Virus record (IMG/VR): IMGVR_UViG_3300036766_000385
Coordinates: 1-48,511 of that record
Reading direction: 5' to 3' (one strand)
DNA from: a virus
DNA length: 48,511 nt
Shown here one piece after another: positions 1 through 48,511 of this stretch. The position numbers were made by a program, and so were the translations under genes. The stretch's first letter is position 1, and every line of letters begins with the position of its first letter. The notes beneath the pieces were generated by a model that was not told the origin of the DNA, ran no database searches, and worked only from the letters and a program-made list of their open reading frames with translations.

Positions 1-244
1 CCCTCGTTACTCGCATTGAGCACGCAATAGCGGTCTTGCGACGCCCTTCCATAGCGCATAACCATGTACGCCCACTCGGCAAGATTAGCACGTGCTAACT
101 CGCCCCCAAAGCTCGCCCAACGGTTTGCGCTATGCAGGGTCCGCTGACTCATCCGCATTGACCAACGCTGATTATGGACGACCATTTGAGCAAACCGCGC
201 AAGATGTATCGAGTTCGCGAACGCATTCGTTCCGATGTTGATAT
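1..244. repeat. Terminal direct repeat, left copy (circular assembly overlap)
   Basis: Identical to 48268-48511 except base 128 (c here, t at 48395). The repeat sits inside the amidoligase gene and ends without any packaging-like feature, so it is most simply an assembler overlap showing a circular map, with a real variant between reads. Confidence 0.9.
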
Positions 245-860
245 GCAAGCCGCATGTATCGCCATCGTGTGAACGCATACCGCCATGCAGAAGAGACTTA
301 TACATGGTCGTCAGATACGGGCGAGCCTTATGCCAGTACGCAAGCGTGGCGGGATGACTGGCAAACTCAGGACCAGACACGGAGCTATCGTATTTCACAT
401 GCCAGAGTCCTCGGGGTGCTGCCATCGAGACCGCTTCGTCAGCCGTCATAGGCACATCCGCCTTATTGCGCTTCACCTGACGCATGAGATGAACACGATT
501 ATTATTAGACCATTCATTATGCGCCGCTATGTCGCGGTCATGGCCTAATCGTTCCTCGTACGTCGCGTCAGATGATAACCAGAGGACACGTGGCTCGTTG
601 GGTAGGTTTCGCAACAACGGCTCTGCACGGACAGATGTCTCAAGCTCCACGCCGAAGGTGGGAGTGGGATTACCCGTCTCTCGTTCGGCGGTTCGTTCTG
701 CTGCCGTCTTACGGGCGATCCATCCCCGGCTCGGCTGTGACGAATACGAGTGCATCGCAAGCGAGTGCACGCCATGCGGGAGCCCTTTCTTGCGTTTACA
801 AGGGTCACAGTCGCACGTTGCGAGGTCAGCGGCGCGTACCGTTTCCTCTCGCGCGGGCAT
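1..860 (-). CDS. GS-like amidoligase, N-terminal part (gene crosses the circle junction)
   Basis: On the closed circle this gene runs from the ATG at 860 down to 1 and continues at 48267 to the stop at 47607, 506 aa in one frame. The start has a strong ribosome site (GGAGGA, 6 nt away). The family is COOH-NH2 ligases with a glutamine-synthetase fold (Amidoligase_2 type), which join an amine to a carboxyl group using ATP. Visible blocks are FGVELET (residues 69-75), KYDSSVSGPEFAS (156-168), CGLHINIG (203-210) and, in the other part, EFR (290-292). An N-terminal cluster C16-x-C18-x2-C21 may bind metal. The first gene upstream on this strand ends 262 bp away, and that gap holds an RNA fold. The substrate is unknown. 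The next-but-one gene downstream is a class II glutamine amidotransferase, which supports a joint amide-transfer role. Confidence 0.88.
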   Translation of the reverse strand, partial: MPAREETVRAADLATCDCDPCKRKKGLPHGVHSLAMHSYSSQPSRGWIARKTAAERTAERETGNPTPTFGVELETSVRAEPLLRNLPNEPRVLWLSSDATYEERLGHDRDIAAHNEWSNNNRVHLMRQVKRNKADVPMTADEAVSMAAPRGLWHVKYDSSVSGPEFASHPATLAYWHKARPYLTTMYKSLLHGGMRSHDGDTCGLHINIGTNAFANSIHLARFAQMVVHNQRWSMRMSQRTLHSANRWASFGGELARANLAEWAYMVMRYGRASQDRYCVLNASNE

Positions 861-1122
861 ACCTAATCCTCCGTGTTATTACGCGCTTATCTAGATGAAA
901 CCCCCGCCCCCCGAAAAGGGAACAGGGGCCTCATCAACTAGTTGGAACGTGCCAACTTGACACGCTCCCCGACCGGCCGAGCATTAGACTCGGCCGATTA
1001 CGGGAGAGTGTCGAAGGCCCCTACTTATTCCCTACGTTACGCGCGAAGACCGCGCGCTACTCGGCGCGCAGCCGCTTAGGGAACTGCGCACTCGTACCGC
1101 GTGGAGCAGGGACGCGAGCGCG
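861..1122. other. Non-coding gap, strongly structured
   Basis: These 262 bases hold no credible gene. They lie between the stop of the upstream leftward gene (1123) and the amidoligase start (860). Most of the space is taken by the multibranched fold at 918-1032. A further GC hairpin at 1052-1069 has a 6-bp stem and the loop tactcg. Confidence 0.7.
918..1032 (-). ncRNA. Candidate three-way-junction RNA in the leader of the amidoligase gene
   Basis: Read directly from the bases, a closing helix pairs 925-931 with 1015-1021 (7 perfect bp), extended after an internal loop by 918-922 with 1028-1032. Inside it lie a small hairpin (941-945 with 952-956) and a long arm: 959-969 with 1002-1012 (10 of 11 pairs), topped by 974-981 with 989-996 (8 perfect bp, 7-nt loop). 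This is a three-way junction. Because flanking genes are on the minus strand, the likely transcript is leftward, with the element ending about 58 nt before the amidoligase ATG. The minus-strand segment gcccc within the closing helix could instead pair with ggggc about 13 nt further on. That would be a switch-like alternative, but no clear U-run follows. I recognise no Rfam family. It could be a riboswitch-like leader or a stable small RNA. Confidence 0.5.
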
Positions 1123-1395
1123 CTAGGGGAGGATCGTCTGCCCGTTCCACGGGCAATCTGGACACTCGATAGCATGTAGGACTTCGATGGCGGACTTGAC
1201 GGCATCATAGACTTCGCAGTAGACCGCCCATTTCTTACGATGGACCATCTGCATCTTGTCAACAGTCACCTGCTTCTCGTCGTAGACCGTGTTGTGGGTC
1301 GCCCACGCCGTGTTGTAGGCCGCCCACGCCGTGGGGTAGGCCGCCGCCGCCGTGTTCTGCGGTATAGGCCGCGACATCGAAGTCGCGCAAGGCAT
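1123..1395 (-). CDS. Small tyrosine-heptad-repeat protein, paralogue of the gene at 45107
   Basis: 90 aa, starting at an ATG that overlaps the stop of the upstream gene (TGATG); a GTG one codon earlier is also possible. Residues 20-40 carry three tandem heptads of the form Y-x-T-A-x-A-A, coded by a 21-nt DNA repeat. The C-terminus ECPDCPWNGQTI matches ECPDSTWNGRTI of the 45107 gene, so the two are paralogues joined by the same repeat and tail. The heptad could form a short coiled coil. The C-terminal Cys pair (CPDC) could bind metal. Function unknown. Confidence 0.6.
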   Translation of the reverse strand: MPCATSMSRPIPQNTAAAAYPTAWAAYNTAWATHNTVYDEKQVTVDKMQMVHRKKWAVYCEVYDAVKSAIEVLHAIECPDCPWNGQTILP

Positions 1396-1625
1396 CACGT
1401 CCGTGCATTGTCTACCTTCTCTCTATATGTCGCGTATGCCTTGCGATAAGCCGCACAGGCTTCGTTATAGGCCGTTATTGCCTCGTTATACGCATCCTCG
1501 TTCGGGTCAGGCGCAAGCTCGGCGTAATCGTCCGCACTCTCCCATTCATCGGGGATACGGTCGTCCTCGCGGTCATCCGACCAGTTGTCGGCCTTGACGG
1601 ACTCGAAGTGGTCAACTACGCGCAT
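1395..1625 (-). CDS. Small acidic protein with Tyr-heptad tail
   Basis: 76 aa, with ATG at 1625 behind GGGGAGAG. The N-terminus MRVVD is shared with the next upstream gene (1627-1824), suggesting a duplicated leader segment. The middle is very acidic. The C-terminus has four heptads with tyrosines at residues 46, 53, 60 and 67 (YNEAITA, YNEACAA, YRKAYAT, YREKVDN), predicted helical. The stop overlaps the start of the following gene. No known domain was recognised. Confidence 0.6.
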   Translation of the reverse strand: MRVVDHFESVKADNWSDDREDDRIPDEWESADDYAELAPDPNEDAYNEAITAYNEACAAYRKAYATYREKVDNART

Positions 1626-1626
1626 G

Positions 1627-1824
1627 TCACTCTCCCCAGCAGTCGAACGCGTGATTAGGTGCGGGCATGCCGCATTCCTGACAACGGAGCACGTCGGCAT
1701 CGGTTCGGCCGACGAACGCTCGTGCGCCATGTGCGCTCGGTGGCAGCGTCCGTGTCTGTGCTCTCTTGACCCATGGGGATGTTTGCGGGGCGTCCCGGTG
1801 CATGATGAAGTCTACGACGCGCAT
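1627..1824 (-). CDS. Small protein with C-terminal Cys/His cluster
   Basis: 65 aa from the ATG at 1824, with AGGAAG about 10 nt upstream. The N-terminus MRVVDFIM resembles MRVVDHFE of the next gene. The C-terminal CQECGMPAPNHAFDCWG has a C-x2-C-x7-H-x3-C layout typical of small phage zinc fingers. A longer version starting at 1875 has no ribosome site. Function unknown. Confidence 0.55.
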   Translation of the reverse strand: MRVVDFIMHRDAPQTSPWVKRAQTRTLPPSAHGARAFVGRTDADVLRCQECGMPAPNHAFDCWGE

Positions 1825-1865
1825 ATCACACGATCTTCCTACAGACCTTACAGTGATTAGGCCGA

Positions 1866-1888
1866 CTGCCCGCATCGTGCACGGGCAG
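1866..1888. repeat. Hairpin upstream of the 1627-1824 gene
   Basis: A 7-bp inverted repeat (ctgcccg 1866-1872 with cgggcag 1882-1888) with a 9-nt loop in the short gap between two leftward genes. No T-run follows on either strand, so it is not a standard terminator. Confidence 0.4.
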
Positions 1889-1923
1889 CCGATGGTCGGA
1901 ACAAACGGGGCGCATGTCAGGCG

Positions 1924-2340
1924 CTATGCGATGGCCGGGCGACGCATCGCCGGGCGACCCGACAAATAGACGCGGGACCGCTGCGCAGCCTTCATCGGCT
2001 GGACGGGCGACTCCGTGACCGGCTCGACCGCAGCGGAGCTACGTCGCGCACGGCCAGCGTAGGCGCTCATGCGTGACAAGGCTTCGGTGGCCGTGAGCTT
2101 GCCGGACTCGACCTTGACGGCCAAAGCTGCGGCGAACTCGCGCCGTGTGACAAGAGCCGATGCCTTCCGGCTGGCCTTCGGCGACTTGACGCGCACGACG
2201 TGCAACGTGGCGCGATGGTCGCCCTTGTGACGCGGCAAGCGCTTGCAGGTGGCTTCCGCATGCTCGGTATCGCCAGCGGCGAACAAACCGCTGCACGTCG
2301 TGGGGCGCTTGACCGCCTTCGGCTTGACCGTGGACTCCAT
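1924..2340 (-). CDS. Basic protein with a C/C/H/H zinc-knuckle-like motif
   Basis: 138 aa. The ATG at 2340 follows GGAGG with 8 nt spacing. The N-terminal region carries C16...C32-KRLPR-H38-KGD-H42. The C-x5-H-x-G-x-H core is the same as two copies at the end of the amidoligase. The rest is rich in Arg, Lys and Ala and likely helical, which suits nucleic-acid binding. It is the first credible gene of the leftward arm, next to the control region, where early regulatory genes often sit. No regulator family is recognised. Confidence 0.6.
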   Translation of the reverse strand: MESTVKPKAVKRPTTCSGLFAAGDTEHAEATCKRLPRHKGDHRATLHVVRVKSPKASRKASALVTRREFAAALAVKVESGKLTATEALSRMSAYAGRARRSSAAVEPVTESPVQPMKAAQRSRVYLSGRPAMRRPAIA

Positions 2341-2900
2341 GACTGAGACCTCCGATGCTGGGCCGACCGGGATGGCCGACCTCTACTTGTGTCTGCGCGC
2401 GCGCAACGACCGGATGGTCGTCGCCCAAGTGCGCGACGAGACTGGCGTGCGACGAACCGCGCAGTACATGCGTGCAGTTCTGTGCGCAGCCGTGCGCCGT
2501 TCGTGTGTGCGCAGGGACACACGAAGCTAGCCGACCGAGCAACACGTGGTGCGGCGACGCAACGTAGTGCCTAGGGCCTTCGGCCTGACGGCCTGTGCAA
2601 GATGCACAAGACATGAGGCGATGACGCTGCTAATGAGATTCAGTCTCACTACGGTGGGCTGACGGTGGACTGTCCAACCTATCAAGAGGGGACCTAACCG
2701 CACAACCGACAACCGGCTCACACTGCATACATAGACAACCATGAATATATATACATAGCGCGGCGGCGCGCCCGAAAAGATGACGCAGGCACCCGGGTAG
2801 GGGGGTTTTTTGGCTGGCTGAGCGTGGCGGGCGGACATGCCACCCTCTCCGTTTTTTGACCCCATTTCTCGACCAAAAATAGATGACCACGAGACCATGC

Positions 2901-3007
2901 ATGTAGGGTTGCTCACGCTCAATATGTAGGGTATGTATGACTATTTAGAAAGTCCCTTGAGAGATTCTCGCGTAGAGAGTTTCCGATATTCCCTACATAC
3001 CCTACAT
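2901..3007. repeat. Operator/iteron-like inverted repeats
   Basis: atgtagggtatgta at 2924-2937 is perfectly inverted at 2994-3007 (14 bp). The octamer atgtaggg occurs twice on the plus strand (2901, 2924) and twice on the minus strand (2991-2998, 3000-3007). A 9-bp palindrome gagattctc (2961-2969) lies between the arms. Such clustered symmetric sites are typical of a repressor or initiator protein. Which protein binds is unknown. Confidence 0.7.
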
Positions 3008-3087
3008 ACCCACCATCAATAGAACGGATGTTCATAGCCTTCGACCCAAGATGGTCAACTTTCGCAAAAAGCCGTCATACCCGTCAT

Positions 3088-3112
3088 AGCTGGGCGACAC
3101 GATGTCCGCCAG
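3088..3112 (+). repeat. 25-bp exact copy of part of the 43944-44762 gene
   Basis: The 25 bases beginning agctgggcgacacgatgtcc are identical to 44368-44392. That second copy lies inside a leftward coding gene, where the minus strand encodes AGGHRVAQ. Flanks do not match. A rightward transcript of the control region would be perfectly complementary to that gene's mRNA over 25 nt. Confidence 0.85.
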
Positions 3113-3140
3113 GCCCTTCACCCCATGGCTAACTCCGTGC

Positions 3141-3157
3141 GAGCCTGTATAGGCGAG
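3141..3157 (+). repeat. 17-bp repeat, copy 1
   Basis: gagcctgtataggcgag, with internal symmetry gcct-gtat-aggc. A second exact copy is at 3764-3780. This copy lies just before the extended -10 box at 3162, so it may be an operator or an RNA hairpin in the early rightward leader. Confidence 0.75.
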
Positions 3158-3161
3158 AAGG

Positions 3162-3170
3162 TGCTACGAT
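3162..3170 (+). promoter_or_regulatory. Extended -10 promoter candidate for the replication genes
   Basis: TGCTACGAT, followed by gtatgt, fits a TGn extended -10 box 49 bp before the first rightward gene. The same TGCTA-NN-AT pattern is seen at 21850 and 29622 and, on the minus strand, at 44800. There is no good -35 at 17 bp; the 17-bp repeat occupies that region. Confidence 0.45.
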
Positions 3171-3218
3171 GTATGTACTCGACCGGCAAATGACCGGCGA
3201 CATAGAAAGGAATCCCAA

Positions 3219-3689
3219 ATGAGCGGACCTGTTTTCACCGCATCATCCAAGGCCGCAGACGCGCCCGATATCGAGGCCGGTCTGTATGACGCACGCTTCG
3301 ACGGCGTGACCACGAAGTACGTGGAGGGTGGCCAGTTCGGCGATGGAGAGCGCTTCGTGTGGGCGTTCACACTGCTGGACGATGAAGGCGCAGTCATCTA
3401 TGACGATGGCGAACCAGTGGAAGTGGACGGTCTCACGTCTATGTCCACGAACATCCTGTCGAAGACCACACCGAAGGCCGTGCGGTACCTCAAGGCACTG
3501 ATGACGGCCGAGGAGTTCTCGGACTTCACTGAGGGAAAGGGCATCTCAGCCGAATCGCTGGTCGGTCGTACCGCGCAGGTGGATGTGGCTATCCGCGACA
3601 ACGGCTGGCCGAGTATCGCCACCGTGCTTCCCGCGCGAAAGAAGAGGAACGCGCGCGTGAAGGCGAACACCAACGACGACGCGGAGTAG
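3219..3689 (+). CDS. Putative OB-fold/ssDNA-binding-like replication protein
   Basis: 156 aa, ATG with AAAGGA 9 nt upstream. The pattern GLYDARFDGV...GERFVWAFTLLDDEG...TSMSTNILSKTTPKAVRYLKAL resembles the small single-strand-binding-like proteins found beside phage primases. It has alternating strands with a conserved W-x-F core and an acidic tail NDDAE, as SSB-type proteins often have. It is the first gene of the rightward arm and lies just before the primase and helicase, which fits a role at the replication fork. The assignment is by pattern and context, not by a diagnostic motif. Confidence 0.5.
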   Translation: MSGPVFTASSKAADAPDIEAGLYDARFDGVTTKYVEGGQFGDGERFVWAFTLLDDEGAVIYDDGEPVEVDGLTSMSTNILSKTTPKAVRYLKALMTAEEFSDFTEGKGISAESLVGRTAQVDVAIRDNGWPSIATVLPARKKRNARVKANTNDDAE

Positions 3690-3710
3690 CGGTCCTCCTG
3701 TGTCGTCTCC

Positions 3711-3831
3711 CCGCCAGTAGACCAACGGAAGAGACGTGAACCGCAAGGACTCGCGTCTGGTGTGAGCCTGTATAGGCGAGCATTGTCAGCCCGACAAGGG
3801 AAGAATCCCGGTTCGACTCCGGGCTGGCGGG
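3711..3831 (+). ncRNA. tRNA-like element with an enlarged core
   Basis: Bases 3711-3717 (ccgccag) pair perfectly with 3824-3830 (ctggcgg), and the pairing continues outward by two G-C pairs. A canonical T arm precedes the 3' strand: cccgg (3807-3811), loop ttcgact, ccggg (3819-3823). T8-A9 follow the acceptor. Between acceptor and T arm there are 89 nt instead of about 41, and no standard anticodon arm is found. Instead there are an 8-bp hairpin (3732-3739 with 3751-3758) and the second copy of the 17-bp repeat. It could be a tRNA carrying an insertion, a tRNA relic or a tRNA mimic. No CCA is encoded. Confidence 0.5.
3764..3780 (+). repeat. 17-bp repeat, copy 2
   Basis: Exact copy of the segment at 3141-3157, here inside the enlarged core of the tRNA-like element. 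Unlike copy 1, it is not followed by an extended -10 box. Confidence 0.75.
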
Positions 3832-3909
3832 GAACCATATGGGGCCTGCGTTGAATAGCCGTCAATGGATAACCTCCTCGATGCAGCGAGTCGGCAGCCC
3901 CTCTATCTG

Positions 3910-4040
3910 TTGCGGGTGGTACCCGCAATGCTCTGGCGCACAGCCGGTCAACCGGCAGCATCGTTATTCGCCTCCCCTTCGGAGGACGGGTCACCGTTAC
4001 AGCGCTCACCACGCGACCAAACCCGAGATGTGTGCGCCAG
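3910..4040 (+). ncRNA. Candidate multibranched RNA leader of the primase gene
   Basis: An 8-bp hairpin at 3910-3917/3921-3928 is followed by a 10-bp perfect closing helix, 3933-3942 with 4031-4040. Inside are a gccgg-tcaa-ccggc hairpin (3943-3956, stacked directly on the closing helix), a cctcc/ggagg hairpin (3971-3985) and a helix 3987-3991/4021-4025. The result is a four-way junction of about 108 nt that stops just before the primase ribosome site (AGGAG at 4054-4058). That position suggests control of primase translation. No known riboswitch family is recognised. Confidence 0.45.
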
Positions 4041-4063
4041 GGCTTTATCACATAGGAGACCGT

Positions 4064-4897
4064 ATGACGAGTGAACGGCAAAGCCTGGTTGAGGCCGCTC
4101 AGCGATATCTGAGTATGGGTTTCAAGATTATCGCTTTGACTGGGAAAGCTCCTAACGGGAGGGTGCATCCACATGGCCTCAGGGATGCTTTAGATACTGA
4201 CGCGTATGTTACGGAAGAGTTACTACCCAAACTTGTACAATATTTCAATCATCCGTCTACGACGGGTATCGGTATCCTGACGACCTGGCCGCTCGTCGTC
4301 GTGGATATCGATGGTGAGGATGGCGCGCAGGCGTGGAAGACGCTCGTCGGGGATGAGTACATGCCCGACCGTTGGGTCGCCAAGACGCAGCGGGGACTGC
4401 ATCTCTACTTCTTTTCTATTGAACGGGTCGGTTCGATGAAGTTGGCTCCGCTGTTGGACCTCAAGGGCGAAGGCGGCTATGTCGCCGCACCGCCATCCCT
4501 GCACCCCGATGGGCATCGCTACGAATGGCTGTTGCCGCCTGATGAATGTTGGATGATTGAAGTCCCTGCGCGACTTGCCGAGCGCATCCGAGCTCATCTC
4601 TTTGACCAGGAACGCCGTATTGTGCGTTCTGCACAACAGAAACGCATTCGCCATGCGCCACTGGAAGACGGTGTACTATGGGCCTCGTGGGGGTATGATG
4701 GCATCATCAAGGGCATGCTCGATGCAGATGAGGGCGAACGCAATCACTATTTATTTTGGGCCGCAGCCACGATGGCCGAGGAGGGTGCCTTGGAGGAAGA
4801 GTTTGAATCCCTACGTGCCGCAGCGCTGGATGCCGGTTTGACGCATCTGGAGACGAAACGCACAATCCGTAGCGCTAGGCGTGGACATGGCGAGTGA
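4064..4897 (+). CDS. Prim-pol type primase (bifunctional primase/polymerase N-terminal domain)
   Basis: 277 aa. The start at 4064 is set by AGGAG 5 nt upstream. The acidic metal-binding motif is VVVDIDG (D81, D83). TQRGLHLYF (H113) and DLKGEGGYVAAPPSLHPDG match the second and third catalytic motifs of archaeo-eukaryotic-type phage/plasmid prim-pol domains. The protein would make primers, and perhaps DNA, at the phage origin. It overlaps the following helicase gene by about 11 bp. The pair is equivalent to the fused primase-helicases of P4-like replicons, here split into two proteins. Confidence 0.88.
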   Translation: MTSERQSLVEAAQRYLSMGFKIIALTGKAPNGRVHPHGLRDALDTDAYVTEELLPKLVQYFNHPSTTGIGILTTWPLVVVDIDGEDGAQAWKTLVGDEYMPDRWVAKTQRGLHLYFFSIERVGSMKLAPLLDLKGEGGYVAAPPSLHPDGHRYEWLLPPDECWMIEVPARLAERIRAHLFDQERRIVRSAQQKRIRHAPLEDGVLWASWGYDGIIKGMLDADEGERNHYLFWAAATMAEEGALEEEFESLRAAALDAGLTHLETKRTIRSARRGHGE

Positions 4898-6368
4898 AAT
4901 CGTCTTTGGGGCACAATCAGCAGGCGGGGAAGATTTCAAGCAGGCTGAATGGCTAGCCGAAAAACTTGGCGGAGCGTGGCGGTACGACTTTACGGCAAAA
5001 CAATGGCATCATTTTGATGGGGTGCGTTGGGCGATGGATAGTACTGGACAGGTGATGCGCACGGTTGCTACTGCGGCAGCTAATACGTTGAAGGTTGGAG
5101 TAAACGATGTAGCATTACAGAAAGCCCTGCTTCGTCTGTTCAATATCGCGTCCGTCAATAAGGCCCTGGAAGCACTGGCGACCCTGGATGGGTATGGGAC
5201 CGATGGTTCAGACTGGGACCAGGATATCAACCTGCTCGGAACGAAGAGTGGTATCGTTGACTTGCGATACAATCGTCTCATCAAGGCCACGCCAGACCAA
5301 CTCGTCACACGTAGTACGGGAACGGTATTTGAACCCATCTCCGGTCCGGAGGATTTCCGTCGAGTGGCACCGGAGTTCATGGAGTTCTTACTGGAAGTGA
5401 CTTCGGACTACGATGAAACTCCGGATGTCGGGCAGGCATCCTATATCCTCCTGTGGTTCGGGGCGAGTTTGTTCGGGTTTACTCCTGAACAGCGATTTCT
5501 GCTCATGACTGGGGGCGGCGGCAATGGTAAGGGGGCATTGAGGCATGCCATTATGCAGGCCGTGGGCGAATATGCGCATATGGCCGATTCTAATATGTAC
5601 TCGCGCTCGAAGTTCGGACCTGCGCGCTCGGATGGTCCGCGTGCCGACCTGATAAAGTTGAAGGGTAAGCGCATCGTGTTCTGTTCTGAGCCCGATAAAG
5701 GACAGTTCAACGAAGAGATGCTCAAGGCGCACACCGGCGGTGACATCATCACGGCCCGTGACCTTTTCTCTCGGGCAAGTCAGCAGATTTCATGGGAGCC
5801 AACGCATAGTATCACATTCCTCGTGAACGATGCTCCCTCTATTGAGGATATCGGCTCCTCGATGGTGCGCCGCTTGATGGTGGCTGACTTTCGACACCAT
5901 TACGAGGGAAAAAATGAAGACAAGGAGATGTATGGATACCCTGATGCCAAGTTGGACCGGGAGAAATCTGGTATCCTGTCTATCTTGTGTTGGTCAGCAA
6001 AGGCATGGTACGACCAGTGGAAGGGTGGTCATGGTGGACTAGAGCTGCCCGCTCGGGTGATTGAGCAGTCCAAGCAGTTCATCGAGCGCAATGACCCGAT
6101 TTCCGAAGCCCTGCGCGAGGCATTTGAGTTTAGTGCAGAGTTCTCTTGTGCCGGTCTGGTTGCCTACAGAACATATCAGGAGTGGCATGCCCGTTCGGGG
6201 CAGGATGGAGAGCCTTTATCCAATCCGAAGTTCGCAGAGGCGTTGATAAAGAGGAACTTTCACAAGGACCGCACGATGAAGAGTGTCATTTGGAGGGGTC
6301 TCAAGCCACTTTCTGCCGTAAAACTCGCTGAACGAGAGGGCGACGAGTCCGACGAGGATGACGCATAG
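4887..6368 (+). CDS. Superfamily 3 / D5-type replicative helicase
   Basis: 493 aa from the ATG at 4887 (a GTG at 4881 is also possible). It has a D5-like N-terminal domain followed by an ATPase core. Walker A is GGGGNGKGA (residues 209-217). Downstream are the acidic segment RIVFCSEPD, the sensor-like stretch SITFLVND and the arginine-bearing SSMVRRLMVADF. The C-terminus, about 130 aa, is helical with an acidic tail. It unwinds DNA for the prim-pol just upstream. The phage has no polymerase gene, so host polymerase is presumably recruited. Confidence 0.88.
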   Translation: MASEIVFGAQSAGGEDFKQAEWLAEKLGGAWRYDFTAKQWHHFDGVRWAMDSTGQVMRTVATAAANTLKVGVNDVALQKALLRLFNIASVNKALEALATLDGYGTDGSDWDQDINLLGTKSGIVDLRYNRLIKATPDQLVTRSTGTVFEPISGPEDFRRVAPEFMEFLLEVTSDYDETPDVGQASYILLWFGASLFGFTPEQRFLLMTGGGGNGKGALRHAIMQAVGEYAHMADSNMYSRSKFGPARSDGPRADLIKLKGKRIVFCSEPDKGQFNEEMLKAHTGGDIITARDLFSRASQQISWEPTHSITFLVNDAPSIEDIGSSMVRRLMVADFRHHYEGKNEDKEMYGYPDAKLDREKSGILSILCWSAKAWYDQWKGGHGGLELPARVIEQSKQFIERNDPISEALREAFEFSAEFSCAGLVAYRTYQEWHARSGQDGEPLSNPKFAEALIKRNFHKDRTMKSVIWRGLKPLSAVKLAEREGDESDEDDA

Positions 6369-6791
6369 ATGGCGAAAAACGGCGAGGCCCCCTTGCGGGG
6401 GCCTTTGTGTCCTCATTGTGGTGTACGGCATCGTTCTATCACGGAGAATGACTGCCTGGACCGTCATCTAACCGAGCGAACCCTACAGAACCGTGTGGTT
6501 GGGCGTGCTAGACGACGAGGATGGACGGTTGCACATGCCGGAAAAGGTTGGGTCGGGGACGAGGGTCAGATGGTGACGCAGATGCCTGCCGGCTGGCCAG
6601 ACCTCATGTTGTTCAAGCCAGGAATGCTACATCCGGTCATTGCCATGGAGTTCAAAAGGGAACTTGGTGTGGTTTCCGACGACCAATGGAAATGGCTCCA
6701 GCTTATGAACGATTGTGGAATACCCGCCGTGGTCATTCGGCCATCGGACCTCAGACAAGGCCGCGTGACTGCTATACTAATGGGAAGGTAG
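6369..6791 (+). CDS. VRR-NUC domain nuclease
   Basis: 140 aa, starting directly after the helicase stop. An N-terminal CPHC pair with following H/C residues (CPHCGVRHRS) precedes a VRR-NUC fold: TLQNRVVGRARRRGW, GWPDLMLF (catalytic D), AMEFKRE (catalytic E-x-K) and a final VVIRPSDL strand. These PD-(D/E)XK-like enzymes cut branched or structured DNA, and phage versions sit with replication genes as here. It probably resolves replication or recombination intermediates. Confidence 0.85.
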   Translation: MAKNGEAPLRGPLCPHCGVRHRSITENDCLDRHLTERTLQNRVVGRARRRGWTVAHAGKGWVGDEGQMVTQMPAGWPDLMLFKPGMLHPVIAMEFKRELGVVSDDQWKWLQLMNDCGIPAVVIRPSDLRQGRVTAILMGR

Positions 6792-6796
6792 GTAAC

Positions 6797-7012
6797 ATGT
6801 CTCTGATTCAACATGGCGTCCGTTGCAATGCATGCGGTGACCGTATCTTTTCGAACTCCCGGCATGATTTTGTGACCTGCTCTTGCGGGGATACGTTTAT
6901 TGACGGTGGTTTCGATTACACCCGAGTCGGGTTTACTACTGAAACTGGGCCGCCCGAGAGTATCGAACGCCTTTTACAGAGACCACCCAAGCAGAGATTT
7001 CGTTCTAGATGA
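6797..7012 (+). CDS. Conserved small zinc-ribbon-like phage protein
   Basis: 71 aa, ATG at 6797 behind GGAAGGTAGG. The sequence HGVRCNACGDRIFSNSRHDF followed by VTCSCGD contains CxxC and CxC pairs, arranged like a zinc ribbon. I recognise this as a common small phage protein of unknown function. Its stop overlaps the next start (ATGA). It sits between replication and packaging genes. Confidence 0.75.
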   Translation: MSLIQHGVRCNACGDRIFSNSRHDFVTCSCGDTFIDGGFDYTRVGFTTETGPPESIERLLQRPPKQRFRSR

Positions 7013-7560
7013 GTGGTCGCGCCTGTACTATCTGCGCTAATCCAACCCTGCGTAGCATGGTTGAACATTCTTACGAGGCCGATATTTCTAATGCTGGTAT
7101 TTCTCGTCAACTAGCAGAGTTTTCCGATAATCCGCCCAGTCCCGAGGTTCTCGGTCGCCATAGGAAACATTACGTGCCCGTTATCCCGAAAGAGCAGCGA
7201 CAAACCAAACGTGATGCGGCTGCCATCATCAAGGGTCGCGTGCTCGATGCGCTTGAGGCTCGCCCCGACCGTGCGGGGCAGTGGGTCGGTGAGGGCGCTG
7301 ATAAGACTTGGCTGCCTGCATCAGACATTCTCGATAAGGACTTACAGCCTGCCCTCAATACTGCGCTCGGGGCGCAGAAAATCGAGGATGCACGTGAGAA
7401 GGTCAAGTCGAAGCAGGGGAGTGCTGAACTTGCCTTTGCCATCATCGGGATGATTGCGGGTAAATCGTTACCCGTTCTCGAACTGGAGGATGGGCTGACC
7501 ATTGAGGGTGAGTTTCACGACGACGATGAAGATGATGACGCGGTAGACGGGGATGCCTAA
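7009..7560 (+). CDS. Putative terminase small subunit
   Basis: 183 aa, start coupled to the previous stop (ATGA). The N-terminal third, with CTICANP, a helix-turn-helix-like ADISNAGISRQLAEF and the closing LGRHRKHYVP, resembles a DNA-binding fold. The tail is very acidic (DDDEDDD). It overlaps the large terminase gene by 8 bp, the usual place of the small subunit, which recognises the packaging site. Assignment is by position and HTH pattern. The 35049-35276 protein has a similar C-x2-C ... RHRRNH layout. Confidence 0.6.
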   Translation: MSGRACTICANPTLRSMVEHSYEADISNAGISRQLAEFSDNPPSPEVLGRHRKHYVPVIPKEQRQTKRDAAAIIKGRVLDALEARPDRAGQWVGEGADKTWLPASDILDKDLQPALNTALGAQKIEDAREKVKSKQGSAELAFAIIGMIAGKSLPVLELEDGLTIEGEFHDDDEDDDAVDGDA

Positions 7561-9115
7561 AGTCAGTGACCGGCGAACTGACTACCTACTGAGCGCGCGA
7601 TTCAACCTGACCTATAAGCAGGTTGCCGCGGCCCGCAAACTGCGTACTTTCGCACGGGAGCGACTGGGTATCGAGTTGCATCGCGGTCAGTTGGCATTCG
7701 GGGGTATGGTTCTCGCGCGTGATGCGCAATCCCTCAGCTCGGCCGAGTTCCTGACCTTACTCCTCGCCTCGGGCAACCAGGCGGGCAAGACATCATTGAT
7801 GGCTGTGCTCATCATCTTCTGCTGCCTCGATAAGACGAACAGATTGAAGCCGCTGAGTGAATCAGAGGCTATAGGTTGGCTGCGCTCTGAGTACCATTGG
7901 TGTCATTTCGGTATCTCGCAGGAGGTAGCCGACCTGGTGTTCAGCGACATCGTGCGTTTGTTGTCGGGCACTCACGGCGGGCAAGGGGCGCGGGGGTGCC
8001 CGCTCACGGCCGCTGGTCCTGTGGCATCCTGGGATACGAAGGAATATGGGGACTACCGCTGGGTCCGGTTTGCCCCTGAATGGGGTGGCGCGGAGGTGCA
8101 TTTCCGTACCACGGGGGAAAAATCCCTTGGGCAGTTGGGTAAGGTTCTACACGGCATCTCATTCGATGAGGCGGGAATCGAGCGAAACCTGAACTTCCTC
8201 ATCAAAGAGGTTTTCAGCCTGCGGCGTATCTCGACCGGCGGACAGCTCATCATGATGTCTACGCCGTCCGAAGACCTTGGGTCTGATTTCGCCGACAACT
8301 GGGACCTGGGTAATCCTGAGAATCCCAAACGACTCACTTCCTGGTGTTCTCTGCGGATGTCTACCCGTGACAATATCGGATACGGTCTTGACCAAGTGAT
8401 GTTCGACCGTCTGACTGCTGATATGGACGAGCGGACCATCAAACAGAATATCGACGGTGAGTTTCTCCAGGCGAAGGCTGCCTACTTCAATGGTGCGAAC
8501 GTGGAGGATGCCTTCATTTTGGGTATGCCGGAACGCGCGACCGTGAAAGCGAAAGGCGTATATCTACAGGGAGTTGACCCGGCGAAACAAGCAGACAGCG
8601 CATGGTCTATCGTACTCAAGATTGTGGCTAACCCGGAGAAGGGTTACGAGGACCGCCCTTTTCTGGTCGGCGTGCGGGCCGAGCAGCGTCGTGGCCAGAA
8701 GTCCACGGAGACACTGGTGGCCCTGGCCGTGGATGCTTTCAATGCGTATCATGTCGGGCGTCTCAGTAGTTCGTGCTATACTGCATTAGACGCCACGGGA
8801 TTTGGTGGTAAAATGTTCAGGGAAGCTCTTGAGGGCGACATCCCAAATCTGACCAATATCGAGTTCGGCGGGACGATTCAAAAAAAGCGGATGCTTCTCG
8901 GGGACCTCCGCACCATCATTGACGAGGGCCGTCTTCTCCTCCCGAGAGAGGGCATCTGGCTCCAAGTAAGGAAACAACTACTTGCCTACCGCCTTGAAGA
9001 CCGAAAACTGGAACAGGATGCGGTCATGGCTCTAGTTTGTGCTGTCCATATCCTGCGACGCACCCCTGTTGATGGTTTGGCATCGGTGCCGTTTGATATG
9101 ACACGGGCCGTCTAA
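7553..9115 (+). CDS. terL: Terminase large subunit
   Basis: 520 aa, within the usual length. The ATPase half has Walker A GNQAGKT (74-80) and Walker B ISFDEAG (202-208). The RNase H-like nuclease half shows LQGVDPA (D342), ALDATGFGG (D413) and EQDAV (D489) as the metal-binding acidic triad. It pumps DNA into the prohead through the portal and cuts it. It overlaps the small subunit gene and, by one base, the portal gene. Confidence 0.95.
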   Translation: MPKVSDRRTDYLLSARFNLTYKQVAAARKLRTFARERLGIELHRGQLAFGGMVLARDAQSLSSAEFLTLLLASGNQAGKTSLMAVLIIFCCLDKTNRLKPLSESEAIGWLRSEYHWCHFGISQEVADLVFSDIVRLLSGTHGGQGARGCPLTAAGPVASWDTKEYGDYRWVRFAPEWGGAEVHFRTTGEKSLGQLGKVLHGISFDEAGIERNLNFLIKEVFSLRRISTGGQLIMMSTPSEDLGSDFADNWDLGNPENPKRLTSWCSLRMSTRDNIGYGLDQVMFDRLTADMDERTIKQNIDGEFLQAKAAYFNGANVEDAFILGMPERATVKAKGVYLQGVDPAKQADSAWSIVLKIVANPEKGYEDRPFLVGVRAEQRRGQKSTETLVALAVDAFNAYHVGRLSSSCYTALDATGFGGKMFREALEGDIPNLTNIEFGGTIQKKRMLLGDLRTIIDEGRLLLPREGIWLQVRKQLLAYRLEDRKLEQDAVMALVCAVHILRRTPVDGLASVPFDMTRAV

Positions 9116-11100
9116 TGTCACTCAATTGGTTTGGTACAGGCGGTGAGACTGTTTTTGCTGATATGACGCTCCTCAAGGGCGTCTTGCATGCTGCCGATGA
9201 TGAGACGAAACAGGTCATCTATGGTCTTTCGCGGCGGATTGCAGCTATCAAGCCTAATCAGGACCGTCTCCGGCAATGGTGCGACCGAGCTGATAAGTTG
9301 TACTACGCCGAAGACATGACCAAGGGTGGCGCAGACTTGTGGGCATCAGACCCATCCGCCAAGGAGCCCGGACGTTCTCACGTATCAGTCAATACGCCTG
9401 CGGTATATGTGGACGTACCCTCGGCATTGCAGGCCGTCGAACCCATCGAAAATATGCTGGCTACTGATACAACTCCTGAGGCACGAACTGCTGCCGCAGC
9501 CATCGAGCGTCTCTACACAGCCTGGAAACAATCCGAAGACTTCGACCTCAAGTTCCATAAAGCTATCACGGTAAAGAGCCTGTACGGCATCACTGCTGGG
9601 CGCGTCTACTGGGATGCAAACGAAGGCGATAAGGGCAAGGTATGCGTGCAGGTCGTGGAACAACCGCGCAACCTCCATCTCGGGTTCAAGACCGATGAGT
9701 ATGAGGAACTGGAGTGGGCCGCATATGTCACTCGCTATGAACCTAACGCACTCGCCGAGGCGTTCGGCGTAGATGTGATTCCCTTCAAACAGGATGATGG
9801 TACGGTATTGCCGCTCGTTCAGGCCCATGATTGGGACAGTGAGCCCCGCCGCCCGTGGCTGGCGATGGGCGATGCTCGCGTCGAAGTATGGGATTACTGG
9901 TATCGTCAGCCGGTATGGCGCGGAACGAAGTTCGTGCGCATGGATACATACAACGTCGTCATCGCGGGTAACTTCATCATTCGTGGTCCTATCAAGTACA
10001 AGGAATACGAAGGCGCACTGCCGTATCTGCCGCTCTATAACACATTCGTTCCCGGTCTCCCTGGTGGGCGGTCCGACCTCTATGACGTAGAGCCACTAAT
10101 CCGTGAAAAGTACGAGCGTATCACTGCTGGATCACAAATGATTGCCAATGGTGTGGCCGGTGACTACTGGCAGTTGGTCGGTCCGGATGCGCCTCTGCGT
10201 GTTCCGGCTGGTCTCAAGCCTATCCGTAATGAGTTGGTCGGCCCTGGTCCTGGTAACCGTATCGAGGTGATTACGCCATTCATCGCACAGTTCCAGTTGG
10301 AGCAGTATCTTGGACGTATCGACCGAGAACTAGCGGTCGTTTCCGGATTGAACGAGTTGTTGTTGAGTCTTGCTCCGGCGTCCGTGCTTTCATCCTCGAA
10401 GGCCATCAATGCGCTTATCTCTAACTACGAGTCGCGTATGTCTATTCGTCGTCGTCTTCTTTACAAATGGCGTCGTGATGTATGGGAGTTGACGCTAAAG
10501 GTATGGGCGGCAAGGGATGCTACCGTCAAGATTATCGTTGGCAACGGTGGCGGCATTCTCGATATCATTGACCCCAGCCTGTCGCCGCGCGATGAGCAGG
10601 AGACAGCCATTCGCGCTGCCAATCTCGTCAATGCGAAACTGTGGTCGCAGGCACGCGGCATGGATGCCGTTGGCGTGGATGACCCGGAGACGGAACAGCA
10701 ACTCATTCGCGAGGAAAGTACGGATGCTACGCTCTGGCCCGAGCGGGTGCAGGTCATGGCGCAGTTGCTTGCGGCCTTGCAGTCGCTCGGTTTGAACGCC
10801 CCGCAGGGTGCCCAGGCACAGGCTCAGGGGCAGATGACTTCGGGACAGGCCGACCTCCGTGCCGCTCTTGGCGCGGGGACGCCTAGCGTGATGCCCGGCG
10901 CGCCCGGAGCTGGTGGGGAACCGAGCATGATGGGTCAAACACCTCCGCTCCCGGGTCTTCCGCCCGAGGCAGGGGGCGCTCCATTCGCGCAGCCGCCGGT
11001 AGCTGCTAGTGCCCAGCCCCCGCTGTTGCAGGGTATGATTCAGGGCGGTAAGGTGAAGTCCAGAATACTTACGCAAAGCAAGTTGGGGAGACGTGGCTAG
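9115..11100 (+). CDS. Portal protein
   Basis: 661 aa, start fused to the terminase stop (TAATG). It has the layout of long phage portals: an N-terminal WCDRADKLYY region, SHVSVNTPAVYVDVPSALQAVEPI, a wing with aromatic strands, and helices around GLNELLLSLAPASVLSSSKAINAL, a stretch typical of portal stems. The C-terminal ~130 aa are Gln/Pro/Gly-rich and low in complexity. The dodecameric portal is the packaging vertex and binds TerL and the tail. Assignment rests on position, length and these segments. Confidence 0.85.
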   Translation: MSLNWFGTGGETVFADMTLLKGVLHAADDETKQVIYGLSRRIAAIKPNQDRLRQWCDRADKLYYAEDMTKGGADLWASDPSAKEPGRSHVSVNTPAVYVDVPSALQAVEPIENMLATDTTPEARTAAAAIERLYTAWKQSEDFDLKFHKAITVKSLYGITAGRVYWDANEGDKGKVCVQVVEQPRNLHLGFKTDEYEELEWAAYVTRYEPNALAEAFGVDVIPFKQDDGTVLPLVQAHDWDSEPRRPWLAMGDARVEVWDYWYRQPVWRGTKFVRMDTYNVVIAGNFIIRGPIKYKEYEGALPYLPLYNTFVPGLPGGRSDLYDVEPLIREKYERITAGSQMIANGVAGDYWQLVGPDAPLRVPAGLKPIRNELVGPGPGNRIEVITPFIAQFQLEQYLGRIDRELAVVSGLNELLLSLAPASVLSSSKAINALISNYESRMSIRRRLLYKWRRDVWELTLKVWAARDATVKIIVGNGGGILDIIDPSLSPRDEQETAIRAANLVNAKLWSQARGMDAVGVDDPETEQQLIREESTDATLWPERVQVMAQLLAALQSLGLNAPQGAQAQAQGQMTSGQADLRAALGAGTPSVMPGAPGAGGEPSMMGQTPPLPGLPPEAGGAPFAQPPVAASAQPPLLQGMIQGGKVKSRILTQSKLGRRG

Positions 11101-11430
11101 ATGAGTCGTTCTTCGGCTAGTTATATGAGCATCTGGTATCAGAATCATCGTGCTGAAATGATGGTTCGTTCTTCCGAGCGAGCACGGGCTGGACGCGCCA
11201 TGTTGAATATGCTCAAACAAGTACCATGTATGGATTGCGGCGGTTCATTTCCTCCCGAGTGTATGGATTTTGACCACAGGCCCGGTACTATCAAGGTGGG
11301 TGATTTGAGTAGAATGATTCGTCATAGTGTTGTAAATATTCTCATCGAAGTTGAGAAATGTGATATTGTTTGTGCTAACTGTCATAGGCTTAGAACAGCC
11401 CGACGTTTGGAGGAATACATTGATGGCTAA
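11101..11430 (+). CDS. HNH-like endonuclease
   Basis: 109 aa, starting right after the portal stop with GGAGACG upstream. CMDCGGSFPPECMDFDHR and then EKCDIVCANCHRLRTARR carry two Cys pairs around a D-H and N-C-H core, the zinc-stabilised HNH layout. Such genes are often mobile insertions in phage head modules or packaging-associated HNH nucleases. It overlaps the following small gene by 8 bp, so it seems settled in the operon rather than newly inserted. Confidence 0.8.
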   Translation: MSRSSASYMSIWYQNHRAEMMVRSSERARAGRAMLNMLKQVPCMDCGGSFPPECMDFDHRPGTIKVGDLSRMIRHSVVNILIEVEKCDIVCANCHRLRTARRLEEYIDG

Positions 11431-11584
11431 TCGTCATCCGGGGTTCAAGGCAGTGCAGGCACAGATTGCCCGCAAGCAAGGCATCTCAAAGGAGCGCGCA
11501 GGCGCTATCCTGGCTACGGGAGCGCGTAACGCGAGCGCAAAAGCTAAGGCGAAGAACCCGAAGCTCGGCAAGGTCAAGGGGTAA
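11423..11584 (+). CDS. Small basic head-module protein
   Basis: 53 aa, ATG at 11423 behind GGAGG. The sequence is Lys/Ala-rich: an N-terminal MANRHPGFKAVQAQIARKQG and then repeated Ala-Lys stretches ending NPKLGKVKG. Similar short proteins are common next to phage portal genes. Function unknown; DNA contact is plausible from its charge. Confidence 0.7.
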   Translation: MANRHPGFKAVQAQIARKQGISKERAGAILATGARNASAKAKAKNPKLGKVKG

Positions 11585-11586
11585 TC

Positions 11587-11724
11587 ATGCCGCTCAAACC
11601 GGGCAAGAAGAACATTGGAGCGAATATCCGCACGGAGATGCATGCCGGTATGCCGCAGAAGCAGGCTATTGCCATCGCTATGCGGGTAGCTGGTAAGTCG
11701 CGTAAGTCGAAGCGGGGTCGCTAA
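11587..11724 (+). CDS. Tiny conserved phage protein (TEM-x-AG-x-PQKQA type)
   Basis: 45 aa, ATG at 11587, ending TAA at 11722-11724, where the A is shared with the next ATG. The core NIRTEMHAGMPQKQAIAIAM and basic tail GKSRKSKRGR belong to a widespread family of very small phage proteins that I recognise by sequence but cannot name functionally. It sits between portal and virion-protein genes. Confidence 0.75.
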   Translation: MPLKPGKKNIGANIRTEMHAGMPQKQAIAIAMRVAGKSRKSKRGR

Positions 11725-14204
11725 TGGCTCGCAGGGGCAGGTTCGGGCGTCTGCCGAGGGCAGCCCCATCTCTCGCTGCGACTATCATAGCCATAGCCCG
11801 TGAGATGATGGCTCAGGCTGACCGCAACCTTATGGATGCCTGGAAAAATGGCGGTGTGTTCGAGGGCGGAAAGGCGACGGATGAGCGGGTACTTGCCTAC
11901 TGGAAGTCGCGCATGGCTGAACTTGACCCTCAGGACCCGGAGTACGATACCACTAAGAACCAGTATTTGCAGTTGCAATATGCGGTTGAGCAATCCAAGG
12001 CAGACTTGCAACATTTGCAGGGCAAGTTGAGCGACCGAGGGTATGCCGACTTCTTTCTCAAGTGGGCGAAGAAGGTTCCGAAGGATAGCGAGTTCTGGCG
12101 TTCGTTGCAAAAGGATGCCGCGCAACTTATTGAAAGTGCCAAGGCTAAAGGTCGCGCTGCTGCTGCCAAGGCCAAGACGGATGCCTATAACAAGTTCGTA
12201 GCCGATACGACCAAGACGGACATCGCAGTCGGTAATGCGCTCACGGATGCGGCATCGAAGTATGCAGCGGCAGCCGGTCTCAATATCACCGCCGATGGCG
12301 ACCTGGTTCTCGAAGGATTGACCGAAGATATCGCAGGAAATCCGGCCAAGTATCAGGCGGTACTTGATGCCGTACATGCTATCAACCCGGGCTGGGATGG
12401 CAACGTGACGCAAACCTTCTTTGCCAGTGCCATTACGAAGGCTACGGCTGGTTATGCTGCCATCGCTGTGCGGTCTCAGAAAGATGGGTATGTCTCTCGG
12501 GCTAAGTCGGCGGTGGATAACGAATCCCAAATGGCCTCCTGGGGTGCCAACTTGAAGGTTTGGCCCATCGCTCAAAGTTATGATGCCGCATACAATCAGT
12601 TCGTTCGGACATGGAGTAATCCCAACGCCAGCCAACTCGACCGACAGACTGCTGCGCAGGCGTTCTCTAATGCTGTCGGTGGTCTTGCTAGTACGACGGG
12701 ATTAGACCCAGCCACTGCTGGCATGCTTGAGGCTGACGCAGCACGGGCCATCGGCCAAGATGCTGGTGATAGTCCTTCCTTCGGGTCGGGTATGCTTGGT
12801 CACGGTGGTATTGATGCTAATGTCCAGCAGGCGAGCGCTTTCTTCAAACAACAGAGCGATGCGAAGGCAGCTAATCCTGATGCGTTTGTGTATGCTGCCA
12901 CGGATGCCCAGGGCAACTATGATCCCACCGGCAACGGTCCGCTTGGTATCGTTCCGCGAGCATCTGTTCCCGGTGATTCGCAGATGGTTGCCATCCCGCA
13001 GTTGGGCGGCAAGGCTATCATGGCGGTCGTACCCCTGCATAGCATTACCGTAACCGACCCGAGTAATCCCAATGCTGCACCGATTCAGGTTGGTAGCGTC
13101 ATCACCTATCGGGTAGGGGATGCGGTACTCACGATGTATGGGTATCCAGATTCTGCGGGTAAACTCCAATGGACGCTGACGAGTCCCGTGGCGGATGGTG
13201 TATCTTCCACAATAGACAAGAGTGGCAATATGGTTCTGAGTGCCCCGGCAACTTCACAGGGGGACCTTTTGGCTCGGGCGCAAGCATTTGATGCCAAGTA
13301 TGGCACGACTTTAGTCAATCCTGACGGTAGTATCAATGAGTCTGCGTCGGTGAATATTCGTGATAGTGACGGTAAGGTTTCTGCGACTATCTCTGCGACC
13401 ATCAAGAATGGTATCTTTGCGGCGACACAGGCAAGTCATGCGTATGATGCTAAGGGCCAAGAGGTAGCTAGTGTTTCTGCGCCACTTTCCACTGGTGCGG
13501 ATTTCAATATCGCGACGGCTATCAACACTATTTCGCCATCGCTTCGATCTTTAGGTAATGTTCCGGGCCTGACATTCGATACTCCATTAGCTGCATCTGT
13601 CAAATCGGCTGCGGAGAATCTTTCTGCCGGACAGGTCAGCGCTCTAGCGAGCGACCGAGAGTTCCAACAGGCATTTCTTGCGCAAGCCGCAAGCCAGTTT
13701 GGTACGACGAATATCTACGACTCGCGTATCGCCGAGGCATGGCGGGTGATGACGACCGTGGCCATTTCACCAGATACGTCTGGTGAGGGTGAGTTTGCGA
13801 ATGCTGGACGGGGTGGTTTGCCACAATATCGCACTGACCTGCAACTGCCCGGTAGTCAGCAGGTGCCCGGCGCACTTCAACCCGTCGCGCTCACCTTCGG
13901 GCAGAATGAACTGCGACTTCCGAGGGTGCCGGGTATCAGTCCTGCATCTCGAAATATCGACATCGGTGTTCCCACGACTACTCTGCCGACATTCGCGCCG
14001 CCACAACCATCCTATCTGCCGACCCTAACACCTACGGTCACGCCTACGGCCACACCTATTGTGACGCCTACGGCGACGCCCTTAGCTGTGACTCCAACAC
14101 CTACAGCACCACCGCGACTCTATGAACCGCCCTATGCGGCACCGACACCTGCACCCACTCCATCGCTACTTATTCCTAAGTTCGGTCCGCCGAAGGCGCT
14201 CTAA
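11724..14204 (+). CDS. Large virion-associated protein with Pro/Thr-rich tail (826 aa)
   Basis: Starts at the overlapping TAATG of the previous gene. The N-terminal ~170 aa are helical and charged, with alternating Ala/Lys stretches. The middle holds Ala/Gly/Ser-rich segments. From about residue 735 the chain becomes a disordered linker of Thr-Pro repeats (TPTVTPTATPIVTPTATP). No enzyme motif is seen. Its place between portal and scaffold/capsid genes, beside a 1834-aa protein, suggests an internal or ejected virion protein. The Thr-Pro style resembles secreted proteins of Chloroflexota, a weak host hint. Confidence 0.55.
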   Translation: MARRGRFGRLPRAAPSLAATIIAIAREMMAQADRNLMDAWKNGGVFEGGKATDERVLAYWKSRMAELDPQDPEYDTTKNQYLQLQYAVEQSKADLQHLQGKLSDRGYADFFLKWAKKVPKDSEFWRSLQKDAAQLIESAKAKGRAAAAKAKTDAYNKFVADTTKTDIAVGNALTDAASKYAAAAGLNITADGDLVLEGLTEDIAGNPAKYQAVLDAVHAINPGWDGNVTQTFFASAITKATAGYAAIAVRSQKDGYVSRAKSAVDNESQMASWGANLKVWPIAQSYDAAYNQFVRTWSNPNASQLDRQTAAQAFSNAVGGLASTTGLDPATAGMLEADAARAIGQDAGDSPSFGSGMLGHGGIDANVQQASAFFKQQSDAKAANPDAFVYAATDAQGNYDPTGNGPLGIVPRASVPGDSQMVAIPQLGGKAIMAVVPLHSITVTDPSNPNAAPIQVGSVITYRVGDAVLTMYGYPDSAGKLQWTLTSPVADGVSSTIDKSGNMVLSAPATSQGDLLARAQAFDAKYGTTLVNPDGSINESASVNIRDSDGKVSATISATIKNGIFAATQASHAYDAKGQEVASVSAPLSTGADFNIATAINTISPSLRSLGNVPGLTFDTPLAASVKSAAENLSAGQVSALASDREFQQAFLAQAASQFGTTNIYDSRIAEAWRVMTTVAISPDTSGEGEFANAGRGGLPQYRTDLQLPGSQQVPGALQPVALTFGQNELRLPRVPGISPASRNIDIGVPTTTLPTFAPPQPSYLPTLTPTVTPTATPIVTPTATPLAVTPTPTAPPRLYEPPYAAPTPAPTPSLLIPKFGPPKAL

Positions 14205-14205
14205 C

Positions 14206-17200
14206 ATGTTCGACCCCAAAGTCTTCGCGACACCGCCGACCCCTACTCCAGTCGGGCCTAAGACCCTCTCGTCTTCTGGTCCAACTACTTCGGTACCAAG
14301 CGGCCTGAACATGCCGCGTGCTCCGCAGGCAGCGGGGTCTTCTTTTCTCGGGGACTTAGGGAAGGTGATTTTCGATAATCCGTTTACTCAAGCTGCCCTT
14401 GCACCGATTACCGCAGCGGGTACCCTACTGAGTCATATCCCCCTTGGTGGCTTGGGGGCTGACCAGCAGTTCGCAAAGAATGGCGCAGCGTTGAAGACAT
14501 CAGACCCCGCAGCATATAACAAATGGTTGACCGTCAAGACGGCTGCTGATGCTGATATGTTCGGAGGCGGAAATCTGCGGGCTGACTTCAACCGTGAGGT
14601 GGCGGACGCGGCCGATATGCAAAGCAAGGAAGGTTTTGTCGGCAAATCTCTTGATACCTATATGGGCGCGGCAGGGCAGGGTTCATTGGGTGGAGCGTTG
14701 TCGCATGCCTTGCAGGGATGGTTTGGTATACCCGCCGGACAGGTCCAGGCGTTTCTCGGAGATGTGGGTTTCTTTGACCCCGGTGCGGCTCCCGGCATCG
14801 CAGGTATCGAGAAAACCCTGCCCGCCATCATGAAACGCCAGAATGAGGGTATCGATATTGGTCCTGACGCCAAATATGCTGTTGCGCAGTTTCAGGCTGG
14901 CACCTTCACCGAGACCCAGGCGACCGCATATCTCCGAGCTAATGCCTCGGGGGGACGTAATCGACTAGAGGAATCCATGGCCCGTTTCGACCGTGGTGAT
15001 ATCGTGTCATCTGTCGAGCAGACGGCCATCGAGGGTGTCCGACAGCATGGGTGGACAGAGCAGCACGCTCTCGATTTCATCGTTCGGTCCGGGCAGTCCG
15101 TTTCTGGTGACCCTCTCAAGCAGATTGTCGGCGGCACGGTCACCGACCCCCTGGTTATCGCAGGCGGTTTGGCTGGCGTGGGGGGCAAGGTTGTCTCCAT
15201 AGGGCGTGCTATCGGTGACACTACTATCGGGGCCACGTCTGCCTTTGAACGCATCGCTGTCGCTACCGCCCGCGTAGCTGACAGTCCGATTACTGGTCCC
15301 ATCTTCCGGGCGGCCGGGATGGTTGTCAATCCCCACCTTCCAAAGAGTTCAGTGACTCGTTCCCTCGTAGACCTTCGTTCGGGCGTGGCTGTTGGTTCCT
15401 TGCGGTCTGTTTATGGTGAGACAACCATCAATGACTTGCGTAATCTGGCTCGGGAGGCCGGGAAAACGACCGAGATTGACCAGGCTCTCGCAAACTATTC
15501 ATTGGACCAGGCCAATCTACTCATCGCCCGCGAGACTCGCGCCACGCAGTTGTCCAAGGGGCTTAGCGAAGATTTCGTGCATACAGCACCAGATGATGTC
15601 ATCGCCCCGATGGTTGGTGGTTCACAGAAGGATGTACTTGACCGTCTGACAGATTCAATGGTGCAAAACGCCAAAAACACATTTACTTCTGGCGAGTTGG
15701 ACAATCTCGCTGGGCGCGCGGCGCATGTTTTCGGCGGTGATGTAGGCGGATGGGCGGTCAAGGTTGGGGCCATGAGCGACGACTTACGTTCGTTGTTACA
15801 TGCGGCCACCTATAAAGTCTCGGATTCGGAACTCAATGCTGCTATCGCGCAAGTTGACCGCGTGGCTTATGGGAACGCTGTTGACAAGTTACCGCTCGAC
15901 CAGCTCACATTGATGAATGACCACACACTTGACACCACTCTTGCCGAGGAACTGTTTGCCCGTATCAAGAGCGGGGCCACGATTGCCGAGCGAACGACAA
16001 TGTGGAATGATGCCGCGCGTGTCTATCCACTCATCGGGGATATTGGATATGCGCCCGGCGGCGGTTCTCAGCTTGATACGTTACTCGGTGCTTTGCGTCG
16101 GGATATTGACCGAGGCATTTTCCCGGTGCGGGCTACTACGCAACTGGATGACCCAGCCTTGAAACCCATTCGCGATATGTTGGCCCGTAACACTATCGAC
16201 GGTCAGCCCCTTTGGCGCATCGGGTTCAAGCCGGAAGACAGCGTGGCATGGGGCCTCAAGCGCGATGCGATGACCGGCAAATATGTAGTCGAACGCGACC
16301 CGACGATTCAACACGTATTCGATATGCCTGCGCAAGCTCGCGCCATGGATACCGTGCGTAATGTCCTTGGACAGACTATAGGGTCTCGTGTTGGTGACGT
16401 AGGGGAATCCCTGGGTGCCTATATCCGTACCTCCCTGGATGTTGTCACGGGTCGCCGGTTGGTATTGAACATTCAACGGCGCTTCGAGAAAACGGCTGTC
16501 GAAAAGTTGGGATTGCCGAAGCAAGCAGCCAGCGACCTATTTGCGGCAGCGCGCGATGCGGCGGGAATCGACCATACGACCCTGCGCGGCCTGAGGGTTG
16601 AAGACACAAAGCTCAAGGGCGGTCTCTGGACCGTGATGCAGGATGCCATCCCCCTCAACTTTCGTACGCCTAGCGGTGAGGCCCTGACCGTGCATGATGT
16701 GATGGGTGCCTTGCTCGATGCAACCGAGGGCGATATGCGTGTCATGGGCGTGTTGCCGGTATTGACTCAGCGAATGAGAAATATCTTGCGACGCAGTGGC
16801 ATTGACTCGGCGAACTGGGTCGGCGGCGTGACCGTCACGCTCTATAACAAGTTGCGGTATTCCAGCCCCATGTTCCTCATTCAGCGCATCACGGATGCAC
16901 CATATTTCATGGCCATGCAGGGCATCATGCCAGTCGGCGGTGGGAGTGTGAAGACGACTGCCCTTCGCGAGTTGCGTGCTATCGAAGAGAACCTTGGTCG
17001 CACGGGAACAGCCCGAGATTTTGCTTTCGACTTGCCTGAATATGCTACACGAAGTAACTTCACAGATGGACTCCGTACTGGTCTGGAGGCGCGCGTTGGC
17101 CGAACGAAGTTCGCCGAAAAGATGCAGGCTATTCAGAATGCACCGGACACGTATATCGCCAACAACATGACGAAGATGTTGCATGTAGACCTTGGTAATA

Positions 17201-19710
17201 TGGTTCGTGAAACCCTCGAAGACCTGCCTAAGATTGTTGAGGGCATTTCAGACCCGGCCCTGCAAGCCGAGATAAAAGCTGAACTCGCTGGCCCTATGGC
17301 CAAGTCCTTTGCAGAAATCCGCAAGGTGTATTCGCAGGCCGCTGGGCGTGTTCTGGATGATAAAGAGACAGGATTGCGCTACTTCCAAGAACAACTGGCC
17401 TCTGCTCGGCGGGTGACGGTTGGTGATACGGGCCTCAGTACCGCAGGGCTCATCCATGAAAGCGAATGGCTCGTTCCGCATACCTTTGCCGATATTCGAC
17501 CCATCAATCCTGATGCTCTGGCGCTCGAACTCGGTTATGTGGATGGGGCCGCTCTGCGCAAAGACATCACGGGAATGTTCGACCGCACGACAGGCTCACG
17601 CGTGCCGGGCGCAAAGGATATTTCCTGGCTGAAAGAGCGACTCACCAATGACCTGCATGCCCATCCTGATTATGTAAAGCGTGCCGAGCGTTATTTCGGC
17701 GATAGTTGGCAATCCTATTGGTACCGTCTGGCGCAGCCCGTGGGTGAGGGAGGGTTAGACCTGCCTGGCGCATACGGTAAGCAGGCGCAAGACCTCATAG
17801 CTCGTCTCGCGCAAGACCGGGGGATGGACCCCTGGGATTTCCTGACTGGTGTGCTACAGGCAGACCTCAAGCCAGGCGAAACAGCAGACCGTTGGGTAGG
17901 TCATTTGGCTAACATGCTCAAGGCGGGAGAGACTGCCGACCCCATCAAACGTTGGTCTGAGTTGTTTCTGACGACCCTTGACCCGTCCGGCAGACAGACC
18001 ATCATCGAGAGTGCTGGGTTGGGACAAGTCGTTGTTCCTCCCGCCACCAGCGTCGAAGATTTGACTGCGCAGTTCGGGCCACGGTTCATCGGTGGTGGAT
18101 TCAAGGATATGCCAGCGGATATCAAGCAGCCAGTGGTGGATACACTTGGGCAGTTCAAGGCTGATTTCCCTGATGTTACACTCAAGAACATCCGTATCAA
18201 TCCGAAGTTCCAGCCTACGGACTTGCATGCTCAGGCCGAGACATTGGACTATGAGCCCGGCGTTCGCGCCACCCGCATCGAACTGAGTCCGCGATTCTAT
18301 GGCAAGAGTAAGGATGTGCAAAAAAACTGGGATATCGGGAAGGCGGGTGATGAGTTCCAATGGGCGAAGTCCGGTCGTCCAGAAGTCGTCAGCACGACGC
18401 CTGCTGGGACACTGCGTCATGAACTGGGGCATGTTGTAGATGAGCATATTCGCGCCATCGAGATGGATGCTAAGTTGCATCCAGCCCTGGCCGACCCCAA
18501 GGAAATGGAGGCCGTGCTTGCATATCGCAAGTTTGTCAACGACTTCCATTCCTCAAAGGCAGCGAAGGACCTCTCACAGTATGCTATGAAAAAGCCGGAA
18601 GATGCGGCCGCCGAACTATTTGACCTGGCTTTCGGTCCAGATGTAGCCCGTAAGGCATATTTCGCCCGCCTTCGGGAGCACATGGACCCGAGTAATGTCG
18701 CCGGGCTGCATGAGAGCAATATCGAACACCTGGAATCCGTTGTGGATGAATATAAGCAGCTTGTCAGTGAAACCGGTTTGTATAAACCGGCTGCTGGAAC
18801 GCCGAGCCTGGCGGACCGTCTGCCTCAATGGTTGCGCGAACGTGCGACCACGGGTCTCGCGCGGGCTAATCCTGATGAGGAAGCCATCATGCAGCAATAT
18901 GCCAAGTTCCTCCGAGATGAACTACAGCCGAGGCTGGAGGGCAGCACGCGCAATGAACTGGCTGCTATGGTCAAGAACATCCCGACCAGTGCTGCCGTCC
19001 CGTTCAATCGCACGCAGGCCCTCATCGCGCAACTACTGCGCGACAAGTTCCTATCGGTCAAGGACGACGCCTGGATGGTTGCCGAGATGCAGACCAAGCG
19101 AACCGTGATGATGCGCAGCCTGAATCATCCTGTCTTCGGTCTATATCCGGCGAGTTATATGTGGGGCAAGGTCTTGCCACTGACCATCAAGTATCTTTCG
19201 CGCAACCCCTATGGCTTGACCTATGACATCCTCCGAGTGCAGAACGCCATCGCCATTCAGCGTGAATATGACCCGGAGTTCAATGCCGCGATGGAAGAGA
19301 TTGGCAACTCGGAAACGGGTTTCGCTCTTGACTATCTGACGCCCTCGCTCCCGTGGTCGGATATGTCGGCCCGTGTCTCACCGCTCGTACGCGGGCTCAT
19401 GCAATCCGGTGGTCCCGACGTGGGTCGGGCGGTCTCGGGTCAGTTGGCGATGATGTCGCCCGAACGGTGGTTCTCGTTGTTCGGTCGTATCGGTAGTGAA
19501 GCACTCGATTTCATACAGGGCGGCGGCGGTGCATCACAAGCGCCTACTATCCCGACCCAGCAGGAGCAGCAGTTGCAGAATATGCAACAGCCTACCCCAT
19601 CCGCTGGCCCTACGTCACAGGTTGACCTGTCCGTTCCGGTCGCGGCGGTGAATCTGCAACCCATACTTGAGCAAGATATGTTGGGGTTAGGAGTGCTATT
19701 CGGTGGCTAG
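14206..19710 (+). CDS. Giant virion protein with zinc-metallopeptidase domain (1834 aa)
   Basis: The start is ATG 14206, one base after the upstream stop; an in-frame extension to 14122 would overlap the previous gene. The N-terminus is Pro/Thr-rich. Residues 1402-1412 read TLRHELGHVVD, a classic HExxH zinc site (H1405, E1406, H1409). A Glu in AAAELFD (E1470), about 60 residues later, could be the third ligand. The C-terminal region is aromatic (NHPVFGLYPASYMWGKVLP) and ends in Gln/Pro-rich sequence. It is probably an internal protein ejected with the DNA, the peptidase acting on cell-wall or host proteins. It could also be a maturation protease, though its size argues against that. Confidence 0.65.
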   Translation: MFDPKVFATPPTPTPVGPKTLSSSGPTTSVPSGLNMPRAPQAAGSSFLGDLGKVIFDNPFTQAALAPITAAGTLLSHIPLGGLGADQQFAKNGAALKTSDPAAYNKWLTVKTAADADMFGGGNLRADFNREVADAADMQSKEGFVGKSLDTYMGAAGQGSLGGALSHALQGWFGIPAGQVQAFLGDVGFFDPGAAPGIAGIEKTLPAIMKRQNEGIDIGPDAKYAVAQFQAGTFTETQATAYLRANASGGRNRLEESMARFDRGDIVSSVEQTAIEGVRQHGWTEQHALDFIVRSGQSVSGDPLKQIVGGTVTDPLVIAGGLAGVGGKVVSIGRAIGDTTIGATSAFERIAVATARVADSPITGPIFRAAGMVVNPHLPKSSVTRSLVDLRSGVAVGSLRSVYGETTINDLRNLAREAGKTTEIDQALANYSLDQANLLIARETRATQLSKGLSEDFVHTAPDDVIAPMVGGSQKDVLDRLTDSMVQNAKNTFTSGELDNLAGRAAHVFGGDVGGWAVKVGAMSDDLRSLLHAATYKVSDSELNAAIAQVDRVAYGNAVDKLPLDQLTLMNDHTLDTTLAEELFARIKSGATIAERTTMWNDAARVYPLIGDIGYAPGGGSQLDTLLGALRRDIDRGIFPVRATTQLDDPALKPIRDMLARNTIDGQPLWRIGFKPEDSVAWGLKRDAMTGKYVVERDPTIQHVFDMPAQARAMDTVRNVLGQTIGSRVGDVGESLGAYIRTSLDVVTGRRLVLNIQRRFEKTAVEKLGLPKQAASDLFAAARDAAGIDHTTLRGLRVEDTKLKGGLWTVMQDAIPLNFRTPSGEALTVHDVMGALLDATEGDMRVMGVLPVLTQRMRNILRRSGIDSANWVGGVTVTLYNKLRYSSPMFLIQRITDAPYFMAMQGIMPVGGGSVKTTALRELRAIEENLGRTGTARDFAFDLPEYATRSNFTDGLRTGLEARVGRTKFAEKMQAIQNAPDTYIANNMTKMLHVDLGNMVRETLEDLPKIVEGISDPALQAEIKAELAGPMAKSFAEIRKVYSQAAGRVLDDKETGLRYFQEQLASARRVTVGDTGLSTAGLIHESEWLVPHTFADIRPINPDALALELGYVDGAALRKDITGMFDRTTGSRVPGAKDISWLKERLTNDLHAHPDYVKRAERYFGDSWQSYWYRLAQPVGEGGLDLPGAYGKQAQDLIARLAQDRGMDPWDFLTGVLQADLKPGETADRWVGHLANMLKAGETADPIKRWSELFLTTLDPSGRQTIIESAGLGQVVVPPATSVEDLTAQFGPRFIGGGFKDMPADIKQPVVDTLGQFKADFPDVTLKNIRINPKFQPTDLHAQAETLDYEPGVRATRIELSPRFYGKSKDVQKNWDIGKAGDEFQWAKSGRPEVVSTTPAGTLRHELGHVVDEHIRAIEMDAKLHPALADPKEMEAVLAYRKFVNDFHSSKAAKDLSQYAMKKPEDAAAELFDLAFGPDVARKAYFARLREHMDPSNVAGLHESNIEHLESVVDEYKQLVSETGLYKPAAGTPSLADRLPQWLRERATTGLARANPDEEAIMQQYAKFLRDELQPRLEGSTRNELAAMVKNIPTSAAVPFNRTQALIAQLLRDKFLSVKDDAWMVAEMQTKRTVMMRSLNHPVFGLYPASYMWGKVLPLTIKYLSRNPYGLTYDILRVQNAIAIQREYDPEFNAAMEEIGNSETGFALDYLTPSLPWSDMSARVSPLVRGLMQSGGPDVGRAVSGQLAMMSPERWFSLFGRIGSEALDFIQGGGGASQAPTIPTQQEQQLQNMQQPTPSAGPTSQVDLSVPVAAVNLQPILEQDMLGLGVLFGG

Positions 19711-20167
19711 CCTGCATGAAAGGCGCGCAAAACAAACTGCATATCAGGCTGCCTATCGCGCTGCTCATCGCCAAGAGAAGGCTGTTTATGATGTTGCGTA
19801 TCGGGCTGCCTATCGCGCTGCTCATCGCAAAGAGAGTGCTATCTATAATGCTGCCTATTACGCTGCGCACCGCGAAGAGCATGCGGCCTACGATGCAGCG
19901 CATCGCGAAGAGCGGCAGGCCCATTATGCACGCATGCGGCCCATGGTTTATGCTTGGTTTGATGCCAATGGAATCTGCGAGTACGTTGGGCGTGGCACTG
20001 CGCCTCGCGCTAGTTCCCATAAACGCAGGCCATGGTGGACATCCACGCACGTTCTGCTTACCATGACCTGTGACAGCGAATGGCAGGCCATGGAATATGA
20101 GGGCATATGGGGCGCTCGCTACCAACCTCGGCAGAATAAAGAAGGTTATCGACATTCAGGAGTATAA
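19703..20167 (+). CDS. GIY-YIG nuclease-like protein with Tyr-repeat N-terminus
   Basis: 154 aa, GTG start with AGGAG 9 nt upstream, overlapping the previous gene. Residues 14-73 are tandem repeats of Y-x-A-A-H-R-E-E type (11- and 15-residue spacing). The C-terminal half fits a compact GIY-YIG fold: VYAWFD (82-87), EYVGRG (93-98), R102, H106, E131 and QNKEG with N145. Such nucleases are often homing or mobile elements, and an insertion between the giant virion gene and the scaffold gene fits that. The same repeat recurs in the 34634 gene. Confidence 0.7.
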   Translation: MASLHERRAKQTAYQAAYRAAHRQEKAVYDVAYRAAYRAAHRKESAIYNAAYYAAHREEHAAYDAAHREERQAHYARMRPMVYAWFDANGICEYVGRGTAPRASSHKRRPWWTSTHVLLTMTCDSEWQAMEYEGIWGARYQPRQNKEGYRHSGV

Positions 20168-20751
20168 TGGGAGATGAAATGACAAAGGAAGACGGCACCA
20201 CGACAGAGGGGCTTGAGGCCCAGCCTGCGGAGACGACGGCAACGCCTGCTCCTACAACTGGCACTCCGCCCGATGAAGTGGGAACGCTCCGTAGTCGAAA
20301 CGCCGGTCTGGACGCGAAGGTCACGTCCCTGACTCAGCAAGCCGCAGCCGAGAAGGCCCGGGCAGATGCCGCAGAGGCACGAGCGCTGGCCCTCGCTTCG
20401 GAAAAAGAGAACGGGGACCAGGAACTTCGGGCACTGGTCGAAGCGCAGAAACTCCTCATCGCCAAGACGGCGGCTGAGGCAAAGTTGGCCCGCATTGAAG
20501 CCAAATATCCAGAAACCTTTGGGGTTCTTGGAGAGGATGCGGCAGGACTAACGGAAGACAAACTAGCTGCGAGCGAAGCCCGATTTGTGGCCGGGTTCGC
20601 AGGAGAACAGGAAACACCGACACCTGTAGGCAGTAATGCTGCTCGCACACAGTCGGCGGTTCCCAAGGCCATCGAGGACATGACGGCGGCCGAACTTGAA
20701 AAACACCTCAAGTCATTCGATCCAAGTGTCATGTTCTCCAAGCGAGAATAA
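20167..20751 (+). CDS. Putative capsid scaffolding protein
   Basis: 194 aa, ATG at 20167 with AGGAG upstream (an in-frame ATG at 20179 is a lesser option). The N-terminus is Thr/Pro-rich and disordered. Residues 40-115 form an Ala/Glu/Lys coiled coil, and the C-terminus is charged (ELEKHLKSFDPSVMFSKRE). Composition, size and place directly before the major capsid gene match phage scaffolds, which guide prohead assembly and then leave. Confidence 0.7.
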   Translation: MGDEMTKEDGTTTEGLEAQPAETTATPAPTTGTPPDEVGTLRSRNAGLDAKVTSLTQQAAAEKARADAAEARALALASEKENGDQELRALVEAQKLLIAKTAAEAKLARIEAKYPETFGVLGEDAAGLTEDKLAASEARFVAGFAGEQETPTPVGSNAARTQSAVPKAIEDMTAAELEKHLKSFDPSVMFSKRE

Positions 20752-20755
20752 ATCA

Positions 20756-20786
20756 AGCGCCCCGGCGCTCTCCGGGATAGAATCCC
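20756..20786 (+). promoter_or_regulatory. Twin hairpins before the capsid gene
   Basis: agcgc/gcgct (20756-20769) and ggga/tccc (about 20773-20786) sit just upstream of the capsid ribosome site. No U-run follows. They may be RNA processing or stability elements that raise capsid mRNA over scaffold mRNA. Confidence 0.4.
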
Positions 20787-20801
20787 CGAAGGGTGAATCA
20801 C

Positions 20802-21779
20802 GTGACACAAACGACTACTGGCACGAGTAACTTTGACAAGACGGTCGAAGTGCTCATTCGTAAGCAGCTAGAGGAAGAGTTGCTTCCTACGCTGCCTCAT
20901 CTCATGCCGGGCAACTACATCCAGGCGAACTTCCTCAAGGGAAGCAACGATACGATGCGGTTCCTGCGTATGGCCAATCTTGCTCTCGCTACAGACGCGA
21001 ACATCATCGCGCACAGCGCTGGTACTGCTCCCTGGCTTACTGAGGGTGCTTCACCCACGCCCCAGGGTCTTTCATTCAGCTTCGAAGAGTTCACTTCCTA
21101 TCAGGCAGGTCAACGTGTCGAGCTGACAGACAAGGCTCTATTGGAGTCCCCCCTGAACCTCATGGCCGAGGCTGCCAAGCAGGTTGCTCGTCAGGCTGCT
21201 GAAATCATCGACAACTACGTCGCCCAGGTGGTTGCGGCTGGAGTGAACGTCCTTTACGCTGGTGCGGGCAACGTAGCCCGAACCGACGTAGGGTCTACTG
21301 ATGCTATCACCGGGTCGCTCGTGCGGCGTGCGGTTGCAAGCCTCAAGGCTGATAGCGTTCCCTCCTTCGCGGGCGGGGGCTATCGTGCCATCATCCATCC
21401 GAACGTTGTCTTCGATTTTGAAGAGGACAATGATGTGGGTGGTTGGCTCGATGCGGCTCGTTATGCCGGGTCTGCCCCCATCCTCAATGGTGAGCTTGGC
21501 AAGTATGCCAATGTTCGCTTCTACGAGTCACCCCGGGCGCGAATCTTCACGGGCGGCGGAGCTGGCGGAGTGGATGTGTACAGCACATTCATCACTGGGC
21601 CTGCTTCATATGCCTTTGGCGATTATGGCACCTTGACGAGTCACTATGTGGCTCCGGGTGGGCATGGCGATGAACTGGCGCAGGTTGCGTCAGTCGGTTG
21701 GAAGGCCATGTTTGGTGCTATGCTCGTGGATGAAGCTGGCGCACGGTACGTTCGTATCGAAAGCGCTACGGGCGCATAA
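20802..21779 (+). CDS. Major capsid protein, N4-gp56 family type
   Basis: 325 aa. The GTG at 20802 has GAAGGG about 8 nt upstream; the GTG at 20793 touches the ribosome site and is less likely. Segments LTDKALLESPLNLMAEAAKQ, AAEIIDNYVAQVVAAG, GGYRAIIHPNVVFDF, NGELGKYANVRFYESPRA and VASVGWKAMFGA follow the order of the N4-gp56-like HK97-fold capsid family. It forms the icosahedral shell. Hairpins flank the gene on both sides. Confidence 0.88.
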   Translation: MTQTTTGTSNFDKTVEVLIRKQLEEELLPTLPHLMPGNYIQANFLKGSNDTMRFLRMANLALATDANIIAHSAGTAPWLTEGASPTPQGLSFSFEEFTSYQAGQRVELTDKALLESPLNLMAEAAKQVARQAAEIIDNYVAQVVAAGVNVLYAGAGNVARTDVGSTDAITGSLVRRAVASLKADSVPSFAGGGYRAIIHPNVVFDFEEDNDVGGWLDAARYAGSAPILNGELGKYANVRFYESPRARIFTGGGAGGVDVYSTFITGPASYAFGDYGTLTSHYVAPGGHGDELAQVASVGWKAMFGAMLVDEAGARYVRIESATGA

Positions 21780-21786
21780 CTGAATA

Positions 21787-21841
21787 GGCGCCCCGCTGGC
21801 CACTGCTGGCCCGTAGGACCATGCTGAGTCAGCGGGGCGTC
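21787..21841 (+). terminator. Large inverted repeat after the capsid gene
   Basis: cgccccgctg (21789-21798) pairs with cagcggggcg (21830-21839), a 10-bp perfect stem. The loop contains a second small hairpin (ggcca/tggcc). No T-run follows, so it may be a processing site or 3' stabiliser of capsid mRNA, or a factor-dependent stop, rather than an intrinsic terminator. Confidence 0.45.
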
Positions 21842-21849
21842 ACAACTGC

Positions 21850-21858
21850 TGCTACCAT
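21850..21858 (+). promoter_or_regulatory. Extended -10 promoter candidate after the capsid gene
   Basis: TGCTACCAT, 72 bp before the next gene and just after the inverted repeat. It matches the TGCTA-NN-AT pattern at 3162 and 29622. No -35 box is evident. Confidence 0.35.
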
Positions 21859-21929
21859 CTAATCAATAGAGCGGATGACCCGCTCGGCCAAGCAGCCGGA
21901 GAAACCGGCAGAGAAAAGGAGCATCCTGA

Positions 21930-22358
21930 ATGGCAGGAACAATCGTTGCAACAACCTCAGCCCGTAAGGGCCAGGGGCTTATCCGCATCAACTGCGCGCT
22001 CACGTGCGTATCTGGTGCAATCTCAGCACAGACCATCGGGTCGGCCTTCGGGCGTATCGTCGCTGCAATCTTTGAACCCACTGCGGGTGGCGGGGCTACG
22101 ATGACTTCGACGGCAGACCTCACCATCACTGATGCGGCTACGGGGGCGGTCGTCTTCTCGACGGGCGACTTCGGCACCGCGCGGTCCATTCGTCCGACTC
22201 AGGTCATCACGTCTAACGTGGGCGTGGCTGTCACGGCTGCTGCGACCGCTGTTGATGTGAACCGGGACATCTTCGTCGCCGGTAAACTGAATCTCGCCAT
22301 CGCTAACGCGACCACGACTGACACTGGCTACTTTGGCCTTGTCATTCAGGAGGCATAG
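21930..22358 (+). CDS. Small head/decoration-like protein (paralogue 1)
   Basis: 142 aa, ATG behind AAAGGAG. It is rich in Ala, Thr and Val with regular beta strands. It shares its start (MAGT-VAT) and several segments, including SNVGVAVTAAATAVDVNRDI, with the next gene, so the two are tandem paralogues. Position after the capsid gene suggests a decoration or head-completion protein. Confidence 0.6.
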   Translation: MAGTIVATTSARKGQGLIRINCALTCVSGAISAQTIGSAFGRIVAAIFEPTAGGGATMTSTADLTITDAATGAVVFSTGDFGTARSIRPTQVITSNVGVAVTAAATAVDVNRDIFVAGKLNLAIANATTTDTGYFGLVIQEA

Positions 22359-22360
22359 CC

Positions 22361-23107
22361 ATGGCGGGCACCGCAGTCGCAACTCTCATCGAGCACCGTA
22401 GTCGCGGGGTCGTTCGCACAAGCGTCGCTATCACATGCGATGCTTCGGGGAACGCCACCGAGACAGTCGTCGGTGTCGGATTCGGTGCATTGGTTGGGGT
22501 CATCCTTGATGTAAACACGCTGGATTTTGGTTCGGCCATCATCACCGTCAGGGACACCAAGGGCCTCGCGGCTCTTTTGACCCTCGACACGCTTGCTCTT
22601 ATCGCGGCTGGCGACAAGTTCTCTAGCACTACCACGGGTGAAGCCGATGACGAGACCATGACCACAGGAGCCTCGCATGGGCTCTCGGCTGGTGATGTCA
22701 TCATCATCACTGCTGCGACGGGTGGAGGCACAGGTGCTTTCACTGTTGGGGTCAAGTATTACGTCAAAACTACCGGGTTGACGGCTAATACTTTCATCTT
22801 GAGCGATACAGATGCCGTAGGGCACGATGAGGCGGCCCATGCGTTCGGCACTGATTATTCGGCAATGTCGTGGTACAAGGTCGGAAGCTCAACCGGCGTC
22901 GCTCGCCTCTACCGTCCTTCGACGGTGGTTACGTCCAGTGTGGGCGTGGCTGTGACAGCAGCGGCAGAGGCTCCGAATGTCAACCGAGACATCATGCTTG
23001 GTGGCAAGGTGGGCGTGGTTTGCGCCGAGGGCGGCAACTTGGGTGCTGGGGTTCTCGTTCTCATCGTTGATGAGACGGGCCTTGGCGACCCGGCGGTCAC
23101 AGTCTAA
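22361..23107 (+). CDS. Head/decoration-like protein with inserted beta module (paralogue 2)
   Basis: 248 aa, ATG behind AGGAGG. Both ends align with the 142-aa gene before it (RPSTVVTSSVGVAVTAAAEA, VNRDIMLGGK). The extra ~95 aa in the middle hold a module THGLSAGD-like ... GVKYYVKTTGLTANTFILS. A related module (AHGLVAGN ... GTTYYVIAAGLTANAFEVS) occurs in the next gene. The module looks like a portable beta-sandwich insertion. Virion surface role inferred. Confidence 0.6.
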   Translation: MAGTAVATLIEHRSRGVVRTSVAITCDASGNATETVVGVGFGALVGVILDVNTLDFGSAIITVRDTKGLAALLTLDTLALIAAGDKFSSTTTGEADDETMTTGASHGLSAGDVIIITAATGGGTGAFTVGVKYYVKTTGLTANTFILSDTDAVGHDEAAHAFGTDYSAMSWYKVGSSTGVARLYRPSTVVTSSVGVAVTAAAEAPNVNRDIMLGGKVGVVCAEGGNLGAGVLVLIVDETGLGDPAVTV

Positions 23108-23118
23108 GCACATCACTC

Positions 23119-23155
23119 TCGGCGGGGCGGGTTGCTGCGAACCCGCCCTAGCCGA
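23119..23155 (+). terminator. Strong hairpin between decoration and connector genes
   Basis: gggcgggtt (23125-23133) pairs perfectly with aacccgccc (23140-23148) around a 6-nt loop. An outer tcggc/gccga (23119-23123 with 23151-23155) extends it. No U-run follows. It is possibly an mRNA processing or attenuation site in the structural operon. Confidence 0.5.
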
Positions 23156-23173
23156 TACAAGTAGAGGTGCTTC

Positions 23174-24118
23174 GTGGCCAGTATAACATTCTCTGCCTTC
23201 AAGACGGCGGTCAGCGCTGCGCTGCGCGATACCGGCAATGTGACATTCGACACTTCGGTCGTGGGCACACTCATCCAGGCCGCGCTCGCGGAAGTCGGAC
23301 GCATCGCGCCTGAGCAGTTCCAAGAGGACATCGTTCCCGTTGTCGATACGTTGGCATACCAACTGCGGCAGGTCGGTGTAACGAAGGCCCTCACCACTCC
23401 ATTCGGGGTGGCTTCAACAAACGTACTGACTTCCACAGCACATGGCCTGGTGGCAGGTAATGCTGTGGCGTTCCGTTTCCTCACGGGCGGCGCTGGGCTC
23501 GTTGTCGGGACGACCTACTATGTCATCGCGGCCGGACTGACGGCTAATGCTTTTGAAGTCTCGGCGACCTTGGCTGGGTCGGCCGTGGATTTCACCACCG
23601 ATATCACGGCGGGGATGTTCCGCCGGGTCGGTATCGTACCCTCCGAACCTGTGCCGGAAATCGAGGTATCGCGCGTCGAGATGTGGAAGACGACGGAGAC
23701 GCCCAATACGCGTTGGTGGGTCGTCCCTGCCGCCAGTGCTGGCTACGTGGCTGACTCGCAGACCGGATGGTCCATGTGGAATGGCACGCTGTTCCTGCCC
23801 AACTCGGTTCATACGCAGTTCGATGGCTCTGAGACCGACTTCCTTCTTCGCGTGTGGGGTTACAGTCCCTATGTACAGGTGAGCGACGATGCCGATGTGG
23901 TCTTCGTGAGCGACGAGGTGCGGTTGGCCATGATTGCCTACTGCCAAGCCGAAGCCCTCACCAGGCTCCTCTACGAGCGCGACCTGTTTGCGCAGTGGCA
24001 GGCAAAGGCGAATAACTCCGATGTGAGCCCGGCTGGTCTGATGGGGATGCTCAACTTCGCCCGAGATGATTGGCGTCGAAGGAGTCGCGCTTTATTGCGA
24101 TTGAGAACAAGGGTCTAG
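23174..24118 (+). CDS. Head-tail connector (adaptor)-like protein
   Basis: 314 aa, GTG start with AGAGG upstream. The helical N-terminus (FKTAVSAALRDTGNVTF ... AALAEVGRIAPEQF) and helical C-terminus (EVRLAMIAYCQAEALTRLLY ... DDWRRRSRALLRLR) fit adaptor or gateway proteins that bind beneath the portal. In between is the HGL...YYV...GLTANAF module shared with the previous gene. Assigned by position and layout only. Confidence 0.5.
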   Translation: MASITFSAFKTAVSAALRDTGNVTFDTSVVGTLIQAALAEVGRIAPEQFQEDIVPVVDTLAYQLRQVGVTKALTTPFGVASTNVLTSTAHGLVAGNAVAFRFLTGGAGLVVGTTYYVIAAGLTANAFEVSATLAGSAVDFTTDITAGMFRRVGIVPSEPVPEIEVSRVEMWKTTETPNTRWWVVPAASAGYVADSQTGWSMWNGTLFLPNSVHTQFDGSETDFLLRVWGYSPYVQVSDDADVVFVSDEVRLAMIAYCQAEALTRLLYERDLFAQWQAKANNSDVSPAGLMGMLNFARDDWRRRSRALLRLRTRV

Positions 24119-24121
24119 GCC

Positions 24122-24622
24122 ATGGCCTCCGTCCCCGACCTGACGCGGGCCATCGCCTTCGGCGGCGTAGCCCTGAACACCGTGACCGCCAGTCTTGTCA
24201 ACGGCAAGACCGTACTCATCGGTTGCACCGTGGACTCGTTCGACCCGACCGAGTTAGAGATTCGGCAGTTCACGGAACCCCTTGCTCTTGCCGATGGTAT
24301 CGACGTGGGTGGCACGTGGTTGGGCGCTCGCAAGCTCGCTATGCGTGGGACCGTGTATGACAAAACGCGTGGTGAGACATACGCTCGCCTTGCCACCCTC
24401 GAAGCGGCGATGGTTGCCACGTCGGGTACCTTCGGGTTCTCTAGCCTGACGTGGTACACGATTAGCGGGGTCACGCCTACGGTAACGCAGAAGTCCATCA
24501 GCGTACGGCCCAATGGGTTGCGTTACACCATTGACCGGGATACGCATGGCGGTCTGGATTCCAGTCCCCTTGCTATCATGTGGTCCGTGACCTTCTATGC
24601 TAAGAGCCCCGCGATAACATAA
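24122..24622 (+). CDS. Tail protein, possibly distal-tail-like
   Basis: 166 aa, ATG three bases after the previous stop. It is beta-rich, with RGTVYDKTRGETYARLATLEAAM followed by FGFSSLTWYTISGVTPTVTQ. This pattern is seen in small tail proteins that sit just before a tail-tip or fibre gene, as here. The stop overlaps the next start. No firm family. Confidence 0.45.
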   Translation: MASVPDLTRAIAFGGVALNTVTASLVNGKTVLIGCTVDSFDPTELEIRQFTEPLALADGIDVGGTWLGARKLAMRGTVYDKTRGETYARLATLEAAMVATSGTFGFSSLTWYTISGVTPTVTQKSISVRPNGLRYTIDRDTHGGLDSSPLAIMWSVTFYAKSPAIT

Positions 24623-27600
24623 TGGCGAACATCGTACGATTTCCTGTTGGTGGTACGGCAACTTATACGGCCGATTCTTCTTATAGTGGTAGTTTTTTAC
24701 CTGCTAATGCAGCAGATGGTAGCTACAGTACGGACTGGGCAGTGGTCGGTGTGGCCGCAGGACATTGGTGGCAGGTCACTTGGTCGCTTCCGCAAACACT
24801 TGATAATGTTGTACTCAGGGACCGGTCTAATCTTACCGATTTGTTTGGTGCTGGTGTTCTTTCTTTCAGTGATGGCTCTACGGTCAACTACGGTGCATTA
24901 CCGAATGACGGGTCCCCGCTTACGATTCCGTTCGCGACCAAACTCAGCACGTGGATGCGTGTAACGACAAACGGCGGTTCTGGTCTCAATATTGGCCTTG
25001 CGGAAGTAGAGGCATCTGCCTCCCCGAGCCCACCCCCATCTCCTGGCGTACCTGTCGTTGACCCGCTCGAAGGGTGGAGAATCCTCATCAAAGGCATGGG
25101 CGGCCTGGCAGGCGGCGGCGTCGGCGTGCCCGGCAAGACTCGGCTCACCTTCAATGCGACGACGCAGATTTGGCGACGTTGCCCGTCTGGCATTATTGAT
25201 TACTACCTCGCCCCCAACTGTTCGGGGGGTACGCGACCAGCCGATACTGCCCCAGCAGGCGGACCGTATTGGGTTGAACCGATCATCGTGCCTTTCGACC
25301 CGGTACACGCCACTGGGGGGTCTGCCTGGTTATTGAAAGAGGGGCCAAATGCCGGATGGCTTGTGTCCCAATGGACGAACTCACTCGGTTACGGCAACAT
25401 CACCGTCACGACGGAGACGACCGCTACCTTCAACCGTGGCCCAGGCGCAACCCTTGCAACCATCTATCGCCCGGCTGCTCACTTGGCCGGTGCTTCACTC
25501 GGTTGGAATGCTCCCGGCGAGATGCACCTGACGCTCTTGGTGGATGACCCGAATATCCTCGTCATCAAACCAAAACAGACGCACTACGCTATCGAGTTCT
25601 ATCGTGGTGGGGCATGGGTCGAAGTGTTCGCCGGTCTCGTGTGGGACATGGATGCGACCGATACCGAGGTTGTCTTCTACGGTATCGACTATCTCGCACT
25701 CTTCGGATATACATGGGATGAACGTTTTGATCCCAAGAAACCAAAGAAACAAGCTCCAGCAGGGTCGTTCTACGTCAAGAAGACCATCACGGAAATCGTC
25801 ACCGCGCAACTGACGTATGCCATCTCGCAGCCGGACTCCCTCGTCAACTTCATCACGTTAGGCGCAATCGACCCGATGAATGAAAAAATCGAGGGCATCT
25901 ATAGCACGATGCAGAATACCCTGGATTTCGTACTCGGACTCCTGAACTCCCATCGCGCCGGAACACAGAAACAAACCCGTCTCAGTGTCAAGAAGCTCTT
26001 TGGCGTCTATGTCGTGATGGTCGAAGATAATCCTGGCATAGACCAGGATGCCTTTTCCATTAGCTATGGGGACCTAGCACAGGGGTACCGCGTCATCCCA
26101 TTCGGTACAGACTGGGCCTCTCGGGTCAATATGATTGGTCGCGACAGGGCGGGGTCCAATCTGCTTTACCGTGCCGAGAGTTCCGCTGTAGACCAGGGCG
26201 AATGGGGCCGTATCGGACAAGCGCCAGTGATGATTGAGTCGGTGGACGCAGCCGACTTGAAGCGTCGCGCCCTACAGGCTGCCATTGATGCAAGCAGACT
26301 CGGCCGACAGATTTCCGTGGGCACAAAGCTCGGGTCGTTTGCGCCGTTAGAGAACTATGATATCTGCGATAATGTCCCGGTCATCATCAATCATGGCGCT
26401 GTGCAGACGCAGAACTGGGGCTCTGATGCATTCGGCGCAGACCCCCCTGCCGATCCGAGCGGCGTGGATGCTGCCTACTGGACCATTCTCGGCCTGACCT
26501 GGGAATCGTATGACGATGGGCACTGGGTAACCTCTCCCACACTCTATCCCAAGGGCGGCGGTCTACCAGCTCTCATGTCGGGTGTCGTCTTCGTCGCCGT
26601 TGGCAATGGCAACCTTATCTCGACTAGCCCGGATGGCATCACTTGGACAGGTAGGAGTTCTGCTGAGGGTGCTGGTACAACGCTTACAGCGATTGTCTAT
26701 GGCGATGGATTATGGGCTACCTCAAAGCAATACAGCATGGACGGTATCAACTGGCGAATAAACCCTGTGAATCTCGGCGGCGGTCAGCATGTTGCTGTGG
26801 CTTTTGGCACGGGATCGGACGGACGAGATTTCTATATTGCGGCTGGTACCTTTGGTAACATGTGGATAAGCGAAGATGGTATCACATGGAACTGGGGGAA
26901 TGTTGCGTACTATACGCGATACAAATCTGATATCGCATACGGCAATAAACGTTGGATTGATGTCAATGAAGACGGAAACATTTCTACCGCCACGGTCGGT
27001 GATGCATCCTTCACGGGTCTCGGTCAACCCATTGGTGCTGGCGCCCTGATCGGCATTGGATATGGAAAAGATGCAGCCGGACATGGCCTTTGGATAGTCG
27101 TTGGTGGCAGCGGCAGACTGGGAACGAGCTACACGGGTACCGCAGACTGGGTCGCTCGCGATGCTGGTTTCGGTGCGACAAGTATCAACAAGATTATGTA
27201 TGGCAAAGACGCTGCGGGCCTCGGGCTTTGGGTTGCCGTTGGCGGTGCTGGCAAGCTTGCTACAAGTCCAGATGGCAGCACGTGGACACAGCGCACCTCG
27301 TCTTTCGGGGCCGAGAGTCTCAATGATATCGCCTATGCCAATGGCACATGGGTCGCCGTAGGTACTAATGGCAAGGTGGCATCGAGTACGGATGGCATCA
27401 CATGGACACAGAGGGCTGGTGCCCATGGATCAAGCACTATCAATGGCGTCTACGGACTCGATCTTGGTACTGGCGACCTGATTGCCGCCCCGACAGACCT
27501 CCAGGTTGGTAATGGGCCGCCCATCGCCTCGGATACATCCTCCGATACATATGTTGACCGAACGACCGGCCAACTCTATGTGCGCAATGACGACACCGAT

Positions 27601-28263
27601 ACGTGGGATTTGTCTGGTGCCCCCGGCCCGCGCATCCTGACGGTAGGGGAGATGCCCGGCAGCATGATGCGGGAGGGCGAGCCGGGTGAGGATTCCTGGG
27701 TCCCTGGTCCAATGGGGCCAGCAGGACGTGCAGGCATCGCAGGGCCACCGGGTCTCGACGGCGAGCCTGGCGAAGATGGGTCCGAGGGACCCCCTGGCCC
27801 GGCAGGCGTAGCAGGCGCGGCGGGCGCGGCAGGTCCACAAGGTGACCCCGGCGCTGCTGGCCCAGCGGGCATTGGTGTTCCCGGCTGGGATGGCGAAGAT
27901 GGCGAAGCTTCATTCGTTCCTGGTCCGCAAGGCATGCAGGGTGATGCTGGTGCGCAAGGAGACAGCGGTCCACAAGGACTGATTGGCGTGCAGGGTGTTC
28001 CCGGCCTCGACGGTGAGGACGGTGAGGATTCATTCGTTCCTGGTCCACAAGGCACAATAGGCGCTACAGGTGCTACTGGTGTGCAGGGCATCCAGGGCGA
28101 TATAGGGCCAACGGGTGCGACGGGTCAACAAGGTCCACAGGGCTTTGGTATACTTAGTGTAGACGGTGAAGACGGAGCGGATAGCTTTATTCCCGGTCCG
28201 CCTGGTCCACCCGGCACTGGTGGCGGTACTGGTTCACGCACGTTCTCATTCTTTGGAGGCTAA
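24622..28263 (+). CDS. Tail hub/fibre: discoidin-like, hub, beta-propeller-like and collagen-like parts (1213 aa)
   Basis: Start overlaps the previous stop (TAATG). Parts in order: an F5/8-type (discoidin-like) beta-sandwich at ~1-130; a Ser-Pro linker (SPSPPPSPG); a tail-hub-like region ~150-640 (IEFYRGGAWVEVFAGLVWDM, WASRVNMIGRD); repeats ~650-960 of WVAVGGAGKLATSPDGSTWT type, like YCF48/BNR propeller blades; collagen-like Gly-X-Y repeats ~1010-1200 with interrupting DGEDGE-D-FVPGP units; and a glycine-rich tip (TFSFFGG). It likely links the tail to a trimeric receptor-binding fibre. Discoidin and propeller parts suggest glycan binding. Confidence 0.75.
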   Translation: MANIVRFPVGGTATYTADSSYSGSFLPANAADGSYSTDWAVVGVAAGHWWQVTWSLPQTLDNVVLRDRSNLTDLFGAGVLSFSDGSTVNYGALPNDGSPLTIPFATKLSTWMRVTTNGGSGLNIGLAEVEASASPSPPPSPGVPVVDPLEGWRILIKGMGGLAGGGVGVPGKTRLTFNATTQIWRRCPSGIIDYYLAPNCSGGTRPADTAPAGGPYWVEPIIVPFDPVHATGGSAWLLKEGPNAGWLVSQWTNSLGYGNITVTTETTATFNRGPGATLATIYRPAAHLAGASLGWNAPGEMHLTLLVDDPNILVIKPKQTHYAIEFYRGGAWVEVFAGLVWDMDATDTEVVFYGIDYLALFGYTWDERFDPKKPKKQAPAGSFYVKKTITEIVTAQLTYAISQPDSLVNFITLGAIDPMNEKIEGIYSTMQNTLDFVLGLLNSHRAGTQKQTRLSVKKLFGVYVVMVEDNPGIDQDAFSISYGDLAQGYRVIPFGTDWASRVNMIGRDRAGSNLLYRAESSAVDQGEWGRIGQAPVMIESVDAADLKRRALQAAIDASRLGRQISVGTKLGSFAPLENYDICDNVPVIINHGAVQTQNWGSDAFGADPPADPSGVDAAYWTILGLTWESYDDGHWVTSPTLYPKGGGLPALMSGVVFVAVGNGNLISTSPDGITWTGRSSAEGAGTTLTAIVYGDGLWATSKQYSMDGINWRINPVNLGGGQHVAVAFGTGSDGRDFYIAAGTFGNMWISEDGITWNWGNVAYYTRYKSDIAYGNKRWIDVNEDGNISTATVGDASFTGLGQPIGAGALIGIGYGKDAAGHGLWIVVGGSGRLGTSYTGTADWVARDAGFGATSINKIMYGKDAAGLGLWVAVGGAGKLATSPDGSTWTQRTSSFGAESLNDIAYANGTWVAVGTNGKVASSTDGITWTQRAGAHGSSTINGVYGLDLGTGDLIAAPTDLQVGNGPPIASDTSSDTYVDRTTGQLYVRNDDTDTWDLSGAPGPRILTVGEMPGSMMREGEPGEDSWVPGPMGPAGRAGIAGPPGLDGEPGEDGSEGPPGPAGVAGAAGAAGPQGDPGAAGPAGIGVPGWDGEDGEASFVPGPQGMQGDAGAQGDSGPQGLIGVQGVPGLDGEDGEDSFVPGPQGTIGATGATGVQGIQGDIGPTGATGQQGPQGFGILSVDGEDGADSFIPGPPGPPGTGGGTGSRTFSFFGG

Positions 28264-28266
28264 GAG

Positions 28267-29604
28267 ATGTCCCTAACCCTCGCAACGGGCGAGACCATCA
28301 GCGGTGTTGCTAGTGCTGCGACATCTATCACCTATACCATCTTCGGTGATGAGATTGTCGGCACGACGGATGCGTTCAAGGTGCTCGCCCAAGGACAACT
28401 TCCTAACGCCGCGGGTACGCTCTATACGGCTCCGGCCTCAACGTCTGCCATCATCAAGGGTATCCACCTCGTCAATGGCACGGCTGGTACGGTCACCGCC
28501 CAACTGAGCATCAATGGTACGGCCGCCACCAACGTCATCCTGCCGCCCATCTCACTGCTCGCTGGTGGCTATGCCGTTCTCGCCGACGATGGCTGGAAGG
28601 TCTACAACGACCAGGGTCAACTGCTTTCTGTCGGCGCGACAGGGGCCACGGGTGCGACGGGTACAACTGGTGCAACCGGCCCGACAGGTCAACAAGGCCC
28701 ACAGGGCTTTGGTCCGCCCGGATGGGATAGCGATGAGGAAGGACCACAGGGTTTCCCTGGCACTCGTGGTGAGGCAGGTGCAACAGGTGCTACGGGTGCG
28801 CCGGGTAATACTGGGTCAACAGGGCCACAGGGGTCCGGTATGCCGGGATGGGATGGTGAGGAGGGTCCCGAGGGTTTGATGGGTCCACCAGGACCGGCTG
28901 GTGGCGGGGCCGGTGTGAGCTTTGCCGTTCCTGGGATTCTCTTGGCCACGACGGCAGTCGAGGGGGTAGCCACTACCGTTATCAGAAGTGATAGCACGAT
29001 TGCGGCTTTTTCTGGTAACGCTCCGTTAGACATCACCCCCCTCGCCATAGGTACTCCGGGCGTCGCGGCCACGGCAGCTCGTAGTGACCATACACATCAA
29101 GGGGATGGTGGTCTCGCCCATCGTGTATCAGCCGTTGCCATTGCGAATACTGAAACAAACGTTTGGCATGTATCCATGCCTGCCAATATCATAGATGGAC
29201 CAAATACTTATCGTATTATTGCCTACGGGCGTTTGACTTCCGGTGGTACGGGTGGGTCATCTATCTTTCGTTGTCGCGTTGGTCCTACTAATCTTACTGG
29301 GAATATTGCCACGACATTGACTATAGCTAATGCAGCAAATAAAACCGATGCTCCATTTCGTGTAGAAGTATTACTCACAATACGAACGGCCGGAGGTGCT
29401 GGCACTGCGATAGGGGAGATATCCGTCCTAGGGGGAGTGGCGACCGCTCCATTTACAACGGCTGGGGATATTTCCATTACGAGCGCAACTGTAGTAGTTG
29501 ACACGACGGTTACCAACCTCATACAACTTACGTATATCTCAGGCAATGCTGGCACAACGGCAACATTTGAGGTGGTCGCTCTGGAAAACATTGTCTCCAT
29601 CTAA
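28267..29604 (+). CDS. Collagen-like tail fibre protein
   Basis: 445 aa. The N-terminal ~115 aa form a beta domain related to the 111-aa protein at 29676 (both contain TLY, ASTS/ASTI, I-x-HxxN-T-AG). Residues ~120-215 are collagen-like (GATGATGATGTTGATGPTGQ), and the ~225 C-terminal residues form a beta-rich head after HTHQGDGG, a motif often seen in fibre knobs. Likely a receptor-binding fibre working with the preceding hub. The Gly-X-Y tracts of both genes are similar enough at DNA level to recombine. Confidence 0.7.
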   Translation: MSLTLATGETISGVASAATSITYTIFGDEIVGTTDAFKVLAQGQLPNAAGTLYTAPASTSAIIKGIHLVNGTAGTVTAQLSINGTAATNVILPPISLLAGGYAVLADDGWKVYNDQGQLLSVGATGATGATGTTGATGPTGQQGPQGFGPPGWDSDEEGPQGFPGTRGEAGATGATGAPGNTGSTGPQGSGMPGWDGEEGPEGLMGPPGPAGGGAGVSFAVPGILLATTAVEGVATTVIRSDSTIAAFSGNAPLDITPLAIGTPGVAATAARSDHTHQGDGGLAHRVSAVAIANTETNVWHVSMPANIIDGPNTYRIIAYGRLTSGGTGGSSIFRCRVGPTNLTGNIATTLTIANAANKTDAPFRVEVLLTIRTAGGAGTAIGEISVLGGVATAPFTTAGDISITSATVVVDTTVTNLIQLTYISGNAGTTATFEVVALENIVSI

Positions 29605-29621
29605 ATAGACAGTGTTCTTCA

Positions 29622-29630
29622 TGCTATAAT
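29622..29630 (+). promoter_or_regulatory. Consensus extended -10 promoter before the lysis genes
   Basis: TGCTATAAT is a perfect TGn-TATAAT box 46 bp before the gene at 29676, in one of the few gaps of the rightward arm. It is the best host-type promoter in the window. No TTGACA box at 17 bp, which extended -10 promoters can lack. Confidence 0.6.
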
Positions 29631-29675
29631 GTTCATGGTTAGCTAGCCACACATCACACAGAGAGGTTTTTACTA

Positions 29676-30011
29676 ATGGCAGGTACACTCAAGCGCATCG
29701 CTGGCCCGGCATATCTGGCAGCCGCCGCCGCCGACATCTATACGCCGCCCGCATCCACTATCTTCACGGTCATCCGGCATATCCACGTCGCCAATAAGAC
29801 GGCTGGAGCAGTGACGTTCACGCTGTATATCGGCGCGACAGGTGGTAGCGCAGCGGGCACCGAGTTATTCGGAGCCAAGAGCATCGCGGCGAACGATGTC
29901 TACGACTACTATTGCATGACCAAGCTAGTCTCGACCGACTTCCTTTCTGGCCTTGCCAGTGCTGCAACTTCGCTGGTCATCACCGTCGAAGGCGAGCAGA
30001 ACGTCGTCTAG
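29676..30011 (+). CDS. Small beta-rich protein related to the fibre N-terminus
   Basis: 111 aa, ATG behind AGAGAGG. The run YTPPASTIFTVIRHIHVANK and the following TLYIGATGG resemble the first domain of the 28267 fibre gene (YTAPASTSAIIKGIHLVNGT), so it may be a free copy of the fibre-base domain. Role unknown; likely virion or fibre associated. Confidence 0.55.
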   Translation: MAGTLKRIAGPAYLAAAAADIYTPPASTIFTVIRHIHVANKTAGAVTFTLYIGATGGSAAGTELFGAKSIAANDVYDYYCMTKLVSTDFLSGLASAATSLVITVEGEQNVV

Positions 30012-30012
30012 T

Positions 30013-30297
30013 ATGAGTGACAGCGCGGAACAGTCCGCTGGTCCTCTCTCATGGCGCGATGTCTATCGCGCCGTGGGTGAATCGGAAACGCGCGTAGTGG
30101 CTGCCATCGCGCAAGCGGTGGCACCACTCGCAACAGCCTTGCAGGACCATGAGCAACGCTTGGGCGATGTCGAAGACGTGCAGATTGGCGCACAGTCATC
30201 CGTGAATACAGCCAGGTTGTTCTTTGCTTTCGGGCGATGGGTGGTTATCACCATCATCTCCCTGGCGGGTCTATATCTTGCCTTCGGGCCTAAGTAG
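30013..30297 (+). CDS. Small membrane protein of the lysis cassette
   Basis: 94 aa, ATG one base after the previous stop. A helical N-terminal region with a short coiled coil (ATALQDHEQRLGDVEDVQ) is followed by one C-terminal membrane segment (VVITIISLAGLYLAF) and a positive end. This is the layout of tail-anchored holin or antiholin candidates and is next to the endolysin gene. Confidence 0.5.
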   Translation: MSDSAEQSAGPLSWRDVYRAVGESETRVVAAIAQAVAPLATALQDHEQRLGDVEDVQIGAQSSVNTARLFFAFGRWVVITIISLAGLYLAFGPK

Positions 30298-30305
30298 GAG
30301 TACCA

Positions 30306-30980
30306 GTGACTCTCAGTGGCATCGATGTTTCTAAGTACAACACCCTGAGCGCCACGTCGCTCAAGGGTCTCAGCTTCGCATTTGCTCGGGCTACGTATGG
30401 CACAACCCGGGACTGGAAGTTCCAGGATCATATGACGGCCTTCCGGAAGGCGGGCATCGTAGCTGGCGCGTATCACTTCGGCGTTGGCTGGACCACGGTC
30501 GCTGCGCAGGTCGCTGCGTTTTTGACTGCCTCAAAGGGGGCAGACCTGCTCGTGCTCGACCTGGAACGTGATAACACGAAGACGATGACGAATGAACAGG
30601 CTAGAGAGTTCATCAAGGCGGTACAGGCAACTGGCAAGAAGGTTGGTCTGTATCATAGTCGTTCCGGTTTTCCTCAGCTTGGACAAGACTACAACTGGGT
30701 CGCGCAGTGGGGGCAGGCGGCACCGAATATCACATGGGCCTTCTGGCAGTGGCAGGGTAGCCCTCTTGACCGCAATAAGTTCAACGGCGACCTGGATGCG
30801 CTGCGCTCGCTCGCTGGAAAATCTCCGGCTCCCTTGCCGCCCGTGACGCAGAAAACACTCACGAACCTCCGGCGATATATCTCTAACCTGGCTGCTGTCA
30901 AGCGGCCTGCTGTCAAGATTGCAACCCAGCTAGCCATGTATCGCTTACGCTTGAAAGAATATCTCAAGAGAGGGAAGTAA
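30306..30980 (+). CDS. GH25-type endolysin (muramidase)
   Basis: 224 aa, GTG start with AGGAG. The N-terminus GIDVSKYN is the GH25 first strand with its catalytic-site Asp. AYHFGVG and LLVLDLERD (D and E of the active site) follow, then AQWGQAAPNITWAFWQWQGS. These enzymes cleave the MurNAc-GlcNAc bond of peptidoglycan. The C-terminal ~50 aa (LRRYISNLAAVKRPAVKIAT) is basic and helical, not a known wall-binding repeat. It is flanked by membrane and holin genes. Confidence 0.9.
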   Translation: MTLSGIDVSKYNTLSATSLKGLSFAFARATYGTTRDWKFQDHMTAFRKAGIVAGAYHFGVGWTTVAAQVAAFLTASKGADLLVLDLERDNTKTMTNEQAREFIKAVQATGKKVGLYHSRSGFPQLGQDYNWVAQWGQAAPNITWAFWQWQGSPLDRNKFNGDLDALRSLAGKSPAPLPPVTQKTLTNLRRYISNLAAVKRPAVKIATQLAMYRLRLKEYLKRGK

Positions 30981-30982
30981 TC

Positions 30983-31372
30983 ATGCAGGAGTTCATTCTG
31001 AGCATCCTCGGGAGCCCCGAGTTCACGGCCCTCATACTGACGGCCTTCGCTACGGCTGTGACATCCATCGCCGGGTACCTCGCCCTCCAGTTCCGGAAGC
31101 GCATCCTCAACGAACTATCGGTCGCCGACCTTGCGTTGCTGCGCTCCATCGCGGTCATCGCGGTCCAGTACGCGGAGCAGAAGTTCAAGGATGCTGATGG
31201 TCCAGCAAAGCTGGATGCAGCGGTTGAAGTTGCCAATACAATGATTGCGGGTTACGGCCTGAAAGTCAAGGTCCAGCAGCTTGTCTCTATCATCGAGGCA
31301 GCGGTGTATGCGGAGACGGTCCATGCCGCGGTACCCGAGCCGGAGGCCCTCAGCCCTGAGATTCCAGCGTGA
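30983..31372 (+). CDS. Holin, LLH family type
   Basis: 129 aa, ATG behind GAGAGGGAAG. One N-terminal membrane helix (FTALILTAFATAVTSIAGYLAL) is followed by a long soluble helical region. That region contains VQYAEQKFKDADGPAKLDAA and IIEAAVYAE, hallmarks of LLH-type phage holins of Gram-positive hosts. It would time release of the muramidase. Its TGA overlaps the next GTG. Confidence 0.8.
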   Translation: MQEFILSILGSPEFTALILTAFATAVTSIAGYLALQFRKRILNELSVADLALLRSIAVIAVQYAEQKFKDADGPAKLDAAVEVANTMIAGYGLKVKVQQLVSIIEAAVYAETVHAAVPEPEALSPEIPA

Positions 31373-32469
31373 GCGTTCAGGGAGCTAACTGCTCCTGCTT
31401 CACCTGTGCTCTCCGGCGTAACGGGCGGCGCATCGTCCGCAAGATAGCTGTTGGACTACTCGCCGGAGTGTTGGTACTCGGTGGCCTGGCTGGCAGCGCG
31501 GCTGTCATAGACCGCTCGTTCTCCGAACGCGCTACTTGGTTCGACAACCTCCTGCGTCTTGCCGCTCTGGCGGACAGGGAATACGACACCCTGGACGTGA
31601 AATGGTCTATGGTCGGACCGCAATCCTGGATGGACCTTGGTCAACTGATCAAGGAAATCGTCTACCAGATTGATGAAGAGGGTGCCACGACCCAACTCAT
31701 CCTGCCGACTGATATCGGGTTCGTGGACTATGGCCCTGGGCGTCGCTCGGCCGTTGCTGGCACCTATGACCCGAGCTACGGTATCATTGTCCTGAACGAA
31801 CGCTTCCTCACGCCCTCCTGGGGCGAGCAATCATGGTTCAGCACGCTGGTTCACGAACTCGTCCACGCGCAGGGTTACTTCGTCGGTTCCTCAGCCACGC
31901 TGGAATCGCAGACGGAGATTGTTGCCACTGAGGTTGTCGCCGCAATGGCGAATCTCAACTATCCCGGCGCGCGTGCCGACTTGCTCAGTGGTCTGCGCGG
32001 AGATGCCCTCGCTGTGGCGTACTACATCGCGCGTTTCAGTGGCAGTCCTATCCACACGACCAACACGGACAACCAGAACCTCACGGTTTCCTTCGCGGGT
32101 GGCGACCAAGCGATGCTGGCGCGCTGGCAATCCGTGCGACAGTCAATCCTGACCCCCACCGAACTAGCCCGCTCTGACAAACGCATCCGCTGGTGGGAGG
32201 AACGACCCCTTGAGTATGCGGAAGTCCTCGGCAAGTATGCCGTCACCACGCTTACGATGGAACTGGATGCTTCCTGTGGAACGGGCGTCATGCCCGAACA
32301 GTTCAGTCAGTATCCACTGATTGAAGGCGGCATGCAACTCACCTGGAATCCGAAGACGGGTACGTGGGAAATGCAGGACGGAGCCTATTGGGGCGAAGAA
32401 GTATGGCTGCCACCCTTGTTGATGGATGACCTACGTTATGTGCTACACAACGAACTCGGCTACTGTTGA
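31369..32469 (+). CDS. Membrane-anchored zinc metallopeptidase
   Basis: 366 aa, GTG start overlapping the holin stop (GTGA). A Cys-bearing N-terminus (CSCFTC) is followed by a basic stretch and a membrane segment (IAVGLLAGVLVLGGLAGSAAVI). The outside domain has STLVHELVHAQGY, an HExxH site, with E in ESQTEIVATEV as likely third ligand. Placement right after muramidase and holin suggests it cuts wall peptides or surface proteins during lysis or superinfection exclusion. Its target is unknown. Confidence 0.75.
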   Translation: MSVQGANCSCFTCALRRNGRRIVRKIAVGLLAGVLVLGGLAGSAAVIDRSFSERATWFDNLLRLAALADREYDTLDVKWSMVGPQSWMDLGQLIKEIVYQIDEEGATTQLILPTDIGFVDYGPGRRSAVAGTYDPSYGIIVLNERFLTPSWGEQSWFSTLVHELVHAQGYFVGSSATLESQTEIVATEVVAAMANLNYPGARADLLSGLRGDALAVAYYIARFSGSPIHTTNTDNQNLTVSFAGGDQAMLARWQSVRQSILTPTELARSDKRIRWWEERPLEYAEVLGKYAVTTLTMELDASCGTGVMPEQFSQYPLIEGGMQLTWNPKTGTWEMQDGAYWGEEVWLPPLLMDDLRYVLHNELGYC

Positions 32470-32633
32470 TGCGACTCATCACGTGGCTCGTCTTCGTGAT
32501 GGCCCTCTACACGGGCCTCGTAGCGCTGGTGCGGTTCCTGCCCGCAGCAGAGCGGCCCCTGGGGTTCCTGGCGGCTGCCATCGTGTTCTACGCTGTCACG
32601 CTGGCCGTTCCTGCCATTCTCGGTAGGAAGTAA
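32469..32633 (+). CDS. Small two-helix membrane protein
   Basis: 54 aa, TGATG overlap with the metallopeptidase gene. Two hydrophobic segments (LITWLVFVMALYTGLVALV and LGFLAAAIVFYAVTLAVPAI) are joined by a charged turn (RFLPAAERP). Last gene of the rightward arm. Likely an accessory holin or antiholin. Its stop touches the 3' end of the convergent tRNA-Thr. Confidence 0.65.
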   Translation: MRLITWLVFVMALYTGLVALVRFLPAAERPLGFLAAAIVFYAVTLAVPAILGRK

Positions 32634-32704
32634 GCTCTCGGGAGGACTCGGACCCCCATCTTCGTCTTTACAAAAGACGGCTCTACCAGTTGAGCTACGA
32701 GAGC
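32633..32704 (-). tRNA. tRNA-Thr (UGU)
   Basis: The acceptor GCTCTCG/CGAGAGC pairs over 7 bp (32634-32640 with 32698-32704). The D arm GCTC/GAGC has a GG in its loop. The anticodon arm cgtct-TTTGTAA-agacg gives anticodon TGT, which reads ACA. The T arm is ggggg-TCCGAGT-cctcc. No base separates the D and anticodon stems, a small irregularity. CCA is not encoded. It starts one base after the CCA of tRNA-Pro. Confidence 0.88.
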
Positions 32705-32708
32705 ATGG

Positions 32709-32781
32709 TAGCGGGAGCCGGACTCGCACCGACGTAATCCAGCTTCCGAAGCTGGCGTTCTGGCTGCTGAACTATCCCGCT
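32709..32781 (-). tRNA. tRNA-Pro (CGG)
   Basis: The acceptor AGCGGGA/TCCCGCT has 7 bp and is followed by A and an encoded CCA (32706-32708). The D stem is GTTC/GAAC, but the loop lacks the usual GG. The anticodon stem CCAGC/GCTGG has loop TTCGGAA, giving anticodon CGG, which reads CCG. The T arm is gtcgg-TGCGAGT-ccggc. An A1-U72 end is unusual for proline tRNA. Confidence 0.82.
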
Positions 32782-32854
32782 GTCGATATCACGCTATAAG
32801 TATACGGCAACTGGCATACATATGCTCGTTGTCGTATAGTCTTAGTGCAGGGTG
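32782..32854 (-). promoter_or_regulatory. tRNA spacer with 11-bp hairpin
   Basis: tatacggcaac (32801-32811) pairs with gttgtcgtata (32828-32838), 11 pairs with one G-U, around a 16-nt loop. It is AT-richer than its neighbours. It may be a tRNA processing structure or a promoter/operator for the Pro-Thr pair. Confidence 0.4.
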
Positions 32855-32924
32855 TTGCGGGCCGGAGACTCGAACTCCGCTAATCAGGCGTATGAGGCCC
32901 GCTTGGTCACCCGACCTACCCGCG
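32855..32924 (-). tRNA. tRNA-Met (CAU), initiator-like
   Basis: The anticodon stem cgggc/gcctg has loop CTCATAC, giving CAU. The T arm is cggag-TTCGAGT-ctccg. In the acceptor, six pairs follow a C1-A72 mismatch, the mark of bacterial initiator tRNA. The D arm is short (ggtc-gggt-gacc) and U8 is missing, so the molecule is degenerate. It is the most upstream tRNA of the leftward cluster. Confidence 0.7.
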
Positions 32925-32932
32925 TGGAGGCG

Positions 32933-33277
32933 CTAGAATCCCTTCCGGATATGCTGCAACGCGTCTGTGGGATGCACGGTGGCCCCAGCGCCACGTAGAT
33001 TGACCTGTACTTCGTTCGAGTAGTCTGATTCCTCAGCCAGCGCGTTGAGCGCGGTCAGACGGACGTTGACGACGCCTGCCAGCGGGCCAGTGATGTCAAA
33101 GAACCAGCCATCCGGATTGATTTCGCTGTCGCTGATGCTGTCCTCAACGCCCCAATCGCCACCGGCCTCCTTCACATAGAGTTGGTAGTCGGTCGCGGTG
33201 TCCACCGGGAGCCACCGGACGTACACCTTGTGGCCGTCCTGGCGAACTTTGATGGTGGGCGAGGTGGGGGCTGACAT
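32933..33277 (-). CDS. Fibronectin type III-like domain protein
   Basis: 114 aa. The single domain TIKVRQDGHKVYVRWLPVDTATDYQLYVKEAG ... VNVRLTALNALAEESDYSNEVQVNL has the strand pattern and core W, Y, L of FN3 domains. There is no signal peptide. Ig/FN3 domains decorate phage virions or bind glycans. A lone FN3 gene beside tRNAs in the early arm is unexpected. The ribosome site is weak. Confidence 0.65.
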   Translation of the reverse strand: MSAPTSPTIKVRQDGHKVYVRWLPVDTATDYQLYVKEAGGDWGVEDSISDSEINPDGWFFDITGPLAGVVNVRLTALNALAEESDYSNEVQVNLRGAGATVHPTDALQHIRKGF

Positions 33278-33295
33278 GCTTCTATCTTACCATGG

Positions 33296-33787
33296 TCATG
33301 CTGTATGCCACCGGTCGATATGCCGGGCAGAGAGATTCTTTCGTTCCACGGACCAGTCTTCCACGATGTTGTGGGCATGCGGAACTAACATCGTGCCGAT
33401 AGGATGTAACTCCTGCGCCGCGCCATCAATCGGATGACGATACGGCCGCAGGGCCGGTATAGAAAGCGGCCCCAGCGCTTCGTCCGGGTGGTTATCGTCG
33501 GTCCACGGACCACTGTCGAGCCCCGATGATTCCTGTTTGCCCGCAGGCATCATGCCGAGCTGGCGCAATCGCGCCGCCACATCGAATGTTGGCATCTCTG
33601 CGCTCGTCTGCTGGCCGCTCGACAAGTTCCCGTCAAGTGTGCGCCCAAAAATCAGACGCACGCTACAGAAGACACAGGTACCGATGTGCTCCATGGACCG
33701 CATGTGCGTGAGGCCCGGTCCACGCATGGAGCAATCTTTATTCTCATCCTCGGGCGGCGGCGGGATAGGGCCGGAGTCAATGGTCAC
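33296..33787 (-). CDS. Hypothetical protein with CxxC
   Basis: 163 aa. The GTG at 33787 is chosen because GGAGG lies 4 nt upstream and it overlaps the previous gene by 11 bp; a longer frame to 33907 has no ribosome site. The N-terminus is Pro-rich, CVFC lies near residue 38, and a long polar stretch follows. No domain recognised. Confidence 0.6.
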   Translation of the reverse strand: MTIDSGPIPPPPEDENKDCSMRGPGLTHMRSMEHIGTCVFCSVRLIFGRTLDGNLSSGQQTSAEMPTFDVAARLRQLGMMPAGKQESSGLDSGPWTDDNHPDEALGPLSIPALRPYRHPIDGAAQELHPIGTMLVPHAHNIVEDWSVERKNLSARHIDRWHTA

Positions 33788-34409
33788 TCGTCCTCCCCGG
33801 AGTCCCGGAAGCCCCGCCGCCAGGGTTCCACGTCTGAGGGGAGCGGAGCATGCCACGCGCTTCCATTGCCAAGCGAAGTTGCATGTGACCGAAGACATCA
33901 GAGGCAACGCGTGCCTTTGTTTTCGCGATGCCCTCCGGCGTCAAGCGGTTTGCTTCACGCCAGTCGACCTGCGTCATATGAAACTTGCGAATGGGTTGGC
34001 CATATACATCGAGCACGCCCAGTGTTTCCAGAAGAAACTCCTGTGTCGCGGGAAGGTCAGCCTTTTTCATCATGTGGGTCTTCGTATCAATGACGCCCTT
34101 TGGGCCGAGAAGCGGTAGACCACACTCCATCAGCATCGCATTGATTATTGGCAGGTCGTGTCTCGTAATGTAGTGACCCGTTACGATGTCGGCTTGGTTG
34201 TACCGTTCAACGAAACGCGCCAACATCGTCGGCCCGTCCATTTCCCCGAGGCAGTCTACCTGCATTGACCTAAGGTCATCGGCCCAGCATGAGGCAATGG
34301 CGGTGATTTCGGCCGTGGGCATATCGGGGACCCAGTAGGACAGTGGCCTGTTCTCGATGTCGAAATCAAGGATGCGATAAGCGTCCCCTGTAGGAACGAA
34401 CCTACCCAT
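33777..34409 (-). CDS. DEDD-family (DnaQ-like) 3'-5' exonuclease
   Basis: 210 aa, ATG at 34409 with GGAGG 9 nt upstream. ILDFDIEN (D17-x-E19) is the first DEDD motif. YNQADIVTGHYITRHDLPII holds the second, and RVASDVFGHMQL the third with D. DTKTHMMKKADLPATQEFLLETLG follows the RNase-H-like fold of polymerase-B-type exonuclease domains. With no polymerase in the genome it would act alone, degrading or proofreading DNA ends. Its start overlaps the stop of the previous gene. Confidence 0.75.
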   Translation of the reverse strand: MGRFVPTGDAYRILDFDIENRPLSYWVPDMPTAEITAIASCWADDLRSMQVDCLGEMDGPTMLARFVERYNQADIVTGHYITRHDLPIINAMLMECGLPLLGPKGVIDTKTHMMKKADLPATQEFLLETLGVLDVYGQPIRKFHMTQVDWREANRLTPEGIAKTKARVASDVFGHMQLRLAMEARGMLRSPQTWNPGGGASGTPGRTSDH

Positions 34410-34644
34410 CGGTCCCATCCTCCAAGACGAGCATGGCCGCGACCCCGAGCAGTTCCTTGGGCGTGGCGATGCGAGGCACAAACTCCATCATCCTGCCATT
34501 CTGTACTTCCTTCGCAAACTCCATCTCAACTTGCTTGATGTAGGTGGCCAAGATGATGTCGGCCGTGTCGCTCATTGCGCCACGAACCTCACGGCGCGCT
34601 CGCTTCAAGGCGAGCTTACGCAGTGTCTCCATGTCAGCTTCCAT
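34402..34644 (-). CDS. Hypothetical helical protein
   Basis: 80 aa, ATG behind GGAG. It is mainly helical and charged (METLRKLALKRARREVRG; YIKQVEMEFAKEVQNG). It overlaps neighbours on both sides, so it is translationally coupled. No family recognised. Confidence 0.6.
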   Translation of the reverse strand: MEADMETLRKLALKRARREVRGAMSDTADIILATYIKQVEMEFAKEVQNGRMMEFVPRIATPKELLGVAAMLVLEDGTDG

Positions 34645-35059
34645 ATCGCCATTCTCCTTTCTGTATGCGTTCGAGGGCTACTGCCCCGGCTCTCAATATG
34701 CGATTATACAAATGCCCGGATGATGCGTCGTAGGCTCGCTTCTCTTCGCGGTGAGCCGCACGGTAGGCTCGCCGCTCTTCGCGGTGAGCCGCATTGTAAG
34801 CTCGCCTCTCTTCGCGGTGAGCCACCTCATAGGCTCGACTTCTATCGTGGTGGGCTGCATCGTAGGCCGTATGCTGGGCTCGCAGCTTTTCGCAGTGAGT
34901 CGCATAGTAGGTCGCATTGTAGGCTCGCTTCTCTTCGCGGTGAGCCGCACGGTAGGCCGCCCTATTGACACGATTACATTCCCGGCACTCCCCATCCGCA
35001 GTCCGCTGCCCCGGCTCCCCATTCGGATGCCCTTTCGGACAGAACTCCCTAGCGCGCAA
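34634..35059 (-). CDS. Zinc-ribbon protein with tandem 11-residue Tyr repeats
   Basis: 141 aa. The start is a TTG at 35059 with GGAGG 7 nt upstream. The N-terminal FCPKGHP...ECRECNRVNR is a Cys/His ribbon often fused to HNH nucleases. Residues 36-110 are tandem Y-x-A-A-H-R-E-E-R-R-A units (tyrosines 66, 77, 88, 99 and 110 are exactly 11 apart). The same unit occurs in the GIY-YIG gene at 19703. An 11-residue period fits a right-handed coiled coil. No nuclease core is present, so it may be a DNA-binding remnant of a homing-type gene. Confidence 0.65.
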   Translation of the reverse strand: MRAREFCPKGHPNGEPGQRTADGECRECNRVNRAAYRAAHREEKRAYNATYYATHCEKLRAQHTAYDAAHHDRSRAYEVAHREERRAYNAAHREERRAYRAAHREEKRAYDASSGHLYNRILRAGAVALERIQKGEWRYGS

Positions 35060-35276
35060 CGTGGTTCCTCCGGTGCCTGCGCACGCTGGCCTCCTCGATA
35101 CTCACACCGCGACGCTTGAGTGCCAAGACGACGGACGTGTTGCCGACCATGGTGGTGGGCAGCGCTAGCTCGCGTGCCCATTCCTCAGCATCCTCGGGAT
35201 GACGGCTCTGGAGAAAGGCACATAGTTTACAGGCAGCCGGTGACCCGTCTGCCAGTTCATCATGCAGAGTGGTCAT
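35049..35276 (-). CDS. Putative small DNA-binding protein
   Basis: 75 aa, ATG behind GAGG, overlapping both neighbours. CKLCAFLQSRHPEDAEEWARELAL ... LALKRRGVSIEEASVRRHRRNH looks like a Cys pair followed by a helix-turn-helix ending in RHRRNH. This is the same outline as the N-terminus of the putative small terminase. Function unproven. Confidence 0.55.
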   Translation of the reverse strand: MTTLHDELADGSPAACKLCAFLQSRHPEDAEEWARELALPTTMVGNTSVVLALKRRGVSIEEASVRRHRRNHVAR

Positions 35277-35473
35277 GAGACCTCCACCTCAATGCCCGTG
35301 GCATCCAGAATAGCAGCTTCGACCGCCTTACGAGAGCGCCTCGTGCGCTTCTGTGTGGATGCGTCCTGCGTCGCGGGCTCATCGGGCGCAGCGGCTTCCG
35401 CTGCGGCGTTGGCCGCGACCTCTAGCCTGGCAAGGGTGGAGAAACTAATCCACCGTCCTTCACGAATCGGCAT
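35273..35473 (-). CDS. Small hypothetical protein with basic linker
   Basis: 66 aa from the ATG at 35473, set by AGGAGG. There is a short ordered start (MPIREGRWISFSTLARLEVA), an Ala-rich middle and a basic RTRRSRKAVEAAILDATG helix. It overlaps the next gene by ATGA and the previous one by 14 bp. No family recognised. Confidence 0.6.
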   Translation of the reverse strand: MPIREGRWISFSTLARLEVAANAAAEAAAPDEPATQDASTQKRTRRSRKAVEAAILDATGIEVEVS

Positions 35474-35684
35474 CTTTTTCCTCCTGTACAAGTGTAGCGA
35501 CAAAACTGCGTCGCCATGCATCTGCCGACACACTAAAGATAGCATCACGAACCTGGTCGGTCGTGAGTCCGGTTACTCCCGCAATCCGAGGGAAGGTGCC
35601 ATTCGGCTGCCAGCCCCCATCGGCACGCACCTCCTGCTCGAAGAGTTGCTGACACTCGCGTGTCAAAGCTGGCGTGCGTCTCAT
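35460..35684 (-). CDS. Small hypothetical protein
   Basis: 74 aa from ATG 35684 (GGAGG 11 nt upstream; ATGA overlap with the previous gene). TFPRIAGVTGLTTDQVRDAIFSVSADAWRRSF suggests a small helix-turn-helix or winged-helix shape. Function unknown. Confidence 0.6.
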   Translation of the reverse strand: MRRTPALTRECQQLFEQEVRADGGWQPNGTFPRIAGVTGLTTDQVRDAIFSVSADAWRRSFVATLVQEEKDADS

Positions 35685-35887
35685 GATGGGCTGACCTCCC
35701 GTTCGTGCTGCGACCCACCGTACAGATTGACCGGCCAGAATACCGCCTGTTTGACGGTCTTGCTTTGAATCTGCATCATGAAACTGTCTGCCCACGGGGG
35801 CAACAGGTCCTTCATGACCTCCTCGAAGGTACGATTATCTACTACCGGCCCTTCGGGGGAGGGCCTAACGGGCTGTTCAATCGTCAT
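35681..35887 (-). CDS. Small hypothetical protein
   Basis: 68 aa, overlapping the end of the next upstream gene by 11 bp and the following start by ATGA. It has a Pro-rich start and an aromatic middle (LLPPWADSFMMQI). Nothing recognised. Confidence 0.55.
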   Translation of the reverse strand: MTIEQPVRPSPEGPVVDNRTFEEVMKDLLPPWADSFMMQIQSKTVKQAVFWPVNLYGGSQHEREVSPS

Positions 35888-36389
35888 GATGCATCACGCC
35901 TTCTGATACCAGACAACGCGGACACCTGCCCGAAGAGTCACGCCCATGCGGCAGGTTCGTATCGTACAGGCCCGGGTCATTATCACAGACGAACCAGTCG
36001 CCCCCGCCCCGCACCGGGGGGGCATCCGGTGTCTGATGGAGACCAGCATAGCGGTCATCCGTACCGAGATGTCGCGCAGAGAACGAGACGAGACACAAGG
36101 CCATCCATGCGGCGTGTGCCATGTGATTCAAGCCGGACTCCGGGTCGGTCTCTTCGCCGTTCCAGAACAGCAACGCGTGTCGCATCATCGCGTTGAAAGA
36201 CAGGCTCCAATCGTAGCCCTTCATGAAGTTGAAGGGTGCGTACTTGTTTGCTCCCATCCCCGCCACGCGGGACAACTCGATGAGGGCCAGCGGGTCGAGG
36301 GCACCGAGTTGCGTCAACTTCTTGCCCTTCATCCCGCCCGTCGTCGCATCAGTGATGCGCGTCTCGTCATCATGCGGGTCATAACTCAT
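35877..36389 (-). CDS. dATP/dGTP diphosphohydrolase N-terminal-like protein (MazZ-related family)
   Basis: 170 aa. The core TTGGMKGKKLTQLGALDPLA, GANKYAPFNFMKGYDWSLSF, MMRHALLFWNGEETDPESGL and HMAHAAWMALCL follows the phage family annotated as dATP/dGTP diphosphohydrolase (DUF5664 type), all-alpha MazG-like enzymes that hydrolyse dNTPs. The C-terminal ~50 aa add a CPRC-containing tail. In 2-aminoadenine phages such enzymes work with PurZ. No PurZ-like gene is seen here, so ordinary nucleotide-pool control is more likely. Confidence 0.75.
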   Translation of the reverse strand: MSYDPHDDETRITDATTGGMKGKKLTQLGALDPLALIELSRVAGMGANKYAPFNFMKGYDWSLSFNAMMRHALLFWNGEETDPESGLNHMAHAAWMALCLVSFSARHLGTDDRYAGLHQTPDAPPVRGGGDWFVCDNDPGLYDTNLPHGRDSSGRCPRCLVSEGVMHHDD

Positions 36390-36862
36390 CGGACTGCCTC
36401 CAGATGAGAACGACCGTACTCATGATTGAGTACGATGTCATCGTTCGCTGCCCAGGCACGTACGAGCGTGAGATATGGAACGGGGTGCAAGGTCAGATGC
36501 CCCCATGATTGACCTACGGTGAAGATGGGTAGTCCGCAAAGCGCATTGGCGACGAAGGTCTCTAGCCGTGCGCCACGCGACTTCTCCCAGCCGGGCAGAA
36601 CAACTACGGCCTCGATACCGTCATCGGCAATCAGTTCTACATCGCGGGCAAGAAACATGCCCCAGCTCACCCCAGGATGGGAGATGTTCAGGTTGCCATC
36701 TAGTGAGGCGAGGGCCGCAAGGCGGCTCTTAGGGTCATCCAACTCGGCTGGACTAATCACCTCATAACCTGCCTTGCGTAAACGATAGGCGAGCGCATCA
36801 AAGGCAGGAAAGTTCATTTGAGAAATGCCTGACATTGGCCCGGCGGTATATAAACGCTTCAT
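36386..36862 (-). CDS. DUF4406 / nucleoside 2-deoxyribosyltransferase-like protein
   Basis: 158 aa. The N-terminus KRLYTAGPMSGISQMNFPAF, followed by YRLRKAGYEVISPAELDD, is the hallmark of DUF4406 proteins, relatives of nucleoside deoxyribosyltransferases. The central MFLARDVELIADDGIEAVVVLPGWEKSRGA matches the usual second half (D...PGWE-SRGA). Likely role in nucleotide or base salvage. It lies beside another nucleotide enzyme and overlaps it (ATGA). Confidence 0.82.
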   Translation of the reverse strand: MKRLYTAGPMSGISQMNFPAFDALAYRLRKAGYEVISPAELDDPKSRLAALASLDGNLNISHPGVSWGMFLARDVELIADDGIEAVVVLPGWEKSRGARLETFVANALCGLPIFTVGQSWGHLTLHPVPYLTLVRAWAANDDIVLNHEYGRSHLEAVR

Positions 36863-37488
36863 TCGGTACTCCCCTTCGGCTTCTCATCATGTTCCAGTGT
36901 GACTTTGAACATGGTCTTCGCTGCCGTGTGATAGATGACGATGCCTTCTGGTTTCATGTAGCCGGGTTCGGCCTGACTGCCTTCGGTTCGTAGGAGGTGG
37001 AGGGCCTCCTCGACGGGTGGGTGAGTTAGCCATTCCTCATTGCCGGTTTGCGAGAATGGTCCCTGATAGAGAATGGGTACTGTGCGCAGTAGTAGGGTCA
37101 CCCTTTCGATGCCTTCGTATTTCTCGGTGTTGAACAGGCTGAACCGTTTGTCCCTGAGATCGTAACCACGATTGATACCCTTGCCCCACCACTCGCCGAA
37201 GTGCAGGCCCTCTCCGAGTACGTCGCGCAGGACATCGGCGTGGTCGCGTACCCATGTCGCGAAGCCGAAGTTGTCTTTCTCGGGCGTGATGATGCGGGTC
37301 CTACTCTGTGCGTAGACGATAGCCCGTTCACACGTCAAGCTATTCAGGCAGCCATCACACGGGTCTTCTGTAGAACAGTTAGCCAGCACGCCGATGGCCG
37401 CATTCGTACCGTCAATCTTCTCTGTGATGATGATGTCGCGATTGAGCCGGGCGATTTTCGGCCACCCCCGAAACTCGATATCAGGCAT
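36859..37488 (-). CDS. RNA ligase
   Basis: 209 aa, ATG 37488 with GAGG 8-9 nt upstream. Motif I is ITEKIDGTNAAIG with nucleotidyl-accepting K24. GLHFGEWWGKGINRGY is motif III, EGIVIYH motif IV and MFKVTLE motif V. The family seals RNA breaks via ligase-AMP. A C-x4-C-x2-C-like insertion (CSTEDPCDGCLNSLTC) lies between motifs. No polynucleotide kinase gene is seen. With three phage tRNAs in the same arm, tRNA repair is a reasonable guess. Confidence 0.88.
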   Translation of the reverse strand: MPDIEFRGWPKIARLNRDIIITEKIDGTNAAIGVLANCSTEDPCDGCLNSLTCERAIVYAQSRTRIITPEKDNFGFATWVRDHADVLRDVLGEGLHFGEWWGKGINRGYDLRDKRFSLFNTEKYEGIERVTLLLRTVPILYQGPFSQTGNEEWLTHPPVEEALHLLRTEGSQAEPGYMKPEGIVIYHTAAKTMFKVTLEHDEKPKGSTE

Positions 37489-37708
37489 CGAGCACCTCGA
37501 TAACCATACTCGTATAGATGACCCCATGCAGGCCCTCGGAGGTTTCGAGCATAGCACACCGCTGGCCGACCACTGGCTCCGGTATGGCGGCAAGCGGGCC
37601 GCTGTGGACCCACAGCACGGGACGTGATCTATCCCCGCGCACCTGACGACTCCATGTCATCGCTTCGGTGTCAATGGTGTAATCGCTATTGAGTGTACGA
37701 AACTTCAT
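37481..37708 (-). CDS. Small hypothetical beta-rich protein
   Basis: 75 aa, ATG behind AAAGGA. KFRTLNSDYTIDTEAMTWSR and VHSGPLAAIPEPVVGQRCAM suggest a small beta barrel. It overlaps the RNA ligase start by 8 bp. Function unknown. Confidence 0.6.
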   Translation of the reverse strand: MKFRTLNSDYTIDTEAMTWSRQVRGDRSRPVLWVHSGPLAAIPEPVVGQRCAMLETSEGLHGVIYTSMVIEVLDA

Positions 37709-37709
37709 G

Positions 37710-37991
37710 TCAATCCTTTCCTGTCAGAAGAGCATCAGTGCCCCATGTTTCCTTGATTGCGCGAGCGATACGAGCGATACGCCGCCGATTACGCTTCGTG
37801 CGCTTTGCGTCCGGCAGGAACGCCTTGATGTTCCGCCGGATGTAACGCGGGGGTTGCATAGGCGCAGGTCCACGGTCAACAGACATGCGCAACCCGGCTG
37901 ACCGTCGCGAGGCGCGGGTCCATTGCTCCGGGTTTTCCAAGATGGCATCTACGTCCTCGTCCTCGGGGTCGTAGCGGTTCTTGCGTGTCAC
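37710..37991 (-). CDS. Small basic hypothetical protein
   Basis: 93 aa, GTG start in GTGA overlap with the previous stop. It has an acidic start (DPEDEDVDAILENPEQW) and a strongly basic C-half (AKRTKRNRRRIARIARAIKE), likely nucleic-acid contacting. No family recognised. Confidence 0.6.
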   Translation of the reverse strand: MTRKNRYDPEDEDVDAILENPEQWTRASRRSAGLRMSVDRGPAPMQPPRYIRRNIKAFLPDAKRTKRNRRRIARIARAIKETWGTDALLTGKD

Positions 37992-38344
37992 GGTTGCGTC
38001 TCCATGAGGAACTTCATTGCTGCGGGATTGTCACGCATCCACGACAACATCACGGGTGCGAGCGAACTTACCCAGTGCTCATCAAACCCCTCCATGGCGG
38101 ATAGTCCGTCTAGTTGCGCGACTGCACACATGGCATGTAGGTTCTCATGTAGGAACGTCTCGCGCTGGCGCTCGAAACCCATCGAGGCATCGAGCGCGAT
38201 GACCTGTTTCTCTTCATCGTATACTCCATAGACACGATGTTGATGGGGCTCCGCACCATCCTCATGAGCCTCCATATGTAACTCTCCCTCCTCGCGCACG
38301 TCGATACGTTGCGAGAGGAGTCGAACATAGGAAGGTAGGTTCAT
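37988..38344 (-). CDS. ImmA/IrrE-like zinc peptidase domain
   Basis: 118 aa, ATGA overlap with the upstream gene. ETFLHENLHAMCAV contains HExxH, and E in FDEHWVSSLAP could be the third ligand. The preceding strand-rich segment (VYGVYDEEKQVIALDAS) matches small ImmA-like zincins of phages. Family members cleave repressors or act in toxin-antitoxin units. With no lysogeny genes here it may cut a host regulator. Target unknown. Confidence 0.7.
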   Translation of the reverse strand: MNLPSYVRLLSQRIDVREEGELHMEAHEDGAEPHQHRVYGVYDEEKQVIALDASMGFERQRETFLHENLHAMCAVAQLDGLSAMEGFDEHWVSSLAPVMLSWMRDNPAAMKFLMETQP

Positions 38345-39099
38345 TGGTGACGCCGACCCCTCAAAGTAACACCAAGGAGGTAGGCCAACATAGCGAGAAC
38401 GAAGCCAGTGAGGACTCCCAGGAAGCCCTTAGGAGTAACAATCGAAGGTGCAGCCTCCGCGTCAGTCGCGGGAAGCGTAGCAATCGGGGTCACGTTCCTC
38501 GGGAGTGCAGTAGCAGAGGCCGTGGGCAGTGGTGAGACTGTCGGGATAGGGGTCTCGGTCGCATCCGGTGTTGCAGTCAGCGTTGGACTCGGCCCCACAG
38601 AGGCCGTCGCACTCGGTTCGGGTGTCGGACTTGGCGTCACCCCGGACGACGGCGAGGGCGTGAAGGATGCCGATGGTGAGGGCGAAGGTGTAGGCGGTGA
38701 TGAAGGCTCCGATGACGGAGACGGTTCGACGGAAGGCTCTAGTGATGGTGTTACCTCCGGTGATGGTGAGGATGTTACCTCTGGACTAGGCGACGGACTA
38801 GGCGACGGACTAGGCGACGGACTAGGCGACGGCTCGACACATGCGCCGAGGTCATCCTGCTCATGACCCGCCCGCCGCGTGCCATCCTCATTGAAGTGTC
38901 CGGCGGGACCGTAGACGGTAGGCCAGGCAAGGGTTAGGGTGATATACTGCGTGGTCCCTGCCAGTCCCGCAGCGTGACAGATAGTCACCTGTGGCTGCGG
39001 CGTAGGCGGTGGATTAGGCGGACCACCCCCCGCGAAAGACCCCCCGGCAAGTAGTAGCGTGAGCGCCAACGCGCCCACCAGAGCAGTGAAACGTCTCAT
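38341..39099 (-). CDS. Secreted Ser-Pro-rich surface protein with sortase-like tail
   Basis: About 252 aa from ATG 39099 (AGGAG 12 nt upstream; an ATG at 39111 touches the ribosome site). It has a signal peptide (MRRFTALVGALALTLLLAGGSFA), then a compact domain with VTICHAAG ... GHFNEDGTRRAGHEQDDLGAC, whose CHA...GH...GH...C pattern is known in secreted proteins of actinobacteria. A long Ser/Pro/Thr linker follows, partly from a 12-bp tandem repeat. The end has LPATD, a membrane segment (FLGVLTGFVLAMLAYLLGV) and RGRRHQ, like an LPxTG wall-sorting signal. It may alter the host surface during infection. Confidence 0.7.
   Translation of the reverse strand: MRRFTALVGALALTLLLAGGSFAGGGPPNPPPTPQPQVTICHAAGLAGTTQYITLTLAWPTVYGPAGHFNEDGTRRAGHEQDDLGACVEPSPSPSPSPSPSPSPSPEVTSSPSPEVTPSLEPSVEPSPSSEPSSPPTPSPSPSASFTPSPSSGVTPSPTPEPSATASVGPSPTLTATPDATETPIPTVSPLPTASATALPRNVTPIATLPATDAEAAPSIVTPKGFLGVLTGFVLAMLAYLLGVTLRGRRHQ
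38783..38830. repeat. 12-bp tandem repeat, 4 copies
   Basis: Four perfect copies of ggactaggcgac, coding Ser-Pro-Ser-Pro on the minus strand within the surface-protein gene. Copy number is likely variable by replication slippage. Confidence 0.9.
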
Positions 39100-39114
39100 C
39101 GGATGTATCATCTC

Positions 39115-39567
39115 CTACTTCTCGAACTCTTCACAGATGGTACAGGCTCGGTACTTCCGGCCTCTTCGACTCGTCAACTCCTTGAAACCCTGCTGGTCAT
39201 GGGTCGGGCAGCCCCAGCCCTCGTTGAGAGGGGGTGCGTCTCCGACTGTGGCCGTCTGCACCACGACGGATATCGCGCTGATGCCCGCGCCTTCATCTAG
39301 TGTCGTGTCAGGCTTGTCTTGAAGCAGGGCAACAAAGCGTTGGGCCGTACGAATGAGGCTTTCATAATAGCGACGACTCGCTCGGTTGGCATCATCGAGG
39401 TCAAGCAAGTGACGTTCAACCTGCTCCAAGGTGATACCGATGGGTTGCGTGACCACCGGTGCCCCCGGGCGCTCCATGCCGACCGGCGTGAGACCGGCGG
39501 CGCGCTCGGCCTTACGCCCGATGATGCCAGCGGTCATGGTGTCAAGCACGGATTGCGTGTCACTCAT
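39115..39567 (-). CDS. Hypothetical protein with C-terminal Cys/His ribbon
   Basis: 150 aa from ATG 39567 (GGTGGA upstream, overlapping the previous gene). A central helix ITLEQVERHLLDLDDANRAS and a C-terminal CPTHDQQ...KYRACTICEEF resemble a zinc ribbon. Function unknown. Confidence 0.6.
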   Translation of the reverse strand: MSDTQSVLDTMTAGIIGRKAERAAGLTPVGMERPGAPVVTQPIGITLEQVERHLLDLDDANRASRRYYESLIRTAQRFVALLQDKPDTTLDEGAGISAISVVVQTATVGDAPPLNEGWGCPTHDQQGFKELTSRRGRKYRACTICEEFEK

Positions 39568-40003
39568 ATTCCACCGCTGGTACTCGGGATGCATCATAGT
39601 CGCTCCACTCGGCGTTCAGCGAGAGGGCGGCACGAGCAGCGCAAAGCTCGGAATCTATCGGATAGATTCGGTTCTCCCCGCGCGCGAGGAGTACGCCGAG
39701 CGCCCCCCGCAGCCGCTCCAGCTCGGCCTCTAGTGGTGCCACGACGTTCAGGTCGTATTCGTTCAGCGCGCCGTCCGTCAGCCCATCCGGCAGGAACACG
39801 CCGTGCTCGCCGAGGATGGCGGCGGCCAGTCCCTCGGGCCATGCTCGTCGCCAGACGCCGTACCAGTTCTCGGGTAGCCCATAAGTGGCCGTCTGATCGA
39901 GGATGCGTTCGGCCAGCGCGGCAGCGCCACGGTCATCAGTCATCGGTTTCGGGTCCTCCTCGTATTCATAGTCGTAGCTTCGGCTGCGTATCTCGTCACT
40001 CAT
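39560..40003 (-). CDS. Hypothetical acidic helical protein
   Basis: 147 aa, ATGA overlap with the exonuclease gene upstream. Acidic start (YDYEYEEDPKP), then helices with a short coiled coil (VVAPLEAELERLRGALGVLLARG). No family recognised. Confidence 0.6.
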   Translation of the reverse strand: MSDEIRSRSYDYEYEEDPKPMTDDRGAAALAERILDQTATYGLPENWYGVWRRAWPEGLAAAILGEHGVFLPDGLTDGALNEYDLNVVAPLEAELERLRGALGVLLARGENRIYPIDSELCAARAALSLNAEWSDYDASRVPAVEYE

Positions 40004-41073
40004 TCGTCCTCCTCATCACTGGCACCCCTCAACTCGTACTTGAAGATAGCGTCCGGCTGCGGAAACTTGGCCAAAAACCGGGCAAAGGCCACACTCCCGA
40101 GGAACGCCCGCACTGCCTCAGCCTCGAACGAGAACAGGTGTAACCCCCATCCGTTCGGCCGGATATGGGCGAGGCCGCCCGACTGCGCGGCTTCGAGCAA
40201 GGCGGTCAAGCGCTCATCCTTCTGCCCATCAACGACCACGAACTCGGCTGCGAGATACGCATGCGCTTGGAGAACTTGGTCGGTGTGAAGGCCCTTCGAT
40301 GTCTTCCAGTCCAAGAGTGCTAAGACCCCGCCAAGTTGACGGATAATGTCAACCGTGATGGCTTCTATCTTCGGCAACTTCATCCGGTCAATCTCAAGCG
40401 GCACGAAATCGCCTGCCGCATCAAACACACCCAGCAGCCAGACAAGTGCATCGAATGTTCCCGCGTAGCCCGCTGTCAGGTTGAGAACTCGCACTTCGCG
40501 GGCGAGGATGATCATGGGCAGCGTCTCGCGCATGTGCCAGTAGTGACGAACACTATTACGAACGAAACGGATGTCCTCATCATTGATGTCGCGCTTTACC
40601 TTGGTGCGGTCGCGGTGCGACAACCCGGCGAAGGCGGCCTCGACATACGGCCGCTCGATACGGTCCCATGCAACATTCTTTTCGATGGCTTCATGTGTGA
40701 TGGTCCCGCGTACCGCCGGGATATTCTTTGGTTCCTCAGCCTGTTCGCGAAGCCACTTCCGCAAGGCGTCAATCTTCGGTTGCTCGCCATTCGTCGCATC
40801 ATACTTCTGCGCGAACTCGCTCGGGAACTCGAAGACCTGTCGCACCTCCTTGACGCCACCACGCGGCCCGATGACTGTGCGCTTCATCGCGCCCAACGCA
40901 GCATCGGCAAGGTTCGCCATCTGCCAGTTGACGAGGGTGTAACTTTCGCCACACAGGTTGCGGATGGACGTGACCGAGAGCAAGTCTACTGGCTCTGACC
41001 CATCGCCAGCATCATACCGATAAAAGCGAAAACCCTCACCGTTGAGCATCTGGTCGAACGCAGGTTTACTCAT
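40000..41073 (-). CDS. PD-(D/E)XK exonuclease (RecB/Cas4-like)
   Basis: 357 aa. Conserved H in RGTITHEAIEKN, then GYAGTFDALVWL (first catalytic D), LLDWKTSKGLH (D-x-K) and VLQAHAYLAAEF (Q-x3-Y). This is the full RecB-family nuclease order. Phage versions are 5'-3' exonucleases for recombination or host DNA breakdown. No annealing protein was recognised nearby. The N-terminal ~110 aa are extra. Confidence 0.85.
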   Translation of the reverse strand: MSKPAFDQMLNGEGFRFYRYDAGDGSEPVDLLSVTSIRNLCGESYTLVNWQMANLADAALGAMKRTVIGPRGGVKEVRQVFEFPSEFAQKYDATNGEQPKIDALRKWLREQAEEPKNIPAVRGTITHEAIEKNVAWDRIERPYVEAAFAGLSHRDRTKVKRDINDEDIRFVRNSVRHYWHMRETLPMIILAREVRVLNLTAGYAGTFDALVWLLGVFDAAGDFVPLEIDRMKLPKIEAITVDIIRQLGGVLALLDWKTSKGLHTDQVLQAHAYLAAEFVVVDGQKDERLTALLEAAQSGGLAHIRPNGWGLHLFSFEAEAVRAFLGSVAFARFLAKFPQPDAIFKYELRGASDEEDE

Positions 41074-41627
41074 GCGTTCTTTCCACGCGTGATACGCAGC
41101 CGTCCGATGACCGTACGCTGAGTGATGGCATATTCCGCTTCATCATCCTCCTGCCAGCCGGTCACGTGCAACGCCATCGCCTGATTGCGTAGTCGTTCCT
41201 GCACTTTGAGCATGGCTTCTCGGATGTCCGCATCCATGTAGGCGATAGCTTCACTCGGCGTAGCCCGCTCAGGGAGCGGCTGAAACGTCATGAGGATACG
41301 CGGCTTGTCGCTCATAGTGTCTCTCCCTCGATGATGCGCAGAACAGCGGCGAGAGCGAAGTTCCAGGCCGATGTCATCCATGTCAACGTCCACCATCTCA
41401 GCCTTCACCGCCGCCATGATGCGGTCGGCCTCGGCCTGCGCCCCATCTCCGTAGTTCATGGCGGCGGCCGTCTCACTCTCGTACTCGTCCATCCAGCCGC
41501 GCTCACGCAGGGCAGTCTCAACAGCTTCGGCGATTTGTTGAAAAAAGTCGGGGCTGGGATAATCCCAACCCATATGAACCGGCAGGCGTTTCACTAGCCC
41601 TAGCATCCAATCTCGATGCGTGCTCAT
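41070..41627 (-). CDS. Hypothetical protein, possibly two coupled or frameshifted genes
   Basis: A 185-aa open frame from ATG 41627. The first ~85 aa (HRDWMLGLVKRLPVHMGWDY ... MAAVKAEMVDVDMDD) look natural. The middle, GLELRSRRCSAHHRGRD, looks atypical. Just after it an in-frame ATG at 41315 has a good ribosome site (GGGAGAG), which would give a separate 81-aa protein. An alternative frame across the middle reads AWNFALAAVLRIIEGETL and stops at that ATG. A frameshift or internal start is therefore possible. Confidence 0.5.
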   Translation of the reverse strand: MSTHRDWMLGLVKRLPVHMGWDYPSPDFFQQIAEAVETALRERGWMDEYESETAAAMNYGDGAQAEADRIMAAVKAEMVDVDMDDIGLELRSRRCSAHHRGRDTMSDKPRILMTFQPLPERATPSEAIAYMDADIREAMLKVQERLRNQAMALHVTGWQEDDEAEYAITQRTVIGRLRITRGKNA

Positions 41628-41809
41628 AGAAGTTGGTCCGTGCTAACGAGTAGTGCCAACGGCACGACTGCCAACGCGGGCAACGGACTCACGACGAGAG
41701 CGAACGCGAGCACATATAGGATGATGCGTCGCACGGCCGCACGCCTGTCCCCCGCGATGACTTCGCGGAATAGGCCAACGGCCTTTTCCTCACGCGTCTC
41801 GATGGTCAC
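41624..41809 (-). CDS. Small membrane protein
   Basis: 61 aa, coupled to both neighbours by ATGA overlaps. A charged N-half (TREEKAVGLFREVIAGDRRA) is followed by a strong hydrophobic segment (IILYVLAFALVVSPLPALAVVPLALLV), one or two membrane passes. Function unknown. Confidence 0.6.
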   Translation of the reverse strand: MTIETREEKAVGLFREVIAGDRRAAVRRIILYVLAFALVVSPLPALAVVPLALLVSTDQLL

Positions 41810-42084
41810 TTCGATGGGATTAGTAACGATGACACACCTCCAGCTTCGCGGATAGCCCGGTCAAGCCGGGCCATATATGTCTTCACGGACTCCTCAAACC
41901 CATATAGGGGCCAGATGCTCCGTGAGCGTGGCGCGCCTACCGTACCCGGTCCCCCGTCATGCTCGACGTGTGGACAGTATTGCTTGGGCGGGTCCGAGAC
42001 CGATACGGTCAACATGAACCCGTGTGCAGGGAACAAAGGACACAGGTCCCCATCTCCCACGTCGGAGCGGACACGGGGCCTCAT
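41806..42084 (-). CDS. Small hypothetical protein
   Basis: 92 aa, ATGA overlap. It has two Cys (C15, C37) and HVEHDGGPGTVGAPRSRSIW, and ends in a helix (EESVKTYMARLDRAIREAGG). The N-terminal half resembles a small zinc-binding phage protein. No family recognised. Confidence 0.55.
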   Translation of the reverse strand: MRPRVRSDVGDGDLCPLFPAHGFMLTVSVSDPPKQYCPHVEHDGGPGTVGAPRSRSIWPLYGFEESVKTYMARLDRAIREAGGVSSLLIPSK

Positions 42085-42314
42085 CGGTCGGTGTCTTTGA
42101 GGGCGATATCAGCGAGAGGCTGGATCACCAGACATCGCTCACAGTCACAAGACTCCCCATGGCGTTCCGCGAGGTCGCCATGGACACTTAGCACGGCCTC
42201 CTGTAGTCGCTCCAGCTCGGCCACCCGAGCATCGCAGTCGGCGCAGAAGTGCTCTGGCGGAGCATCTGAGCTGTGCATCGTAAGAACGCTTGCCTTGTCG
42301 TTGGTCGTGGTCAT
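42081..42314 (-). CDS. Small Cys-rich protein
   Basis: 77 aa from ATG 42314 (ATGA overlap). CADCDARVAELERLQEAVLS and CDCERC enclose a helix, probably a zinc-stabilised hairpin. The longer frame to 42350 lacks a ribosome site. Function unknown. Confidence 0.6.
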   Translation of the reverse strand: MTTTNDKASVLTMHSSDAPPEHFCADCDARVAELERLQEAVLSVHGDLAERHGESCDCERCLVIQPLADIALKDTDR

Positions 42315-42949
42315 CGGTTGGTGCCTTCGAGGGCGACATAAGGCCACCACTCAAGGAAGACAATCGCCGGAACGTGGTAGCTGTCGTAGCAGTGCTCGAA
42401 ACGGTTGTCACGGCAGCGACCCGAGGCCATGTGCAGCGCCGCTCGAAAAGCCTGCTCTTCGTACCAAGTACCGCTAATCGCGCCGGTCGGGGCCTGTTCC
42501 GCGAGGGCGGCGCGGAGGGCTACCAGCGCCGTTAGGTGGCTCGTCGTTTCGATAGCGAGGCCGCCGCTGCTAGTGAGGGCTTGGACTACCGGCCCCGCAG
42601 CCTCCTCCAACGCCGTCACGCGAGCTTCGGCGCGGTCGCGGTATCGCTCGGCCACCACCAGCGCCGCCCGCAGCCGTTCCGCGTCTTGGGCTAGGGCGAG
42701 GAGGCGGCGGAGGTCGTCCACGGTACGCATAGCCTCGATGTAGGCGTGGGCTTGCCGATTATTCGGGACATGCCACTCGGCATCGCTTTCACCGAGCCAC
42801 GAGGCTTCGTCGAGCAGGCCGATGGACTCTTTGATTGCGAAAGGCCATCCACTACTGTCGCGACCGGCGTTGCAGTGCGCGCAACGGCAGCCTGCGTAGG
42901 CGTAGGCGTCAAGCGGATGAGTTGGCTCGTGCTGAGTGGGCTCGGTCAT
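42311..42949 (-). CDS. Coiled-coil protein with zinc-finger-like start
   Basis: 212 aa. CRCAHCNAG lies near residue 21. A coiled coil follows (LAQDAERLRAALVVAERYRD and RAEARVTALEEAAG), and the C-terminus is aromatic. The coiled-coil segment resembles early phage proteins of the Ead/Ea22 style. Function unknown. Confidence 0.6.
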   Translation of the reverse strand: MTEPTQHEPTHPLDAYAYAGCRCAHCNAGRDSSGWPFAIKESIGLLDEASWLGESDAEWHVPNNRQAHAYIEAMRTVDDLRRLLALAQDAERLRAALVVAERYRDRAEARVTALEEAAGPVVQALTSSGGLAIETTSHLTALVALRAALAEQAPTGAISGTWYEEQAFRAALHMASGRCRDNRFEHCYDSYHVPAIVFLEWWPYVALEGTNR

Positions 42950-43206
42950 GTTGACTCCTCATACTCGACCCGCACAGGCTTGATGCCCGTAGCGGTCAAC
43001 ATGGCAGCCACCGTAGCGGCACATCTGTCGTTTGCCATGACGTTGCGTGCGAGTGACATGTAGGACGATAGCTGAGCCACGCCCTCCACCTCACTCATCT
43101 CCGCGAGAATGGTACGCATAGCAGTAGGCGTCAACTCCTCACGGATGGCATCGAACGCGGCCTTCCATTCACCGACCCGCTCGAAAACGGTCACTGGTCT
43201 GGTCAT
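42946..43206 (-). CDS. Small helical hypothetical protein
   Basis: 86 aa, ATGA overlaps on both sides. Helical throughout (TVFERVGEWKAAFDAIREEL). No family recognised. Confidence 0.6.
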   Translation of the reverse strand: MTRPVTVFERVGEWKAAFDAIREELTPTAMRTILAEMSEVEGVAQLSSYMSLARNVMANDRCAATVAAMLTATGIKPVRVEYEEST

Positions 43207-43400
43207 TCTGCTCTCCTGTAGGTAGTCGGCTTACCCCTGCCCTCAGACCGAGCCACGATGGTATGTCCCTCCATTCGCGCCTCACTGATGCCACGCGCAA
43301 TGTATCGCACGCCAAATCCTGTCAACGACATCAGTTCCATGAGCGTACGCGGTACGTCAAGTGCCTCAAGAACACGAACACCATAGATGGTCACGGCCAT
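43203..43400 (-). CDS. Putative winged-helix DNA-binding protein
   Basis: 65 aa. LEALDVPRTLMELMSLTGFG followed by VRYIARGISEARMEGHTIVA and then RGKPTTYRRAE has the helix-turn-helix plus wing pattern of small transcription regulators (first helix, TL-EL---TG turn, recognition helix, wing). It may regulate phage or host promoters and is one of the few candidate binders for the operator repeats at 2901-3007. Confidence 0.6.
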   Translation of the reverse strand: MAVTIYGVRVLEALDVPRTLMELMSLTGFGVRYIARGISEARMEGHTIVARSEGRGKPTTYRRAE

Positions 43401-43648
43401 TCCTTCTCTGTATACCCATGAAGCTCTTCGCTCAGTTGGCCCATAACGGTAGCACCATGGCGGCGCTTGGACTCAAAGCCAGTCGGCGTCGTGAGCACGA
43501 CCATCTCGTTGCCGGGGGTGAGGTCATCCAGAGTCACTCGATAGAGAGCCTCGCCCCTCTTAGCGAGGCGATGATTCGTCAGGCGCTCATGCAGGGATGC
43601 ACCCTGTTGTTCGAGTGCACGTTGCGAGAGGCGGTCAAGTTGTTTCAT
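43391..43648 (-). CDS. Small hypothetical protein
   Basis: 85 aa, GGGAGG 7 nt upstream. Helical start (KQLDRLSQRALEQQGASLHE) then strands (GNEMVVLTTPTGFESKRR). It overlaps the next gene by 10 bp. No family recognised. Confidence 0.6.
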   Translation of the reverse strand: MKQLDRLSQRALEQQGASLHERLTNHRLAKRGEALYRVTLDDLTPGNEMVVLTTPTGFESKRRHGATVMGQLSEELHGYTEKEWP

Positions 43649-43944
43649 CAGTCGCCTCCCATCAGTTGCGGTAGATGTTTTGTCTCGTAGATATGTCGAG
43701 CATACACCTCGGCCAGCCCGGTGCCATTGGGCAACTTGTACCAGTCTTCACGCTGGCCCTCATGAGAATGGAGGGTCGTCGTATCCGCCGCAGCGGGCGC
43801 AGTGGCATAGAAGCCACACGTACAACTGATCCAATACTCACCGGCTCCCATGCGAATGTCCTTGATGACATGGGCCAAGCGCGGCAGAGCTCGGCCCCCA
43901 TCTGAACGGTTCCAGAACGCGTCCGGGTTTGTCGGGCGACTCAT
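43648..43944 (-). CDS. Hypothetical protein with Cys/His site
   Basis: 98 aa, TGATG overlap with the previous stop (GTG one codon earlier possible). HVIKDIRMGAGEYWISCTCG has a CTC pair and HSHEG follows, possibly a small metal site. No family recognised. Confidence 0.6.
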   Translation of the reverse strand: MSRPTNPDAFWNRSDGGRALPRLAHVIKDIRMGAGEYWISCTCGFYATAPAAADTTTLHSHEGQREDWYKLPNGTGLAEVYARHIYETKHLPQLMGGD

Positions 43945-44762
43945 CACGCTCTCAGCAGTTTGAGAACAGCTACGAGCGTACCGATTGAGCCTTCAATCTC
44001 ACGCGCCAGCACTCCCGAGTCCTCCCATGACAACTCGCCAATGTCGATTGCCAGGGCTCCATTCGCCACGACACCCTGTAGCTCTGTGACAGCGGCCACT
44101 GCTTTGCGGATGCTGGCAATGCCGTCAAACTCTGCCTCGACAGGCACCTCGCGCGGAATAGGCTTGCGAACTCGCACGCCCTCCGGCGCGTCGCCGGGCG
44201 AGATAGCGGCACGTGATACGCGGGTGCCCTCGGGCAAGTCCTCGATGACTTTCGTAAGAGCAGCGATAGATGCATGTTGACGGGCAAGTTGCTGCCAACG
44301 TCCCGCTTGCTTGATAGCGCTCTCACCCTCAAAACCAAGGTCAGCCAAAGAAACCATCCCCCTCGCAAGCTGGGCGACACGATGTCCGCCAGCCTCGGGC
44401 ATGCGTTCCTCGTCCTTGTCCATGCGGATGAGTTCCGCGCCCGCCTTGTATTCGGACACGAGCACGATGGCAGCCGCCGGGTTCTCGGCCTCGATGCCGA
44501 GACTGCGGTCATGGATGTAGCCCTGCACGGCTTTCGCCAGCGCGCGGGCATCCTTGATGTCGCCGATAGTAGTGGCCTGCGCGACCTGATAGGCCACGAG
44601 GCCAATCATGTTCGCTGCCTGCACCATCAGCGCGTCGCGGTCAGTCGGGTCAACGTCAGCCCCGATGCCGAGCTTAGTCAGAGCAACCCGTCGTTCCTCT
44701 GCGCTGTCATTCTGCGCAGGGTCCGCCATCGCGGCTAGTTTACGCACTCTGCCGTTTGTCAT
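43944..44762 (-). CDS. Helical protein resembling 'A-E-RR-GE' ParB-associated-like proteins
   Basis: 272 aa from ATG 44762 (GTG at 44768 also possible). ARALAKAVQGYIHDRSLGIE ... EYKAGAELIRMDKDEERM ... SLADLGFEGESAIKQAGRWQQLAR follows the layout of phage and plasmid proteins with a helix-rich 'rAE-r-GE-L ... L-dLGi---s--WQ-lA' pattern often found beside partition or methylase genes. Likely DNA-associated; role unknown. The codons for AGGHRVAQ are the second copy of the 25-bp repeat also found at 3088. Confidence 0.55.
   Translation of the reverse strand: MTNGRVRKLAAMADPAQNDSAEERRVALTKLGIGADVDPTDRDALMVQAANMIGLVAYQVAQATTIGDIKDARALAKAVQGYIHDRSLGIEAENPAAAIVLVSEYKAGAELIRMDKDEERMPEAGGHRVAQLARGMVSLADLGFEGESAIKQAGRWQQLARQHASIAALTKVIEDLPEGTRVSRAAISPGDAPEGVRVRKPIPREVPVEAEFDGIASIRKAVAAVTELQGVVANGALAIDIGELSWEDSGVLAREIEGSIGTLVAVLKLLRA
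44368..44392 (+). repeat. 25-bp repeat, coding copy
   Basis: Identical to 3088-3112, inside the 43944-44762 gene. As that gene is read on the minus strand, a plus-strand RNA from the control-region copy would pair perfectly with its message here. Confidence 0.85.
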
Positions 44763-44796
44763 ATACACCGTCCTCTGATTGGGTGGTGGTCATATC

Positions 44797-44806
44797 TCAG
44801 TGTAGC
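44797..44806 (-). promoter_or_regulatory. Extended -10 promoter candidate for the leftward arm
   Basis: On the minus strand the short gap before the 43944-44762 gene reads TGTGCTACACT, a TGn-TACACT box about 35 nt before that start. It is one of the few gaps in the leftward arm. No -35 box is evident. Confidence 0.35.
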
Positions 44807-44843
44807 ACAGCACACGGCGACGCTACGCCGCCGTGCGACGTGC

Positions 44844-45110
44844 TCATCCAGAGGCTCGGCACAGTGGATACATAGCCATCGTGCCATCGTCCAACTCAAC
44901 AAAGGGACCGGGCAACCGGCGCAACAAAGGCATGGCATCCAACCATGCTTCGTCGGTCGGGTCAATGACCAATCGTTCATCCTCAAAGTAGACGCCGAAC
45001 GTCAATCCGTCGCCATAGTCAAGGATGACGCCGCACCAACCCACTTGGGGCTGCACATAGTCACCCACGATATGTGCCTGACGGCCGCGATGGATAGCGT
45101 TCTGACTCAC
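44844..45110 (-). CDS. Hypothetical protein (88 aa)
   Basis: GTG at 45110 in GTGA overlap with the previous stop, with GGGAG about 8 nt upstream. The beta-rich QAHIVGDYVQPQVGWCGVIL followed by GLTFGVYFEDERLVIDP suggests a small barrel. A longer frame runs back into the repeat region of the previous gene and is unlikely. Confidence 0.6.
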   Translation of the reverse strand: MSQNAIHRGRQAHIVGDYVQPQVGWCGVILDYGDGLTFGVYFEDERLVIDPTDEAWLDAMPLLRRLPGPFVELDDGTMAMYPLCRASG

Positions 45111-45568
45111 GACGCACTCCCGAAGATGGTCCGACCGTTCCACGTCGAGTCCGGGCACTCGGCCCGATGCTGGGCTTCGAGAGCAGGCGCGTAGGCCGCC
45201 CGTGCCGTGTTGTAGGCCACCCACGCCGTGCTGTAGGCCGCCCACGCCGTGTTATAGGCCGCCCGTGCCGTGCTGTAGGCCGCCCACGCCGTGTCGTAGG
45301 CCGCCCGTGCCGTGCTGTAGGCCGCCCACGCCGTGTTGTATTCGCCCGGTAGTGGCCCCACCACCGGGCGAAACTCGCGCAGACGGCGGGCGCGCTCGTG
45401 TTCCGGCTTATTGGACAGGATGTAGGCAATGCGGCTTTCAGCAGGCTCGGTGAGGGTCTCGATGAGCGTCTCGTGATGCAGACACCAGACAGCATCGCCT
45501 ATATTCGAGTTAGCGAAGGCAGCGCGGCAGGCTGCCGCTTCGATTTTGATGGATTGCAAAACAGTCAC
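45107..45568 (-). CDS. Tyr-heptad-repeat protein (8 heptads), paralogue of the gene at 1123
   Basis: 153 aa, GTG start overlapping the previous stop. The N-terminal ~70 aa form a folded helical region with Cys/His residues (CLHHETLIETL). Residues 77-132 are eight perfect-length heptads of the type YNTAWAA / YSTARAA, alternating Trp and Arg, coded by 21-nt DNA repeats at about 45173-45340. The C-terminus ECPDSTWNGRTI matches the end of the 1123 gene. The repeat may form a coiled coil or a rigid spacer. Confidence 0.65.
   Translation of the reverse strand: MTVLQSIKIEAAACRAAFANSNIGDAVWCLHHETLIETLTEPAESRIAYILSNKPEHERARRLREFRPVVGPLPGEYNTAWAAYSTARAAYDTAWAAYSTARAAYNTAWAAYSTAWVAYNTARAAYAPALEAQHRAECPDSTWNGRTIFGSAS
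45173..45340. repeat. 21-bp tandem repeats (42-bp higher-order unit)
   Basis: About eight units of the taggccgcccacgccgtgtt type in the 45107 gene, alternating cccacg and cccgtg to give a 42-bp period. Three related units lie at about 1275-1338. The two arrays are close on the circle (about 4.2 kb apart) and share runs of 20 bases or more. Confidence 0.8.
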
Positions 45569-45720
45569 AGTTCACCTCTCTTCTCATTGCGTTTCAGCAG
45601 CTCCATGCACTTGTCGGCGGCCCATAGCGAGCGCCACGGCCCCCAGCGCCATGTGCGGCCATCCGCTTTACGTTGCACGAAATACACCGTGCCGATATGA
45701 AGGATGGACCATATGCTCAT
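45565..45720 (-). CDS. Tiny Trp-rich protein
   Basis: 51 aa, ATG 45720 in ATGA overlap with the upstream gene and stop overlapping the next GTG. MSIWSILHIGTVYFVQRKAD followed by GRTWRWGPWRSLWAADKC has six Trp and a strand-like start. The position and coupled overlaps on both sides support a real gene. Function unknown. Confidence 0.6.
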   Translation of the reverse strand: MSIWSILHIGTVYFVQRKADGRTWRWGPWRSLWAADKCMELLKRNEKRGEL

Positions 45721-45935
45721 TCAATCGGGAGCCCGTTGCTTAGTGCAAGAGCCATCCCTGCATGTTCGTCGCACAGATGCGCAGCATGGAACCAGTCCGC
45801 GCTCACTGTGTCAACAAGCGCGTAAAGCATCGGCTGACGACAATCATATCCGATTAGAAACGTTCCCCACTCACACAGACCCCTGCATTGCTCCGGCGTC
45901 TGCCCGACAGGGATGAGGCCATATCGCGGCATCAT
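45717..45935 (-). CDS. Small hypothetical protein
   Basis: 72 aa, ATGA overlaps on both sides. QCRGLCEWGTFLIGYDCRQP and AAHLCDEHAGMALAL hold spaced Cys/His residues that could bind zinc. No family recognised. Confidence 0.6.
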   Translation of the reverse strand: MMPRYGLIPVGQTPEQCRGLCEWGTFLIGYDCRQPMLYALVDTVSADWFHAAHLCDEHAGMALALSNGLPIE

Positions 45936-46132
45936 TGCATCTTCTCCTTCAGACTCGCGTCATACCACACACTCTCCCATACCGCCCGCAAGCGTGACGG
46001 ATGCACATACGGTCCAAAGCCCCAGCGACATGCCTCGCCCATAGGCGCGCCGCACCGAGGGCAGTCGCGCTTGCGCATCGCAAGATGATGCCTCAAGACA
46101 CGCTCGTCGTATGTTTCGTAGGTGCCCATCAT
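45932..46132 (-). CDS. Small zinc-finger-like phage protein
   Basis: 66 aa from ATG 46132 (overlapping the previous stop). RDCPRCGAPMGEACRWGFGP then YVHPSRLRAVWE has the CPxC-A-G--C--G---H--R pattern of small zinc proteins common in phages of actinobacteria. Function unknown. Confidence 0.65.
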   Translation of the reverse strand: MMGTYETYDERVLRHHLAMRKRDCPRCGAPMGEACRWGFGPYVHPSRLRAVWESVWYDASLKEKMQ

Positions 46133-46350
46133 GTCCCTACTCCCACACAATCGTTGCAGTAACACGGGTCACTTCTATCCGCCCGACCCCACGTACGGCT
46201 CCACGTTCGCACGATGGCCCATGCATCCGGGTCGGCCAGATAGCGCAAGCGGTACTGGTCCGCCTCATCGAGTGATGCGAATGGGCCGATGCCCTCACGC
46301 AACCGTTCCCCTATCACCTCGCGCATATCCACGAGAGTATAGATGGTCAT
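46129..46350 (-). CDS. Small hypothetical protein
   Basis: 73 aa, ATG with GGAGG 7 nt upstream. YTLVDMREVIGERLREGIGP and FASLDEADQYRLRYLADPDA form a small alpha/beta shape, with CYCNDC at the end. No family recognised. Confidence 0.6.
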   Translation of the reverse strand: MTIYTLVDMREVIGERLREGIGPFASLDEADQYRLRYLADPDAWAIVRTWSRTWGRADRSDPCYCNDCVGVGT

Positions 46351-46365
46351 CACATAACCTCCCTA

Positions 46366-47337
46366 CTAAGCCTCTGTCAGCTCGTAATCCATGGACCGCT
46401 CCTCTTCGCGAGCATCATCTGCTTCGGCATCGGCACCGACGCGATGACTCATGTCGATATATGTGTTGCCGTCAATGCAATACACATCCCCGAATGTGTA
46501 GCACGTGTCACACATGACACTCTCGGGCCAATCGCCATCTTTCGAGCGGTCGATGTCCTTGACGGCCGTCAGGGTATGACCGCCGTTGAGGTACTGATAC
46601 GGTCGGCCTACAAGACGGTCCGGCAGATACGCGTCCTCGCCCGTCTTGGCCGGAATAGCGATGGGCGACTTGACGCCTATGGGCCATGTTTTTCTCGCCG
46701 CTCTTTCAGCGGCAGTCAGCGCCATACCCCAATCATCATCATCGCAGGCGGATAACTTACCCCCGTGATAGAGGTACGTCGTCGTAGGCTTGTGATTGGA
46801 TGAATACCACAGACCACCGTCCCACGTGCCATCTTTCTCTTGCAGGTTGACCGTTTCCGTAGCCGTCATGAGGACCAGCCGCGACCATCCGATAGACTGC
46901 TCGACAAGAAATGTGATGGCCTTGTCTGCCCACCAACGCGAGGGCAGATGCGCCAGCACGTCGCGAACGAAGACCTCTGTATCCGACTCACTGGTCTCCG
47001 TGTCAATATCAATGATGCCATTGTGAAACACGAACACGCGGCCCTCATGGGCATCCTGATACTCGAAGGGATGAGCATGCGATTGCGCGCTCGGGCCATG
47101 TGTGGCCATGCGGAAGTGCGCCACATACTCGATGTCGGAGCGCCGGTCCACGCGTTTGAGCGTCTTGCGAAACGCCTTTTTCTCGGCTGGCCCGAAACGC
47201 TTGGAGTACAACTGCCCAGCCTCGCGCCATGCGACCCCAAAACCATCGGGATGACGCTGGACAGCCGTGTCTATGACTTGTGTCGGAATGTTCGCCCCGC
47301 GACCTTTCGCGGTCGGGCGAAGCGCGATCATACACAT
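46366..47337 (-). CDS. Class II glutamine amidotransferase (Ntn hydrolase)
   Basis: 323 aa. The start is set at MCMIALRP so that the catalytic Cys is residue 2, as the family requires after Met removal. The open frame extends 14 codons further, overlapping the previous gene. AHFRMATHGPSAQSHAHPF and VFVFHNGIID are the glutamine-binding R-x-x-T-H and H-N-G motifs of YafJ/GATase_6 type domains. It hydrolyses or transfers the glutamine amide. The C-terminal ~120 aa carry extra Cys (CDTCYTFGDVYCID). Two genes upstream is the amidoligase; such pairs are reported for phage amidoligase systems. Confidence 0.85.
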   Translation of the reverse strand: MCMIALRPTAKGRGANIPTQVIDTAVQRHPDGFGVAWREAGQLYSKRFGPAEKKAFRKTLKRVDRRSDIEYVAHFRMATHGPSAQSHAHPFEYQDAHEGRVFVFHNGIIDIDTETSESDTEVFVRDVLAHLPSRWWADKAITFLVEQSIGWSRLVLMTATETVNLQEKDGTWDGGLWYSSNHKPTTTYLYHGGKLSACDDDDWGMALTAAERAARKTWPIGVKSPIAIPAKTGEDAYLPDRLVGRPYQYLNGGHTLTAVKDIDRSKDGDWPESVMCDTCYTFGDVYCIDGNTYIDMSHRVGADAEADDAREEERSMDYELTEA

Positions 47338-47347
47338 GATGGACGTG

Positions 47348-47617
47348 CTACCTACCTTCCTGCTGCCCATCGGCAGCATCTATGGGTGACCTCAGCGCGG
47401 TCATAAACGCATCGTATGCGGCTACTGAGGCATGCGCTGCTTCTGCACGACGCGCTATACCTTTCTCACGGATAGTCTGATATGCCTCCTCCACTTGCGT
47501 CGTAGGGCGATGCCATGATGGCTCGCGCGGTTCCGCGTGATTACGATAGCCTACAGCTTGTGCACGAGCGCGCAGAGCTAACAAGATGGGAGATTGACGG
47601 TCTATATCAAACATCAT
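47348..47617 (-). CDS. Small protein between amidoligase and amidotransferase
   Basis: 89 aa from ATG 47617, overlapping the amidoligase stop; it ends 10 bp before the amidotransferase start. RQSPILLALRARAQAVGYRN is followed by a helical, Ala/Glu/Arg-rich part (QVEEAYQTIREKGIARRAEA) and a polar tail ending GQQEGR. No family recognised. Its fixed place between the two amide enzymes makes it a candidate partner or substrate. Confidence 0.6.
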   Translation of the reverse strand: MMFDIDRQSPILLALRARAQAVGYRNHAEPREPSWHRPTTQVEEAYQTIREKGIARRAEAAHASVAAYDAFMTALRSPIDAADGQQEGR

Positions 47618-48511
47618 CGGATGCCTGCGGCCATTCGATAGCGGTCTGCTGTCCATAGCGTTCCGCATGAAGTATGCTATGAAACCCATCATGACCCACT
47701 CTCAACTCGCAGAACCACTCCCCACCGGGTCGCACATGACGACACATGCGTTCCGGGGGCGCCTCGTCATCCCAGTAGACACCCACATTCGGATACCCAT
47801 GCTGGCCGCTGTGACCCAACGTCAGCTCACAGTAGTATCCGACACCATCAGGCTGCTGGGAGTTACACGTCTCGTTCTCGTCGTCATAGTTCATACACTC
47901 ACCATCACGGCAGCCGTCACCACATTCACACGCATCATCCCGGTCATCTTCCCTCGCCTCATCCGGCTCATTAGTGAGGTCCGCGATGAGGTCCGGCTCT
48001 AAGATGATGGCTTCCGGTGCTAATACGAGGTCAGGATGCGGTATCTGTTCCTTCGTGGACTTATCGAACGCAGCACGAAACTTCTCGCGCATGAAGGACA
48101 TAAGTTCCGGATACTCGTCCGACTCAGCCACCCAGCGCATGAACGCACTTACCTGAATGCGATGCCCGCTATCACGAGTGTACTCCACCATCGCGGCGGT
48201 CCATTCCAGCTTCGCATAGAAACGGTCTATGCGCAGTGTGCCACGAGGTAAGCGAAACTCGATGCGTCCCTCGTTACTCGCATTGAGCACGCAATAGCGG
48301 TCTTGCGACGCCCTTCCATAGCGCATAACCATGTACGCCCACTCGGCAAGATTAGCACGTGCTAACTCGCCCCCAAAGCTCGCCCAACGGTTTGTGCTAT
48401 GCAGGGTCCGCTGACTCATCCGCATTGACCAACGCTGATTATGGACGACCATTTGAGCAAACCGCGCAAGATGTATCGAGTTCGCGAACGCATTCGTTCC
48501 GATGTTGATAT
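47607..48511 (-). CDS. GS-like amidoligase, C-terminal part with two zinc knuckles
   Basis: Continuation of the gene starting at 860. Within this stretch the stop is at 47607; bases 48268-48511 repeat 1-244. The catalytic domain ends near residue 360 (GRIEFRLPRGTLR at 288-300). An acidic linker follows, then a Cys-rich patch (CECGDGCRDGEC) and two copies of a C...CEL-x2-GH-x-G-x-H knuckle (C421/C433/H439/H443 and C462/C473/H479/H483). The same knuckle core occurs in the 1924-2340 protein. The knuckles may recruit the substrate or partner. The copies of codon 245 differ (Ala at 128, Thr at 48395). Confidence 0.88.
   Translation of the reverse strand, partial: INIGTNAFANSIHLARFAQMVVHNQRWSMRMSQRTLHSTNRWASFGGELARANLAEWAYMVMRYGRASQDRYCVLNASNEGRIEFRLPRGTLRIDRFYAKLEWTAAMVEYTRDSGHRIQVSAFMRWVAESDEYPELMSFMREKFRAAFDKSTKEQIPHPDLVLAPEAIILEPDLIADLTNEPDEAREDDRDDACECGDGCRDGECMNYDDENETCNSQQPDGVGYYCELTLGHSGQHGYPNVGVYWDDEAPPERMCRHVRPGGEWFCELRVGHDGFHSILHAERYGQQTAIEWPQASDDV
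48268..48511. repeat. Terminal direct repeat, right copy
   Basis: Second copy of bases 1-244. Removing it gives a 48,267-bp circle on which the amidoligase frame is continuous. Confidence 0.9.

Follow-up and report, generated by a model that had tools for sequence, protein, structure and literature searches.

At the R1.1 site of the T7 early mRNA, a stem of 60 nt lies between genes and contains a 4/5 asymmetric internal loop (PMC6121014). We analyzed a 48.5-kb window, the whole of an IMG/VR virus record, in which one stem-loop, the long arm, resembles R1.1: it is intercistronic, spans ∼55–60 nt with ∼20 pairs, includes an asymmetric internal loop, and forms on the mRNA strand (959–1012, minus), where it amounts to about two turns of imperfect double-stranded RNA. 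It differs from R1.1 in its internal loop (3/2 vs. 4/5) and in the extra, window-specific hairpins that follow it, and the likeness should be read as a resemblance, not a test. The initial annotation had described the surrounding element (918–1032) as a riboswitch-like three-way junction ahead of an amidoligase gene. The reading that we favor, with our confidence about evenly divided, is that of an intercistronic stem-loop on the amidoligase transcript, either an RNase III processing stem or an mRNA-stabilizing one.

The record ends in a 244-nt direct repeat (1–244 and 48268–48511) with a single mismatch (position 128, C/T), which suggests that the phage genome is probably complete and circularly assembled. 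Encoded in it are a primase/helicase, a large terminase, a portal protein, and capsid proteins. Rightward genes extend from ∼3.2 to 32 kb, and a leftward run extends from ∼48 kb through 1–2.9 kb. The element takes up only part of a 262-nt gap (861–1122) within the leftward run, and its long arm lies 110 nt past the stop codon of a small repeat-protein gene (Table 1). Tandem repeats of 21 nt (seven residues) belonging to one family occur in two leftward genes, at 1287–1377 and 45163–45358. The gene downstream of the element, which encodes 506 aa and runs across the record’s end junction to 47607, resembles an amidoligase, because its homologue L118, in the relative G006, reaches the cut-off of the PF12224 (Amidoligase_2) profile (22.4 bits; cut-off, 22) and because a GATase_4 (class II glutamine amidotransferase) gene lies nearby (46366–47379). 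The window protein itself scores 14.1 bits with the same profile, under the cut-off.

Table 1. Position of the element’s parts and of the flanking genes in the window (G001, the relative that shares the long arm)
Feature	Position	Strand	Details
Amidoligase-like gene, 5′ part	1–860	−	ATG at 860; SD-like GGAGG at ∼868–872
Competing hairpin	894–935	−	Fold; 18–19 pairs, including several G-U; loop UUUU; not followed by a U-tract
Closing helix and extension, 3′ strand	918–932	−	Fold; doubles as 5′ strand of competing hairpin
Short second arm	940–957	−	6 pairs; ΔG about −6
Long arm (stem-loop)	959–1012	−	21 pairs; 1×1 mismatch; 3/2 asymmetric internal loop; 5-nt loop; ΔG −36.4 kcal/mol
Closing helix and extension, 5′ strand	1014–1032	−	Fold; diverged in G001
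GC-rich conserved block upstream of long arm	1038–1075	−	38/38 identical in G001, then 1-nt indel
Upstream gene	1123–1398	−	91 aa; 21-nt tandem repeats; stop codon at 1123

On the minus strand, 918–1032 has an MFE of −66.3 kcal/mol against −38.3 ± 3.8 kcal/mol for shuffles of the same composition (z −7.3), none of which folded as well (0/200), a result that favors the initial annotation. The plus strand reaches the same z (−7.3) but with a weaker energy (−59.1 kcal/mol). When the 48.5 kb were scanned in 120-nt windows, the element ranked among the two most extreme structured places in the record, and the calculations confirmed its predicted folding as real. Both of the arms that had been proposed, one of them with 18 near-perfect pairs, are present on the minus strand, and the distance from the element to the ATG, given before as ∼58 nt, measures 57 nt. 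Much of the fold energy is contributed by the long arm alone; the stretch 959–1015 has a z of about −6.9, and no other 60-nt hairpin in the window is as strong. Strong hairpins are frequent in these GC-rich genomes, within genes as well.

The only other genome found to carry the element was IMGVR_UViG_3300033233_000069 (G001), with an amidoligase 72–75% identical and a large terminase 97% identical to those of the window. Its copy of the long arm, the second strongest 60-nt hairpin there, is identical at 50 of 54 positions, and no pair is broken: the differences fall in the loop, in the 1×1 mismatch, or in one A-U to G-U change, which keeps pairing solely in the minus-strand RNA. The long arm and the GC-rich block together are identical at 88 of 92 positions compared with 51 of 72 in neighboring noncoding bases (Fisher p 1.4e-5); region 1013–1037, with the diverged 5′ closing strand, matches at 18 of 25. 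A coding explanation by a shared reading frame was excluded by 1-nt indels between the two genomes. Structural constraint on the long arm is nevertheless suggested rather than proven, because 20% of random transition sets of four substitutions likewise break no pair and because identity of at least 90% is seen in 32% of the aligned 54-nt stretches genome-wide. Compensatory changes in the element between the two sequences, the only two available, number zero pairs, which counts against the initial annotation. In G001, a ribosome site with a short ORF (∼60 codons) follows within about 30 nt of the arm and precedes the amidoligase gene; because the arm there lies directly before the SD of a different ORF, the comparison indicates that it does not belong to amidoligase as such. 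In G006, a more distant relative (54% identity), the amidoligase gene is preceded by a different GC-rich sequence; the element is absent from this genome, and a covariance model found nothing there. Upstream of the amidoligase gene, G006 carries many GGTTACGG repeats.

Around the long arm, the proposed 7-bp closing helix and 5-bp extension were recovered with 9 pairs, counting G-U (1014–1022 with 924–932), and 6 pairs (1027–1032 with 918–923). When the flanks were shuffled with the long arm fixed, only 0–1 of 1,000 sequences matched the observed energy, and when the 3′ flank was swapped for random genomic 41-mers, 10 of 3,000 did. Since matches were so seldom reached, the closing helix exceeds chance in this genome. 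The on/off alternative pairing suggested for its 3′ strand is also real, as a hairpin in which 917–935 pair with 894–912; the segment 893–958 folds better than 1,000 of 1,000 shuffles. In folds of lengthening transcripts, an equilibrium calculation and not one of kinetics, the closing helix prevails with the 3′ end between 925 and 900 and is gone at 895. In full-length folds, the competing hairpin leads by 7.7 kcal/mol, and in the finished transcript it should replace the closing helix.

This arrangement recalls an attenuating riboswitch, where P1 and terminator overlap, in that one closing-helix strand is common to the competing hairpin. A ligand-sensing leader with the three-way junction as its aptamer would account for the P1-like overlap, for the clean hand-over as transcription passes ∼900–895, for a closing helix rarer than chance, and for the enzyme gene that follows. 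Unlike such a riboswitch, the element has no U-tract, no conserved aptamer, and no Rfam family, and the arrangement is not retained in G001. G001, the sole other genome that keeps the long arm, has no counterparts of the 3′ closing strand, the second arm, or the competing hairpin; G006 has the amidoligase yet lacks the element altogether. From these absences, the three-way junction appears, on present evidence, to be private to this genome. We found neither an aptamer core conserved with covarying helices (only the long arm is common to the two genomes) nor an expression platform: there is no U-tract terminator, no SD sequestration was seen, the SD lies in neither competing hairpin, and the lead of the competing fold also speaks against a switch. 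Thus, of the leader RNA claimed for the amidoligase gene, a structured, strand-specific RNA on the strand of an amidoligase-like gene is supported, and the riboswitch and the conserved three-way junction are not. We consider a riboswitch very unlikely; it retains a little weight on account of the unusual overlap between the closing helix and the competing hairpin. A genome-specific attenuator is likewise possible but unlikely, and we rate it very low; in it, the junction would form first on the nascent RNA and then yield its closing strand to the 18- to 19-pair hairpin, and would thereby time amidoligase expression or sense a signal for it. We know of no earlier leader RNA that controls an amide-forming phage enzyme, and a riboswitch here, if true, would be a first.

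The main rival to the favored stem-loop is a terminator or attenuator that lacks a proper U-tract, which we hold to be doubtful, at about half the weight of the stem-loop: the long arm or the 894–935 hairpin would stop or slow RNA polymerase once it has passed the upstream gene and so lower amidoligase expression. Stable GC-rich hairpins do occur in gaps of this genome, one of them just past the capsid gene, and the closing helix, by taking up the 5′ strand of the 894–935 hairpin, would act as an anti-terminator. If only the GC part of that hairpin is counted as stem, it is followed by UUUCAUCU. A scan of 700–1700 nevertheless showed no terminator-like site, and no U-tract follows the long arm in either genome (AAGUUGGC in the window, CACGCUCG in G001). 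Neither hairpin has the immediate U-tract that, with a GC-rich stem, defines an intrinsic terminator. Because the gap yielded no promoter-like site, termination within it would leave the amidoligase gene silent.

The inverted repeats might instead act as DNA, as a replication origin, a protein-binding site, or a recombination site, which we judge improbable. Several of them adjoin, the GC-skew minimum is no more than about 2 kb away, and the block at 1038–1075, identical in G001, holds three spaced GCGCGC palindromes, from which either of two mutually exclusive hairpins can form; the fold energy of this block by itself is not above chance. Against a DNA element, G-U pairs favor the minus-strand RNA, most clearly in 894–935 (−29.9 kcal/mol vs. 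−14.5 kcal/mol on the plus strand), and the sole paired change in the long arm still pairs only through G-U. Better origin candidates also exist at 2923–3008, bounded by a perfect 15-nt inverted repeat, TATGTAGGGTATGTA (2923–2937/2994–3008). This repeat falls within a set of TATGTAGGGTATGT repeats (2880–3016) at a divergent-gene boundary near the GC-skew minimum, a possible replication origin or operator.

Homologues of the element were sought by several routes. Rfam 15 at the gathering score returned only tRNAs for the window, and relaxed E-values added only chance-level matches, so that the Rfam comparison proposed at the outset gave no match to the element. A DNA similarity search of phages and plasmids and a search of genome contigs found none. 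In IMG/VR, pattern scans for the arm that left its stems free recovered G001 and otherwise chance sequences with dissimilar folds, and the block at 1038–1075 was found in G001 alone. An alignment search with the amidoligase returned the same two relatives only. The two-sequence covariance model gave no convincing match in other related records; one match (L121; E 0.13) was dismissed as GC-rich and a poor fit to the model.

These searches also bear on whether the element is an independent small RNA of the phage, whether pRNA-like or antisense, which we regard as highly improbable. The fold is compact and very stable, pRNA is close to the element in size, and the element can be drawn, like phi29-type pRNA, as a three-way junction of comparable size. 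Rfam, however, held no meaningful match even at relaxed E-values and none to the phi29-type packaging RNA that had been offered as an alternative. The three-way form is not conserved in G001 despite the 97% identity of the large terminases, the element sits within a run of genes on its own strand, and no promoter-like site was found in the gap.

The intercistronic stem-loop finds company elsewhere in the genome. A strong hairpin without a U-tract (21786–21840, plus strand) lies within 10 nt of the capsid stop (21779), and the outer 12 pairs of its stem show two double compensatory changes in G001. In three more relatives, strong but unrelated hairpins occupy this post-capsid place or lie near it, and a further gap hairpin without a U-tract (∼44805–44850) is common to the window and G001. 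The long arm fits this set of U-tract-free gap hairpins; like the 3′-stabilizing or terminator hairpins of capsid genes, it is GC rich, lacks a U-tract, and stands at a gene boundary. It differs from the post-capsid hairpins in its greater distance from the stop codon (theirs is 5–10 nt) and in having no compensatory changes. Inside the capsid gene itself, the mRNA of 21401–21520 (plus strand) is much more stably folded than its shuffles (z −5.8; 200 shuffles).

If the intercistronic stem-loop reading is right, the long arm would lie in the leftward mRNA between the small repeat-protein gene and the amidoligase gene and would separate or protect segments of this polycistronic message. By analogy with T7 R1.1, host RNase III, whose recognition sites are not predictable from sequence alone, may cut the arm’s two turns of imperfect double-stranded RNA, or the arm may block exonucleases; in either case, the amidoligase part of the message would gain its own 5′ end and half-life. 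The closing helix, the second arm, and the competing hairpin are an addition found in this genome only. On this evidence, the element is one of several U-tract-free gap hairpins, a feature of a poorly sampled phage lineage.

Follow-up and report, generated by a model that had tools for sequence, protein, structure and literature searches.

A 25-bp repeat shared by a phage replication control region and a putative regulator gene: a candidate protein-binding dyad with paired counterparts in related phages

In phage lambda, the OR and OL clusters of dyad operators for CI repressor lie about 2.3 kb apart and are bridged by looping. In Bacillus subtilis, parS is found inside the parB gene spo0J, a dyad site within the gene of its own binder. 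The sections of the BstA report drawn on here describe a protein, encoded by a prophage and containing a DNA-binding-like domain, and a short cognate element, aba, in its own locus, the two being mutually specific between phages and affecting phage DNA replication (PMC8585504). The aba element is given there as 63 bp long, spanning the start codon and bearing terminal direct repeats (PMC8585504). Cluster A mycobacteriophages, according to the portion of a further report consulted, carry more than twenty 13-bp asymmetric stoperators, located at promoters and in intergenic gaps (PMC9283540). Judged by titles and the beginnings of abstracts, no article listed in searches of open-licence PMC described a phage intragenic operator or site with the arrangement noted here, in which a dyad-like sequence is found both in a replication control region and within a putative regulator gene of a virus. 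The stretch of DNA analysed, referred to as the window, is the entire 48,511-nucleotide record IMGVR_UViG_3300036766_000385.

The repeat and its two surroundings

Exact copies of AGCTGGGCGACACGATGTCCGCCAG were present on the plus strand at 3088-3112 and 44368-44392, as claimed in the original prediction, and its dismissal of chance was upheld by dinucleotide shuffles of the window, none of which (0/100) gave a match of such quality. No further copy with three or fewer mismatches to the 23-bp core was seen in the window, where the 25-mer was also the longest dispersed exact repeat, a 244-bp end repeat aside. Given this circular redundancy of the window (1-244 is the same as 48268-48511), closing the genome into a circle of 48,267 bp would put 6,987 bp between the copies, measured across the ends. 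The 25-mer was absent on exact search of viral_contigs and genome_contigs, collections that may omit records very near the window, and a nucleotide search of phages with both copy regions gave no match. The core is an imperfect dyad, CTGGGCGACA-CGA-TGTCCGCCAG, in which 8 of 10 arm pairs match; because 2.2% of sampled window 25-mers were equally symmetric, this dyad is by itself weak evidence.

Copy 1 (3088-3112, plus strand) is flanked on one side by an inverted iteron-like array and on the other by the replication operon's promoter. The array, a possible replication origin, extends from 2923 to 3008, its arms at 2923-2937 and 2994-3008 agreeing at 15 of 15 positions. About 52 bp downstream of copy 1 is the predicted -10 element (TGC TACGAT) of a rightward promoter at 3165-3170, which is a by-eye reading since a consensus promoter scan called nothing there; phages viewed by eye had TAnnnT (8/10) or CAnnnT (2/10) at a similar place. 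The rightward genes that follow from 3219 are, in order, P0002 (3219-3689, 156 aa), a primase-polymerase (4064-4897, the ORF being open from 3839; PF09250, E 1.3e-21), a D5-type primase/helicase (4881-6368; profile match to PF08706, E 2.3e-16) and then terminase. P0002 was without a family match and might be SSB-like. Searches with P0002 alone against viral_contigs and phages, and with the helicase against viral_contigs, returned nothing useful.

Other elements were also noted around this operon. A near-identical 21-bp repeat, GTGYGAGCCTGTATAGGCGAG (core GCCTGTATAGGC), occurs at 3137-3157, in the predicted P0002 promoter, and at 3760-3780, in a structured region before the primase gene, and is possibly a second operator. 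Ahead of the primase start (4064) is a gap of approximately 374 bp that contains strongly folded RNA at 3700-3845 (z -2.8) and 3918-4050 (z -3.1), the former with a T-arm-like GGTTCGACTCC, a 10-bp closing stem and AACCA. ARAGORN, with introns allowed, called no tRNA at 3700-3845; the equivalent position in G019 is occupied by a tRNA-Trp. Rfam at gathering scores returned only tRNAs and nothing useful for the control region. Inverted arrays of short repeats were seen upstream of P0002 in most members of a set made up of the window, G002-G006, G019, L030, L031 and L046, with a repeat unit that by eye differed phage by phage (TGTAGGGTA, TGGAGGGTA, GGTGACGGG and others). These arrays are likely origins, with iterons that also change between relatives.

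Copy 2 (44368-44392, plus strand) is, as had been predicted, within a leftward gene. This minus-strand ORF (43944-44768) encodes P0001, a predicted mostly helical protein of 274 aa (or starting from the ATG at 44762) that is unassigned to any family. That the gene is real was evident from a homolog in G001 (IMGVR_UViG_3300033233_000069) with 75% amino acid identity over all 274 residues; more distant homologs are present in G003, G002, G004, G006, G019 and a Synechococcus phage. The repeat coincides with a variable linker of P0001 (residues about 126-134, GGHRVAQL), which has a conserved part on either side, and amino acid identity to the G001 homolog was 96% for residues 1-117, 39% for 118-176, 91% for 177-209 and 66% for 210-274. 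As judged from these identities, a cassette of residues 118-176 (44241-44417, minus strand), comprising the linker and the predicted helices after it, is block-replaced between the two phages. At the linker position of G001 another dyad, TGGCAGGGC-n9-GCCCTGCCA, takes the place of the 25-mer. G001, the nearest relative, is a contig without the control region and was dropped before the counts given below.

There are phage proteins with the layout of P0001 in which a ParB-like helix-turn-helix follows the linker. None of the searches showed such a motif in P0001; no family or PDB-sequence search found a DNA-binding domain, ParB matches were absent from Pfam, PHROGs, NCBIfam and PDB sequences, and no PADLOC 2.0.0 defence family matched the P0001 family (8 members of A4) at E<=1. 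The AlphaFold model was poor (pLDDT 51) and unsuited to structure search. The P0001 family was found in 0 of 23 further relatives' records, in no plasmids and, among 195 genomes from the phylum to which G019 belongs, in 2, one of them G019. Another contig of G019 gave a further, distant match and G086 gave one; neither was used in counts.

Further features of the window include a 22-nt inverted repeat (91%, 16 bp exact) at 32567-32588 and 44460-44481, the second arm being inside P0001. Tandem repeats of 21 bp were noted at 45163-45358 (seven register copies) and 1266-1377 (three), and a perfect 12-bp tandem repeat, GGACTAGGCGAC, at 38783-38830. A match to class-II glutamine amidotransferase (PF13230, E 5.6e-7) at 46366-47379 was 90% identical in G001.

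Paired dyads in related phages

The best match of the linker dyad elsewhere in the same genome was in the control region of the window (G000), G002, G004 and G019. In G002, the arms CTTCAAC-n11-GTTGAAG were present in both linker (6654) and control region (13714) with 0 of 14 mismatches, the next best match having 2, and in G004 the linker dyad GGTGACTC-n7-GAGTCACC matched the control region with 3 of 16 mismatches, the next having 4. In G019, a phage-like contig from an Anaeromyxobacter MAG bin, the control dyad GGAAGGCGT-n9-ACGCCTTCC at 10635 was matched best, outside its own position, by the P0001 linker at 2484 (2/18 mismatches); starting from the linker dyad, the control region matched with 5 of 24 mismatches and the next locus with 6. 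Arms and spacing were kept in the diverged phages while the spacer changed. By eye, the control dyad adjoined the -35 element in both G002 (TTGACC-17-TATACT) and G019 (TGGACT-17-TACATT).

A comparable dyad, AACGCGGGT-n9-ACCCGCGTT (9-9-9), was noted in the linker of the P0001 homolog from Synechococcus phage Yong-M2-251, where it is among six entries for perfect dyads with 9-bp arms in 58.8 kb, two of which overlap. Its second copy (2/18 mismatches, next best 5) lies in the annotated gene for the terminase large subunit, so the partner site need not lie at a replication promoter. Ssp-JY39, which has a P0001 homolog identical to that of Yong-M2-251, was dropped before counts.

The pairs were first noticed from the control side and then tested without choosing sites. 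In this pre-set test, linker DNA, bounded by protein motifs, was compared with the 250 bp upstream of the P0002 homolog, and all other 250-bp windows of the same genome served as the null. At 25 bp, pairing was evident in the window (p=0.0005), G002 (0.0006), G019 (0.0005) and G004 (0.015) and was not seen in G003 (p 0.80) or G006 (p 1.0). The combined Fisher value without the window was 2.6e-5 at this word length, the one among seven tried that was taken from the length of the finding itself, and was 0.24 at 20 bp, 0.022 at 22 bp, 7e-4 at 24 bp and about 1e-6 at 28 and 30 bp. Of the 6 phages with both loci, 4, window included, thus paired a dyad at the promoter with one in the gene of the putative regulator, and the pairing recurred with other sequences in 3 of the 5 besides the window. 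The comparison of relatives for co-variation that the original prediction had proposed favoured a paired site: linker and control scores within one phage, out of 25, were 25 for the window and 20, 19 and 20 for G002, G004 and G019 (in no stated order), as against a maximum of 18 of 25 among 49 cross-phage pairs, but two of the six phages were unpaired (G003 and G006, with own-phage scores of 16 and 15 of 25).

Several results bear on how these values are to be read. Two dyads match each other more easily than two random sequences do. Synonymous shuffles of the linker reached the observed score in 1 (G000), 9 (G002), 1 (G004) and 279 (G019) of 1000 trials, which indicates that much of the match in G019 comes from protein sequence alone. 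A test of 350 bp of control region against the whole ORF was less strong, with Fisher values of 1.3e-5 at 28 bp and 0.96 at 18 bp when the window was excluded, and in this test the G006 score fell at the linker edge, tied with another locus. Comparison of the control region and P0001 by longest common word gave no clear signal outside the window, and the symmetry of a dyad says little on its own in genomes this rich in GC, the linker arms ranking at p 0.009-0.998 (Fisher 0.003 over 8). In G008 there was no pairing with a regulator gene; the best match was to a 1020-aa ORF at 31425. G007, G009, G010 and G011, in which no P0002 homolog was found, were left out, and a score of 21 of 25 for G005, which is without P0001, was kept out of the count as its segment was picked once the site was known.

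A different arrangement was noted in G005 (L137-L139), in which the near-perfect palindrome GACTCGAnnTCGAGTC occurred at six distinct places after removal of end redundancy, a pattern resembling a dispersed operator system. Two of these were by the control region (49642 and 50337), two between genes (27062 and 40882), one after a stop codon (17940, read by eye) and one (7720) inside a gene of 227 aa that, like P0001, is upstream of an exonuclease gene and that scored 16.3 bits against DUF3102 (PF11300), below the Pfam cut-off of 24.4. Since this gene takes up 684 bp of a total of about 49,000 bp, size alone would place one or more of four such sites in it in about 6% of cases, for which reason the intragenic palindrome is supporting evidence and not proof. 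At 6690-6974 and 7333-8016, G005 has tandem related genes for the DUF3102-like protein, with 36% identity.

Weighing the explanations

The reading that we favour, at a probability of roughly 0.55 on the basis of sequence comparisons, is that a dimeric phage protein, probably P0001, recognises the 25-mer as a dyad DNA site, which is positioned both at the replication promoter and in the gene of this likely binder. The two unpaired phages are among the main limits on this reading. A DNA-level site bound by protein fits best because the arms and the distance between them are conserved as the spacer sequence drifts, and because the control copy is upstream of the promoter; P0001 would be the simplest binder given that the site lies in its gene and that linker and helices are replaced along with the site. 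Of the three options put forward originally, it is the protein-binding site that the analysis supports, and the other two lost ground. A trans-acting antisense RNA, by which RNA from the control region would pair with P0001 mRNA, has the right strand geometry, since rightward RNA over copy 1 is complementary to the minus-strand gene. It is nevertheless a very improbable reading: a consensus scan found no rightward promoter upstream of copy 1, the rightward promoter predicted by eye is downstream, so that copy 1 would not be transcribed from it, and relatives share arms and spacing and not the full complement. A captured gene fragment does not account for two fixed places at which the paired sequence differs from phage to phage. 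Passive copying, in which illegitimate recombination placed a functionless short patch of one locus into the other, is unlikely on similar grounds. The window match, which is exact through non-symmetric positions and limited to two copies, does look like a recent copy, but in G002, G004 and G019 these two loci pair different sequences, of which the arms are retained and the spacers altered.

Control at the RNA level is more doubtful than passive copying. A hairpin in two transcripts, bound by protein or affecting translation, would be in keeping with the ability of looped dyads to fold (-8.6 and -9.1 kcal/mol in the window), but the z values are only -1.4 and -1.2, and the control copy is upstream of the predicted promoter, so that it would be outside that transcript, and by eye lies against the -35 element in G002 and G019. 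Two copies in direct orientation, built on a dyad core and about 7.0 kb from each other when counted across the ends, could also suit a site used by a recombinase or mark the limits of an inserted 7-kb segment. There is little to commend such a recombination or attachment site, however, as G001 carries the same genes between the two places, and hence no inserted segment is indicated, the 25-mer was in no genome of genome_contigs, and an integrase was matched by none of the window proteins scanned, which were a subset of the ORFs.

On the favoured reading of a protein-bound dyad, we infer binding at both places by a dimeric phage protein, likely P0001, and the effects that binding may have. At the control copy, P0001 might govern expression of the replication module (P0002, primase-polymerase and helicase) or origin firing, and at the intragenic copy, in DNA coding for the linker just before the putative DNA-binding helices, it might control its own gene through a roadblock or through looping across about 7 kb. 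Between phages, site sequence and protein specificity would change together. We tentatively suggest, as a conceivable though less probable extension, that P0001 has a self-tagged specificity cassette, the linker-coding DNA being its own binding site and the promoter site following by copying. Recombination that swaps the specificity segment would then carry the matching site along, and the window (25/25) would represent recent copying and the older pairs would retain arms only. If so, a phage regulator could shift its DNA specificity and yet keep its targets, the site being written in its own linker-coding DNA; the uncharacterised P0001 family and the G005 gene would gain a role in control of primase-polymerase replication modules; and sites of uncharacterised regulators could be found from sequence alone, by looking for dyads that a regulator gene shares with a promoter.

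Comparison with known systems

Like the CI operators of lambda, the window dyads are kilobases apart and could be bridged by one protein; unlike them, they are single sites, about 7 kb apart, one of which is intragenic. As with parS in parB, the window dyad is inside the gene of its putative binder, but P0001 matches no ParB family and showed no ParB domain. The repressor sites of cluster A phages, as presented in the part of the report cited, resemble those of the window in lying both at a promoter and at other genomic places (PMC9283540). Compared with the many asymmetric stoperators so described, the window site is dyad-like and has two copies, one of them intragenic, and the six palindromes of G005 are nearer to the stoperator pattern than is the window pair. 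Homology of P0001 to BstA was not indicated by PADLOC 2.0.0, a library that may hold no BstA model. The element that we favour as new is the co-varying intragenic copy of a candidate protein-binding site. Among phage proteins that have a cognate DNA element in their own locus, BstA with aba comes closest as a precedent, as far as the sections drawn on describe it; unlike aba, the window site is a mid-gene dyad with a second copy elsewhere.

Follow-up and report, generated by a model that had tools for sequence, protein, structure and literature searches.

Genes at the locus

The window, by which we mean the whole virus contig of 48,511 bases (48,267 once closed over a 244-bp terminal overlap), carries on its minus strand a GS-like ligase gene, a gene for an 89-aa protein and a gene for a glutamine amidotransferase (GAT), tightly spaced and in that order (Table 1), just as an earlier sequence-only reading had described. 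That reading also gave the ligase 506 amino acids, which is right once the ends of the record are joined, so that the frame runs from 860 down to the first base, resumes at 48267 and stops at 47607, but not inside 46366-48511, where the ligase is a 5'-open frame of only 300 codons. The contig can be closed because its ends match: positions 1-244 and 48268-48511 are identical in an end-to-end comparison of the window, save for one C/T difference. This difference exchanges Thr for Ala in the ligase, and it probably reflects two strain variants that were merged when a genome with a circular or circularly permuted form was assembled.

Table 1. Positions of the cassette's genes and motifs in the window
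Feature	Position	Strand	Remark
Ligase, 5' half	1..860	-	Start codon at 860; continues at 48267-47607 after closure
Ligase CxCxxC cluster	798-818	-	Motif in 5' half
Ligase GVELE	639-653	-	Motif in 5' half
Ligase KxDxS...E...HP	351-398	-	Motif in 5' half
Ligase GLHIN	231-254	-	Motif in 5' half
Ligase, 3' half	47607..48511	-	GS fold from AlphaFold model of the sister protein; 48268-48511 repeats 1-244
Ligase EFR motif	48237-48266	-	In 3' half
Two ligase C-terminal CCHH motifs (possible zinc knuckles)	47799-47867 and 47679-47744 (span 47679..47867)	-	
Gene of 89-aa protein, predicted helical	47348..47617	-	Overlaps ligase stop
GAT, class II (Ntn), 323 aa	46366..47337	-	Starts Met-Cys (Cys2); Pfam GATase_4

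A sister phage, L003, has the 89-aa frame at 91% identity, and dN/dS against this phage is about 0.09 for the GAT, 0.14 for the 89-aa gene and 0.23 for the ligase; the identity and the low ratios argue that the 89-aa gene and the GAT are real genes. Silent-site divergence in the same comparison (window 46366-48511 plus 1-860 against L003:1719-4730) is uneven, with dS of 0.99 for the ligase, 0.52 for the GAT and 0.36 for the 89-aa gene, and the roughly twofold excess of the ligase over the other two genes suggests that the parts of the cassette differ in origin, as in a mosaic.

Shortly downstream of the GAT lies a gene for a small Phage_zn_bind_8 zinc-finger protein (45932-46165). Elsewhere in the window, genes for a dATP/dGTP diphosphohydrolase-like protein, a DUF4406 protein and an RNA ligase are consecutive at 35877-37593. 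About the same 21-bp tandem unit (GTAGGCCGCCCACGCCGTGTT) occurs in two separate small ORFs (45191-45340 and 1287-1356), and further repeat-rich stretches lie at 19737-19935 and 34728-34867.

Families, folds and residues of the two enzymes

Amidoligase_2 (PF12224) reaches 12.4 bits (E 0.14) against the window ligase, below its curated cut-off of 22, and 20.3 bits (E 5e-4) against the sister ligase; it matches 44 of 48 aligned ligase homologues at E 0.001 or better. The window ligase directly matches two PHROGs, 16683 and 2443 (amidoligase), the latter at 3.5e-5. A search of PDB sequences with the ligase profile returned only LIM/zinc domains and similar, via the Cys-rich N-terminus, and the fold was therefore tested by modelling the sister phage's ligase with AlphaFold, for which three rows from annotated phage records were left out of the input. 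The catalytic core of this model is mostly at pLDDT 85-97 and its tail is below 50. Its best match is YbdK, a glutamate-cysteine ligase (225 residues fitted at Z 11.1), glutamine synthetases follow at Z of about 10, and all 50 structural matches listed are GS, GCS/YbdK, GmaS or Dop. YbdK (glutamate-cysteine ligase 2) and glutamine synthetase share the fold and the order of catalytic residues with the window ligase, but they have no GAT partner, act on other substrates and are only ~9-14% identical in structural alignment.

E72/E74, D158, E165, H206 and E290/R292 are invariant in the 48 homologues, across which ExE, D...E, GxHx[HN] and ExR are conserved save for the His/Asn variation, and a residue comparison shows the motifs to follow one another as they do in E. 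coli YbdK. Checked letter by letter, they align with the six metal ligands of GlnA (E129, E131, E212, E220, H269 and E357) and with its R359. The identification of a GS-like amidoligase with metal and ATP residues is thus borne out, and the loss of such residues, the weakness the sequence-only reading had feared, is not seen, apart from one change: the second His of GxHxH, kept in 151 of the 162 homologues where the motif was found, is Asn in the window, L003 and L008-L011. Because of this replacement, the activity of the ligases that carry it is not certain. Most homologues also have six to eight N-terminal CxxC motifs, which in the window are reduced to CxCxxC.

The window ligase ends in two C-x(10-11)-C-x(5)-H-x(4)-H motifs, which may bind zinc. 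The motifs pointed out earlier as zinc knuckles do exist, but their reading as a meaningful feature of the system is not supported: a C-terminal CCHH motif occurs in one of 166 ligase homologues tested, the sister phage's, in single copy, and in no other relative. We rejected them as a hallmark on this count.

The GAT matches Pfam GATase_4 (PF13230) at 5.2e-7 and 29.3 bits, above the cut-off of 23, and a profile of 35 of its relatives finds the GlmS domain 1xff at 4.5e-11. It keeps Cys2, HFRMATHG (HxRxxTHG), HPF, HNG and SDT as in GlmS, so that the glutamine-binding Arg, Thr and Asp and the oxyanion Asn-Gly are present together with the N-terminal nucleophile. By these matches and intact residues it is a class II (Ntn) glutamine amidotransferase and a predicted glutaminase, Cys2-dependent as first proposed. 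A C-terminal CxxC stretch is conserved within the window's clade, described below.

Conservation of the pair and its neighbours

Loci for a neighbourhood survey were fetched by the ligase alone, 80 from viral contigs and 80 from prokaryote genomes, and supplemented by three annotated phage records to which searches with the ligase or the GAT had led; one of these, MEP402, was found through its GAT and is not an independent count. A GAT follows downstream on the same strand in all 82 assessable viral or phage loci and in 76 of 77 assessable genome loci, confirming that the amidoligase and amidotransferase are a conserved pair. The gap between them has a median of 5 bp in the viral/phage set and is usually within 50 bp; no ligase-GAT fusion was found in the loci surveyed. 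After dereplication, a GAT is in the surveyed stretch of 100 of 104 loci. Of the other families, a resolvase found in clostridial elements comes next, with 25 loci, and no third gene is in more than a quarter. The most frequent of these families (resolvase, DUF960, WhiB, DUF1643 and DUF3846) each occur almost exclusively in one of the two sets, genome or viral; a third conserved partner was accordingly rejected. PADLOC gave no match to a known defence system.

By this survey, which separates the essentials, the two enzymes, from decoration, ligase and GAT are an ancient two-gene unit, strictly conserved across unrelated phages and clostridial genomes, and their other neighbours read as decoration. 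Distance matrices of the two proteins correlate at r = 0.86 over 52 non-redundant pairs, against a shuffled maximum of 0.15, which supports a lasting pair, although joint inheritance without physical contact would also give it.

The clostridial copies (L090-L169) lie near resolvase, DUF960, DUF1643 and DUF3846 genes, and because they adjoin such genes, mobile elements other than phages probably carry the pair as well. Nine loci (L047, L079, L097, L101, L103, L106, L128, L132 and L138), mostly in clostridial genomes, have two ligases and one GAT. Another copy of the pair (L094) is on a contig binned in a Lokiarchaeota MAG; its host is uncertain, and we dropped it as a test of an archaeal host since the contig looks like phage.

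The 89-aa protein fares differently from the GAT: conservation beside the ligase holds for the GAT at nearly all loci and for the 89-aa gene only in L003. Nothing in Pfam, PHROG, NCBIfam or PADLOC matches the protein, and its model (pLDDT 69, pTM 0.33) is helical at low confidence. In a collection of 2.9 million viral records it is found in one other contig, that of L003, where an extra ORF separates its gene from the GAT; a weak match in L088 is to an unrelated stretch and looks spurious. It is absent from the four other records of the window's clade, which keep the ligase-GAT pair. We therefore rejected it as a general component of the system; by this distribution it is a lineage-specific neighbour that would be dispensable for the reaction proposed below.

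The clade consists of six phages, the window, L003 and L008-L011, and further members were sought but none found. Represented by L003 and L008-L011, it is monophyletic in both the ligase and the GAT tree, with support of 1.0 and long stems. What is new here, by the alignments and trees, is this deep clade of the pair, with the ligase His changed to Asn and a conserved GAT CxxC tail, a modest novelty.

Known relatives and proposed function

Published accounts place the pair in RIO-1-like podoviruses, in phage tf and in OM43 and LUZ24-like phages, and it is a pair of adjacent genes in mycobacteriophage Marvin (gp105-gp106). The OM43 phages MEP401/402 and Marvin have the same two families as the window in the same order, strand and adjacency. 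Their ligases are ~21-27% identical to those of the window clade and have GxHxH, Marvin's has more N-terminal CxxC motifs than the clade, and, unlike in the window, no 89-aa gene stands between the two genes. The claim that this was the best candidate for an undescribed system thus went too far, since earlier papers describe the two-enzyme pair, and the features held to make the window version special, the 89-aa protein and the knuckles, are local to the window and one sister.

As the sequence-only reading stated, the literature proposes peptide or wall modification for such pairs. Modification of host wall peptides and superinfection exclusion are predicted in PMC10580990 and PMC11318856, which cite Iyer 2009, and in PMC5498523. 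The peptidoglycan-modification cassette of phiEco32, RIO-1 and LUZ24-like phages includes, as the window does, a GS-like amidoligase and a GAT, and adds three further enzymes, namely a second COOH-NH2 ligase, an ATP-grasp enzyme and a gamma-glutamyl cyclotransferase (Iyer 2009 as cited; PMC5498523; PMC3890496). Gamma-glutamyl cyclotransferase (PF06094) is absent from the window and five relatives, with positive controls, in records that may be incomplete; ATP-grasp has no match among the selected window ORFs scanned with Pfam, and COOH-NH2 ligase (PF14395) matched neither the window nor its control. In the literature searched, no experiment or biochemistry was found for any member of the family.

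We infer the complex, the reaction, the substrate and the role as follows. The N-terminal cysteine of the GAT (Cys2 of the gene) would split glutamine and free ammonia, while the GS-fold ligase, with ATP and metal ions, would activate a carboxylate as an acyl phosphate, which the ammonia would attack to give an amide. The two chains are expected to form a complex that hands the ammonia straight from one to the other, in the manner of other glutamine amidotransferases. In our judgement it is fairly probable that the pair carries out glutamine-dependent amidation of a carboxylate. The lack of a common third gene favours a host molecule as acceptor over the product of an adjacent phage gene; our leading guess is a stem-peptide carboxylate of the cell wall, comparable to what MurT-GatD or LtsA amidate, and amidation would then alter either the surface, to the disadvantage of competing phages, or the wall in the course of infection. 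The wall carboxylate is a guess that follows published predictions, and we hold it tentatively; none of the neighbourhood genes points to a substrate. MurT is Mur-ligase-like and GatD is not known to be a class II (Ntn) amidotransferase, and these enzymes are unrelated to those of the window. The likeness lies in the two-protein, glutamine-dependent logic of MurT-GatD peptidoglycan amidation (PMC3267633, PMC5871853).

Were the ligase, like YbdK/GCS or Pup ligase, to use an amino acid or amine in place of ammonia and couple it to a carboxylate of a peptide or of the wall, the GAT-fold partner might be a hydrolase that trims or reverses such amides. YbdK as best fold match and the presence of Dop among the structural matches listed would suit such chemistry, and the PSA-HP1 paper groups the GAT with peptidoglycan degradation genes (PMC5498523), but the GlmS-type glutamine-pocket residues are invariant, which fits glutamine as the substrate, and the strict operon pairing fits delivery of ammonia, so we consider this unlikely. 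A role in nitrogen metabolism has been suggested instead of wall modification, for phage ZRK32 (PMC10945688); the pair would then be auxiliary metabolic genes acting on a small metabolite and not on a polymer. Its spread over phages, plasmid-borne elements and clostridial genomes, in diverse hosts and with no common third gene, is compatible with this, but most ligases have several N-terminal CxxC motifs like zinc ribbons, a hint at macromolecule binding, and no metabolic genes recur next to the pair. We rate its chances as low too.

Further readings turn on features of the window's own lineage. The 89-aa protein was proposed as a substrate or tag, attached or amidated by the ligase, and its place between the two genes, its overlap with the ligase stop, its purifying selection and its low-confidence helical prediction are in keeping with that; yet a single other viral contig has it, four clade members keep the pair without it, in the sister a further ORF separates it from the GAT without evident harm, and the family as a whole shares no third gene, all of which makes the proposal very improbable. 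Equally hard to credit is a catalytically altered or dead ligase, with the pair left in a binding or regulatory role. The His-to-Asn change in all six members, the long stem branch and the loss of most N-terminal zinc ribbons would fit, but the remaining metal and ATP residues are all kept and the GAT is under purifying selection. Moreover, eukaryotic-type GS is an active enzyme with Asn in the motif GAGxHxN. The same changes (GxHxN, zinc-ribbon loss and the GAT CxxC tail) could instead mark the clade as an amidation system in its own right, acting on a different substrate, in which the 89-aa protein and the knuckles of the window lineage would be a specificity factor; this reading turns on ligase and GAT having both changed on long, matching stem branches, and we think it quite unlikely.

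For glutamine-dependent amidation by the pair, Marvin-like phages of Mycobacterium smegmatis offer a tractable model. The Marvin counterpart lies at L004:3680-6020. In LittleLaf (L178:2327-4666), the annotation 'glutamine amidotransferase domain protein' is given to the two genes alike, though the first is the GS-like ligase, and the ligase gene bears the same label in most cluster S mycobacteriophage records among the matches listed.
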